DNA from: Ceratodon purpureus
Taxonomy: Eukaryota; Streptophyta; Bryopsida; Pseudoditrichales; Ditrichaceae
Assembly: GCA_014871385.1 (NCBI GenBank)
Contig: CM026433.1
Span: 3,050,474 to 3,114,473 of the forward strand
DNA: 64,000 bases
Direction: 5' to 3'
Of the stretch, positions 1 to 64,000 are shown one piece after another; within the stretch, counting starts at the first letter, position 1, and every line of letters starts with the position of its first letter. Position numbers and translations under genes: made by a program. The notes below the pieces were generated by a model. The model was given only the letters and a program-made list of their open reading frames with translations. It was not told the origin of the DNA and did not search any database.

Positions 1-479
1 TTTGTGCAGATCAGATGTGTAAGGCATAAGTAATACAAATAAGATTAATACCAATGAAAGGAACATGGCTTAGAATTGGAGGCCATGAAATGCGATGCAG
101 TACACTAATCCCTTAAAATATGCCTTTTTGTAAAGAACAACTTACAACATGGCAAATGGCGCCATTGAACAACAGAAATCTAAGTACATGTCAAGCAATC
201 AAAGAGGCATCGTTTTGTATAGAATACCTTGACTTGGTGCAAATACTCATAAAAGATTTTTTTAAGAAAGCAAACAAGGAGGAAGGATACAAAGCCGTTC
301 TGTACCGAACAAGAAAAAATAAAGCATAAGACAAAGTCGTTTTGTACAAATTGAGAAAAAAATAAGACATGGAACAAAGACGTTCTATATCAAATGACAA
401 ATTTAAGGGCATCATGAATATCCAGGGGCATACATAGATATTGTTACTAAAATAAATATCTAGAGATTAGGATTATTTA
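1..479. other. Stretch with no recognised gene at the left window edge
   Basis: AT-rich sequence downstream (in transcription sense) of the MULE-like fragment. It may hold intron or 3' sequence of that pseudogene, but I see no conserved coding block. Short open frames here have no recognisable motifs. Confidence 0.4.
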
Positions 480-841
480 CCTCAGAAACATAGGATTCCA
501 CTGGTGGAAATTGAAATGCCAAAAATTATTCCAATCATTGAGCTCTTTCAGAGAGCCTTTGGCAACAACACCTGAAGAAAACCTCCAAGCCTTGATAGAG
601 GCCAGAGCTTCACCTGCGTCCGATTTTGATCAAGATATGTTGTAATCATGATAGAGTTTCAGATGAATTTGTTGGAGTTCTGGTTTTATAAGTTGTTTCT
701 TGTGACGGTCAAGAGCCATTGACCAGTAGAATTGGCAAGTGCGCTCCTTTTCATCTATCTTCTCCTTTGGATTTCCTAATCTAAATATTGTGCGAACAAC
801 ATCAAAGTTTGCTTGCGCGGAATCTGCCATAAACCCTTTAA
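480..841 (-). pseudogene. MULE-like transposase, catalytic-region fragment (3' part)
   Basis: This is the downstream half of a transposase gene whose upstream half lies at 10638-11535 on the same strand. It begins at the TTAA copy (838-841) and reads KGFMADSAQANF, then a block with RTCQFYWS and KPELQQIH, then FWHFNFHQW, ending at a possible splice donor near 480. The FMADSAQAN motif and the RTC..FHW block recall a large MULE/FAR1-like transposase family with a SWIM-type C terminus; the family name is my recognition, not a search. A TGA at about 639-641 breaks the frame after DYNIS. The C-terminal part lies beyond the window or is lost. Joining this half to the other one removes one TTAA and restores the frame exactly. 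Confidence 0.7.
838..841. repeat. TTAA target-site duplication, left side of piggyBac
   Basis: TTAA directly before the CCCCTAAAG terminus; its partner is at 10638-10641. Confidence 0.82.
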
Positions 842-2171
842 CCCCTAAAGGACAAATGTCCTGGAATGGGCTTTTTTAAAATTTGGGCAAGTCCTTAGAA
901 TTCCAATTTAATTCGTAAATCTTGGAAAAAAATAATGTAGGTAGACATTTTGAAGAGGTTTGTGACGGATTTTTTTTAATTTTTTTTGGACATACTAAAA
1001 AAAGTTATGAGGTTCTAAATATGAAAAGCTAGGTTCTGGAGTGCCTATCCAGATTCATGCTCCAATGAGGTTGGGGCGGGCTATTTGACTTTTCCATGGG
1101 CACTTGACCAGATCATACTACATTCATGGTGAGGCAAGTGGAGGGGAAAAAAAAATACAGTGGCATGGGCAATAAAATAATGTGAGAAAAGTGGAGGGAG
1201 ACCGATAGGAATCTGGATTGAGCTCCCGGGAGAGGGCGTGGGACGAGGTCAAGGGAAGGGCGGGGAGGGGCTCCCCGGGCATGACCATGCACCCGGGCTT
1301 GTGCTCTCACGAGGCCGGAGGAGGCTGCTATACCGCTGCGGGGGTTTCAGAGAGCGAGGACCAGGGGGTTTGTGAGAGCGGGGACCGTGGGTGGGTAGAG
1401 AGCTTAGGGAGCGGGTGGGAGCAAATGGGTCAAGGAGCACTGCCGCAAATTCAACGTTGCATGGTACCGGGCTGTGGATCTTCGTGCGGATTGACATGCA
1501 CATAACAACACATAGAATCCCTGCATCACAACGTCGACACTAAGAAACGCTAATGAGCTTCCACATCATTTGAATAGCATCTGCTGACTTCGAAGCACTT
1601 CAACTTTTTTCAGATACTGTAATTGTGAGCTGATCAGAGCTTTGAGGACGGTGACTGCAGTTATAGTTGAAAGCTCTTGATAAAAAATTGGTCCATAGAG
1701 GGGCTCGTCGATGCAGATGTTGGATTCTCTGACACTCCAGCCTTGGAGTCACTGGCATGAGCAGCCAGAAAGCATGAAAATAGAATGTAAAAAACAAACT
1801 ACCTACTTGGAAGTCAACAAGATCATGAAGAAAAATTCAAAATGTACACTGACAGAATCAATTCAATGCACCTCTCACATTACAAATCAAATGTTGATGC
1901 TCATGAACAAAGCAAACATCTACTAAATATCAAGCACCTACTTGACTTCTTCAACACATATGCAAGTATAAACTGAAAACATGACCTTTGCATCTCACAT
2001 CTTCACATCATACCTTGTTGCAAGCTTTGGCACGTTGAAATGCCTAGACGAAAATCCAACTCATGGAGAGGGAAGGAGGTGAGTAGGAGGATTCAATAGT
2101 GTCTATAGGTTGCAAAGTCTAGCAGTGGTGTCTATTGAGTCTTTAATAATACATGTGGTTGTTGGTTTCTA

Positions 2172-2448
2172 CAAGAAAGCTTCTTAGAGGCTCCAAGAAG
2201 GATCTCCAGATTACAACCACTACAACCTCCAACAACCTCCACTTCTCTTCCTCCACCTCCTCCTCCATCTCAACCATCCCCTCCTCCTCCACCTTCTCTT
2301 CCACTACCTCTTTCATCATCTCCTATAGAACCCTCAAATGAAGATGGTGACCTTCACACACTATTGGAGGCAGTCATAGGAGAGTACAACCCTGTCTTCT
2401 TTGATAGTCAAGACATTCTTGAATATTTAGGGAGGGCAAGGTGATGTG
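2172..2448 (+). CDS. Unidentified proline-rich coding-like segment inside piggyBac
   Basis: One plus-strand frame reads a proline/serine-rich stretch, then an acidic segment (SNEDGDLHTLLEAVIGEY, then FFDSQDILEYL) ending at a TGA. The next bases in the same frame continue as a coding-like acidic run (EEPSEDFFDEENYAFEEE). Amino-acid composition and position upstream of the hAT insertion suggest an exon or N-terminal part of a gene carried by the piggyBac element, but I do not recognise a family. It could be the acidic N terminus of the transposase gene or an unrelated second gene. Confidence 0.3.
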
Positions 2449-3394
2449 AAGAACCCAGTGAAGACTTCTTTGATGAAGAGAACTATGCATTTGAGGAGGA
2501 AAGGACTGGATGAGCTGTGGTGGCCTAAAGAAACAAATTTCAGTGTTGAAAAATATGACAAGAGGACTAGGAAAAGAAGTAGGAGACATGAGGCAGGTGA
2601 GAGCAGGAGAGGAGGAACGTCTACGGTGGAAGAAGGGGGTCAGAGCTTCGAAATGGAGGACGGTGCAATGGCTGCAGCCATGCAGGCGACGTAGCCAGGT
2701 GAGGACCGTTGGGGCGAAGGCGCTGATGTTCATGTGCGAGGAGCGGAACAGACTGTCGCATGACAGACTGTCAAAGCGGGAGAGCGGGGGAAGCTAGCAG
2801 AGCGCGGAGGCTTGGCGTCCACATCACAGGGGGTCGGGGAGGTATCCGGGATTGGGGAGGTGGGGGAGAGAGGTTGGGCGACGGCAATCAGGGAGGGTGA
2901 GTGCGGGTTGGGGATGGGGATCAGGGAGGGTGAGAGCGCGGAAATGAGTGGATACGGGCAGTGGTGATTTTTCACAAGGTCCCCAACATGTCCAGGGACA
3001 TGTTATGAAAAAAATAACATTTCCTGTGGATGGGTTCTCTGAAAATGAACCGGTTTTTGGACGTGTAAAATTCACTTTGGACGAGTTCTAAAAGTAAAAA
3101 AAAAAAATTGGACCATTTTTCCCAAAAAAGTGAATGATGCAAATATCAATTACATCATGTCATGTATGACATGTGAATGTGAACATAATGGAGTCAAATC
3201 ACTAATACCTAATCAAAATACCCATCTTCAAAAGCTTGATTCACCTGCACACATTAATTCATCAACCACAATATTTAGAACCTTTTAAGCACAATGTCAG
3301 AGATTTAAATTGAAGGTAATCTATGCAATTGTATTAAAATTAAGTTTATTTAAACATGTTCAATTTTTACCAAAACAAAAAAAGAACTTACCAT

Positions 3395-5818
3395 TCAAAC
3401 AAGTGGATGAATTCTCCTATCCTTCATGTTTTTCCAAACAAGCATCACTGCATTCCAATTGATGTTTTCAACTGGAATGTTTGCACATGAAATGCGCATC
3501 AAAGCATCCAAAGTCTCCAACTTCAAGGTAGTACGGAGATGACTCTTGATCAGGTTTTGTTTGGAAAAAACCCTCTCACATATAATTGCCGTGCTCACAG
3601 GAATCACCATAACTCTCCTCCACAAGTTACTCAAACCAGGCCAATTGATGGACAACTCTGGAGTTGTACCTGCAAACTCCCATGCTTCAAATAAAGACTT
3701 ATTTGGGATCATCTCTCTCATGGTCTCTACCATCTTTAAGCACTCACCTCAACACCAATCTTTTTCTGCTTCAGAACTCTGGAACTTCACAAATAACCTC
3801 TCCAACCATTCCTCAGTAATACGAGTCCTCTCCAACCATTCCTCAGTAATACGAGTCCTCTCCTCATCATCTGCAGGATAGAGATTGGGGCTGAAGAGCT
3901 TGTATGCATTGAAGATGCCTAAGTCTGGAAACCTGTTATTCAATGCATCCACCACCCTCTGCACATACTCTGCCCCAATAAGTCTGCACTCCTCAATAGT
4001 ACAAGCTCTCCCAGTAACACTCTCCAAATGCATTGGATAAGTTCTCATGCCACCATCTGCAACTGGATACTCCATCTCCATAGAAGTTGCACAGGTCTCC
4101 AAAAATGGCCACAATGCCTTTGAACCTCTTCCAAATGCTACACCTCTAGCTGCTAGAAAACGTTTGCTCAATATATTGATACAAATGTTTAAATGACCTC
4201 CAATCTGAGTAATATCCACATGGTCACTCTGAAATAGCTTATTGAGTTTATTCAACTCAGTAGGAATATCCACAAGTAACCGTAGAAGAAATTGAAACTG
4301 AAAGGATGTAAGTTACAATACCACATTTCTTCTTCTTCACGGAAAAGCTCCAGAAATGAGGGCATGCAATCCAGTACCCGCTGCATCACTTGTCCATGGG
4401 ATAACCATCGAACTCCATGTATGTAGAGAACAACCAATGGAGAAGCTGATTAAGCTGTGTCCGCCGTAATGATGACCTACCCACCCACGTGTATGCAAAG
4501 TTGGAGAAATCATCCAAAACCCGCAGCTCCGGTAACGCCTCAGCTGCATCAATGGCTGCCAATGCATCTCTAAACAAATACATGAATTAATAAGTGATTA
4601 TATTACATTCTAGAAAATAATGAAAGTCATAAAAAAAATCTTAAAATTAAAGACTCACCTAGGTGCAATGCAATGCACATTAATAAGTGTTGGTACATCT
4701 GCTCGAAGTCTGCGTGCTAGTCCTTCTCTCACCCCAATCATAGAAGCTGCTCCATCAGTAGCCAAAGCCACTAATTTCTCTAAAGGCCACTGGAACTCCT
4801 CCAGTAAATCCACTACATTCCTATAGAATACCTCTTCTGTGGCTCGTGGAACACCAAACAAACCAACATACTGCATACGTGGAGGGCCTAAGCCACCACG
4901 AGGTAAACTGCAAACATAAACAATCAAATGCTGCTCTAGACTACGATCGGTTGATTCATCTACAAGAAGAGAAATCACCGGTGAATCTCTAACTTCTGAA
5001 AGATCAACATCCTTCAAATGCTGTGAAATGGCCCACAAAAAATCATATGCAGATTGTCTACTAGTGTAAGCACCGTACTCATCATTGACAGGCATGTCTG
5101 GAGCCCTGAGGTGTCTAATTATCTGACACATACCCTCATACTGGTTGATAGCTCTATCATTAACTACCAAATGGTATAAAATCTTCATACAACATACAAT
5201 TCTGGCACTCTCTGCATCAATGGCATTTACGACATGTCTAGCCATGGCAACTGCCTCAGGGTTATTTCTCACCGGTCTCCATCTGAGCATGGCATGAGCA
5301 TGAAGGGTTGATCCTTCGTGCTCCTTCACAGCTGAAAGTTGCAATGATTCACAACCTTCTCCTCTAGTCCTCCATCGTGAGTTTTGACCAGCTGTTGTAC
5401 ATGCTGCACACTTCATGTAGGGCTTCTGTCTAGGGGGAGCAATGTGCATCAACCAGGGCCTTCCCTGACGCCATGCCGGCATAAACTTCCTCCTCCTTAG
5501 AGACCGTCCTCCACCACCATGAAATGGAACCTGTACTCCTACACTATCCTCATCATTTGCACTATCATCCAAATCATTGTCCTCCCCCATCTCAGTGTCC
5601 TCCTCAATGTCCTGATGATCTTGAATACCACCATGCTCTACCTCAACATTAGGCATACCACGTGGAGAACCCCTAACAGAGGATTCTGACAGCTCGGGCA
5701 CTTCATTCCTCCCATCACTCAAAGTTTGAGAAGAAGAAGATGGCCTAAACATATGGAGAATGCTTTGTTGTCGGGCATCTCTCCTCTGTCTGGGTACTCC
5801 AGACACTCGCAAAGACAT
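3395..5818 (-). pseudogene. hAT transposase (ZNF862/DUF4371-like), decayed
   Basis: The first exon (5818 to about 4656) encodes about 387 residues. It has a polar acidic N terminus, a C..C TTF-type zinc-finger-like segment (KCAACTTAGQNSRWRTRG), and an RNase-H-like core with LLVDESTDRS and LVALATDGAASMIG, whose aspartates fit the hAT DDE core. A donor GTGAGT follows HCIAPR, and the next exon starts near 4576 with DALAAIDAAEALPEL. Later blocks include GVRWLSHGQVMQRVL and a C-terminal dimerisation domain with STAIICERVFSKQNLIKSHL. Damage: a frameshift near 4420, another near 4290, and an in-frame TGA near 3746-3748. A 30-bp tandem duplication at 3797-3856 repeats ERTRITEEWL twice without shifting frame. 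Best match by eye is the ZNF862-like hAT group. Confidence 0.85.
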
Positions 5819-6289
5819 GACTATAATGCAAATTCAAAACACATCAATCACCACTCACATGAAATGCATAAATCCTAAATGTGTGACTTGCCCTAAACCT
5901 TAACTCTATGTTCATTCTTCTACACATTACTTGTTTAACACTTGAAAATGAGATGAAATAATAAAATGTTAAAAACCGTACCTTCAAGCACTTGCCACCT
6001 ATTGAAATCAAAGAGCTCAAGCTCAAAAACATGAGCCACCAAAAACCTGCGCTCCTGCTCACCACTGTGCACCACCCAGCCTGCAATTGCTGCAGCGCTG
6101 CTCTGTGCAGTGTCTATCGTAGGCCCGCAGCCCGCAGCTTGGCTCAACAGCCAGGCCGGGTCGGGCCAGCAGGCCGGGCCGGGTCCGGCCATGGGGCCGG
6201 GCCAGGTCGGGCTCTTGAGCCAGGCACCGAGCCAAGGTGCGAGGCACGGAGCCAGGCAGCGGGCCAGCAGGCCCTGTTTACTGAGCCAG

Positions 6290-6340
6290 TGTTTTTTTTT
6301 ATTTTTTTTATTTTTTTATTTTGTTTTTTTTTTTAATATA
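6290..6340. repeat. T-rich low-complexity tract within the hAT element
   Basis: Runs of T broken by single A or G bases near the right end of the hAT element. Confidence 0.8.
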
Positions 6341-6639
6341 AAAATTTACAAAAACTACGGGATGGGTCCTATTATTTTCAACCAGTTTTGGGACAAATTG
6401 TATTTTTTTTAACCTTTCCATGGACGGGTTGGTTTTGAGATTACCGGTTTTGGGACGGGTTCCATTTTTTTTGCCTTTCAATTCAAGCTTTTTGGACATG
6501 GACGGGTTGGGACTTTGTGAAAAATCAGCCCTGGATACAGGGTTCGGGGAGATGGGGGGATGGTAGGGCCTGCGGGGCCAAGTGAGATTGGGGAGGGATC
6601 CGAGGAGAGGGGGAGAGGGGAGGAATTTGGGGCGAGAGG

Positions 6640-6743
6640 AACTCAAGGAAATTTTGTGGCTGGAGAGGTTGGGGGTCGAGATACAACTGGGGGGAATCGG
6701 GACAGAGAGTTGGTGGAGCAATTGGAAGGACTTTTTGACAATT

Positions 6744-6779
<36 letters not shown>

Positions 6780-8549
6780 GGGATATTCAGAACAGAGGTT
6801 TGGAAGGGAGAGAGAGGGTGGACCACATTTTGTGCTCAGGCGTGAAGCTGAAAGAAATTTCAGTGTACCCATAATAGAGAATGACAGTGAAAATTCTGAA
6901 AATGAGTGGGAATTCAGTGCGGAAGAGGAGGAAGATGGAGAACCGGGAGACCGCAATAGCATAAAGTATTTATACCGAGATGCAACGTGGAACAAAACTC
7001 ATTTTACTTATGATCCCGAACCACATGAATTTGAGGGAGTTTCAAGGCCAAGTGTATTCGAGGGTACATTTCCCACAATGTTCCAATAATTTGAGGTGTT
7101 TTGGACACACTATATTTGAGGGAATCTAATCGATACGCCACAGAGATAGACAGGGAAGGAAAAACCATAGGTGGGCCTAGATGGGAGGAATTTACCGTAC
7201 CAGAATTGAAAGCATTTATGGCAATATGGTTGTTTATGGGAATGAAATGACAACCGAATATCAAATCCTATTGGCATAAAAAGGGATCAATTTTTCATTC
7301 CTTCATTATCTCTAGAGTTATGACACGCTCCCGGTTTATGACTTTGACACGTTTGCATATTACTAATCCGGCACGATATGTACAAGACAAATTGCTACCG
7401 GGGTATGACAAATTGGGACAAGTGCGTTGGTTGGTAAATGACATTAGAGATAATTGTAGAAAAGCATGGGCTTTAGAGAAATTTTGTACCATTGACGAGA
7501 TGATGATACGGTACAAGGGCTTCTATTGTCCTTTGCAACAATACATGCCACGGAAGCCGCAAGAGTGGGGCATAAAGGTTTGGTGTTTGGCGTGCTTGAC
7601 TTCCAAATATATTTGGAATTTTGCCGTTTATTGCGGTAAAGCTAAGGGGGTGTAGAGGGAGCTCCAATTCAACGGGGTGAGCCACGGTTGGCTCATAATG
7701 TGGTATTAGATTTGACAAGTGCAATTGGAGGAAAAGAGCATGTTATTTCTATGGATATTTTTTTCTCAAGTGTTGGTCTTTTCAAGGATTTATTGGATAG
7801 ACTTATTTAAGCCACAAGGACAATGCGGTCCAATAGAATTGGAGTACCTCTTGTATTGGGAAATACAAAGGTTTATAGGAAAAATGACCAAGGATAGATG
7901 GATTAGAGGATGCACGCATCTCAAAGTATATCCTCGGTGGTTTGGAAGGATTAAAAACCGATTCTACTTTTATCTACTCACGCTCAACCGACAATTACTC
8001 CGGGCTTGCATGTACCAACGGTTCCGCGGAGGGATGGGGCCGTTAGAAATGACATCCCCACATCACCAATGCATTTAGAATATACAACACATATGAGGGG
8101 AGTAGATGTTGCAGACCAACTTAGGACATCATATTGTACCCAGAATTGGTCGCATAAATGGTGGCACCGCATTTTCTTCTTTTTACTTGACATGACGGTT
8201 GTCAACATGTTTCTAATATATGTTGACTAATGCCGAAATGCCATTCCGGTTCGCAAACCCATCACACATTTGCAATTTAGGAGAGAATTATGTGATGCCT
8301 TATTGCGGAATTGGAGAGGGCGGGAAGAAGATGAATTCATTCATCCTACTCAAAGACATGGCTTATGCTTTCCCGTGTATTCCAACAAAAGAAGACCTTG
8401 TGTTGTATGTAATAGGGGTAAAAATAGTAAAGGCACTAGGCCACATTACTATTGCCCATCTTGCAACAACAAGTTCATGTGTTTCAAGCTCGGAATTGGC
8501 TTCCAAGAATACCAGGAGGCCGTTTTCCAACAAAATCTTCACAATGTAA
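6640..8549 (+). pseudogene. piggyBac transposase (DDE_Tnp_1_7 type), frameshifted
   Basis: Several plus-strand frames together spell a piggyBac transposase. An acidic N-terminal part (SENEWEFSAEEEEDGEPGD) leads to FTYDPEPHEFEG and a TAA at 7087. The core follows: FTVPELKAFMAIWLFMGMK (about 7190), then MTRSRFMTLTRLHITNPARY, then CTIDEMMIRYKGFY with QYMPRKPQEWGIKVW. The block VISMDIFFSS (about 7740) and EYTTHMRGVDVADQLRTSY (about 8081) give the second and third expected catalytic aspartates. The C terminus has KWWHRIFFFLLD and a Cys-rich zinc-binding end (CVVCNRG, then YYCPSCNNKFMCF). At least four stops or frame changes make it non-functional. A run of 33 G lies inside the N-terminal region. 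Confidence 0.88.
6746..6778 (+). repeat. Homopolymer run of 33 G
   Basis: An uninterrupted poly-G tract in the N-terminal region of the piggyBac pseudogene, read as poly-glycine on the plus strand and poly-proline on the minus strand. Confidence 0.95.
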
Positions 8550-8559
8550 GTGGAACTAT

Positions 8560-9340
8560 AAGATGTATTTCATTTGTTTTTTTTTTTTCCCCTAATCTTC
8601 TCATTTGTGTTCATTATCATTTATTTCATTACCCTTCTTCTACTTCTATTTTCCCCAAACTTTTCTCTAATTTATGTTCATTTTCATTTTTATCATTTTA
8701 TTTTTTCTTTCATAATCCTCTCTCCTATTTATGTTCATTTTTGTTTTTGTCATTTTTATTTATTCTTCTTTCATTTTCCTAAACTTCTCTTAAATTTATG
8801 TTCATTTTCATTTACTTCATTTATATATTTTTTTTCCTAATCCTCTCTCCAATTTATGTTCATTTTCATTTATTTCATTTATATTTTTTGTTTTTCCTAA
8901 TCCTCTCTCTAATTTATGCTCATTTTCATTTATTTCATTTACCTCATTTCTACTTCTATTTTCCCTAAACTTCTCTCTAATTTATGTTTATTTTCATTTT
9001 TATCATTTTATTTTTTCTTTCATATCTCCAATTGATGTTCATTTTCATTTATGTCATTTACCTTTCTTCATTTTTTTCCTATAAAATTCTCTCTAATTTA
9101 TGTTCATTTTCATCTATTTCAATTATCCTTTTTTTATTTAATTTTTTCTAATACTCTCTCCAATTTATGGTCATTTTCATTTAATTCATTCTCATTTTTT
9201 TATTAATTTTTTTTCATAATCTTCTCTCTAACTTATGTTTATTTTCATTTCTTTCATTTACCTCCCTTTGTTCGTCATTTCTATGATTTTTTCAAATTAT
9301 TTGGGTCTTTTTATTATATTTTTTATTTTGTTTGGGTTGG
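8560..9340 (+). repeat. Pyrimidine-rich degenerate minisatellite
   Basis: About ten imperfect copies of a roughly 55-75-bp unit containing CTCTCTCCAATTTATGTTC followed by ATTTTCATTTATTTCATTT. It begins just after the zinc-binding C terminus of the piggyBac pseudogene and fills its 3' side. Confidence 0.85.
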
Positions 9341-10637
9341 ATAAGCCCATATGTTACATTGCGAACTTGCATTCACATGAAATGAGAATAATAATGAAAC
9401 AATCACTCTAAATTAGTTCTTCAAATTCTCTGTGTGATAATTATACATGGTGAAAAAGAGGTCCCTCAAGTGTGCTCACAACCAAATTTTGAATACAGAG
9501 ACGGATTTAGGGACACTTCAGTGTTGGAACAAGATGTCAAGAGAAGACCCTAATAGCTGTATAGATGCCCATCAAATCCAAGATGAATGTGGCCATGGAG
9601 AGCTTAGAGTGGAGGCCGCGGGGAAAGGAAGGATGGGACTGCGCCATGCAGCCAACAAAGCAATATTGCAAAGTACTTGTTTTATTCCAAGATAAGGGGG
9701 AGGCCACTAGTAAAGGCTGCCATCCGCAGGCTGGCAGGTGGCAAACTGAGTGTGGTGCAATGGGGAGCAGAGAACGAGGAGCGCAGTAAGGGAGGACTGT
9801 CGGGAGCATGCTGGGTGGGGAGCGAGTAGCGATCCCAACGGGGAGCGGAGGACGGCAATCAGGGAGAGCGAGGACGGGGCCCAACGGGGATGGAACACCG
9901 GGCTGGGGAGTGGCCCTTGCTGTCGGGGCCAAAGTCTCGGGGCGGGTGGTGGACTGGGTGTTGGAGCGAGGGCAGGATGGTCACAGGAGGAAGGGTCGGG
10001 TTTTTTTATTTGTTTTTTTAGAAATTTTTGTACAAAGTATCCGTTGGGGGGTGCTTCTGGTTCTCACTCCGACCTGTATTGGCTGCCCTTAAGCCATAAA
10101 TGGTCTGAGGACCTATAAAACTCCATAAAATGTGTATTTTGATTTTTTTTTAAAATTAAAAAAATATAAAGCGTATGTGTATGTGAAGGGAAACATTTTC
10201 ACGGTTTGGATTGCAAAGTTTTAGAAGGATGAGTGAAATAAAAATCTTCATAAAAAACCATGGATGTCTTGGACTTGGACCCTATGTAAATTTTCAAATT
10301 TTTTTAGAGTATGTTAGGATCATTTGTTATGTCTAAAATTTTGCACACATGTTCCTAACTTGATCTTCTTTGTGATCATTGAAAACGGCCAACTTGTGTA
10401 GTGTACAAATTCCACTCCACAAGTAGTCAAACTATAGTGAACCTTTCGGGCAGTAATGAAAAAAAGAATAAAAAAAACTTCAAATGCTATAATTTGAAGG
10501 CACATTCTTATCATTATTTTCTTCAGGATCCTACGGTTGAAAGTGTCAAATAACTTTTTTTTTTCATATTACCATATGCACTCTTAATGGCAGTTTTGGA
10601 CTCATTTGTTAAAAACATAGTCAAGGAACTTTAGGGA
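9340..10637. other. piggyBac right arm without a recognised gene
   Basis: This arm carries a GC-rich block (about 9700-9990) that shares CGGCAATCAGGGAG with the left arm near 2880. The outer 500 bases are AT-rich. No conserved coding block was seen. Confidence 0.5.
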
Positions 10638-10641
10638 TTAA
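10638..10641. repeat. TTAA target-site duplication, right side of piggyBac
   Basis: TTAA directly after the CTTTAGGGA terminus; its partner is at 838-841. It falls inside a codon of the MULE-like transposase. Confidence 0.82.
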
Positions 10642-11535
10642 AATTCACATTAGTGACACCATCAGAGGCTCAGGAACGGATGTGATTGTTTATACTAAAT
10701 ATTCTCAATGGATCGTAAATGTGGATGCCAAGAATGCTCCACTCCTTCACTCTTTTAACGTGCTCAAACACAACCCATTTGTTCTGTAAGTCCCCCCTAG
10801 CCTACATCCTTTTAACCAGATTAACTCCACTTCCAACACCACAAGTTGACATCTTGAATAGATACACAAGGTCTTGGCCCTGTCCTGGAAATGCGTTGTC
10901 GTGAATGTAATCGTAAGTTAATGATTTCTTCAACTTCAGAACTTTGTCAATATATCCGCCTTGACCGTAGAAGGATCTCGCCTCCGATATTATATTCCGG
11001 ATGCTTGGGGTACTCAACTTAGCCCACTTGTCAAATACATGTTTGAGTTCTTCTTTACTGAACTTCCTTCCATTGCCGCTTTCATCAACAAGGCCCTTCA
11101 AAAGCAATTCACGCCCTACAGCCATTCTAATCGCATCTACTTTTGTATTTGGAGTCTTTCCAACCTGGTGTAGAATCTCGTCATGGATTGAATCTAGTGC
11201 TTTTCTACACTCTCGACTAGCAACAAGGTGGTCATGGTGTCCAATGTGAACAACAGCTCGTGACATGTAGGGGTTCTTAGATACAACGTAAAACATCTTA
11301 CAAGAACACAATCTCAACCATGATGGAGATGATTTGCAGAATCGGCAAACAAGTGAAGATTTCTTTAGAATCAAAGGATTGGGGCTAGGTGTACGAATCT
11401 CAGGACTGGATCCTTCCTAATAAATGTCATTGTAGTCACCACTACGATCAATATGAGGACATGAAGAGTTTAAGCAACGGAGATGTCCAAGACACTTCAC
11501 ATACTTGAGAGACAACTCAGAGTTTGGACATTACG
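10638..11535 (-). pseudogene. MULE-like transposase, N-terminal fragment (5' part)
   Basis: Read from 11535 down, this encodes a Cys/His-rich N terminus (LVCRFCKSSPSWLRLCSC, then MFYVV, then AVVHIGHHDHLVASRECR) resembling a WRKY/GCM1-fold zinc finger. A helical block (ILHQVGKTPNTKVDAIRM, LKHVFDKWAKLSTPSIRNI) and FPGQGQDLVYLFKMS follow. Next comes WVVFEHVKRVKEW, leading to VNF at the TTAA where the piggyBac element entered. In-frame stops occur near 11405 and 10800, with further decay near 10690. The remaining catalytic region is at 480-841. I recognise the arrangement from a transposase family of non-flowering plants, but its exact superfamily label is uncertain. Confidence 0.68.
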
Positions 11536-11990
11536 TGCAAAATGGGGTCACAAAAAGGCCCTCTAAGGCAGCCCGGGTTAGGTAAACCGGCTGCCGAAAG
11601 GCCCCTCTGCTGCTCGCGGCAGATGCCAGAATTGCTGCCCGCACAATTGAGAGGAGTGCTTGGTGGCGCTGATTTGGCTAAGGGAGAATGGTTGAATATT
11701 AAAACTATACTAAAGTGTGGGCCCTTTTATTAATACAACGCCGAATATCCTTACTCACACAAGCAGTCCGGCTTCTTTCTCTCACTAGAAAGTTAAATAC
11801 CTTCCCATTCAATTTGATGGAAATGTCATTTTTGAGTTACCTCCTCTTCAAAACTTTAAAGGTGGAGAATCTAGTATGTTGGATGGAATGGATCGGCAAA
11901 GTGATGGCCACGCTTGGAAAGAGACTGCGACCACAAATATTTCTGACATAAGGTGAAAATTCAAGTCACAAAAAGGCCTTATGAAATGGC
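11536..11990. other. Gene-free segment with a short direct repeat
   Basis: The sequence GTCACAAAAAGGCC occurs at about 11546 and again at about 11965, about 420 bases apart in direct orientation, followed by a C/T difference and divergent sequence. It may mark the edges of a small unrecognised repeat. No protein-coding signal was seen. Confidence 0.35.
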
Positions 11991-12004
11991 AGGTGAGAGA
12001 AAAA

Positions 12005-12125
12005 AAAAGGTGCCTGAGCACTTTTGATGGAGCACCGAAGGTGCCACTGTGGTGCCAGCAACGCCGGAGCGGGGAGACGAACCAATGACCTTCGGCTCCA
12101 ACGTCTGTTGGGCGTTGCTACAATG
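12005..12125 (-). repeat. Candidate tRNA-derived SINE-like segment
   Basis: On the minus strand, GCAACGCC (12118-12111) and GGCGTTGC (12065-12058) form a perfect 8-bp stem enclosing a tRNA B-box-like GGTTCGTCTCC. The segment ends in a T run near 12010. The overall fold is shorter than a normal tRNA and no clear anticodon arm was found, so it is at best a tRNA-related repeat head. Confidence 0.3.
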
Positions 12126-12159
12126 GCACGCTGACAACACTCCTCTCCTCTGGGCACAC

Positions 12160-12322
12160 CTCCCCCGTCTGCGTGCGCCCGAGTGCGGACGGGCGCGAGC
12201 ATATAGGCGAGTGCAAAAAAAAAAAAAAAAATTGGCTGGTTTCTGTGTGCGCGTTTCCTGATATGCTCGCGCCCGTCTGCGCGCGCCCGAGTGCGGACGG
12301 GCGCGAGCATACAGGCGAGTGC

Positions 12323-12353
<31 letters not shown>

Positions 12354-12540
12354 TTTTTTTTTTTTTTTTAAAACTGTGGCTGGTTTCCTGATACGCTCGC
12401 GCCCGAGTGCGGACGGGCGCGAGCATACGGGCGAATGCGAAAAAAAAAAAAAATAAATAAAAATAAAAATTTCCGCACCGGCTTGTATGCTCGCGCCCGA
12501 GTGGACGCGCACGAGCGCGAACGCGCGCAAAAGTCAGCGC
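12160..12540. repeat. GC-rich palindromic unit repeated four times with poly-A/T spacers
   Basis: Four copies of a unit containing CGCCCGAGTGCGGACGGGCG followed by CGAGCATA..GGCGAGTGC lie near 12170, 12285, 12395 and 12490. The first three are followed by runs of A, the second by a run of A running straight into a run of T (about 12323-12370). The GC units are themselves partly self-complementary. Confidence 0.8.
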
Positions 12541-13380
12541 TGGGTAAATTCGTTTTACCCTTATCGTGAGTCAACCGGTCAATTCCCTTATGTGACGGAC
12601 ACGGGGGTGTGTCTTGTCACCATGACGGACTAACGGACTAACGAACGGTCGGTCTATTATGACAACCATGGACTTCGGTGATGCAAGATCTCATCACCGA
12701 GAAAACCGGTGCGTTTGGTACTCACTTTCTTCTGATGTTCTGAAGGTGCCTGTGCGCTTGCAACACGAGCGGGGTGGTGATGTTGCTTGTGAAGACGTGG
12801 ATATTCACGGGTTGGTACTACTGAGCTATAGCAAGGGTGCAAGATGGTGGGGAGATAAGAAATATAGCAGATGAAGATAGCAAACAGCAAAGAGAGTGTA
12901 AGAGGTCTACAAGACCTCTTTCGGTGAATGAGCTCAATCTTGGTGTTGTGGTCATATCCCGGTATGAGGAGCCAGGGGTAGGTTTAGAAGAGTTTCCTCG
13001 AGACGTGACCTTGCCCTACAGACCTTTCTAGATCTAGCTCTGAGAATGTAAATAACAATCTGTAATGTGTGCTAGTTCAGTTCCAGCGTCTGTCCCAGCT
13101 CTATTCAGTTAAGCAGTACTGATATCAAACACTACTGTTACGAACTATCCTTATAAACTCAGATTTGATCTGAAGTGTCTTGTCCCTTCCAACACCTCTA
13201 TCTCTCAACTCTCCTGAAAACACACTGCAGTGGAGAATGCAAGGGATTCCCTGAGAGACTCTCTCGGGGTACGTAAACCTCTCACAGCGGCTAACTCCCT
13301 AGCTCTCCTCACGGGGATGTTCGGAGCTCTCAGCCCTTCATCTTAGCTCCCTCTGTTTACTCTTTCAAATAAAATTTAAA
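12541..13380. other. Gene-free segment of raised GC, possible LTR-like sequence
   Basis: Compared with the AT-rich DNA to its right, this block is of moderate GC and includes a promoter/leader-like stretch rich in CTCTC (about 13190-13370) that ends at an AT-rich border. It could be a solo LTR, but no matching second copy or clear target duplication was found in the window. Confidence 0.2.
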
Positions 13381-13421
13381 GTAGTGGAGCATCAAAAAAA
13401 AACCATACCCAACTTGTGATC

Positions 13422-13575
13422 CTTTGTGGTTTCACTATATTGATTGTGTAAGAGCTTGGTGGTCTCTAAACTCAAGGAAAACTAGTTTTCAAGGATGGAA
13501 TGACGACAAAACTAGTTTTCTTTGAATTTAGAGACTATCAAGCTCTTACACATCCAATATAGTGAAACCACGAAG
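13422..13575. repeat. 154-bp near-perfect hairpin (foldback)
   Basis: The left arm (13422-13489) and right arm (13507-13575) are inverted copies of about 68 bases with roughly six to eight mismatches, separated by about 17 bases. The arms share GTGGTTTCACTATATTG and GTGTAAGAGCTTG, and the inner ends both read AAAACTAGTTTT. Such a structure fits a foldback MITE, or a precursor of miRNA or siRNA. No target duplication was evident. Confidence 0.8.
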
Positions 13576-16500
13576 TTCTTCTATGCCTCCCAACTATTTG
13601 AAGTAAGAAAAAAAAAATACAATAAAACAAAACTCATGGTATCTTTCTAAAACACAAGGTGTCTTTAAGGATAACTCTATTGTACAATAAATAATATTTT
13701 GTGTTATCTTACTACATCAAACCAATCTCCTCTAAATAATTTCTCCATCTCTACTACTACTCCACTACAACTTCCTCATATGTGTAGTTATTTTCTTCTT
13801 CCTAGCAACAATACTTCCATTCCTTGAGGTCATGGTATAATACATCAACTCCAAGTGTCATACTATGATTTGCCACTGCTAACTCAACAAATTTGGAAAT
13901 CCAAACCAAAGTTGTTATGAATACTACCCAAAATCATTCTCTTAATCTTTGAAAAGTTTGACACTTCTAACAATATTTACTTAAGGCAATTGGGATAATG
14001 AACAACAATTACAATTCACAAAATCAAGGCTCAAAACTAAACAAATGGTTGGAATATGGCATTGAAGGACGACCAAAAAGTCTTTGGTTTCATTTTTATT
14101 GTATTGTTCTCAGTCCATTGTTTTATTGAAGATTTGATTTATTATATTGTATTCTAAATGTGTGCTCATTTCTAACCATCTGGTATTCTACTAGTACCAC
14201 TAATATCAGTTATACTACTAATTCTACTAGTACGTCAGTTATATCACTTATATTACTTAAGATAAACTTGTGATATAAGAGATATAAGTGATATAGTTCT
14301 ATTAAGAGATACAATATCATTTATATCGCAAGTGACATAAACACATTCTTTATCAAGTGATATAAGTGATATAGTTCTATTAAGAGATACAATATCATTT
14401 ATATCGCAAGTGACATAAACACATTCTTTATCAAGTGATATAAGTGATTTTTTTCTATTAAGAGATAAAAGTGATAATGTTCTAGATGGTGCCTTAAGAC
14501 AGATTGTTTTATTGAAGAGTAAGGCACCACGTTAAACAATTTTAAATCTAGTAGTTTTTTATTAAGAACCATAAGATAGGCTTAAATAGTCTCCCCTATT
14601 TAAATGTTCAAGAAGTGGATACATAGTACCCATTTTAAACATTAATTTTGTACATGGATATGAGAAAGTTTCTATAAAACATCATCCAATTAATTTTTTC
14701 TCATACTCTTTATTGCAGTGGTTAGGAACATGAAGTATATATAACCATGCATCAAGAATATGCAAAATTAACGTCAAATGTCAAGAAATAAGTAGATAAT
14801 AATACTTGAAATATTCTGCCATGGATATTTTTATTTGTTTTTGAAGCTTTTTATTGCAAAATTTTCATAACTCAATATATAGTGTCATTTTTGCATTAGA
14901 TTCTTTAATTTCTTGATAGCCAAATTACATTGTTCTCTATAATCATGTATGCAGCATTAAACTCAATCTTATCAAGCACAAAAATGCAAGAAGTAAAACT
15001 CCGACTCCCAAAAAGACCAGCGAAAATATAGTATTTGTTCATTCTATTCACTAATCCGATGGTCATAATACAAAGAATAGTGAATCTAGAGCTACTTTCT
15101 TTTTGGAGGTAAACACTTTTCTACACTAAGTGCTTTAAAGACAACCGACTTGTTGTCTCCCCAAGGTCTTTTTTGAACATATGTACAACAAGATCTTAAG
15201 AGCCCCATGTCGGCATGGGGATTTAAACTCATAACCACCTCACTGGTGTGCCATGACTCAACAAAGGTGCCTTTTACACAAAAATGCAAAAATACTTGGA
15301 GAAACAAAAATTATTCATGGTATATCTTTCATTTTGAGTCATCGACTCCAAAATTTACCAATATTGTTGAGCCGCATCAAGGTTGTTAGACTCGCCTCCT
15401 TCAATAGTCAAAAAATAATATTAGAGACTATATTAATGAAGTGCATTCACCACAAAAACTAGAATGTTGACATCATGAAATATAGTGATCCCTTTTTAAC
15501 GTATTTATTATGGGTTTCAAAATATAGAAGCATAAACAATTATGAATCAGAAAGTGTTGCACCATGATTTGCAATAATTCAAGTGAGCAACTTATACAAG
15601 ACATATATATAGCAACTTCTTTATTTGACATAGATATCCATGAAAATATAAAAAGTAACTATTCGAATCTTAAAAACATAGAGTTTAAATGTAGGAAGCA
15701 TCTAATCACTAAAAGTATGTTTTACTAGCAACATGCAATAATAAAAAAAAACATAAGTGATAGAATCATATATTAATCTGTAATAGAAGCTTGTAGAGGA
15801 TTAGAGCTTATTTATCAAGTTTGATTATACAATTATAGCTAGACATTTATAAAGACATGTCACCATAAGTGTATTATACAAGCAATAATAGTCAATATGT
15901 TATAAAGTTATCAAAAGTCTATTGTGATTGAAATTTGCTTATTTGAAATTGCAACAACTTCTATTATAAATGTAAATAAAAAAAATTCCCCCTTTCTTGA
16001 GGATCATTTTATCCAAGTACAAATCAAAACGAAGACAAATTACCAGAAATTAAAATGTCATAGATGTGGCTATAAGAATTACAATCTAAATAGTGTTCAA
16101 AGAGACAAAAAATCATAATTACTCTCAATAAAAAGTACCACTTTGAGAAATAAACTCCAATTTAGTTGTGAGTAGGAGGAAGTACAATACAGTGAACCAC
16201 AAAGTACAACATGTGATTATTAGAAAGTGAATATGAAGTGTGTTGTTTTTGAAAGCTCAAAGCTCATTTTGAGCATTTTGGTGTAGTTTTTGACCATTGT
16301 AGTCACATTTTAGGGTGCCAAAATTTATCACAAATGCTTCTACACAAAATAAATATCTTTAATTGGAGCATAATTTGACTCTATTTTTTTTTTCTTTTCA
16401 AAGTCTTAATTTCTTAATTTAGTGTCCTTCATCATCTTTAGAGGATATTTTTCCCCACCAAAAATATAATGTTCAGTAAATAAACTTACAAAACATACGG

Positions 16501-18470
16501 CAACAATAACCTTTCCAATAAACATCATTGCTGTATTTTTAGAACCATAAAGTAATTAACAAGTATATGACTTGAATATTTTAGAATACAACTCAAGCAT
16601 ATGAAAAGCACCACCCCATCAAAAGTTGTTTTTTGATTTTTTCCAGCCACTTTTATCAAATGACTGCATTCACTTTCCTAGGTTGAAAGCCTTTAAATAA
16701 TAACTTTAAAGTGTGCACTTTGCACAAAACTTTTCTAAGTTGTAGAAAAACAAGTTGAAAATCCATATTATTAGAAAAATTGAACTCAGTTACAACCTTC
16801 CATCACTTTTATGCATTTTTTTTTGCAAAAGGACTGAAATTGAAATTTAGTAAAGCTCCTTCTTTGGTCTACTTTATTGTGTTCTCCCCCTTCTTTGGCC
16901 TCAAAAAAAAATCTTGTAGATTATTCGTCAAATAATCAGGAGACTCCAAAAAGGAAGAGAAATTCTGATCTTCCTTTGAAGGGTAGAAACTTTAGTAACT
17001 AATGACCAATAGCTAGTGACCATAGATGGTCAAAGTCCAAGTGAAGCTTAAGCTTTGTATCTTGATTTTGTCAAATAATAGTCGGTAATTGCATGTGGTA
17101 TTTGTTAAGTCATGAGCTCAATTTTTGGTTGAAAAGATAGTTTATAATATATGACTAGTTTGCATCTAAAACTAGATAAGCTTGTTTAAGCGAATGTGTG
17201 GTATATAGTGAATTGACACTTCTAAGTGAGCAATTCGAGGCAAGAAAAGACCTGTATCAACCAACAACCTTACCACATGACAAAGTGTTTCTGTTTTTGG
17301 CATTACATAAAGTAGTCTTATCTACTAAAACCTTTGGATTTATCAATTATTAAGCATATGATTGAAGAAGTTGTTGAGTATTTTTAAGCCTATTTTTTTT
17401 TTCATTTAGACATTTGAAAAAATAGTTATGGTACCCAAAGAAGAATTTTGTGTTTGATTGGCAATTCGAGAAGCCATGCTAAATACAGTTGATACCTTTG
17501 AGATTTTTCCTATAAATAGTTAATGTTGTCATCTTTGAGATTTCCAAAAAAATAATTCTTTCATTAAAAATGTTCATTCCACAAAAGTTCAAAATACTAT
17601 CATCGTTTCAGGGAGTGTATCCAATAAACTTCTCCAATAAACTTCTTCTTTCCTTCATGAAAGTTACAAAATTTGTTTTTTTTATTTTTTTATTTTTTTA
17701 TTTTTTTTCATTTTTTTCAATTAAAGAATAGATATCAATCTTTACTGCGGTTGATTGGATTGGAATTTGGGACTTTGTGAAATAACAGACTTTCTAGGAA
17801 AGAAATATGAATTGGCATTCTTGTGTATTTAACTTAATAAAAATATTGTTTCAACATGCTACACTTGTCTTTTGTGTGTAATTTTTTATACAATTAGCTA
17901 ACAAGTTAGTTGTCTTTGTCATGCACCAAAACCTCCAAAATCCATAATACAAAAAATCTAAGGAAAAAAAAGTTAAAGACTTAAAGTGTATCAATCTAGT
18001 TAAAAATCTTGTCAAAAAAGTTTGGTTTAAGATTTCAATTGCTATAATCTTCTAAACTCTATGATTGATTCTGACGGAATCATTTGAAAACTCTACTACA
18101 ATAATCTAGTGGAAAATCTAATGGTTAGAATTGGAAAATAATGATTTTTTAGTCATTTTGACTCATTCATGTTTATACAATAGAAATGACAATTTTAGAG
18201 CATTTTTTGTAGATATATATAACCCCTACATTGCTCAAATCTTTAATTAAAGGAGATATATATAACATATTTGAAATTTTTTGTAAAGGAAGATATACAT
18301 GGCATGTTTGAAGAGTTTTCTTCATACTATTAATCCAAGAGTTCCCCTATATAGAGCAACAATAGCCTCAACTCATTTTTTATCCTAATCTTGGGCATGC
18401 TCTTCACCTTTCTTCATAGCTTTTTTCAATCAGATTCTCAGTCAAGTTACTTTTCTACCTATTAATGGAC
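13576..18470. other. AT-rich intergenic DNA
   Basis: About 4.9 kb of strongly AT-rich sequence without a recognised gene. It contains a 78-bp tandem repeat (14281-14480) and scattered poly-A and poly-T tracts (for example about 17680-17720). Confidence 0.6.
14281..14480 (+). repeat. 78-bp tandem repeat, about 2.5 copies
   Basis: Units start at 14281, 14359 and 14437, each opening with GATATAAGTGAT. The first two are nearly identical. The third diverges after about 20 bases into a T run and stops. Confidence 0.9.
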
Positions 18471-19226
18471 TAACTTATTGTCTGCACCCGCAACTTCTGA
18501 GAAATATAGTTATTGCTGCAATGAAAAGGCTACGTCACTGGTAGCACTGTGGTCCACGACATGTGTAGCACAGTTCTGTGTCACGACGACGAAGTCCAAC
18601 ACGGACCTCTGAGGTATAATTTGCAGTCGGAGAGGGCGACACATGGTGACTGACCATGGCGACCGAGAAAAGGAATGTTATCCAGCCACTTCAGAGCCAG
18701 GTTGAACTCGCTCCAAGTCGCAGACAGTGACCGACTTCGTGAGCAAATTAATACAGTCTTGTTTGGTTGCGGTAACTTACTGGTGCTGTCAGCTGGGAGC
18801 TGAATATCCTGAACTGGAGCCTGGCAAGAAGAGCCGCATTATGCATGCAGCCTGGACAACTTATACATGACCTGTCACGGAGGATGGGGCTTTGCTTCCA
18901 CGTTCTCGATGACGATCCAGAGCGTGAGGAAAACGTGATCGACGCGATAGATCTCTGATCAGAATGTTTCATGAGGTTCTTGTGACGAATTATTGATCAG
19001 CTACGTGTTGCAGTTGTGTGTGGAGTTGAACCAGATCTTGGACGAGTGAGAGATGGGATGAGGATGAACTTGATCAGTGGCTGGGGAACATCAGGGGACC
19101 GACTTACTTGTTTCGATCGCAGTTCGAGTTGGCGGTGATTTATGAGGAGGGAGTTTTGATCGGGACATAGAGCTTGAGGCGGTACTAGAGGAAGTCACGA
19201 GTTGATTCAGCGATTGGAGCTTCAGG
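18471..19226 (+). promoter_or_regulatory. Upstream region and likely 5' leader of ethanolamine kinase
   Basis: GC content rises sharply near 18480 compared with the AT-rich DNA to the left. Composition and position fit the promoter and 5' untranslated leader of the gene that starts at 19380. I could not place a TATA box or transcription start with confidence. Confidence 0.4.
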
Positions 19227-19354
19227 ATGACGGACAAGGTCTATGTCGAGAAGTCGCGGGAGAGTGGAGTCAGCTCCAATATGGCTGTTCGCACATGCAG
19301 CTTGAGTGTTGATACACGGCTCCCGGAGTCCGCCTTGCATTCGCAAGTCAGGTG
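19227..19354 (+). promoter_or_regulatory. In-frame upstream open reading frame before ethanolamine kinase
   Basis: An ATG at 19227 opens a 42-residue frame that starts MTDKVYVEKSRESG and ends at TGA (19352-19354), 25 bases before the chosen kinase start at 19380. It is in the same phase as the kinase. A CAGGTGAGT donor-like sequence overlaps its stop, but no acceptor joins it to the kinase in frame with an intron of realistic size. It is therefore more likely a regulatory uORF than coding exon 1. Confidence 0.4.
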
Positions 19355-19379
19355 AGTCGAAGCAACAATCTTAGTTGAG

Positions 19380-22334
19380 ATGGGTCCACTTTCGATCCAA
19401 TGTGACGAAGGAGCTATTCGTCTTAATGGCACATTTTTGTTGATTGATGGAGGGTTGATTGACAGGGGTGTGTGCAAGGCACTGTTGAGGAAGTGGGCTG
19501 AGGTGGACGATTCCAAAATTTCGGTGTCAAAAGTTACAGGGGGAATCAGCAATATGAGTACGTCTTTCCATTGTTATTTTGTATGTGCAGTTTGCTTGGT
19601 GTCAATTTATTTCAAGTTTACACTTAGGGAGTTAATTAGGTTAGGAATTGTTTAAGTCATGGAAGCAGGATAATTGATCCTTTGCTGTTATGGGAGCAGT
19701 GCTCAAGGCAGAAGTTGATAGCGAAAATGAGAAAGATCTTCAGCCAGTGACTGTGCGTGTGTTCGGGCCCGACTCAGATGCTGTTATTGATCGAGATCGG
19801 GAGCTTCAGGTGTGTGCTGTTCTTGAGGACTGGTTATGAAAATGTGTGTTGTAATTGTGCCCATTTTCACTTCGAGTCGCCTTCCTTTTGTCATACGTTT
19901 CTGGTTCAAATACTAATTGCTTATCAATCTCGCCTCATGGATGTGTAGGCAATCACGTACATATCTTCAGCTGGGTTTGGAGCAAAGTTGCTAGGAGTAT
20001 TCGGAAATGGCATGGTGCAATCGTTTCTCGTTGGAGAAACACTTGATCATTTAGGTGTGGCCTGGGAACCTCAACTACTAAAGCATTACGCGACAGCGTG
20101 ATTTGTTCTACAAATATGTTTATGAGTTGGACGTAGCCTGTTCACCAAGAGACAAGTCCTTAACTCCGTTGATTTTGGAACAGAGATGGCAAAGCCAGAG
20201 ATGGCGAAGCTGATTGCCATGGAGGTACGAAGGTTGCATGAGTTAGAGGTACCTGGATCTAAGGAACCACAATTGTGGCATGACCTTTACAAGTTTATTG
20301 ATAGAGGTGAATTCTTACTTCTTGGTGATCTGAATCCAAACTTTGGGCAAGGAATCATGTTTGTTCACATTGGACGAAGGACAATTTATTCTGTGTTGTA
20401 TGAGTGTTGCCCGTCTGTTGTCGGAGGACTACCTGTTTTGTTGAGGAGCATGAATTTTAGGGTTTCTCTCATTACACCTACGAAATTTTGTTGAGGAGTG
20501 TTTCATGCAAAATTCGTCTTTGGTTGTCCTGTATGAAGCATCGGGAGTCTCATTTGAGGACAGTAAAAAGCAGAAAGCATATGAAACGATCTCATTTGAC
20601 AACATAAGGGCGGGCGTTGACGAGATCAAGGTACTCAATTCAATTTTTTATTTTGTCACAGCTTGGCTTACTTTCTAGGATGTGCAGAACAAAGTATTTA
20701 TTCCAGTTAGTTCACATATACCTTTCTCAGGCGATGTAAGAATGGATTTACAAGCTTTAGCTGAGCCTCAGGTGGATTGTCAAGACGGAAAGAAGTTTTT
20801 GCACAGGAAAGACTTGATACGTTAATAAGTTACTTATCTCATACTTGTTGAATTGTTCACAGGCAATTAGTGACCGCTTGAAATCCCCTATTGTTTTTGC
20901 ACATAATGATCTTCTTTGTGGAAATTTTATGTATAATGAAGATGAAGGTACGTACCTCTGATAGCCAAGAATTTATTACTTTTTTAATTTGTTTCTTGTC
21001 GTGAGAGATAGATTGTTTAGTTTTTCCGCTCTCTTTATTCTTTCAATCGCTGAGTTTGATCACGATTAACACTTTCTGTGTTTTTCTGTGTAATGCTGGC
21101 TTACCATTGCTGGAGGTTGGAAGCTTTAGTGGATGTTGGAAGCAATATTAGAAGCACACTGTTGAAGTAATGCTACATCTTTGATCGCAGGGAAAATGCA
21201 AATCATTGATTATGAACATTCAACGTACGGTTACAGAGGCCATGATATCGCCAACTATTTCAACGAGCATGCAGGATTTGATTGCGATTACAGCTTGTAA
21301 GTACTTTCAATTGGCTTCGTTTTTAGTTGTTGAGGCTCATCAAGAACAGGAGCAATTCCTACATCCTGAAAACATTATTACCAACGGCATGATTACTTCG
21401 TTACTTTTATGCCAGCTGGGCAAGATGAATTTATAGCAATCATGTACTGTTCTTTGTTCTTTCCAGGGACAGAAGTTGAATACTCCTTTTGGATTGTTTA
21501 GCTTCCTTGATGATAATTTGTAGTATGTGCTCACATGATGGTCTTGAGAACTACGTCGATTTTGCAGGTATCCTGACAAGGAGAAGCAATACTACTTCTT
21601 CAGGAATTACTTGTATCCAGATAATCCTCAAATGGTGAGCCTCAAACATTGGACAATTGTGAAAATGGTCTAAGAAAATACGTCGTCTTCGGCTCGGATG
21701 CAATTGGGATTTGCTGTTCACAAACCGAGTTGATTAATTTAATTTGTTCTTATTTTTATATCGTAACGTAGTGCGTATGGTACGAGTCTGGTGATAGTCT
21801 TTAGAATGATGCAGCTCAACTGTCGAATGTTTTTTCAGATGACGGACGCACAGCTTGAAGATTTTTATGTAGAATGCAACTTCTATACCCTATCATCCCA
21901 CCTGTATTGGGCAATATGGGCAATCGTTCAGGTGACTGCTTTACATTGCATGAATACTACCAATTGTAATATTATCTTCCTATTTGGACAGGTGATTTAC
22001 GTGGAAAGCTTGTCTACAATCTTCAATAAGTGTGTTTTCAATAGGCCGTTTACAATACTTTGTGTTGCCCATCTATTTTCCAATTGTGAAGATAGTAGCA
22101 TTTGCTACATTTAACATCAATTAACGAAAATAACTGATCTGGAGATTTCTTAATGTAGGAATTGGAGCTCAGGATTTCTTCTTTTACTAATATGCACTGC
22201 GCGACTGTGTGCAGGCAAAGATTTCTTCTATCGACTTTGATTACCTGGGCTACTACTTCCAGCGATTTGCTGAATACAAGAGACGCAAGGATGAAATGAT
22301 ATCTCTAGCTCTTGATTACCTCAACAAGAAGTAG
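19380..22334 (+). CDS. Ethanolamine kinase (choline/ethanolamine kinase family), 10 coding exons
   Basis: The enzyme phosphorylates ethanolamine with ATP, the first step of the CDP-ethanolamine route to phosphatidylethanolamine. Exons: 19380-19557, 19700-19809, 19949-20054, 20184-20306, 20539-20630, 20863-20947, 21191-21296, 21568-21634, 21839-21931 and 22215-22334. They join in phase to 1080 nt (359 residues), close to the roughly 370 of plant ethanolamine kinases. Visible motifs: WAEVDDSKISVSKVTGGISN near the N terminus, VTVRVFGPDSDAVIDRDREL, AGFGAKLLGVFGNGMVQSF, VPGSKEPQLW, the Brenner catalytic motif FAHNDLLCGNFMYN, then MQIIDYEHSTYGYRGHDIAN. The C terminus has SSHLYWAIWAIVQ. All introns are GT-AG. 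The fifth exon uses a weak acceptor (GTATGAAG). It reads more like ethanolamine than choline kinase. The start could lie upstream if exon 1 is longer than seen. Confidence 0.9.
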
Positions 22335-23534
22335 TGCTCTCTTGCTGTTGTTTACAGCCTCCAGAGGGAAATTTGGACAAGTTACCGTCACATAGAATTT
22401 TGGTCAAATTAGAATGAAGTTCTGAATAATGTAAGTTCTTGTATACTGCATACCTTGGTTCGATAGTTCACTTCAGGCAGTAAAGCCGGATTGTTTGGAA
22501 ACTTATTCAACTTATGTGTAAAACGAAGCATCAGTAGTGGAATATTGGTTTAAATGATTCGTTTTACTTGCTTCGACAGTGGCACTGCTCTCTCACATTG
22601 AATGTTATGTGATACTTCATTACATGCTACCTATTTACGTGCTAACCACTCATACGTGATTGCATATACCTACCTTCTCTGCGAAGATGCTATGGACGGG
22701 TCTACAAAGCTGAGCACTATGCTGAAATCAAAGCTACGTAAGAAATATTTGACTGACCCGCTAGGATATATAGACACTGATTTGATAATGCTACTATGTG
22801 AACTGGAAGTTGTTAACTACAATTAGTGCAATTGAGTAATTGTGAATTTGTGACACATATCCAATGATAACAAAACATGCAGTGCTACAATCAAGTTATT
22901 TGATACATTGAAAAGAATTTGCATGAAAGAGACGCACGTACATCACAACTGTAGTCCCTTGTTCAATTTAATTAATATGTTACATAGTTAAACTCACAAT
23001 GATCTCGATTTCGAACTGTAGCACAAAACTGACTCGCTGTAATTCCGAAATTTTGCACTCCACACAGGTTGTGTACTAGTCATTGACATCCAGCATACCA
23101 GAGTGTCTCAAAATCAACCCCTCTCCCATCAAAACATTACTGCCTAACCCTTGATTGTGCACAACTCATACCGACTTGCTAGCCATTAAATCAGCGCACT
23201 TTGACTGCACTCAAATCCACTGAAGGTTATGCTCATTTAGCTGTTTTCAAGATATTGTTCTTCATGTCGGACTATTGGGTAAGCTCCACTCCGAGAGTCG
23301 TGCTCTAAGCTCTAAGCTCTTCTCTCTTCTCGTTCTCTTCATTGGCGCATGTCCCAGCTGGGCATCTGCCATTGGCTCCCAACTTGCTGTTGGTGAGCTC
23401 CCAGCCGTTGGGTTCCTTCCTTGGCATAAATTTCTGATTAAAAAACATCGAGGCTACAACTCATTAGATTACCATATGTCTATGAATCATTCTAAAGTTG
23501 TCTTCGCCCCTTGATCATAGTCATGCACAGAGTC
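22335..23534. other. Convergent intergenic region between ethanolamine kinase and the metallothionein-like gene
   Basis: The two genes converge here, so 3' untranslated sequences are expected. I looked on the minus strand for a Cys-rich final exon of the metallothionein-like gene and found none. Confidence 0.5.
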
Positions 23535-24276
23535 TTAAGAATGTATCCCCAAATCCAATTTCAGAGAATTTTCAAGAAAATGGGAATGGCGCTTACCTCC
23601 ATTTTCACCAGCATCAGAGTTGTCAGACTGGCTTGAATACTCATTGTCACCATTGAAGTTGTATTGCTCATCGACCTCACCAGCCACAGTATTCATCCCG
23701 ATGTAGCTGCATAACAAAATCTAGTTTATAAGTGATAGCTGAGGAGCAATATTCTAATCACAAAAGAAGAAACTACGGTTTGAGGCCAACGAAAGAAAAT
23801 TGTATGAAGATCCTCTTTCGAAAGAAATGTGTCAGCGTTCAGACATGTCTGCTGAGGTAGACTATCAATGTAGACTTATCAAGAGCTATTACAAAGAGTG
23901 AGTTTACACAAGATCGCGCTGAGTGTGTTTATTACCTAAAGTCGCCACCACTCTCCAAGGTCCAAATGTTTTGGTTGCAACTGTACACGAAAGAAGAAAC
24001 AATAATCAATAGACATAAAACAGAAGACTAGCACTTCAAGAGCTTGCCAACTGCGACTCTGGCGATTGTATCGGAGGGAATTGATCTAAACTAAAACACA
24101 ACCAAAGAAACTGGTATATGTTCTTATGTATTGATATGAAATTCACAGAAAACCGATCTGTTTGACCACAAGATTAATAAGAAGCCTGGAGGAGTTGGAC
24201 GCAGGCGGAAGGAGAATACTTACGTGCAGGTAGCGCGGCACCCGCACTTGGGGCAGCATCCGCATCCGCAAGACAT
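23535..24276 (-). CDS. Metallothionein-like Cys-rich protein, C-terminal part uncertain
   Basis: Exon 1 (24276-24224) encodes MSCGCGCCPKCGCRATCT, a metal-thiolate cluster pattern (CxCxCCxxCxCxxxC). Exon 2 (23980-23936) continues in phase as CNQNIWTLESGGDF. Exon 3 (23706-23597) gives SYIGMNTVAGEV, then an acidic spacer ending DNSDAGENG. Plant metallothioneins normally have an N-terminal Cys cluster, a Cys-poor spacer and a second Cys cluster often preceded by ENGG. Here exon 3 ends at a good donor (GAG|GTAAGC), yet no exon with the second cluster is visible downstream. Reading through instead adds GKRHSHFLENSLKLDLGIHS and stops at 23535. A 5' untranslated exon probably lies near 24860-24960. 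Function is inferred from the Cys pattern only. Confidence 0.55.
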
Positions 24277-24959
24277 GATGGCACGAGGGGAGTAGTACTC
24301 AGTGCGTTAATTTGCAGAAGCCCTTGATCGAAGCTGTAATTACACGGCAAATGAACAAGGCCGCACAAGGTAAGAAGAAATTCAGTTGCTAGAAAAACAA
24401 GTTCATGCACGAAGATGCAATACAGCAAGCTTGCTAGTCTAATGATCCCTCAAAGCATTTGGTTAGTATCGCATAAGTTCCAACCACAATTCTTTCATAT
24501 CCCGAACAGTGGATAACTTTTAACCGTTAGAAATAGTTACTTTCGATTACTAAGAAGCTCAACAGATTTCAGAGTTCTATTAGAAACCGACTTGCAGTAA
24601 ACTATTCCAAACTAATACTTCCACAAAAATCTAGCCCACTCTTACACTACCGCAACGACCTGGCTACTTGAATATGAACATAAAATGAAAATCTGGATCG
24701 CCCAGAACCAAACGAGAAAACTCCCGAACATGGAAAGAGATTGCCTCCGACACAACACCGAGCGAGTAAGTCCAAGCAATGGTCAGCTGTTCCCAGTGAC
24801 AGAGATCGAACCAACCCAAACAACACCACAATCAAATCCCCGATGATATGAACAAGCTTACCGACCTTGAACCGCAACACCGAAGCTCAGCCGACAGCAG
24901 CAGCTCGCGAAGCAGCAAGTGGGTAAGAAAGGTGAGCAGCTCTGCGAACTGTGAGCAGG

Positions 24960-26400
24960 TGCTGTCAAAAAGGAGAAGACTGTAGAACTAATAAATTCTC
25001 TGAGGCTTCTGCTTCTTGTTCACCTTTGCTGAGCTAGGTGAGTGTGTCCTTTGAGGCGGCCGAGGGATGCGCCGCGTCGGATCTGAGCCACTTGACAGAT
25101 CTGCGCTCGCTTGCCTTGCTATTTCTTGGTGTGCGGGGCCTCAATTGGCCGTGGTTTGCTGCATGGACGGATTGGATGGAGCGTCAGCTTCCCAACTTAG
25201 CCATTGCAGGAAGGTCGTGTACGGCACTTCCTTCGCCCCACCCCATTATTTTTCTCACCATTTATCACCATGTCTAACCATTTCTAACCATTTCCAACCA
25301 TTTCCAACCATTCCTAACTGATTGCACGGGTACAAACTTATACCGGGAAGGAGTAAAACTTATTTCCGACTGCCACTCCCACATCTGGCCCGGCACGATC
25401 GACGACGTCACGCTCCGTTGACCGGCCCCGTCGATGGCTGGTCGCCTTGACGGAATCATCGCGGTGAATCTGCTCTCGCTTGGAACAGCACTTCGCAAGG
25501 TACCCAACTGGGTATAACACCAGTATCACCTGGTTACGTCCCGAATATCGTCTGGAAATAGTGAACCCCAGCAAACTCGCCCACACTGCAAGTGCGTGCA
25601 GACAGGGCATGATTTTACCGCTGCATGGGAAGATATTCCGCTACCAATGCACCCCGAATGCGGGCCACTCTTGCTGCACGATGTGATGTGAGGCGAGCTG
25701 GAATCGGTCCCCGATCGGCCCCGATTTGACATCTCTCCAACAATTTTACCGCAAGTTTAGTATATTCAATGCTTGGTGGTGGATTGGTCCGCCACGATGG
25801 TGACTGAGTTCCATCTGGGTGTCACCGGAGCCCACAACGGATGCCAAGTTCCAACTGCAGTGCAGTTTTGGTATCCAGCTTGCTGGTATTCCGTATCATA
25901 ACTAGATGATACTGATGTGATACCCCAGTGGAACCAGGTGGTACTGTTGAGCAACACAGCGTTGCTATCACAGCAGTTCAGTCAGGTATCTTGCTGCTGG
26001 TATATATTCTGCATCATTCATTACAGAATTCGAGGCTGGAATGGGATATTCCCTGTAAACGGGGATTCAATGGGAGAGGTGAAGCGTAACGGTGTTGGGG
26101 AGCAGCTTCGGGAATCAGCGTGCACAGGAAAGGGCAACATGGGGAGATGAGATGCAGAGCTTGAAAGATGCGTGGGGCGGCTCGTTCGATCGGATCGATG
26201 GGAATGCGTCATACTTGAGATCCGACATGGAAGCTGCTGGAGTGCAGAGCTCTACCGTGGGGCTACATATTTCGATTACCGGTACATGGCACGGCATGGG
26301 TGTTGCTGATAATCAGGGCTTACTGATTCTCACGAGTCACTATGGTCACAGTGCCCTACAAACTTAGCCTGGGTGGAGTTTGAAAATTAGTTGGGCCCTG
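24960..26400. other. Gene-free region of mixed composition
   Basis: A GC-richer stretch upstream of the metallothionein-like gene, including a short run of a repeated TAACCATTTCTAACCATTTC motif (about 25270-25315). Open frames here lack recognisable domains. Confidence 0.4.
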
Positions 26401-29400
26401 ATTAATAGGGGACGTGCCCATGCCGTGCCACCTGCATTTCCATGTTATTTTATCATTATTTAAGGTTGTCCTTCGTTTTTGTTTTGTTTTATTCAAATAG
26501 AGAAATTGTTCTCTATTTCGGGTGTTTTGGTTTCCTCACCACCAACTCCTATGGTACAGTAATTTACATTTGTTCTACTGTACTCTTGGAACTTACACTA
26601 CCAGTGTTGAAGCTCTGAGGTGATCATTGAGTGGGTCATCATTTCCGATTCTCCACCGAGTAAGTTAAGTTTATGAGCTAGTCTCGCGACTCCCTGCTTG
26701 CCAGTGGGCTCCCTCTTGCTCTTTACTCAACTGCAACTAGACTCTCATAGCAGGGTGGCCAGTAGCCTAGCCTAATCCTACAATCTATGCCGCCTGAATG
26801 ATCTCGAAATGATGGCTTGATTGAGTGATCCAAATCCAAACACCAGAGTGACCCAAATTCCAAACACCAGTGGTGGACTAGATTGCTTTTGCATCTGTGC
26901 ACATATGTGTTGACACTTTCATACTGTTGCTTGTGGACAGCAATGTCAATCATTTTGAAACAGCTTCTAGACTTCCAGAATCATGTGAATCCATGTGATT
27001 TGAGAAGAACAACAACATTATAATTATTGGAATATCTTTGTGAGGATCCAGTTAATTCTGATGTTTCTGCTGCCAACTGTAAATAGGATGGAGCGTGGTG
27101 GGAGTTCTAGGTTGGCCCAAGCAGGCCAACAAAGTCAACAAAAGCCTACAGACTAAAGGCCAACCATGTGTTTGTAGCTTTCTAGCATGTGAATCCCATT
27201 AGCTAGTTTCTTGCCTCATATTATCCTCGCTTAAGTTTGCCCAACAAGCATTCTCCTTGAGCTGGACATCTACTTGCATCCAGCCTGAGCCTACCTAATT
27301 GCTTAGCAAGCACGCATCCAGGACACATCAGCTGAAAGAAGTGACCTACACTTCAGAGTCACCATGTTGTCCTTTAGAGGAGTAGACATGTATGATGCAA
27401 ATCACCTGCGATTCCCCGTGACGGCAGATCTACTGCAGATTCATTGTAGATCACATATTCTTTGACGACTGAGCACACAGCTGATTGATTTGTAACTTAG
27501 TCCGTGGGGGCCATGAGCCTCGTGACTGCACACCCTTCCAATCACTGCCCTCAACATGGATTACCGCTTCGCTTCACAATTCACAATTCCGTGGAGCGGC
27601 GCTCTTCGAAGTTCGGTCCAAGTTAAGCCCTTAAATCACGGGACCTATAACCATGGACGAACATTAACATTTCACACTTTATTTCACCACCGTGAAAAAG
27701 AGAAAATTCATCAAGTACATGAAGGCAAGTATTTACTACAATTCAAAAAAGTATGTGATTTTTTTGAAAATTTGAAATTATTGAAAAAATTAACAGATTC
27801 AGAATGAATATATATGAATATATATATTTATTTATTTATTTTAATTTTTTTTTAATTTTTTTTCTAAAATAATTACAAATCATTGGGTTTTTTTATACTT
27901 GCTCCAAAGTTATAGGTACTCAAATACAATTGCAACAAAATGCTTAATCTTAATCATTTTTCAAAAACAAACTATCAAACATTGTGAAGTTTATTCAATG
28001 ATTACTAAGAACAAATATTATAGAATTCATTTGCATAGCCTAAATGAAAGATTTGGTCAAATAATATTGGAAATTAAAATTACATTCTATGTCAAACAAT
28101 GTTTATCAATTTTTGGTAGTTCTGGCCTCATTGCATAAAAAAATCATAATAATTTTGATAATTCATGAGAGGTGACACCAATTTTCTAAAAGTCATTCAC
28201 AACAAAAATCATGTGAAAATAAAAATATAATATTTTAAATAGATTTTAATTAGCTAGGAGTAATAAACAAGCCCAAGACGTGCTTCTAATAAAAAAATGG
28301 TGTTATTGTCAATTAGAGACTTCTATAATACATCAATAAGGTTTGAAGAAAATATGTTTCTATTTTATAAAGTTTATAATTCAAATCAGCTATAATCAAT
28401 CTCCAATTTTTCAAATGTTTGCATCAATCACCATATAAATAGAGCCTACATTTTTAAAAGAAATATTGTTGTATTTGGTGAAAATACAAAAAACTATTGT
28501 CTTATTCTAGAAGTTTTTGACAAGATTCTATAGCTCTATAAAAATAACTTTAAAAAAATTCAAAAATCACTTCATTACATTTTGGACTTTGTACCAAAAA
28601 GGGTTATTTTTTAGTATTTTCAAAAAATATAGCCAAAAAATCCTTAGCAATTATAAGATCATTTTTTTTTTTATCTATAAACATTTATAAGTTTTTCAAA
28701 ACGTATTTTCCTTAATGAAAGGTCAATGCGTATTACTATTTATTTTATCTTTTATTCTAATATACTAAAATGATTCATCAAAAACTTTTAGCTAATTCTC
28801 GATTTTTTTTGCTAAGACTAATCTTTAGATGTCTAAGATTTCAAAATGAAGGTGGAATACAAAGTGATGGAAGAAAAATCAATTCTCAAAGTTAAATGCA
28901 ATTTTTTTAAAAAATATTAAAGTAGTGCACTATGTCAATAATTGCAGTAAGTTTAGTCAAAGATCAACTTTAAGCATTGAATACTTCATAAATAGATTTT
29001 TATATAAGTTAAAGTAATTGAAAAAATATATATTAATTCTCATTTATTCACATTTCATATAACATTCAAAATTACTATTTCATAGTGGACAGTTTTGGTT
29101 GAAACCATTGTCAAATCGAAAATAAAATTAAACTCATCTTTGTTAATTGCACAACTAGCTATCAGGAAGTGACACAAGAACTAAAGAATAAAAATCAGTT
29201 ACCGTCTAAAAGTCTTGGTATTTTTGGATTCAAAACGCAAAAGTCAAACTCCTATCTAATGCGACTTATTGATTTTTAAAATTAGACTTCATATGAAATA
29301 TAAATCGATAGGATCTTGTACCTACTTTGTTCAAAAAGGTGTATACCCAAACTCAGATCATTCCACTATAGAAATTATGAGAATATATGGTTTGAATTCC

Positions 29401-30380
29401 GAGTAAAAGTTTTTTTTCACACTACCCCGGCGATATACCTAAGTTTTGATTGCCAAAAAATACACATTATAAACAAATTTGATTCACAGAGGGTCATTAA
29501 ATTCTTGTAGCTGTAGAAGTTAGGTATTTACTCACAGAGTGTGAGCTTTATACAAGCTTGGGAAGGAAAAAAATCATTGATTTTGTGAAAATGGTGCAAT
29601 GAAGATGCCTTACATTCTCCAAAATTAAAACTATCAAAAGTGTAATCTTAAAATGTCCAATTGGAAATCCAAATGATAGATATGTTTATAGCATTGAGAG
29701 AAAAAAACCACCAAAAATTACAATGCAATCTAAGAGACTCAAATTTCAATAATGTTTTGAAGTGTATATTATATTTTTTCTTTTAAACTCGAAAGAGAGT
29801 TTTGGTAATAAGGGTATTATGGATGAATCCCTTGCTATGTTATAGATATTGGATGAAATCTAGAAAGTTTGGATGAAAAGAAAGGATTGGGTGTATTATT
29901 TTAGGTGACTAAAAAGAATATTTTGGATGCAAACAAAGTTATGGATGATAATTGTTGTTTGGAAAAAAAAAAATCCAAGAATGAAGACAACCTCTTTAGA
30001 TGGAAATTGTAAGTTAGATGAAAAATGTTTATCGATTGAAAACAATCATCAATGTGTATAGATGAAAAAATATTGGGCACGTTATTTTGTTAGTGCCCAC
30101 CCTTTGAAATTTAGTTTTGTCACTTTTTGCCTTTGTGAATGACCAGCAACTTGGGCAAAAAATTGAAGATTCTACCTGGCTACTTGTTGCCCAACTTTAG
30201 AGCAAATTCTTCTAATATTCATTACTTTTGCATGGCAACTCCAAATGCTTTGAAATCTAAGCCATTAGAAAGCTAACTCTAAAAACTATGTGTAGTTAGA
30301 TATTAAAAAATACTTAAATTGTAGGTCCTTAGAACAGCCTACTTAGAAGGGCCACAACCACAATGTAGTTTCAAAGACCT
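26401..30380. other. AT-rich intergenic DNA
   Basis: No recognised gene. AT-rich, with T-rich tracts near 27830-27870. A short duplicated phrase (CCAAACACCAG) occurs near 26840 and 26865. Confidence 0.6.
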
Positions 30381-30384
30381 TTAA

Positions 30385-31064
30385 TCCCTAACGTCCATTG
30401 TTATTTTTAGCCATATTTTGAAATTTTGGATAGACACTAACTGCAAGCTTGTATGTCAAATTTCACAATGCTTTGGATGGATCTGACCATATGGATGGAT
30501 TTGGAGCTTGGCAATTAGTCTACGTGATTAGAATTGTCCAATTCCAAATCAAACTTAGAGATATTATAACACATCTTAGAGAAAAAGCTAAGAATTGGGA
30601 CACTGAAAATAGCTTTTTTCCACATTTTTATTTTTTAATTTTTTTTTAATTTTTTTATTTTTTATTTATTTATTTATTTTTTTATTTTTTTTGGTTCTAT
30701 AGAGTTTGAGAAATTGCAAGTTTAGGAAGCACCAAGCTATGAGTAAACTGCAAGAATTTACTGTGTTCTATTTTGAGTATCCTAGCAAAAGATATTGAAA
30801 GGTGAATCAAATTCCAACTTCCTTTGAGAAAATTTGCTAGGTCACAAGGAGCTTTTCTAGCTTTTCTTAGACCCCTTGCCACTCAAATGGCAATAACTTT
30901 TGACTGGAGACTCCCTTTTATATGATGTCAAATGGGTTGGATAGCTATCTTTAGCGTGCCCAACTTTCTAGTTAGGCTCAGAATTTGATTCCGCTTGGAA
31001 AAAAAGTTATAGGCCGAAAACCAGCGACACAAGCTCAAATCAGGCTTCATGGACGTTAGAGGGG
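30385..31064. mobile_element. Short TTAA-flanked element, piggyBac-like MITE
   Basis: The left end TCCCTAACGTCCATTG and the right end read inward CCCCTCTAACGTCCAT are inverted copies with a 2-base gap. Both abut TTAA (30381-30384 and 31065-31068). The 680-bp interior has no transposase. Ends and target choice resemble the larger piggyBac element at 842-10637, so it may be a non-autonomous relative. It contains an AT-rich tract around 30630-30690. Confidence 0.65.
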
Positions 31065-31068
31065 TTAA

Positions 31069-33720
31069 GGATTAAATTTTGAAAAATGCAATGTTTATGG
31101 CTACAAAAGATGTTGATTTTGGTTATTAAATATTTTCATTTAAAATTTGGCATACGATCTTAAAATAGATATAAGTATGTTATCAAGTTACAATAACATA
31201 CACATGATACTATATTATAGTAAAATATCATATATGGATACCTTGGCACATGTTAAATTTGGCTTAAAAAAATAAAATCACTATTGTACATTCCTAAATT
31301 GTATAGAAAATGTAATGAAATATTTGAAAATATCATATATATATATATAGAATATTACAACAATTCAAGAATAACAAAACCTTTTATTATTTCAATTTGT
31401 TTTGCACAAACTTCTCCTTAAATAATATACATTTTCATTTCAGAAATTAAAAAAACTATATTCTTTGGTTCCTAAAACACTTCATGTAATTAAACTTATA
31501 ATTCGGCACCAATGTGTTTATTGAATCCGACACATACATCCCGTACATTTGAGATATCCCTAAAAAGGGGCAAGACACTCAAGATGTCCTTCACCAAAAT
31601 GATCCTCCCAACAAGCATGGATGGAAACCTGGGATGGACAGTGGGGGGGCCGGGGCATATCCTGTTGGAGAGCATATTCGTGTTTCAGCTGGAGTGTGAG
31701 TGCCACTCACCAGGTACAGCTCTTGCCTGTCTGACACTCCTTTTGCATGTGCTCCCCTCCCTCCACGCTCTCGGAGCCAGGCTTGCCATCCCCTTCCCCT
31801 CCAACCTTCACGTTTGCGTCCATTAGGGTTGGGGTCATGTCTCTCTCACAACCTCTCTTCATTCGTGCTGGCATGTGCCACACTCTCATGTCACTACTTA
31901 CTCTCACGCTTCTGTGGTCACCTAATCAAGTGGAGCTTTTGTTTGGGTCATAATCAGAAAGTGGAAGTGCAGGTAGAAGGTTGGAAGCCATCTCTGGTTC
32001 TGTGTGGTTTTGTGGCTTTTGGGTTAATGGGGTTGAATTGTTTTTGGTGACCTGAAGTTTATGTTGGCTGGGTTACGTGGGATTTCATGTTGTTTTGTAT
32101 GTTATGTGATTAATGAATGGTGTTGTCATGGGTTTGTCATGGGGTTGTTTTTGGGGTTGAGTGGTAGAAATGGCTTGCATTAGGTTTTGTGTTGTTGGGT
32201 GTGATGTAGCTGTGTTGATGTTTCCAGTCTTTTTGGGATGATGGGGTTCAAATTTTTGGGGGTGATTTTGAGTTTATGTTGGAGGTGTGTGTGGGATGTC
32301 ATGTTGTTTGTTGTTGTGAGATTAATGGGGTTGTCTTGCATTATGCTTTGCTTTGTTGGGTGGGGTGTCGTGTGGTTGTGTCCGATGTTTTTTTTTTTTT
32401 AACAGTATAATGGTTATCAAGTCTGGGAAGTTTACGTTCTTTGATCACCTGGTAGGGAGCCTTGTGGATAGCTGTGAATGTGTGATGGAATGCGCGCTGC
32501 CTTTGTGGAGTTGGGTTGACATAGTTGTGATGCTAATGCGGTCTTGTCAATGTTTAGGGGCAAAGGCCTGACTATGCAAGATGCTTCCTTGTGAGTTTTT
32601 ACTTGCAAAAGTGCTGCTGTCGGCCTTCACCCCTAAATCTTGGCAAGACCTAATTGACACACAACGTTGAAGATGTTGCAATCAACACTTCCATCAACTT
32701 TATCAGAAGTGCTATTACAGGATTTCAAGAAGGTACATCAACTCTGGAATGTGCACTTTCTAGGCTCTGATAACTTTGTTTTTTTGCAGTTTGCATGATC
32801 GTGTAGGTTACATCAATCATGTAGTGCATTATTATCTGTTCATTGTTTTGTTCGTTTCTAGAGTTATTGAACATGCTTTTGAAACATTATGGCAACAGTA
32901 TGTCTCATCTGTTGTTCTTTGTCTGGCATGCTGCGTCGTCTCGCCATCTCGAAGTTCCTGGTCGATTGAATGCGTTTTCTATTTTTTATTCTGGCTCTCG
33001 GTCGTGGTAAGTGCCGAAATTGTTGTACTGTAATACTAAATATTATTCTGTTTTAGGGTTAACATCCTCAGTAATTCAAATTTTCATTGAACTGAAAATA
33101 ATTCTGAAGATTTTTCAGTGGAGATGCAGACTGTTGTATGTAGTTTCAAGTGGGTTTGACTTTCCATTGTGGTACTTTTATTATATGCATGCACATTTCT
33201 TTCTTCAAGTTACAAGTGAGCCAATTGATAAGGAGAAGAAGCTTTGTTAGACCCATTTTAGTCACTTCTATCCACTTTCATCAAGGTAGTGGTGAACTAT
33301 GTAAACTCGTATGTAACATTTTTGCCTTGTTCAATCTCACTCTCTAAAATCTACCTGTCGGGTGGTCAATGAGTGATGAGGGCATTTCGAGTATTGTTGT
33401 TCTTGGTTTTAAGAGTTACTTGTGGTTGGATACGTTAATTTGAGCCTTTTTGTACTTTTTAATCGACAAATGTTTCTTTAAGAGTGGTTTCCTACATTGA
33501 CAGGCCCCGGTCCTTCGTGAGCGACAGAATATGCATGGTGCTGGGCAGGTCTCTCATCCCTGAACAGTTTTGGAGCTATGGCCTGTGCATGTTTGTTGCG
33601 CGTGTATCTTATCATGGACCTTCTCCCTTATTTCTTGAAAATTCATCTCTAGACAATATTTGAATCTGGGCCCGCTAGTGGTAGTTCATATAGTCAGTAG
33701 AGAAGTTTGATTTGTTTGGT
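31069..33720. other. Gene-free region with a TG-rich block
   Basis: AT-rich to about 31500, then a GC-richer, TG-rich block (31500-33500) with no conserved protein motif. It might be a non-coding transcript unit or an unrecognised repeat. Confidence 0.35.
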
Positions 33721-33724
33721 TTAA

Positions 33725-34940
33725 CCCCTAAGGTAGTAATACCACAAAGGAGTTTTGAACAATTTGAACTATCATTTTCTCAGGGAATTATTGCAAGTAT
33801 GTAGACAAATTGAAATCAAAATGATAGAAGTTGTTTTCACAATTTTCTGATGAAAATACAATTTCCTAGAAATATCTTAGCTAGAAAGATTGTCGAGACT
33901 CCACCCCATTTGTGTTGTAGACCTTGTCATGTTTGCTACTGGCAGAGGTACTATTCCAAAAGCAACTCTACCCAAAACCAAAATAAGATTTCGACGCTTG
34001 TGAGGTGCATCAACGCTTCTCTAAAAATCTCAAGGCTTGTCAGGTATATCAACTAGCCGTACCAAAAATCATGGATCTTGAATCATGTAGGTGCAGTTTT
34101 AGCTCAAGTCTACTACACGGTTTACTACCTTAACTGCCCAAGCAGACCATTTTGGCCTGATGTACAGATTTCATCTGTATTTTCTTATTTGTCATACACT
34201 TTTTGTGGTGTGATTTTTTAATTGAAATTTTTATGGGAGGTTAGCTGTGATTCGATTAAAAAAGAAATAATTCTTGAAAAAATTATGCCTCATTTTGTGT
34301 TGTAGTGTTCCACCAAAAATCTTGAAGATTTTGGTCTAAAAGTGTTCTTGAAAAAAAAAACTATTAAAATCAAGCATCCAAAAAATCTCAAGAAATCATT
34401 ATACCTAAAGTACTACATTATAAACCATCACAACAAGTTTCATCCACTTAATGTCAATATCTTATTTGTAATTGAATTACAAAATGATTTTTTATTTTAT
34501 GCTTCAAAATTTATAAAAGAAGATTAGTGATAGCAATCACAAATCAAACCGTATAGATAGAATTCAAAAATCAAAATGTATAACCTTTATTTATACATCA
34601 AATATTAATATATTCATATTAATTGCATTTTATAATGCATCTTTGCAAAACTTAAACTGGACATAGGGGAAGACATCTAGGGATCCACGTATTTTAGTGC
34701 TATAAGCGTTTACAGGAGCCAATGGGCTTTTTTCTTCCAAAACCCTGAAATTCTCGGTTTGGCCCCCGCAAGACCATTTTCGGTGATTTTGAATTCAGAA
34801 ATGGGGCTTGCGGCTCCAAATTACTCGAGGAGCATCCTTCTAGAGATTTGAAACTAAAAAACCAAAAACTAGGGGGCTCGTCAAACCTGCCCCCGAAAAA
34901 GGCTCGTAGGACTACATAACAGAGATTTGACGTTTAGGAG
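33725..34940. mobile_element. Possible TTAA-flanked piggyBac-like element
   Basis: The left end CCCCTAAGGTAG follows TTAA (33721-33724). The right end read inward is CTCCTAAACGTC, with TTAA at 34941-34944. The termini match only over about seven bases, so this is weaker than the other two. The 1216-bp interior has no transposase. Confidence 0.35.
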
Positions 34941-34944
34941 TTAA

Positions 34945-35367
34945 GCCCACGCATCCAAAATCCAATCGGTTTAGAGAGATCTGTTGCAACTGAATGACGT
35001 GTGCAAACATGAAGCTTTCAGTAACAAGTTGTACTCAACAATTTCTAATGTTTTGAAAATGTATTTGCAACAAAGGTCCGCGTTCAAATCTTCTCGTGGT
35101 AGTTCTGGAATATCTAAAAAAAAATTCCAGTTCGTACAAACTAAATCAAATTGCTGAAGACGTGACTGGTTTTTCCTCAATTGCACGATTATGCATTTTC
35201 GCTTAAATATCTTTTTCTAGCCATACCACAATCACTGTAATCAGCTTTGTCAATCCACTCTATTTCCCGAAGACGATCTATTGAACATATAAAATTAAGA
35301 ATCCACTCAAAAGGTACGCTTGCAACTCATTGACGGGTGCTCGAATCAGCAATCATGCGAACTGATC
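34945..35367. other. Downstream region of RUS5
   Basis: Likely holds the 3' untranslated region and terminator of RUS5. No other gene recognised. Confidence 0.4.
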
Positions 35368-38300
35368 TTATTCTTCGATCTGCATATTTACAAGAAAGGA
35401 AGCTGTGCTCGGAATCTTGAGTACAACTCTGCTAACTGACCATCCTTGTTCCCCTATCGCATCTACAAATGAGCCGTATTTTTCTTGCATCTCGCCAACA
35501 CTCACGCTAAGTATCTCCACTTGCTCACCAAAACTAGTGCCCCTAAATCCGTTTTTCACAGAGTTAAGAAAGCTACTTGTTCTTGGATTTTGTTCAAATT
35601 CAGGTACTGGCTGCCGAATTTGTCGTAAAAGCCAGCAAGCCTGGTAGAGACTCCGCAATAATGTGGTGTTATTTGCCCCTTCCTGCTCAAGTCAGATGCG
35701 TCAGTAAAAAATGTTACATATACGCTACGGTACAGGTAGCTTGATATTGAACAAATAATTATCCTTTAGCCATGTCAGGGACAGGATGACAGGAACTAAC
35801 CTTTAACACAACCCGTGCTTCAAAACCATGTACTGAATTCGGATGTAAAACCAGGAGGTAATTTTCTTGCTCATACACTTTCAATAGTTGTCGAACCTGC
35901 ACAAAACGCCAAGTTTGCAGCATGATAAGCGTGCTGATAAATTTTCTCTAGGAATGTGCAATAATCCACGTTCTAATAAGGTTGACAAGGTCCACATGGG
36001 GAAAAGATGTGCCTCATGAATAAGATATGAAAACAAAAGATAATCTGAAACACATTGGATTGTTTACAGTCACCCACCTCGTCTGCTGCGGGTTGAGAAC
36101 CCAGAAGCTCTTCTAACTTCAAACCAAAACGAACCCGAGGGTCCAACAAAGTCCGCGGAACTAAAATCTGCTCTTTCACGTTGCACTCATCACAACCTGC
36201 GTGTCATTGAAATTAATTCATCAGTCCATTAGGCTCGTTGGCTTTCGCACGACTCCTGCACTGCGGTTACAGTAATATTTAATATCTACGTGTTACTGCA
36301 CCTGGAATCCGGGAGCCTGATATGAAATCCTCAATCAAGATAACAGCCCTCTTGTAATTTATCTGCGCAAGTACACATTCAACCAACTGGTGACCTGATG
36401 TGCTGAATTTGTAAATCTCAAGTGTTCATCGTCACTAAACTATAATACCATCTTTGTCGTCCTGTCTCCAGGTATCCAGTTCGACCTTGCAGTACGATAA
36501 AGCTGCAAAGATATTCCTTCTGCATTCTACAAGCATTCTTGACTACACCAACCTGGGAAGATTTACTACCATTTTCATCTTAGCCAAATGCGGATGCGGA
36601 TTCTTAGGAGGAAGAGTATACGTACAGTATCAATGCGTAAGACCGCAAGCGTTTGGTAACGGAGCCACAGATGCAGTGCCCTTATGGACACCCACGTTGT
36701 CACTAGTTCCCAATACGAAGAGGATATGCCTGGAGAGCCCTAAAATAAGAAGGCAGTAGATCGTTATAAGTGATAATGAACTGCATAGCACAAATATTCA
36801 AAATGGAGAACTTCGCAAGGATTCTTTAACCTGCAGGGGTAACATGCCAGAGTGGGATTCGAAGGCTTACAAGTAACAACACGCCCAATCCGAGACCAAC
36901 TAGTTGAGCTGCCACACCCCATACCTCTTCCTGCATTATCAAACCTCACGTAAGGTCTCCCAAAGCCGGATTATGTTTCCATTTTCAAAGAAGTAGCGAA
37001 TGTCGCCAAAGACCTATAATTTATGATTTATAGATATGTCCACGTTGCAACAGAAGTAGATTAGGGACGATGATTACCTTTGCAACCACATCTCCAACAT
37101 TTTCAGAGACCGCAAAATGGTTCTGGATAACGCGAAACGATGGATCCTTCAAACCCTTCGCAACAGCCTGCAGTCACTATTGTACATTAGACCATTTTAT
37201 TTAGCTCAGCACCAGTGTAACAGACACGAATAAAAACCACAGTGTTATTGTAAAAGAAGAATGATACGACATCAGAGATAATGGAAACAACATAGCACCA
37301 TGTCTGGCTTGCCTTGGTCAAATTTCCGAGTGATGCCAAAAGAAGGAAACTTCCAGGTGCTAGTGGAGTTGCTAGCTCAAAGATGCTGTACATATGTTAC
37401 AAAGCAAATCTGTCAATGCTGCAGAAATATTTTACCTTAAACATATTTGTGAAAAAAAAGTTCCGTTCAGAAAGTGTTGCATATCCACACAAGAACTTGT
37501 ACAAGCTTGCATATGGAACCATTTAGTAACGAGCGGATAATTTTCAACTAAGGTGACTGACATTGTGACGATACCAAGGACAAAATGACAAAACTGAACT
37601 ATAGGAGTAGACATACATATACGGTGCTAAAGCCGATCTCCTAAGCTCATTACCTGCCAGCGCTGCCAATAAAATCCGCATACATCCTCCATTGCTTCGG
37701 ATCCTCGTCAAAAAGACTTCCAAATCGACCGCCTGTGCATAACGATGAAATACAACGCGGTGTCATCATCTATGATGAAATACACAAATCTACTATTACT
37801 TCGCATAGTAACAGAAGCTCCTCCGTTATGAGCTTACAGTCGTCAAGGCTGTGGCGAGGACATTCATAAAGTGAGAGCATCCTCCAGGATTTCAGCAAAC
37901 CAACATTTAAAATCTCAGAAGCAATTAAAAAGCAAAGCGACCTTAAATGTGAAGAAGGGAACTTTTAAAACTTTACCTATAAATAACCGACCCACGGAGC
38001 CTAGACCATCTTTGCTCACCCATCTGCAGAAGACAAAGCACACATATTGTTGACAGCCATACATGTATTTATAAAAAAAATTAAAACCAAAACTCGAATC
38101 ACAACTCTTCTGGACCATGAAAGCGTCTAACACTAAACACAACAACGCAGTTAAAAGGATAGGATTATTAGACATACTTTATTGCAGCTGAAGCAGCTGC
38201 AGCAGATCCACCACCTCCACCTATACCAATAGCCTGATCACAAAGAAAACAATGAAACAATTCCACGATAAAATTATATTTGATCAATTAGCCTTCCTAA

Positions 38301-40097
38301 TAAAAAGTAACACTCGATTGACAGAGTTCCAAAATCTGATTGTAGGCTAATGAGAGAGGAACCTAACATCTACTTTAAATATTTTTGAACTGGTCTTGGT
38401 CACTCGAGTTAAAATATTTCTCAAAACTAAGCCATGTGACTTTTTCTTTTCTTTTTTATACAAATTTTTAAATTTGATTTATTCTGTGATAACCCACACC
38501 TGGTATGTGAATGCACAATACAAACCTTGAGGAGGCTGGACGTGACTAGCGTGCTGCAAATCCAGCCGGTAACATTTGTTGGAAATTGCCATAACATGTA
38601 CGTCAGGTAGTCATCTGACACAGTATCTGGTACCACACAATACTGCCACCGTTCACAAATGTATACACGAATCACCAATTTGGTTCGAAATTCCGAGCTT
38701 CTAAAATTTCATTACATGAATTACATGCCCAGAACAGTCAGATTACAATAAATATTCGCTCGGCACTCTTAACTGCAACAGGGTTGAGCATGGATTTACA
38801 ATCCTGCGATGTGGTGAGTACCTGGAAATCCAGAGGGAAGTACAAAGGTTCGAAGGTATTGGGGTACTCGAATGGGCAACCCAAGGCTTTCTTGAACCTC
38901 CAAGGACTTTCCAGCGATACTTTCACTATCTGATGTATCCGTGTCTTCTTTACTCACAGCTAAAGATTGCTCGTCTGCCCAGTACCTACAGAACAGGCAT
39001 CGGAATTCTTGCATCAAAATACGACTATGGTTCTTCGTCTTGATGTTTCTGTTTAGTCTCAACATAATTTGGAACTGAACAATGAATAGTAATCAGTGCT
39101 TCCTCCAACCATAAGGGGTTCCAAAATACACATCATTCAGGATTTTCGTTAGTATCTTCTGTGAGACCATGACGCAAGGTTCTTTAAAATATAAGTAAGC
39201 ATTTGATTTCATCGTACCTCGTCACTAGCTGGCCATTCCGCCTCTCATGAAGCAAAAGTTTTCGACCCCGCCCGTTCTCTGCTGATACTCTGAAAAGGGG
39301 GAAAATCTTAGACGTTCAATACACTTGCACCTCATTTTCGTCTACATCGTGGAGATGTAGTGTTGGAAGACAAAGCGTCATTTCTTAGTGACCATAGGGA
39401 GAGGATAGGGAGCACAAAAGATGCGGTCAGCCAAGCACACTTAACTCATGACACTCTTGTGGATTAGCAGTGATCTCTGATTACAGTGTCCTTCCTCATT
39501 GACCAGGTTGATTGCTATCGGATTATCATTAGGTAGTTCCTAGGAATTATTCTATGAATTACTATTGACATGAAAGATGACAGAAATGGAGAGTAGCAAT
39601 GTACTCCAATTTGGACTAAATCCATTAATACTAGGCCTATTTTGAACAATGTCAAACTTGGAGTTCAAAATCGTACAAATCCTGCAAAGGTCATTGTTCA
39701 TGGAGGTACAAAATCAGCAAAGCAATTCAACCGGAATCCGACCGCGAACTGTTCGTGAAGAAACAACTTACACAGCCCGGTCATTATCTGGTCTGACACT
39801 GTCGTAGCTCGTAGTTGGACCAGAATCATTCGAGGAGCACCTGCTGTAACTCTTTCTTCTACTCTTTCTTCGACTTCTTGAAGACCCAACGCGACTAATA
39901 TCTTTACTAAAATGTGAAACGGGAAGCGCTAAAGTAGTGGGCGCACGATGTACAATCTGCTGACTGGACGTAGAAGGCCGCGGCTGTTGTCGTCCACAGT
40001 ACCATGCGACATAGCAGCTGCTCACAGCTGCCATCTCTCCGGAACCTCGATTCACTGTAATGCTCCGCCACTCATTCACGCCATCCACTCCATTCAA
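35368..40097 (-). CDS. RUS5: RUS5-type protein (root UVB sensitive family, DUF647), 15 exons
   Basis: RUS-family proteins are plant DUF647 proteins; the molecular role of RUS5 is not established. Exons (minus): 40097-39772, 39289-39218, 38985-38822, 38626-38526, 38233-38178, 38023-37977, 37732-37654, 37385-37313, 37167-37078, 36930-36871, 36739-36626, 36362-36302, 36196-36078, 35896-35801 and 35682-35368. All join in phase: 590 residues from 40097, or 569 from the second ATG at 40034, which begins MAAVSSCYVAWYCG and looks like a plastid transit peptide. Conserved blocks: DTVSDDYLTYMLWQFPTNV, GWICSTLVTSSLLK, AIKWVSKDGLGSVGRLFIGG, RFGSLFDEDPKQWRMYADFI, ATPLAPGSFLLLASLGNLTK and FRVIQNHFAVSENVGDVVAK. 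These match RUS5 closely, including the WQFPTNVTGWIC signature. The intron after exon 8 uses a GC donor (AAG|GCAAGC). Confidence 0.93.
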
Positions 40098-40520
40098 ATT
40101 TCAAGAAAATAATTCCCTACACTCACTTCAAGAACCAGCTCAGATCCTCAGATGACATTCAACACTCCTCCCTCCGATCCTCAGATGACATTCCGGCGCC
40201 AAACATTCTCAAAACATTCGGCAAAACCAGCCACAAGAAAATTTCGATCAAATTGCAAGAACCTCCAATTCTCGATATTCACATGGTCAGAGACAGTTCA
40301 ATCTCCCTCCTCCAATCCTCAAACAACATTCCACTACCAAAAACTCAAAATCCTCCCAACCTGAACAAACTGCAAAGCGATTTCATCAAAGCAATCCCCT
40401 ACACTTACATCCAGAACGACAGCTCAATTGTCGTCCTCCTCCAATCCTCAAAATCAAGTTCCCGCCGCCAAAACTCCAAAACCTCTCGTCATCGCCATAG
40501 CGCCATGTGGCCCCCTGCTG
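40060..40520. repeat. Three degenerate direct repeats at the RUS5 5' end
   Basis: A unit of roughly 130-150 bases built around CCTCCAATCCTCAAA and followed by a purine-rich AAAACTC segment recurs about three times with divergence. It overlaps the start of RUS5 and its upstream region. Confidence 0.5.
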
Positions 40521-40778
40521 CACAAGATAAGGCTCCGCCAACAAAATCTGCCAGTGAGGGGGTGCCAGGAGCCGCGTAGTGGTGAAGTGGTGACATAAGC
40601 GGGCGACGCCGAAGAGCCAGAGCAGTGCGTGTGCGGGGGACAATGGAGCAAAAAGGCGTGGCGTGGTGCCGTCGTCCTGTGGCGCCATCGCAGCTCCGCC
40701 ATAGCTGCCATCACCTTCATTCCCATGGCTGCGAACTGCACTTTTCCATCGCATTGCTTGACTGGAGTCTAAGCTCTC
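40520..40778. promoter_or_regulatory. GC-rich upstream region of RUS5 next to the Harbinger border
   Basis: The host DNA between RUS5 and the Harbinger left end at 40782. It is GC-rich and has no conserved open frame. It probably carries the RUS5 promoter, now abutting a transposon. Confidence 0.4.
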
Positions 40779-40781
40779 TTA
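40779..40781. repeat. TTA target-site duplication, left side of Harbinger
   Basis: TTA immediately before GGCCCAATTTACACATG; its partner is at 52583-52585. Confidence 0.8.
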
Positions 40782-41079
40782 GGCCCAATTTACACATGGG
40801 TCCCGATTGAGGGCCGGCCCGAACTCTCCACTTTTCAACCAATAGCATTGCTCCATTCTCTCAAATCGGGCCCAAGGGTTTTATACTAGGGCCCGTCCCA
40901 AGCATCACCATATCCTACATGGCAACTTATGTGGCAGTATTTTGGCGCCACCAAGTGGTGCAATCGGGGCAAGGTTTTCCGTGGCCCGAAGATGAAACTT
41001 GAACCCGATTGTGCACCTCCGTTGGATCCTTCAAATCCCCACCCTCCATTACTTTCTCTCTTCTCTCCTGTCTCTTGTC

Positions 41080-41175
41080 TGCGTTGCAGCAACAATTCGA
41101 GCTCCGAAGGATTTCCATCTTCTCAGCATTGCTGCAACAATTCGAGCTCTCAAGGATTTCCCTCTTTGTCACCTG
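41080..41175 (+). repeat. Tandem duplication in the Myb-gene leader
   Basis: The phrase CAACAATTCGAGCTC followed by AAGGATTTCC occurs twice about 45 bases apart in the leader of the Harbinger Myb gene. A donor-like CGGTAATG lies shortly after at about 41191, suggesting a 5' untranslated intron ending at CAG near 42071. Confidence 0.7.
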
Positions 41176-42080
41176 CATCGGAATTATTCGGTAATGTTTC
41201 TCATTTAATGCTTGGGCTGTTTTGATAGATGGGTATGCGCACAAGTCATTGTGAATGGATTCTTGCGGATGAGCTCGGGAGATGAAACGGCACGGCTGCT
41301 GTGTGCAGGAACAAAGATATGGTACACTGAATTTTGATTTCCTGGGTGCAATCTGAGAACTTAAGAAAGAAATGATTTAGCTTTGAGATTGAAATTGTGA
41401 CTTTCAGCCTTCAATGCCGATGAGAGTAGAGAATTATTTTCCCCACCAGTCTGTGAGGTCTCTGAATTCGTGTGGTCTGAGTCTTGGGTTTATTTTCAGC
41501 TGGGTACGATTCCAGATTCCTACACGGCACCATGGAGATTGGTGTCGTTTTTGTTTTTCTTTGGCACTGATGAAATTTTTCATTCTGAGCTTTAGTGAAA
41601 GGGGAGAATCTTTGCTGATGCAATTTCTTAACCTAAATTGAAGCGCCTGCAATCGTTCTCTGGGCTGGCATGTTTGAACAGCAATTTTCCGAAGCTGGGT
41701 ACTGAAAAAGAAAGTACCTCATTCTGTAAAACGTTGATGGTCGTTAGAAGAAGATTCAATTATGAGGTGAAACGGTAGTGAATTTCAGTTGGGGTTTTGT
41801 GAAATTCCCAGTTTTTATTACATTTCAGAATTTGTGTTATAGTTTTTGATTCTTAATGTTACAATTGATGTATCATGGGAATTTGTCTCTGTCTTGGCAT
41901 CATGGGATATGTGTATGTACAACGCAGTATGGTTTGCTTAGTGAATTTCAAGGTCAGATTCAAAGTAGAATTTGAAGATCAGATTCAGAGTAGAATTTGA
42001 AGTCGTAGTTAAACTTGTAATTTTCTGAGAGGTTCAAATGACTCATTCACAAATGTGGTTGATGTGTGCAGAGTAAGAAC

Positions 42081-45000
42081 ATGGCAGGAAACAATGATGC
42101 GTCTGTGGCTACAAAAAGGAACGTGCTCAGGGAGGAGGCCAATGAGGATAATGACGTTAAGGTAGTGGCCGCACCTCCCCCAAAGAAGGCTAAAAAACAA
42201 CCTAAGTTGAAAGAACCCAAAACCGAAGATGAAGATAACAAACGGAATTGGCTCGATAGTGAGGTTGAAACCTTAATTCAACTAAGGGGAGAAATGCAGC
42301 CGGAGTTCCAGAAGAATGCAAAAAAACAAGGTACTTTCTAATTCTTCTTCAGTTCATATGTGGAGTGCTTTCGAATGTGGTATCGCAGATGGTGCGGAAT
42401 AGGTGCACACACAGTAGCAGATTTGGTTTTAAAACAATTCGTGACGTTTCGGTTGACGATAGATTCCAAAAGTCAGGTGAATCTCAGCAACTGCTTATAA
42501 ACTAGAAGAGCTGCGTCTGTAGTAAGTCAACTTCATGAAGTTATCTACATTTTTATCACGAAGGTCGATCACAGCATACTTTCCAGAGACTCTACCTCTT
42601 TGTGACAGCGGAAAAGTCATAGCCCTTGAATCTAACTAGTAAATCTTTCTTGGAAGTTAACAAGTTCTGAGTTTTGGTGCTTCTTGTGTTTAGATTCGGT
42701 GTTTGCTTTTTAAAGCATGCCGTCGGTGATGTGTAGTGATATGAGTGTCTTGTGTCAAGTACACATTGTACAGCCAATGTCTTGTGTAACTATCGGCTCT
42801 GTTTGTGCACGCTTGACCCTCTTAGTGAAAGGTTGAAGTCTACAGGCATACCGTTTTAGTTTTTCTCCACCTGGGTTATTGATTGGTTCCATGTATCGTT
42901 TTTCGAACATCTGCTTGAGCATTTTATCTCTTCTTGAACAGTGTTTTGCAGTCACATAAGGAGGACGTGTCGTAGTATTGTATCATATTATTATTTGAAA
43001 CCGTTGTTAAAAGTTTCATTTGAATTCGGAGTCTGATCTTTCAGTTTTAAATGATGTTGAAAGTTGTTAGTGAATACATCAGTGACATATGTGTCGGCTT
43101 GTCCGAGTGAGGGAGCGAGTCAATTAGTGAGCTGGTCATGCTATTACTAAGGAATAAAGTAGTGAATGCAAATCTGGATTACTTCTTTTTAATGTAAATT
43201 CCATCTATGATACCGTGAAGTTGGAATACGGACATGCAGATCACATATAAGTGGCCTGTATTAAGTGATCTACATGAACTTGGCTGAAACTCATATTCAC
43301 GTACACAATTTCCATTCATAGTTCAAATTGCAAGTGGCTTGTTGCTTAAGCTTTCATGTTTACTTTATAATACAGCTTTCGGAACTTGGACTCTGTTTTG
43401 ACAACCTTTACTGGTCTTAGCTTCTGCTTCTGAGTCCATTGATGTGGTGAGGAGAGTCCGGGTGTTTTGTAATGTATCTGTTTTTTTTTTGGGTGTAGAG
43501 AGGCTTGCAGATTTGCCACTAATTAAATTGCAACAAGAGTAGGAGTCTCTACATTTAAATTCACAGGATGGGATCATTCACAGCAAATGTCATTGTTGTT
43601 TTGAACGCAACTGTCACTACTAGAAAATCAGGGTGTGAATCAACTAGTGGGGAAGAGAAGTCAGTTGATGTGGGGTCTTGAATCGGACAAGTTGATTCAC
43701 ACACAGGGAAGAGGTTTTACTTGATTTAGAGCTTGGAAATCTAAGTCCTCCACATGTGCGTCCAACGTGGACTTGCTGATGACTAGGATGATGACTCAAC
43801 ATATGACCGGGCAATCCGATGTGGCATCATCTCAAGACATAGATTTCAATTTAAACTTAGGGCGTAGATTTCAGTATATACTCAGGATGTAGATTTCAAA
43901 ATGAACTTGGAACATAGATTTCAATGTAAATTGATATATATATAGAATTTTTTTTATTTTCATTTTAGGCCAAATGTTGCACAGTAATAGATATGAGGTT
44001 TAGATGAAATGTCCCAATGGAATACCAATATGAATTCAAAGTGTCATCTTTATTTATATTTCATAATATGTGTACAATGAAGATTTTGGCATCATGTCGT
44101 TCAATCTATGTTCTAGCATACGTCTAATCTACAACATATCTAGATTCACTTGCCCTTTCTACAAAAACAGAAATGGCTGCTGCAGATAGAACAATATGCA
44201 CAATTAGACGCTATACAATTGTGGCACCGGAGATCCTAAAATATCCTAAACTCTCCTCCTAAACAAGCTTGAACAACGTGTTCACATCTCCAATTGTCGT
44301 AATCTCCTCAAACGACAACGTCACCTGAACATCCACAACCCAGAAGCCAGTCATAAGAGCTCACAACACCAACCACACCACCATGAACCCTACCACCGCA
44401 ACCTCTCTTGACATCCATGCTCCCACACAAAGTCCAGTACTGCTACTGCGCTTGCCAAACAACTCAAGCCAGCAATCCGAGCCGCAAAACAAGACTCTCC
44501 AACCGCCACGGCCGTCTGTCCATGTGACTGTCTGTGTGACTGTCTCGAAAGACACCAAAGACACCACAATTGCGCCCCAGAAATTCACAACAGAAACAGA
44601 GCTACTACCAGTACAGTACCACTCACCAACTTCGAGTCATACACTCTCAGGTTCACACCGTTGCTCGCCGCATTCTTGGCAATCTTCTCGGCCTTTCCTT
44701 CGCCCACCATCACCTTCACCGTGTCAAAGAATGGAGCAGATCCCGTCTCCAGCCCCAGCTTTCTCGCTCCCGCGCTGAACACCGCCGCCAACCCATAAAA
44801 TGTAATTTATTCCATAAAATGTAATTATGGAATAAATATATCAAGCATTCTTAGAATGAAAAATACTGATCACCCTCCGACTCCTAGACTCGAAGGCCAT
44901 ATTAAGAACCACTTTCGAAAACGGCTTGTGGTACTCTTCATGTACATTCGAAGCTCTAAATCTGATTACTTGACCATCCATAGAATAGCTTTCAATAACG

Positions 45001-48000
45001 ATTAACATGCACTTATAGACTCTCGTTCTCTGTAGCGGACGTCCCTGGTTCAAAACTATGAAGAATCAGACTCACCTTGTTGAGAGTACGCACTGCCGCA
45101 AAACGCAAAACCGGCTTAGATGAGCTCAAAAACAATTGCAATACGGTTATAGCGGGCGTGAGCTCTCTGCTAGTAACACCACTCAATTCCGTGATTGCAC
45201 GAGCAGCCTCAAACATGACCATATCTGTCTTGTTCCTCAGGCAGATTTCTAAGAAATCATAGAATGGTCTGTCCCCAGTCATTGTATTTGGCCCTGATTC
45301 TGCAATTACCTGAGGTCGTGTCCAATTTAAACGCCATTGTTAAAATCACTGATTTCTAATTCTTAGTCCTTCTGGGATGATTTGAAGGCAGTTTACTTGA
45401 TACAAAGAGACTCTTGATGTTATATGCGCAAAGAGCATTCAAAAGAGAGGTAACAGAAAGCTCCAACCATTTCAGTCGAAGTCCGGGAGGCATTCTACTA
45501 GATAAAACTAAACTAGTAATGTTGCTGTACCTGGCTTGTGTAGCGAATGAGTAGGCATTGGGCTAGGGGAGACCGTACGCTCCCCCTAGTAAGGCCGCTC
45601 ACCAACTTGCTTAGAGCCAATCGATCATTCTGACGGATCTGCAAATGACACAAAACAACATTACAAATGCAGTTGCAGAACTTAAAAATTGAGGCACTAG
45701 TCGATAAGAAATGCAAATATAGATATATGTTTGCCTAGATTAATGCAAATTAAAACAACAAATAGTATCACCACAAGCACTTCCAAATTTATATCTCAGA
45801 TATTCTAAAATGGAATCGTTTTGGTCAATTTTCTTGAGAACTGGCTCATCATGAACAAGAAAAACACGGGTACAAAAGAAACCAGACCTGATGAAGCAAT
45901 GCCAAACCGTGGAACTGGACAAGCGGTGCCTTCGATTGAACGGCCTCTTGAACTTCATTGCTCCATCGCTTTACGATCTCAGGATTGCTCTAAAAGAACA
46001 CATTTTACAAATGAGCGAAAGAAACATCATAACTTGATCCTTAAATAGCCATTGCTTGAGTGCTCAGCGAATAAAATGAAATTCGTAAAAAGTGATTTCC
46101 AATTCCAGGACAAACAAACGGAATTTAAAATTTAGAAACTGTTGCATGATGCTGAGAATTCGACAGTTCTACTCAGTCAGAACATCCTTGACGACATTGT
46201 GACGAGCTCAGATGTTAGACCACTAAGGAAGTTCCTGAGAATATTACCTGAAGAAGATGGATACCGCTGACAAGTGCAGCACTCGAGACAACAGGATTCT
46301 TGTCCACAACAGCCTGCTTAAGATACCGCTCAATTTGGCCTAATAGGCCACCATCGGTGATTCTGCACAGCACCCGTATGGCATTTGCGCGATAAAGGTC
46401 TGTCTTGCTGTTCATGTCCTTCATTAAAGAGCTTGTTACAATAATGACCTGCAACAGACCGGTGCTCGTCAATTTTCTGCTTGGCCTTGATTAGAAAAAC
46501 ACTGTTCGCGATGGTCGTCACACCCTCCGGTCCGTGGTACACTGCGTACATCGCCCCCATGTTCGCCAACAAAGCCTGCCCAAATGCGCAATGCCACACC
46601 TCAGTTCTTCCCGGCCATCACAAGCCAGCCAATTCATCACAACCGCAGGCCATGACGCTCAGACATTACTTAATTTCTTCAACCAAGCACAACAAAGAAC
46701 TAGAGTTCCTCAACATTAGTTCAACCAGCCACCCTCGCCAAGTCACCACCATCAATCAATTCACACTCACCTGAGCGGTGCAGATGTTGCTCGTCGCCTT
46801 GTCACGACGAACAAGCTGCTCGCGAGTCTGCATCGTCATTCGCAGGCATGGCTTTCCCGTTGCCCACATAACATCCTAAAAACCCCAAACTCTCCAGCTA
46901 ATCTAATCTCTCCTGACACAACAACACCTACTGCTCAAGCCGAGAATTCCACAACACCCTAGCCTTCACTTACATACATACACAGAGAATAAAAACCTAA
47001 TCATAAAATCCGAATTACTCTTTCATCCTGGTACCACAAACCCTAGAAAAGACTCGTCTGTGACGACCCAGTGAAGGAAGAGGTGAGGATGGGGTTGTGG
47101 AGAAGAGTAGACGGGGTACGTACCATGTGCGGGAGAGCTCTTCTACCATCTTGCTAGAAACGTTTCTTTTGTTGCAACTTAGGGTTTGATTCCAGGGTAT
47201 GATGAGAACAGAGCAGAGGAAGAGGGAGGACGTAAGGCCACGCGACTAGGGTGCTCTCTCCTTACCGTGCATCCTGGAATAACTTATGTCGATCTAGGCT
47301 GTTGGGTCGGTGATATGGTCTGTTCGTATCCACACTAATTGCAAAAAAATGTTTAAACAAAAAAATTACTTTCTGGAAGCTGTGAGCCTGTGAAACGGAT
47401 ATTCCAGCGTGTCTCTTAAGCTATGCCACGTAATCATTCCTCTTGGCTCTGTTAATTGTAGTTAGCACATTTCACTTGATCTTGCGCAGGCCCAAGCTCA
47501 TCAGTTGATCATTAGTTGTTTCAGAAAAATAACCAAGTGGTATACCCTGCCGCTGTTGGACCTAAGAGACTCTACTTGATTTTTACTTGATTTTTACAGC
47601 GTTTTCTAGTAGTGTGTCTGTACCTTGAGAGACGTGAGCCTAAATTAAAGTCCCTGTAATCTTTATAATTTTTGGTATCCCAATGGCATGGTTAACTTCA
47701 TGGTTAACTACCGTACGGGTCGGACGTAGCCCATTTGTAAAATGTCAGGGAATGTTTTGTCAGACACACTTGTAAGAAGTGGATGAGGTGGGTTTATGGT
47801 ATTTTGCAAGAGCTCGTAGGAAGTGCTTTCTGAAAATTTGAATACAGATTTCTTGTGTCGGTGATTTACTCATGCTTAAACCAGACTAGCAGGGGCAGGA
47901 TCGTCGAAGGCAACTCAGTGATAGTACTTTGCTTGTATTTCTTGGTTAGTGTGTTCTGAGCGTGAGAGTAGTCGCATTCTGCAGTGACTATTTGTTGGCT

Positions 48001-48891
48001 AGTTCACCAATTAACATGCTTACCGGTTGTTTTTCTGTAACCGAAGCTTGTCAGAAGTTGATTCTATCAACAAGAATAATTAGATGCTTTCAATTAAATG
48101 CCAGAAAGGTTTGTGGTTATCCATACGAGTTCATCTGTTTCAGACACTGTGTTTGAAGTGTTTTCATATTCTACGAACCTTGAGAAAGGGGAAACCTTTT
48201 CTACGAGGTTTGTTCTTCATTTAAGTTCATAGTTAGTGTTGCCTATTGGAAGTTTTCATTATGGTATGCCAGAATAGGACAAATGTAGTGGATTATGTGA
48301 TGGACATTCTGCACTTTACTTTTGATGATGTTGCAAAAGTCATCCTATTTGTATGTTTTTGAGTTCCTGTCTTTCACAGCTCACTTCTAATTTTATCAAT
48401 ATTCATGTGGTTCAGGAGTGAACATGTGGTTGAAGTTGCACTCGAGGCTTTTATGCTTCATTCCTAACTTCAAGAAGACACAAAAGGCTTGCAAGAACAA
48501 ATTTCTGGATGTTTTTAAGACATACAAGGAAGATAAGCAAGCAAACAGCATTTCTGGTGAGTCACGTCACACATGCAAGTTCTATGATGCGATGGATACG
48601 TGGTATCATCACAACGGGGTTGTGGTGAAACACATTTCCGCTTCCATTGACGACACAAGCAATCCACATGCTACTGGAGAAGAGGACAAGGAGGAAAATG
48701 AGGAGTCAATGCCTACTTCAACAACTACAGAGACAAAGGTGCCTACAAAGATGAAATTTCAGGAGAAATCTCTAGATCTCATCTCCCAACTTGTAGACAA
48801 CAGTAAGAACATGGCTCATAGTATGGACGTGGCCAATGGATTCATGGGGAATCTGGATATGCACATGGAGAAGCTTATTGAGAAGCTGTAA
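42081..48891 (+). CDS. Harbinger ORF1: Myb/SANT-trihelix DNA-binding protein
   Basis: In PIF/Harbinger elements a Myb/SANT-like protein binds the element ends and recruits the transposase. Exon 1 is 42081-42330; it follows a leader acceptor at about 42071. Exon 2 is 48416-48891. They join at phase 1 to 726 nt (241 residues). The N terminus is basic and acidic, with a [11 protein letters not shown] nuclear-localisation-like run. The trihelix domain spans the junction: [20 protein letters not shown], then FQKNAKKQ, then [20 protein letters not shown] and [17 protein letters not shown]. The C terminus ([20 protein letters not shown], ending MEKLIEKL) looks like a helical or coiled-coil dimerisation tail. 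The intron is 6085 bases because a 4-kb CACTA element sits in it. It could also be a host trihelix gene, but its position inside Harbinger ends argues for ORF1. Confidence 0.8.
43612..43614. repeat. TGT target-site duplication, left side of CACTA
   Basis: TGT directly before CACTACTAGAAAA; its partner is at 47615-47617. Confidence 0.9.
43835..43935 (+). repeat. Short tandem repeat in the CACTA left arm
   Basis: About four degenerate copies of a roughly 28-bp unit containing CATAGATTTCA or GTAGATTTCA followed by ACTTAGG-like sequence. Confidence 0.7.
44262..44794 (-). pseudogene. Glycine decarboxylase P-protein fragment, downstream part
   Basis: Captured piece of the mitochondrial glycine cleavage P-protein gene. 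From 44794 to 44627 it reads [20 protein letters not shown], then [13 protein letters not shown] and [12 protein letters not shown], ending at donor GGTGAGT. After a 302-bp intron, 44324 to about 44262 reads [20 protein letters not shown] before homology ends at a TAG. In the intact protein GLAAVFSAG directly follows the block at 46503-46575, so a foreign piece was inserted between them. Far too short to function: the full protein is about 1000 residues. Confidence 0.88.
45076..46448 (-). pseudogene. Coatomer subunit gamma fragment (four exons, introns kept)
   Basis: Coatomer gamma is part of the COPI coat for Golgi-ER vesicles. Exons 46448-46248 ([20 protein letters not shown]), 45989-45888 ([20 protein letters not shown]), 45638-45531 ([20 protein letters not shown]) and 45309-45076 ([20 protein letters not shown], then [20 protein letters not shown]) all begin after AG and end before GT and keep the original phases. 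They cover roughly residues 100-330 of a protein of about 880. Upstream and downstream exons are absent. Retained introns show acquisition at the DNA level rather than through mRNA. It lies within the GLDC fragment. Confidence 0.9.
46503..46875 (-). pseudogene. Glycine decarboxylase P-protein fragment, upstream part
   Basis: Exon 46875-46771 reads [20 protein letters not shown], then ATSNICTAQ, ending at donor GTGAGT. The next exon starts at 46575 with [20 protein letters not shown] and is cut off after about TTIAN (near 46503). The missing continuation (about RVH) and the rest of the exon are found at 44794 and below, on the far side of the coatomer gamma insert. Reading directly from this exon into the coatomer segment shifts frame and stops, so no fusion protein is expected without further splicing. 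Confidence 0.9.
46876..47600 (-). other. CACTA right arm, possible captured leader or exon
   Basis: Intron-like sequence precedes the GLDC exon at 46875. Farther up, the minus strand carries AAGATGGTAGAAGAGCTCTC followed by CGCACATG and a donor-like GTACGTAC (about 47155-47120), preceded by leader-like sequence. This could be a captured first exon and promoter of a third gene, but the short peptide (MVEELSRT) is not diagnostic. Confidence 0.25.
47615..47617. repeat. TGT target-site duplication, right side of CACTA
   Basis: TGT directly after TTTTCTAGTAGTG; its partner is at 43612-43614. Confidence 0.9.
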
Positions 48892-50228
48892 TCGTTTTCT
48901 CCATGTCTATGTAATGGGACCACTGGGTTTTTTTAAATGAGAGATTTCTTCTATTTGACTACTGCAGTAATAGTTCTCCCTGCATGTGTACTGAGAGCTG
49001 TCTTCTATTTGAATGCTTTGGTCTGAGTTCACACAACAGTAGGGGTACAATGTGAGGTTTGTACGTGAATATATTTGCCTGGGTTGAAATTACGCAGAAT
49101 AGGAACGGGTTTTTCCACCCCTTCGGTCACCTACAATCTGTTCTTGCACCATATGAACTCCTTCACATTGCATACTGAATTTCGGAATGACTTGTATTTC
49201 TAAGGACCGTAGTACCTTTCCAAAGCTCTGGTGGCAATTCAGCGTCCTCAACAGGTCGGTGACCTCCCCAATGTACATGGACTTGGCAGTTCCTTCGGCA
49301 CTTATGAGGTAACTATCAGTGTCAATACGAACATAATTTATGTCCATGTGGTGTATGAACGTTTATGGATAAATTACATCAGTACTCTATAACTTGTTGG
49401 TTTGTTAAATTCTCTATGGTAGTCACTTTACCCAGAGCATTTAAGGTAATTATTCTGTCACTGCATCAAACCTAGGCAGAACTACTTTGAATACAGCAAG
49501 TGCACTTCTCAGTTTTATGAATCTGACCCTTTGAAGGGTAGGTCTTGGCTACCAGAGCAGTATCTGTTTCCATTGGAGTATTCTCATGAAGTGTCAAAGA
49601 TCAGCGATACTCAAGTGTGAAGAAGAAGAAGAGTGAAAAGGTCAAGAAGCGAAAAGCTATGCATGATCGTATTGGTTAATTACCCTGGAAGTGGATGTCG
49701 ATGCTCGAATATGGTTAGCTCGTTTAATCCATCAGCTATTCATTTTGCTGGTACAGGTCCAAAGCTCTTAGTGCTTAATGGAGTCTATCCTTCAGTTCAT
49801 GGACGTTGCTTTTTAATTTTACTTTATCTTTACAGAGATGATGAAATTACTTAAGGTAGGAGTAAATGGACAGTTTATCGGTTTTGCGTTTCTCAAATCT
49901 TGCTTATTTTCCATTGTGGTGTAGACAATACAATAGAAATGCTCAGATGCACGTTTCCATGTTGTTTCCAATCCAGCTTATAGTTTTCTGTAATTTCTTC
50001 ACTTTCAGACAAACAACATAGGCTAAGTTTGATTTACTGATTCATTAAATTTCAAAGGATATATTGAGTGGAATTTAGGAGTAATTGGTAATTTAAAGAT
50101 CATTTATTAGATTTTGGATCTGCATAGAGGATGTAATCAAGCAATCCAAAATGTTTCAAAATTATGTGAATGAATGACAAGTACAAGTGGTCATTCCATC
50201 AATGGAATTTATTTTATGAAAATAACGT
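48892..50228. other. Harbinger segment between its two genes, with unidentified coding-like islands
   Basis: Two islands of coding-like composition lie here. On the minus strand, 49347-49090 reads an 85-residue frame containing YLISAEGTAKSMYIGEVTDL. On the plus strand, after an AG near 49470, about 49471-49619 reads NYFEYSKCTSQFYESDPLKG, then RSWLPEQYLFPLEYS. A further coding-like run rich in lysine follows (to about 49700) in a shifted frame. I do not recognise either. They could be captured host exons or non-functional sequence. Confidence 0.35.
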
Positions 50229-51695
50229 CTACTCAGATTCACTATCTACATCCATTCCCTCATCAAACGTTATTTTGCTTTCACTAGCTAGGTGCAACTT
50301 CCAAAAATTATCCGCCATCATCTCATGCTGAGTAGTAGCCTGTACTAACATCCTTTTAATAATTTCCTCTTTCTCTTTTTTAGATGTTGTAGATTTCTCT
50401 CCAGTAGTGTTTTCTAAAGTTTCTGGATCCTCTCCATCATATTGTAATAGTTCAGATTGCGGGGCGACTTGTGGAGGCAACAGTATTATTCGCATTTGCT
50501 TTATGGAATCTTTAGCAATATTTAGGTCTTCAACGTCATGAGATGCATTTTGCAAGTCATCGAATTGCTTGTCTGAATAATCTTGAATATCTTTTTTTGC
50601 TTCTCTTGCCCAACGCAAATTGAATCCATCACCATGTATAATGCACAAATTATGCAAGCAAATACAAGCTGTAACAATATCAAGTAAATTTTCTAAAGGC
50701 ACATCAATTCGTTTAAGAAGAATCCTCCACCGTCCTTTCAAGCATCCAAAAGCTCTTTCCACCGCCATCCTCGTGCTTGATTGGATGTAATTCCAATGAG
50801 CCTTCTCTCTTGACAATCCTTCCTTTACTCCTTTAAATGGGCTATAAAACCAAGGCCTCATAGGATAAGCAGCATCCCCTATTAATTTGTAAGGTAAATA
50901 ATTATCCTTCATAACATTTTGACCAATAGTACTTCTTTGAAATACAGACCAATCGTGACAACTTCCTGCCCATCCAAAATCAAAGTCCCAGAACTTACAT
51001 TGTGCATCCACAATACCTTGTAAAAGTACCGAGTAATATCCTTTCCGACAATAATATTCTGGAGCTTCCTTGCTTGGAGCCATAATCGGTATGTGAGAAC
51101 CATCAATTGCACCCATTATATAAGGTATACCTTTCAGAGATTCAAACTCATCAGATATTGTCTTCACTTTGCTTCGAGTCATTTTATCAATGACTATAGG
51201 TAACAAATGTTTTTTGATGGCTTTGCAACACTCTCGTACAATTACGGAGGTGGTGCTGGTTGCTATACCGTACAAGTCTCCAATCATAGATAATGTATTA
51301 CCAGTTGCAAGACTAGCAAGGGTAACCGCGACTCTAGCTTCAATGTTCACACTAGATGTCAAAGGAGTATCAATTTTTTTAATGCTGGGTGCTAGAAGGT
51401 CACATAGAAAATAAAAAGTCTCCTTATTGACCCTCATTTGATCTCGAAACATTTTATCAGTGTAGCTTTCCAACAGTTGATTACGTAAAAAACCTTGTTG
51501 TCTATTGTGTTTCCAAAGAGTCCTTGTCCGTGGCCTCGAGTCACCTTCCAACATTAAGAAAACCATCATAAGAATTGACAAGTCATTGGAATGCATGGCT
51601 GACTGCATACGAGTCAATGCACAATTCAGAACGCACTTGTATGCAAGAAGCAGCACGATGGACACCAACACTTTCTGTCTACGTGGTCTCGCCAT
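50229..51695 (-). CDS. PIF/Harbinger DDE transposase (HARBI1-like nuclease)
   Basis: A 488-residue open frame. In this superfamily the protein cuts and joins the element ends in the nucleus together with the Myb-like partner. Visible parts: N-terminal helical region, then VNKETFYFLCDLLAP and an HTH-like block (RVAVTLASLATGNTLSMIGD, then LYGIATSTTSVIVRECC). The DDE_Tnp_4 core follows: MGAIDGSHIPI (Asp about 198), FGWAGSCHDWSVFQRS (Asp about 248), KLIGDAAYPMRPW, and RMAVERAFGCLKGRWRILLK (Glu about 313), then ITACICLHNLC-like sequence (TACICLHNLC). The acidic C terminus is unstructured. No stop or frameshift breaks the frame and the triad is complete. It converges on the Myb gene. An alternative start a few codons later cannot be excluded. 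Confidence 0.93.
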   Translation of the reverse strand: MARPRRQKVLVSIVLLLAYKCVLNCALTRMQSAMHSNDLSILMMVFLMLEGDSRPRTRTLWKHNRQQGFLRNQLLESYTDKMFRDQMRVNKETFYFLCDLLAPSIKKIDTPLTSSVNIEARVAVTLASLATGNTLSMIGDLYGIATSTTSVIVRECCKAIKKHLLPIVIDKMTRSKVKTISDEFESLKGIPYIMGAIDGSHIPIMAPSKEAPEYYCRKGYYSVLLQGIVDAQCKFWDFDFGWAGSCHDWSVFQRSTIGQNVMKDNYLPYKLIGDAAYPMRPWFYSPFKGVKEGLSREKAHWNYIQSSTRMAVERAFGCLKGRWRILLKRIDVPLENLLDIVTACICLHNLCIIHGDGFNLRWAREAKKDIQDYSDKQFDDLQNASHDVEDLNIAKDSIKQMRIILLPPQVAPQSELLQYDGEDPETLENTTGEKSTTSKKEKEEIIKRMLVQATTQHEMMADNFWKLHLASESKITFDEGMDVDSESE

Positions 51696-52394
51696 GATTT
51701 ATAGATTAAACAATAAGTAAATAGTTATGATGTATATAGTTAAAAAATGATCACAAATAATATAATATGAAAATAAGATTTGAAAGTTCCAAAAGCATAT
51801 ATATATGTACGTGGAATTTTCTTTTTCTTGGAAAATTATATAAATAGATAGTTAAAATAAAAATAAAAAGAACATCATAAGTGATTTGACTATTTCTAAA
51901 TTGGATAACTTGAGAAATAGACTTTTCTCACGACATTATTCAATTTTATACATGTATGAATTTAATATGTGAAAGTGTATTCCGTTATGTAAACTTATGT
52001 GGAGGTCTATGATGTAATGTTATGTTTAGGTCTGTGTTATATATTTAGGCTGTTAGATATAAAAATATCATAATAAAGGCTTATTATAAAAAAGTAATTC
52101 AAGTTCTAAAAACATTAAGTACACTTTGTTTTATATTTCAATCAAAATCTTTAATTGCAAGTAAAAATTAAAATTACATTCTATTTTCAAAGAAATACAT
52201 TGTTGTCCTAAGAAAAGATGTCAATTTTTTACTTCACAATGACCACTTCCACATGAAACCGAACATTAACAATTTAATATACAGGTTCAAAGTATGTTTA
52301 AAATTATTTTTACATAATACATTCACACAACGTACCAAGAAAAAAACGTAATTCACATTTATAAACCATACAAAATCATAAATAATTTATAAAC

Positions 52395-52475
52395 TAGGCC
52401 CAAGTAATGGGCCCAGGCAATGGGCCCAAGAAATGGGTCCAAGAAATAGGCCCAAGAATTGGGCCTAAGGAATTT
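52395..52475 (-). repeat. Short GGGCCCAAGAAAT tandem array near the Harbinger right end
   Basis: About six degenerate copies of a roughly 14-bp unit (GGGCCCAAGAAAT and variants) lie about 110-190 bases inside the right end of the element, possibly binding sites for the Myb partner. Confidence 0.75.
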
Positions 52476-52582
52476 ACATGCCCCATGGGCTAGACCCGAA
52501 AGGTCAGTCCCGATTGGGGGCTGGAAGGACCTCAAATCGAGACAGCCTTCCGGTCCGGCCCTCTTCACGTGTAAACTGGCCC

Positions 52583-52585
52583 TTA
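52583..52585. repeat. TTA target-site duplication, right side of Harbinger
   Basis: TTA directly after AAACTGGCCC; its partner is at 40779-40781. Confidence 0.8.
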
Positions 52586-54080
52586 GACTACAGAAACTCT
52601 AATCTATGTATTTCGTAGATTTCAGACACTAGATTGTGCAGGCACTTTTTATAGGGTGAGATGCGATTTAAATTACAATAAAATTATTGATGCTTTTATG
52701 TATTCGTCACATGACTGATATCACTTAAGGTAGATGGTGCTTAAACCGTGTACTTAAGGCATTTGAACAACTTGAATCAAGCATAAGTAATTGCAAAAAT
52801 TCCACATACTTGCAAGAATTAGAGGATTTGTTAGGCAGTGTTCATATGATTATACCAAACAAAATGTTCAAAGTGAAATCAACAAAATGATCCATAGACA
52901 TGTCCTACTCCCATTATTAACAGCCAAGACCAAGGTGAGAACTGACCATTGTCGTATACAAATTCACCCAATTTGTTCCCTACAAGCAATTGTCAGTGTA
53001 TTCAAATCCACCAACTTCATTTCCTGCTACTAGGTTGGGTATGAATCTTGCAATGCATGGTTTTTATGCTCAGAAAACATAGAGGGATTTAGCAAATGCA
53101 CGAATTTAGCACCCTTTAACTTAAAGTCCTTAGGAATTAGATATTGATAATCGGCCGCATGTTTTTCTGATGGTATTTGTCACTGTAAATGTAATGGAAC
53201 TCAGAAATCCCAAAACTTGGTAACCCAGGGGAGCACTGCGCATTTGTTTAGTTTTGCGTGCGATCAAATGAAGGGGTATTATAATTACATGTGTCCTAAA
53301 ACTTAGAAAGGGTTTGGAAGTAAAATAGGGTCATCATAATAAGGCATTTGACATTTAATAAATTATGAAGAATAGGTGAAAATACTAAAATTGAGGACAT
53401 TTTTAGTTCTAAAATAAGGTAGGTAGAATGCAAAAGTGGTGTTTACTGTTTACTTGTACTGTTTTGTGAACAGACACCCATGTATACTTCTGAATTTACA
53501 CCAACCTACAAAGTTTTGCATGGAGTTTTGAATCATGGTCTTAATTTTTTGCAAGCAATTTCATGTATGTGTGTCCCTACTCCCAATCACAAGTTCATGT
53601 GTAACACAATTTTCATAAGCTGTATTTTAAATGAAGATAGCCTACATTTGATTAGTGCAAAAAAAATGTATAATGAAAGATAGGGCATATGAAATGAACT
53701 AAATTTTGAAATTTATCTAAAGGTAGGGTTATATTAATTCACAAAATTTACCTACATAGTCCCTTCGTAATGAGGGCTTGATTGCACATGATGTTGTAAA
53801 TTACCATTGAGTGCCCCCCCTTGCTTGGTAATAAGTGAGGCTGGTAATTTATTATTATAGAGTGATGATCTTTTAGCATGAAAAAACATGGTAATCTCCT
53901 CCTAAGAATATACAACTCTATTATAGGATTTTCCTCAACCAATTGCAAACAGTGGATTTATTTCCTTCCTTTGAAATTAAAACATGAATTGATATAATAA
54001 AAAAAATTATTCAAAGTTGAATGCTGGAGTCAAATGTAAAATTTATTTTGGTATATTATAAGTTCTAAATCACTCTTGAA
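52586..54080. other. AT-rich gene-free DNA right of the Harbinger element
   Basis: No recognised gene. Short open frames lack conserved motifs. Confidence 0.5.
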
Positions 54081-54086
54081 ATACTA

Positions 54087-54690
54087 TTAGTTTTTAAATT
54101 TTTTTGTACTATTGAATTGTTCCTGTGCCGCCAATAAAAATTTATCTGGTATTAAATTATTAGCTTTGTCATTAATTTCGTTATCCCATCCCATATCTCC
54201 AATACCAATCAAAATATTATGTATAGTGTACAATAAGGTGTAATGATAATTGGAGCATATTTTAAAATACAATTCAAATTTTTACAAATTGACTCCTTGT
54301 TTTTAAGTATACCAAAAGCATTTTTTATCCTTACTCTTCCAGTTACCAACTAGAATCAAATTCTTTTTAATTGATTTGTGGTGATATATTTGGCCAATTA
54401 ACACTTTAATAATCCTATGCAAATGAGATATGCGAATTCACCCAACAAATAAAGTGGTTGTATTTGTCTTTGCTTATCAGCAATTTGAAATTAAAATTTG
54501 ATAAATAATTCATCATTCTATATCTTTTTCCAAATAGAAGACATGCTAATTTGCTAAAATGTGTTCAATCATGACAATCGCCAAGAGTATGCACACATAC
54601 ATCTAAAAATTATGGTTAATGATCACAAACTCCTTGTAAAAGCACACAGTGGGAATGGTGCCAATTATAATCATCATTAAGAACTTGTTA
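54087..54690 (-). pseudogene. Eroded PIF/Harbinger-type transposase fragment
   Basis: Minus-strand frames, joined across several stops, show the C-terminal half of a DDE_Tnp_4 transposase. HSHCVLLQGVCDH and FLDVCVHTLGDCHD correspond to the segment holding the second Asp. Next come a YLLGEFAY-like block, TGRVRIKNAFGILK (the ENAFGRLK block) and APIIITPYCTLYNILIGIGD (the LHNIC block). At least eight in-frame stops or shifts are present, and the glutamate position reads K. It is a different, older family from the intact transposase at 50229-51695. Element ends were not found. Confidence 0.6.
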
Positions 54691-55878
54691 AAGTGTTGGT
54701 TTTTTTCACTATCAAAATATGAAAATCATCAATTGCTCCCCACATGAATGATACGTTTGTCATTTGTTTGAAGTCATCCATAATTGTTTGTAATGATTGT
54801 TTTTGTGAAATTTTAATATATTTATTATAAAATCATCCAATAATACTTCACAAATCATATGGATTTACTTAAAGAAAAGAAAAAACACCAATTCTTATAA
54901 AAAAGATTTTATTCTATGGACAATTGAATCTACTAAAAGCAAATCTAGAAGTTTGTGTACAAAGTGATTTTGATTATGTAATTGCACCTTTCTAAATTAT
55001 ATTTTTTCATTAGATAAAAGGTTTTAGCATGTTCAACAACTATATAAATTGTAATTATGACCCTTGAAAAAAAAGACAAACCAAAAGATGAATCAACAAA
55101 GTAATCAACCCAAAGAGACTTCAAAGATGGTAACTTTTGGCCTTTTGAAAAAATTATTTGGAACAAAACAAAAAATACTTAAGATTTAAAATAAATGACA
55201 ATTCAAATTTGTATTTGTCATAATTTTGTGACAACGTATTTAAAAGCAATAACAATATATTATTAAAATTAGAAAATGATAAAATGAAATTCAATAAGTA
55301 TCAAATCAGAAGATGATAAAATGAACTTCAATAGGTAAGATAAAAGATGTAGTAGGCTTTGATAAATTTTCATTGTAGAATTAAGAAGAAAAATAAAAAA
55401 ATAAAAAATAAGAATAAATAAAGAAGATGAAATCTATTATGAAAGTAAGAGAAACTAAAAAGCAAAAATACCAAAAAGATGAAGTCAATAATGGAAGCGA
55501 GATGAATTAGATGCAATTCAATGATTAAAAAGATTTAAATATTTTGTCGTACTTTAAATTGAACTGCAAAGAAATTTAGCATGCATTTTATTTTAATGAG
55601 AAAATTAAAAATGTCATATTTCCATGTCTACAACAATATAAACAAGAGGGAATCAATGGGCTTTGGCTTATACAAACCCTCATCAAAATTGTCCTCTCTT
55701 ATATGATTCAGCAAGGCATCAAATTCTTTATGGATTTGCAAATTCTGAAGCAATATTTCAAGTGGTCATTGATGAGAAAGAAACTTGTAAAGTTGTATGG
55801 AATAAGTTAGTGTACAACAAAGATAGATGATTTATCTTGCGGTTTGATTTTTATTGCATATGCTGTTGAGATTGTTAA
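54691..55878. other. AT-rich gene-free DNA with a purine-rich tract
   Basis: Includes a purine-rich low-complexity tract (about 55380-55500). No recognised gene. Confidence 0.5.
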
Positions 55879-56800
55879 CCCCTAAATGCCCACCATGAAT
55901 TCACATTAAAAACTGTCTTTCAACACTCTTTTGTGAGGCAAGTTAGTTTTTCCAATTTTGTGACATTTTTTTGCAATTTCAACCGTAGGATCTTATAGCT
56001 GACTTATTGAGACATTCAATTCCAAAATTTTAGAGAAAAATACAAAACCAATTGCAAGATCGTAATGTTCAAAGTTTAGAAACAAGTTTTTTTCAATCCT
56101 TCAAAAAGCTGGAATCTCACTTTCAATGAATTTTCAAAATATATGCTTAACAAATTTGAAATGGGCAATTCCATATTCTAATATTAAAATGACTTGAGAA
56201 TCTACACAAAAAATATCAAATGAAAAAACCTATATTTTCATCTTCAAAAGATATGTAAATCAAAATACATTGTAGAATACAAGAAAAAACTAAATTGCTA
56301 ATTACATCCACATAATAGTAGATAACATTACTTTCAACGGTAAAAATGATTTAATACATAACAAAAAACTTTTCCGATTTTTATTTTTGAAAAATTGTCA
56401 AAATTGTATTCAAAATGAGCTCTTAAAGTTTTTTTTCATGAAGATTTGACCAAACTGCCCGCATAACATGAATTGTCGTATCTTTTACCTCACTTGTTGG
56501 AATGGACTGAATCAAAGCATTCTATTTAAATATGAATCTCTACAAAATGATGATATTTTTATTTATTTTTTATAAACATATTTGAAAATTTTGTGGCTGC
56601 CCGCGTTGAGATTTTTTACCTTCAACCATTCATAACTTTTGCATTACATAACCAAATCTTATGAAACAAAGCTTGGCATGTACGTAATGACCTAGAGAAT
56701 CCACATGCAAAATCTCAAAACTTAAAAGTTATTTTTCCCACTGTGGGGCCCTGCCCAAAATAGCCAGCGACCACATTTTGGTTGCCTGGGAGTTTAGGGG
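55879..56800. mobile_element. Short TTAA-flanked element, piggyBac-like MITE
   Basis: The left end CCCCTAAATGCCCACC and the right end read inward CCCCTAAACTCCCAGG share CCCCTAAA and CCCA. Both abut TTAA (55875-55878 and 56801-56804). The 922-bp interior has no transposase. The GCCAGCGAC phrase near its right end also occurs (CCAGCGAC) near the right end of the element at 30385-31064. Confidence 0.65.
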
Positions 56801-56804
56801 TTAA

Positions 56805-59400
56805 TGATATAGACCCTAGAAGAGTTAATTATATTAAACAACACATGAAACTACATTTTTATTTTGTATGTGCAAAAACATATTAAAACCATTATCAAGA
56901 TCTGCTAAAATGAATATTTAAGTTTGAATGGATGTATTATTTATCAATATATTAGTATTAAAAATTTGATCGTATTTTAGTATTAAAAGTTGGTCTTGTT
57001 TTAGTATTAAAATTTGGTCTTATTTTAGTATTAAAATTTGACTTCTACTTATTATTATGTGACTTATTTTGATTTAACAAGCAAAGTCTTTCTAGTGTTT
57101 TTCTTATTTTTCAAATTGTTAATAAAAAGAAAACAAATTTTGTGAATTCTAAACATTTACAATGATGCATAAAAAATAAATAAAACAGATCATGGTGTAC
57201 TTCCAAGTTATAGCTACAATCCAAGCTCTAGCCACAATCTAAATCATAGCCACACTATTGTCAATGGGCAATGGTTAAGTTAGGACATCACTTCTTGTAC
57301 ACACTTATTAAGTTATTTTTGTTTAAAACCTCCAAAGTTTGCCTAATTTGTTCATTCAAGATCAAGTAAAAAGACCCTAAAATGAAAAAATAAATAAATC
57401 ATGCACCTCAATGGAATCAAAATGTATATGTTCAAAGAGTTTATTTAATTAATTATTTTTTTATTTTTTTATTTTTTTGTTAGTTCGTAGATGTGTAAAA
57501 AAGTGTTGAACTTTGGGATTTGCAAGCTGCATAGTGCACAATTCATTAATTTTTTTAATGAGAATTTTTTTTATTTTGTACTTTATATGGTTATTTGTAG
57601 GTCATATTCAAAAATAATATTGATTTTTTTTTTTGATATTCCATTTGCTTGATTTTATGGATTCTAAGTGACTGGAACATATTTTACTTTTTCAACTAAA
57701 AAATCAAATAAAATTACTAAAATCTTTGATTGTAATCAATTTTTTTTCTTTGATACTTACAAGTGTTGAAAACTAAAATTATATTTATTGAAATCTTACT
57801 TTATTAAAATTAGTGAATATTTTGTTTGACACACTAGCACGTTGTATAGTCGTTTGGAAGACAACTTTTTTGGATACCCCAACCAGACCATCACCCAATG
57901 TACAATGTGGATGAATGACAATTTCTAGGATTCACAATTCAATTAGAATAAAAAGAAATTCAAATACAGGTGACAAGTGTTAGATGTGGGAACCAAATTT
58001 AGAGCCTGCTTGTTGATTATTGCACATTATTTGCTATTGCTAGCAAGATATAAGAACGCATTCATTGTTGTGTAATGATCGTTTTACCATCATCACGCAA
58101 ACTTCTATTGCATTGCCTAGATTTCATATACTCTTTTTGGAAATTAGTCATGGTTTTGATGTCATTATTGAGTGACAATACTTAGACCATAGTCTTTGTT
58201 TGAGTGGCAATTTCTCCAAGCCTCCTACATTTAGGGACTCGGATCTAAAATTTCTAAAATTAAGAGTGTGAAGTCTATAAATTTATTGGCTTTGTCTTTT
58301 TCTAATATACGATAAGCATCAATTTTGTTGCTTCAAAATTATATCTTGGATTAATCATTTTAAAATTGTAATTTTTTGTACAAATTGTTTATCCATGTTC
58401 ATTATAAAAATATCAAATTTAGAAGCTAATTTTTATTTATTTATTTATTTATATTATTATTGTTATTTTATTAATGTATTTTTTGACTCCAAAATTGTTT
58501 AATATCATCTTAAAAGAATCTCTGTAAAAATGCAAAACACAAGAGAAAACATTTGTTTGTTCAATGTCAAAAAAAATGGTCAAATTTTATATAGCAAAAA
58601 AGAAAATGAAGTTCTTTTGAACAATTGTTTTTGCTATAATCTTCCAACATCTTGCATTGAGATATGAATCTTGCATAGAAAGTGAACCTGATTTGGAATC
58701 CAACCATTCACCAAAAAACAAATTCTTTGAAGATTCAATCATTCAAAGTGACAATTTTTTTGATAACTGACGTCACACAAATTAAACTACTTACTGTTTA
58801 CAGTGTTTAAGTTTTTTTTTAGAATCACACAAATTTAACTTCCAACTATTACAGTAGAATTTCAAATTCTAAGTAGTTTTGATCTGGTCATACAATGTAA
58901 TTTTTTTGAAATATAACACACAATTTGAAAATTAAATTAAAATTATATATAAATCTTGTTTTCTAAATATTGTTAAAATTTCACTTTGTTTTAAACTTCT
59001 TTTGAAAGAAAATTTTCTTATTAATACGGAGATAAGCAGCATAAGCTCCCACTCTTAAGTTTTAACTTAGATTTGGTGTCAACATTCTAGTACATCAAAT
59101 TTCATTATTACCTTTACGTCAATTATTGTGCTATGAAAATGAAGCTAGAACGTGTGTTGTCCTCAGAAGAGATAATCTATTAACAAAGCTTCATAAATGA
59201 AATCGTCCATCGAATTTCATAACGTTCCAAATTTCCAAATCTCAGAGATCAGACCTTCAATGTTGTAACTCACATCCCTTGCTATCAAACAAAAGTTGAA
59301 TTGCGATAAGGTAGTGCTCCCAAAAACCGTCCCGGCCCAAAAACCGTCCCATAGGTTGATATAGGCTGTCCCTGAAACTGTGCACAATCATTCTAAAGGT
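56805..59400. other. AT-rich intergenic DNA
   Basis: No recognised gene. Contains a short tandem run of TTTTAGTATTAAAATTTG-like units (about 56950-57055) and T-rich tracts. Confidence 0.6.
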
Positions 59401-59402
59401 AT

Positions 59403-59807
59403 GTTCCCACTTGGCCTTAGAGGGGGTCTTAGGAGGGGGTGTTATCTCCATTAAAAAGTGTGTGTTCCCACCTACATGCATTAGTAATTACCAATCCTAC
59501 ATGGATGTCCACATGGCACACTTTCAAGAGTGGGTATTAGTTAATATTTAAGAAGACAAAAGAGCTTTGAGAGATAATAGGCAATACTTATGGGGCCTCC
59601 AATATTGGAAAAATTCTCTAGTTTTCCTCTCATAAGAGTGGTCTTATGTATTGTCCCATTTGGAGGACCATTACATAATCCCCTTCCTATTGATAAGGCC
59701 TTTACGAACCTCATTGATTACACCTTTTCCAAAAAGAAAGCATTTCTCCCCAAATTGTGGAGTTGTTAAATTTTTAAGCATGCTCTTTGCTAAGGCCAAG
59801 TGCGAAT
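59403..59807. mobile_element. Candidate 405-bp MITE
   Basis: GTTCCCACTTGGCCTTAG (59403-59420) and the inverted ATTCGCACTTGGCCTTAG (59807-59790) match at 15 of 18 positions. The interior is non-coding. No clear target duplication was found, so the superfamily is unknown and the true ends may lie slightly outside. Confidence 0.45.
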
Positions 59808-60600
59808 GGGCCTTAATTCCGTCTATGGCTGCAGAAATTGAGTGCTTGTGATTGGTGCAGAAACGTCCTATTCTCAGAATCCAAGTGGTCATATTAACCA
59901 TGACTCTAGGGACGGTTAGTGGCCCACCTAGGGCTGAACATTCAAAAATTCATAGGGTGCGGTTCCTATCGGGGGTGCAAAAAGGATTGTCTCCTAGGCT
60001 TGGTAGGGTAGGACACTTTCAACCTTCTCCCAAAAAAGTTTGAAGTTGACTTTGACTTGGGTATTTTTAATTTGTGTAAACTTAACATTTGATTAATGAA
60101 TACCAATCATTAGAATTTAATATGGATTCTTTTTTTAAATCTTTTATGTCCTTTTGTCGAAATAAAGGAAACTGTCTTAATTCCTTTTTTGACGAAGAGG
60201 ACATGAAAGGGCAAGTAAAATATACCTTTTTGGGGTAAATTTTTGGGAACTTACATAAATGAAAGAATATAATACGAAAATGAAGTTGAAAACTAAAAAA
60301 ACATATTAGTCCTTCTAAAATGTCAAATTAGAAGGCCAAGTTTATATATTGCACATTTGTCATCATAAAATGTTTATTTTTATTTTTTTGAGTTCCCATT
60401 GTAATATTCTATGTCAACAAAACCTATGTTCATGTGAAAGTAGCTTAAAATTAATTCTATATGTTAATTTTGCATAAGTGATAAAATATCAATGTAAAAG
60501 TCCTTCAAAGGACCCATGAAGGACTTGGACCTCCTTCATGGGTGTGAAGGAGTGTGAAAAGAGACATTTATGTCATCATGAAATGTAGAAAAGAGATGAC
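59808..60600. other. Gene-free segment
   Basis: Moderate GC to about 60050, AT-rich after that. No conserved coding block. Confidence 0.4.
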
Positions 60601-60609
60601 ATGGACAAG

Positions 60610-60690
60610 GAGGGAGAAAGACAAGGAGGGAGAAAGTGGAGGGAGAAAGTGGAGGGAGAAAGTGGAGGGAGAAAGTGGAGGGAGAAAGAA
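60610..60690 (+). repeat. 13-bp minisatellite
   Basis: Five or so copies of TGGAGGGAGAAAG in tandem, preceded by two variant copies. Confidence 0.9.
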
Positions 60691-60734
60691 TCCGCGATTT
60701 GAAAGTTTGGGGTGCCGGGTATTGCATGCGGCGA

Positions 60735-60885
60735 GGGTATCGCGGGGACGGGGTGGGTATCGTGACGGGCGTGGGTGGGTATACTGAGGAGCGTGGGCGG
60801 GATGGGTATAGTGAGGACCGTGGGCGGGATGGGTATCGTGGGGGCGTGGGCGGGATGGGTATCTTAAGGGGCGGGGGCGCAATTG
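60735..60885 (+). repeat. GC-rich minisatellite of about 28 bp
   Basis: About five degenerate copies built on CGTGGGCGGGATGGGTATCG. Confidence 0.85.
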
Positions 60886-60889
60886 GTGT

Positions 60890-61255
60890 CGTGATAGTAA
60901 CCCCCCCTGTGTTGCAGGGAACCCGGGTTCGATAACCCGCAGCGACGGCATTTAGGGGACCACATTTCCAAATGCCTGTCCGGCTTAAAGAATGAAGTAA
61001 CAACAATGGCCCACGGCCCGTAAACCCCAAAGGAGACCACCTCCCCGCCTAACAGGGAGGAACCAACCACCAAGGTCAGCAATCAGAAACCCAGCGCTAC
61101 ACATGGGTGTGTGAAGCCTAAGCCCCAAGGTCCAGGGAGGACCATAACAAGCAGTCGAAAAGGGGACCACATTTCCAAAACTTTTTTTTAATTTTGCAGT
61201 CCCGCCTGTGGCGCAGGCGTCGAGAGTTCGATCCTCGGCAGCGACAACTACAACT
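60890..61255 (+). repeat. Candidate tRNA-related SINE pair
   Basis: Two tRNA T-arm-like sequences occur: GGGTTCGATAACCC at about 60926 and GAGAGTTCGATCCTC at about 61220. Each is followed by a similar GCAGCGAC phrase, and GGGGACCACATTTCCAAA occurs between them twice (about 60955 and 61162). The second copy has TGGCGCAGGCG upstream, resembling a tRNA A box. A T run follows the second ACCACATTTCC. This fits SINE-type sequence derived from a tRNA gene, but neither copy is an intact tRNA. Confidence 0.45.
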
Positions 61256-61269
61256 CGTGACTATTAACT

Positions 61270-64000
61270 CAGTAAACGCATTTTATGATAAAAATAGTTA
61301 AAAATTAAATTTAAAAAATTAAAAATCTAAATTCATTGGATTAAGTGATTAATAATTTAAACTAGATAATATTAGAAAACGATGAGAGGTTAAAATAAGG
61401 GGGCTTTAATTGGAAAATTATATATTCGTAGTTTCCAAGTCTAAAGCATGTTTAAACATGAATCACTAAACAATATTAAAAGATGTGTTGTAGTGAATGT
61501 AAAAAGGCTTCTAATACGAAAATATAAAATCCAATAGAACGGGCTTTTAATTGTAAAGAGAAGTCGGGATTTGGACAATTAATTATGCAATAAAACGGTA
61601 ATTTAATTGTAATTTTTTTTTTATAATTAAATAAGCTTTTAATATAAAAATATATAATATTCAATAAATGGGCTTTTAATTGTACAAAAAACCGGGAATT
61701 GGACAATTAATCATTCAATAAAATGGACTTTTATTCGTAAAAAAAAAATATTGAATAGAATAGGCCATTGGTTTTTTAGTTTAGAGAAATAATATATTAT
61801 TCAATAAAATGGGCTTTTAATTGTAAAAAAACCTGCAATTGGACAATTAATCATTCAATAAAATGGGCTTTTGAGTGTTTTAAAAAATAATCAATAAAAT
61901 GGTCTTCTAATTGTAATAAAAAACCCGGGAGTCGGACAATTAATTAAAATAGAACATTTCAAAAATTAAATTAAAGATTTAAAAAAATATTAAACCAGAA
62001 ATTTGAGTCCAATTGTTTGGAAATGTTGCATTAAGAATAAAGAAACAGTAAAAGATCAGTAACTTCTAGACTCATGCGATATAGGAACTCCAATTGCTCA
62101 AGTGAGCACCATTCCACTCAGCTTTACAGTGAATGCATGTAAGACTAAAAACCAATGCACGCTTATCAAACCGATCTAAATACAACCTAGGCTGATAATT
62201 GGCATCAGGAGCATACCAGCTGCACGCCTTGATAGAATTTTAGTTCCTTGTGAAAATAAATGCTCTTAGAAGCTTGTAAACACAGAAGCACTTTTGGTCA
62301 AGAAGCTACCCGGTGGTCCTCCAAGTTCTACTTTAGAGAAGGATGCATCATTTCTCAAAACTGTTGGTAGCAAAACTGATCCAAAGCTCTTGGATATGCA
62401 TGATACTACTTCTTGCCGCTTGTATATTTACAAAATATTTGAAATTCGGATCTTCAAGATCTACATTCTTGCACTTTGTTGCTTTCTTATGGCACTTTAG
62501 TGTTTTTTTATGGTTTTTTTATGGCAATTAATCATTCAATAAAATGGGCTTTTAAGTGTTTTAAAAAACAAAGTTCAACAAAATGGTCTTTTTATTGTAA
62601 TAAAAAACCGGGAGTCGGACAATTATTAAAATAAAGCATTGCAAAGATTAAATTAGAGATTTCAAAATGATCAAAACTGAAATTTGAGTTCAATTGTTTG
62701 AAAAATGTGGCTTTAAAAATAAAGAAAACGGTAAAAGATTAAAAAGCCACATCGAATCAACAAGGATTCAGAATCGCTATTTCCACAGTGAATGCAAACG
62801 TGGTCTTGCGTGCATAGGTACACATAGAGCTATGAGAATGATAGCACTAAAGTGCTTTTTATCGGACTTTAGTGCTTTTTTATCGCTTAATGCTAATAAA
62901 ATTAAAAAAATATACAATATTGGAATTAAGAAAATTAATTTCAATGCACAACATATAATTCTCTTTAAATAATCAACTAACAAATTTAGAAATGGTGAAT
63001 TAAGAGGAAAATTGTTAAAAAGGTTAATTGTTCAGAAATGTTACATTAACATTAAAACTAGAATTTTTTTATAAAAGATTAAAAAGACAATGACAAAATG
63101 ACTTATGGAATCCTAAGCTAGACAACTAGAGTATGAAGTAATTGCCACAGTAGTGTGTGCAAATCTACAGAACCTCTATGCCCCCAAGTTCTGCCTTACA
63201 GTTTACAGCCCTACATGGAGAAAGGACAGCGTTCCATGTCGTGGTCGCCATCGAAATGGAGAGCACAGTTTAGACGTCGAACTTAATCCATATCAAAACA
63301 GATTCACAAGTGTTAAGTTATGCTCCTTTGCATATTAACAAACAATATGTTTCAAATGCAAGATTAAATTTAAAAAGCATCAAATACTGTTTGACGATAA
63401 GTGGCTTAATAAGCATCAAATTTTACCCTAAACCTATGTCAAAAAAACTGTTTAAACATTAATCACTAAAAAACATTAAAGAACGTGTATACGTTAAAAT
63501 AAGGATTTATAATGAAATAGAATGGGCTTTTCATTGAACAAAATATAATATTTAATAAAATCGGTTTTTTATTGTAAATGAGAAAAAATTAGGAACTATA
63601 CAATTAATCATTCAAAAAAATGGGCTTTCAATTGTCTAAAAAAATAATCAATAAAGTGCACTTTAAAAGAAAAAAAATACAATAAAAAGAAGCAAATGAA
63701 AAGTGATTAGTTCATATTAAAAATCAAATATTTCAATAAAAAAAACTAAATGAACAAATAAAAGTGCTTAGTTCCACATTAAAAACCAAACAATACAATT
63801 AATAGAAGCAAATTAAAAAAATAAAAGAACTCCATTTTTATTAAAAAACAAATAACTCAATTATAAGAAGCAAAGTAGTAAATTAAAGAGATTAGTTCAT
63901 ATTAAAAATCAAACGAACAATAAAAAAAAGCAAATGAACAAATAAAAAAGATTAGTTGCACATTAATAAACAAAAAACTCAATTAAAATAATCAAATGAA
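61270..64000 (+). repeat. AT-rich dispersed and tandem repeat array
   Basis: A unit of about 60-75 bases, with TTCAATAAAATGGGCTTTTA then ATTGTAAAAAACC then GGACAATTAATCA, recurs at least eight times in varying spacing (about 61560, 61680, 61800, 61855, 61890, 62535, 63545 and 63610). Non-repeat sequence lies between (for example 62040-62500 and 63100-63400). No recognised gene. The array runs out of the window on the right. Confidence 0.8.

Follow-up and report, generated by a model that had tools for sequence, protein, structure and literature searches.

How does a transposon without a transposase come to carry pieces of two host genes, and in what order did it take them up? This question is raised by a 4000-bp CACTA element at 43615-47614 of the window (the whole stretch of 64,000 nucleotides analysed here), which lies on C13 of Ceratodon purpureus, a moss, as a preliminary description that guessed at a non-flowering lineage had half anticipated. 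That description named glycine decarboxylase P protein (GLDC) and coatomer gamma (COPG) as the sources of the two pieces. Both pieces are present, but their layout had been missed: the COPG piece splits the GLDC piece, so that one is nested in the other. The features are as follows, with motifs referring to ATCAAST/ASTTGAT.

43612..43614, no strand: target-site duplication TGT, left
43615..43627, + strand: terminal inverted repeat CACTACTAGAAAA
43615..44267, + strand: left terminal region of the transposon (653 bp), whose outermost 250 bp hold 4 subterminal motifs
44268..44796, - strand: downstream part of the GLDC fragment, exon and intron, matching a pair of C10 GLDC loci at ~86% identity
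44797..44815, + strand: templated filler of 19 bp joining GLDC to COPG, an 11-nt direct and an 11-nt inverted copy of adjacent donor DNA overlapping by 3 nt
44816..46501, - strand: COPG fragment, 1686 bp, ungapped against the V-linked gene at C6:109665828-109667513, 7 mismatches (99.6%)
45067..45312, - strand: COPG exon, residues ~242-321 (the alignment extends to 323)
45528..45659, - strand: COPG exon, residues ~206-243 (the alignment begins slightly early, at 201)
45885..45989, - strand: COPG exon, residues ~173-207
46248..46451, - strand: COPG exon, residues ~105-172
46502..46863, - strand: upstream part of the GLDC fragment, an exon ending TSNICTAQ, then an intron, then an exon
46864..47614, + strand: right terminal region of the transposon (751 bp), whose outermost 250 bp hold 4 subterminal motifs
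47602..47614, - strand: terminal inverted repeat CACTACTAGAAAA
47615..47617, no strand: target-site duplication TGT, right

The element and its class

The boundaries drawn in the preliminary description stand. The 13-bp inverted ends are exact at both positions (chance would give 0.11 matches over the whole window, allowing up to one mismatch), the TGT duplications flank them directly, and the only CACTA ends inside the element are these two outer ones. Across the genome, the 13-mer occurs 98+85 times, compared with 16+6 for a reversed control. The subterminal motif, which was picked after inspecting this element and is absent from 8 of the 20 ends listed, is found 4+4 times in the two 250-bp ends versus 0.14 per 250 bp window-wide, with 2 occurrences in 2600 bp of cargo. 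The reported lack of a transposase is borne out as well, as there are no open frames of at least 180 aa (stop-to-stop frames reach 149 aa at most), and a scan of seven cargo frames gave GLDC and COPG matches and a transposase match in none.

The cargo likewise proved to be intron-containing pieces of the two genes, with best Pfam matches of 1.5e-18 for COPG (PF01602) and 1.2e-13 for GLDC (PF02347), and, for one COPG piece, a match of 4.5e-23 to coatomer gamma chains. The protein match of the downstream GLDC frame at 44585-44806 is weak when taken alone (Pfam 0.012, 0 solved chains matched), and this part is identified through its DNA alignment with the C10 loci. Alignment to related loci confined both pieces within the CACTA ends, and neither continues outside. 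The element thus combines the marks of a CACTA transposon (inverted repeats starting with CACTA, a 3-bp duplication, subterminal motifs and transposase-bearing relatives with the same ends) with those of a Pack-TYPE element (no transposase, host-gene fragments with donors elsewhere and multiple copies in unrelated locations). From its sequence it is a non-autonomous Pack-CACTA of the En/Spm type carrying host-gene fragments, the class originally proposed, to which the full-length copies, relatives and likely donor genes described below also point.

Copies and relatives in the genome

A genome search for related and autonomous copies, suggested at the outset, turned up both. Three further full-length copies have unrelated flanks, so that the full copies are those on C13 (the window) and at C6:2275726, C6:104634766 and C3:14686271; the count is four or more, with 40 of the 139 candidates scored. 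Each copy has matching 3-bp flanks, although those of C6:104634766 sit in a run of G and carry little weight. Their 1.5-kb flanks show no match among them at E 1e-5, and among the twelve such flanks of six elements the sole match at this threshold is 322 bp at 71% identity (L017 vs L032). The first 100 13-mer matches listed include 16 pairs that face each other at a distance of up to 25 kb, and 15 of these were analysed. With the window element and one more full copy included, 14/17 exact-end pairs have matching 3-bp flanks, or 16/19 when two elements with one mutated end base are counted; a GLDC-only element, L017, is flanked by TCT/CAT, without a matching duplication.

A tree built on the ends that 11 elements have in common splits off the four COPG copies (support 93); the COPG+GLDC elements are split from five siblings (support 100). 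Sibling elements, 91-93% identical over the first 588-621 bp of the left end, carry other cargo, namely fragments of exportin-5 and a 2-oxoacid-dehydrogenase E2, with likely donors on C3. One of the elements found, L012, has an extra 2.4-kb insertion relative to L010, and nested insertions do therefore occur among them.

Four long elements (15.4-23.3 kb) have identical 13-bp ends and matching 3-bp flanks. Transposase_21 (3.6e-59 to 8.7e-63) and DUF4218 were detected in 3/3 scanned (L020-22, L023-24, L027-28), and Transposase_24 matches in 4/4, L025-26 included, above the Pfam cut-off only in L024. The subterminal motif is found in 3/8 of their ends and is absent from 5/8. With the L028 transposase as query, the named relatives were exclusively from flowering plants, at 30-37% identity.

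A COPG fragment nested within a GLDC fragment

The COPG fragment comprises four exons with their introns kept, covering about residues 105-321 of 890, and at the donor gene on C6 the exons run on beyond the captured stretch on both sides. Over 1686-1687 bp, mismatches to the donor number 7 for the window element, 10 for L031, 10 for L032 and 15 for L030, so that identity to this gene ranges from 99.1 to 99.6% across copies. Of the eight residues by which U and V can be told apart, compared at the protein level, one shows the U-like state in the copies (residue 254 in L030). We infer that C6 is the V chromosome, carrying KC19_VG337300, and that the sequenced plant is the male strain R40; on sequence identity, the source of the fragment is likely the V-linked (male sex chromosome) gene. 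When the donor locus (L033) is compared with each copy at E 1e-5, the captured stretch is the sole common block, and of the 139 candidates, the 40 scored showed it in near-identical form nowhere but at the donor gene and in the four elements.

The GLDC sequence resumes across the COPG insert with 5 bp missing, and both sides match a single type of GLDC-only element. Two such elements (C6:3971520 and C6:100061637) have the sequence uninterrupted, and since it is uninterrupted in both C10 GLDC loci as well, their structure is the ancestral one. These alignments show that the GLDC-only elements represent the older state and that COPG was added later within the GLDC piece, and it is this nesting that makes the history of captures readable. 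The captured GLDC stretch is ~0.9 kb and its likely source is the C10 loci at ~86% identity; this capture is old (~14% divergence), which leaves its own junctions unreadable. At the COPG junction, by contrast, all 19 bases of the filler are templated, and an equally good result was obtained in 1 of 100,000 shuffles. The filler and both COPG junctions are common to all four copies, with one extra A nearby in L032.

Origin of the nested fragment and comparison with known elements

We consider it very probable that the fragment was gained by break repair with template switching within an existing element, followed by mobilisation in trans. A CACTA element would have taken up the GLDC stretch, and a double-strand break or stalled fork would then have arisen in the GLDC part of this GLDC-bearing element. 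Repair would have copied the 1,686 bp, introns included, from the V-linked COPG gene, with the polymerase folding back or switching template to leave the filler, and the other end would have been joined without microhomology, 5 bp being lost, in a case of abortive gap repair or template switching. The enlarged element would finally have been moved by transposases encoded in elements that share its 13-bp ends. Templated filler alone does not separate gap repair from template switching at a replication fork.

The published proposal for Arabidopsis Pack-CACTAs, as far as the accessible text of PMC8903248 and PMC13317346 presents it, is tandem insertion, in which two related elements would flank COPG and move as one hybrid together with the intervening DNA. 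This model has the precedent of its class, but here COPG lies within GLDC cargo that is continuous apart from the 5 bp, no CACTA end stands between GLDC and COPG or (with up to two mismatches) in the donor stretch and 1.5 kb on each side, and templated filler is not among its predictions. For the COPG capture we regard it as improbable, since an ancestral GLDC-only structure, as seen here, refutes it; the older GLDC capture may have happened in this way. The insert might instead be another mobile element nested by transposition, as nested insertions are known here (the 2.4 kb of L012 relative to L010); however, host-gene sequence borders it at both ends, the join has a short deletion and filler, and the candidates scored have the near-identical stretch nowhere outside the donor gene and the four elements. 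The idea that a nested transposon brought in COPG was rejected for want of a target duplication, and we hold this origin to be very unlikely.

Gene fragments are frequent in plant genomes generally, and nothing beyond this speaks for a reading in which processed or duplicated pseudogenes of the usual sort happen to be grouped between CACTA-like ends and were multiplied by segmental duplication. Against it, the four copies share their end-to-end span and have matching 3-bp flanks that differ by copy, within wider flanks that are unrelated. The retained introns rule out reverse transcription and with it a processed pseudogene, and segmental duplication was rejected as the flanks of the copies are unrelated; such an origin is scarcely credible. 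The cargo could also have been recruited, through a spliced chimeric transcript or an antisense or small RNA tuning the donor genes. The GLDC and COPG pieces have the same orientation, and a soybean CACTA with five gene fragments is described, in the accessible part of PMC1947982, as yielding chimeric spliced transcripts. The COPG parts of the four copies, however, differ pairwise by 0.65-1.25%, with amino-acid changes in one exon. The spliced COPG piece was also compared with proteins of ~119-378 aa, and among the best 120 of 372 matches, most of them unnamed, none was named Ceratodon. We consider recruitment unlikely, and the cargo is most likely without protein function.

Under repair within the element, the preferred reading, the case bears on a wider issue, as gene acquisition by TIR transposons has mostly been argued from end products. 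Here, one genome holds the pre-capture element, the post-capture element, a donor at >99% identity and a readable repair junction, and with before, after, donor and junction together the capture models become separable for the COPG event. The V location of the COPG donor offers a direct test of traffic from sex chromosome to autosome. On balance, we favour the view that moss CACTA elements gain genes stepwise by internal repair synthesis and not by fusion of neighbours, and that they carried a V-linked, male-specific fragment to autosomes that females also inherit. If true, transposons would have opened a way onto the autosomes for sequence from a sex chromosome that does not recombine.

The finding also extends Pack-CACTA-type capture to a moss. 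Capture by CACTA elements is known in flowering plants, and the suggestion that its occurrence in this lineage is new is not refuted: no earlier moss report was found in the open-access literature searched. Pack-CACTA and other Pack-TYPE transposons are known in Arabidopsis, rice and maize and, as portrayed in the accessible sections of PMC8903248, share with the moss element CACTA ends, target duplications, lack of transposase, host coding DNA, multiple donor loci per element and few copies. Unlike the flowering-plant elements portrayed there, the moss element nests one fragment in another with a one-fragment intermediate surviving, and at its COPG insert it retains an internal junction of repair type, at odds with the tandem-insertion model. 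Further parallels are the Pack-TIR gap-filling and FoSTeST models, proposed for animal elements by authors who, in the available text of PMC8277862, leave plant Pack-MULEs undecided. These share template-switch capture, microhomology or short breakpoint insertions, and subsequent multiplication by transposition; the moss case differs in being a plant example with donor and before-state at hand.

Among individual elements, Tpn1 of Japanese morning glory, a family that is En/Spm-related and captures host genes according to a title cited in PMC8978399 (Kawasaki & Nitasaka 2004), resembles the moss element in both respects, with a flowering plant as host. Tgm-Express1 of soybean, as described in the accessible part of PMC1947982, is likewise a non-autonomous CACTA element with several unrelated host-gene fragments; it has five fragments and chimeric transcripts, whereas the moss element, known from sequence alone, has two fragments whose donors and intermediate have been located.

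The element, its copies and its GLDC-only relatives

Contig C13 of the 362-Mb genome carries the element described here, with perfect ends and a duplication as in the preliminary description (element positions are counted from its first base):

CACTA element, window 43615-47614, 4000 bp, exact 13-bp inverted ends CACTACTAGAAAA and 3-bp duplication TGT

The 13-mer end sequence occurs 183 times genome-wide, against 22 for the reversed control. The claims that the element lacks a transposase and carries pieces of glycine decarboxylase P protein (GLDC) and coatomer gamma (COPG) also held: no open frame of at least 180 aa was found within it, and the seven minus-strand frames scanned against Pfam were of GLDC (PF02347 in three, E = 1.2e-13, 5.4e-8 and 0.012) or adaptin N-terminal type (PF01602 in four, E = 1.5e-18 to 0.0037). 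One PF01602 frame matched solved coatomer gamma chains at 4.5e-23, and the weakest GLDC frame matched no solved chain.

The proposed search for related and autonomous copies yielded transposase-bearing long elements (considered below), two GLDC-only elements and, with the whole element as query, three further full copies at 98–99% identity, a lower bound as 40 of 139 candidates were scored:

Full copy, C6:2275726-2279718
Full copy, C6:104634766-104638745
Full copy, C3:14686271-14690303
GLDC-only element, C6:3971520-3973808
GLDC-only element, C6:100061637-100063935

Every full copy has matching 3-bp flanks (GGG, within a G run, at C6:104634766). Comparison of the 1.5-kb flanks gave no match among the three other copies, nor between any of them and the window element. 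The GLDC piece (891 bp) occupies element positions 654-1182 and 2888-3249 and is ~86% identical (84–87% by segment) to two loci on C10. These loci (C10:1619890-1620768 and C10:1635232-1636100) lie in inverted orientation, ~15 kb apart. Both GLDC-only elements lack element positions 1183 to 2887; elsewhere their identity to the four copies is 96.9–98.9% when compared by segment with gaps excluded. Where the stretch is missing they read CCCATGCACTCTGTT, and the corresponding sequence of both GLDC loci on C10 is CCATGCACTCTGTT; the two elements therefore show the state before COPG arrived, not a later loss.

Origin of the COPG fragment

Aligning the cargo to its donors, as also proposed, placed the COPG stretch (element 1202-2887) ungapped on C6:109665828-109667513, with 7 mismatches for the window copy, 10 each for full copies L031 and L032, and 15 for full copy L030. 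The COPG gene at C6 has exons extending past the captured stretch on either side; what was captured is four exons with their introns, residues ~105-321 of 890. The remaining COPG-like loci (one on C1, two on C5) are 76–87% identical over exons. A coatomer gamma query returned KC19_VG337300 (Ceratodon purpureus) as top match and M758_UG158900, on a 112-Mb contig, as second. The V and U proteins differ at two residues within the captured range: residue 254 is V-type in three of the four copies and U-type in L030, and residue 268 is V-type in all four. C6 is taken to be the V chromosome and the genome the male R40 assembly, the strain being presumed; published reviews give U and V as each >100 Mb in a 360-Mb genome (PMC8000587) and the R40 genome as 358 Mb (PMC13120521).

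In all four copies, the first join reads CCCAT, then AAAATGTAATTTATTCCAT, then donor starting AAAATGTAATTATGG (L032 has one extra A), and the second reads donor ending in GAAAAACA, then CTGTTCGCG, with no microhomology. Five GLDC bases (GCACT) were lost at the insertion, no duplication flanks the insert, and no CACTA end (up to 2 mismatches) was found in the donor stretch plus 1.5 kb either side. The 19-base filler is made up of two 11-base copies of the donor stretch's first bases, one direct and one inverted, which overlap by 3; exact matches of at least 8 cover 19/19 filler bases, which 1 of 100,000 shuffles equalled. As sequence traces, the junctions are those expected from repair synthesis with fold-back, the pathway that we infer, which would have copied COPG into the GLDC piece and left the templated filler. 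Had COPG transposed, or had two neighbouring elements fused, other junctions would be expected.

Sibling elements and a transposase source

In a tree built from the shared ends of 11 elements, the four COPG copies formed a group apart from every other element (support 93). A further split (support 100) put them together with the two GLDC-only elements, away from five siblings with other interiors; the relative placing of the GLDC-only elements had a support of 56. At least 12 left ends in the genome reach 92% identity or more to that of the window element (41 matches; 40 of 105 candidates scored). Three siblings on C5 carry exportin-5 (PF19273 at 6.8e-16 in L010, the other two being near-identical to it), and the sibling at C6:28240524 carries 2-oxoacid dehydrogenase E2 (PF00198, 6.6e-17). 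The likely donors are C3:7801407-7803048 (exportin-5, 94–95%) and C3:21250730-21252859 (E2, 91–93%). Both captured pieces skip an inner donor stretch (~91 bp and ~690 bp, respectively) with short or imperfect similarity at the breaks, which would fit template slips as well as later deletions; a 10-base copy of neighbouring donor sequence may lie in the exportin-5 break.

A frame of sibling L014 had no Pfam match; it falls in a 753-bp interior stretch common to L014 and sibling L018 (96%). At C5:13110374-13115903, an insertion of 2.4 kb, edged by a 6-bp repeat, distinguishes exportin-5 element L012 from L010. A frame at L048:2825-3175 (the C5:761782 element), inside or just past a related CACTA left end, matches the Orai/CRAC channel family (PF07856, 3.5e-8). 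Eight places have 435 bp of the exportin-5 gene that the C5 siblings carry, 86–88% identical to the L010 cargo:

C7:11244958
C12:12889692
C11:7543450
C10:15840985
C6:10135083
C6:35381249
C13:286130
C6:109202885

Those at C7, C11, C6:10135083 and C6:109202885 have CACTA-like left ends within ~1.2 kb (71–77% identical to that of the window element). It seems that part of this gene was taken up, or passed on, by a second, more diverged subfamily.

The 13-bp ends recur in four long elements (15.4–23.3 kb), each flanked by matching 3-bp sequences. Transposase_21 and DUF4218 were present in 3/3 scanned for Transposase_21, and Transposase_24 matched in 4/4 (one above the family cut-off, three below). 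At five of the eight long-element ends, stretches of 52–111 bp match an end of the window element at 76–83% identity. The subterminal motif, absent from five of the eight, lies at 25, 76 and 105 in the end of L024, and at these positions plus 49 in the left end of the window element. Such transposases number at least 150 genome-wide, all above cut-off (150 of 1940 candidates scored), with none in 14 control genomes. We infer that the transposases of the same-ended long elements would mobilise the window element in trans.

An extra frame with a MASWE- or MSSWE-like stretch was seen by eye in long CACTA elements and in L019, which is shorter; the frames of L019, L023 and L020 had no Pfam match:

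L023:1280-1792
L019:1408-1920
L020:1216-1944
L028:7855-8643

Known Pack-CACTAs and other frames in the window

Pack-CACTAs are known from Arabidopsis, rice and maize, often with several donor loci in one maize element (PMC8903248), and a soybean CACTA holds five gene fragments (PMC1947982). For Arabidopsis, the model put forward is that elements insert in tandem and are mobilised together (PMC8903248, PMC13317346); for animal elements gap-filling or template switching is argued, plants being left open by the authors (PMC8277862). Sphagnum is rich in CACTA elements (6.8%, PMC9946827). Among the openly accessible titles and abstract openings covered, which take in few subscription papers, no earlier report of a moss Pack-CACTA or CACTA gene capture was found; this literature negative is weak evidence of absence. 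The element is of an ordinary class with an unusually complete history. What the analysis adds to the preliminary description is the nested arrangement of the two fragments, the survival of elements with a single fragment, a V-linked donor of >99% identity and a junction whose filler is templated.

Two other minus-strand frames were observed in the window:

4655-5833 (-), 392-aa frame, zf-C17orf113 match (7.5e-9), hAT-like only by eye
50229-51698 (-), 489-aa open frame, DDE_Tnp_4 domain (4e-32), which we take to be a PIF/Harbinger-like transposase
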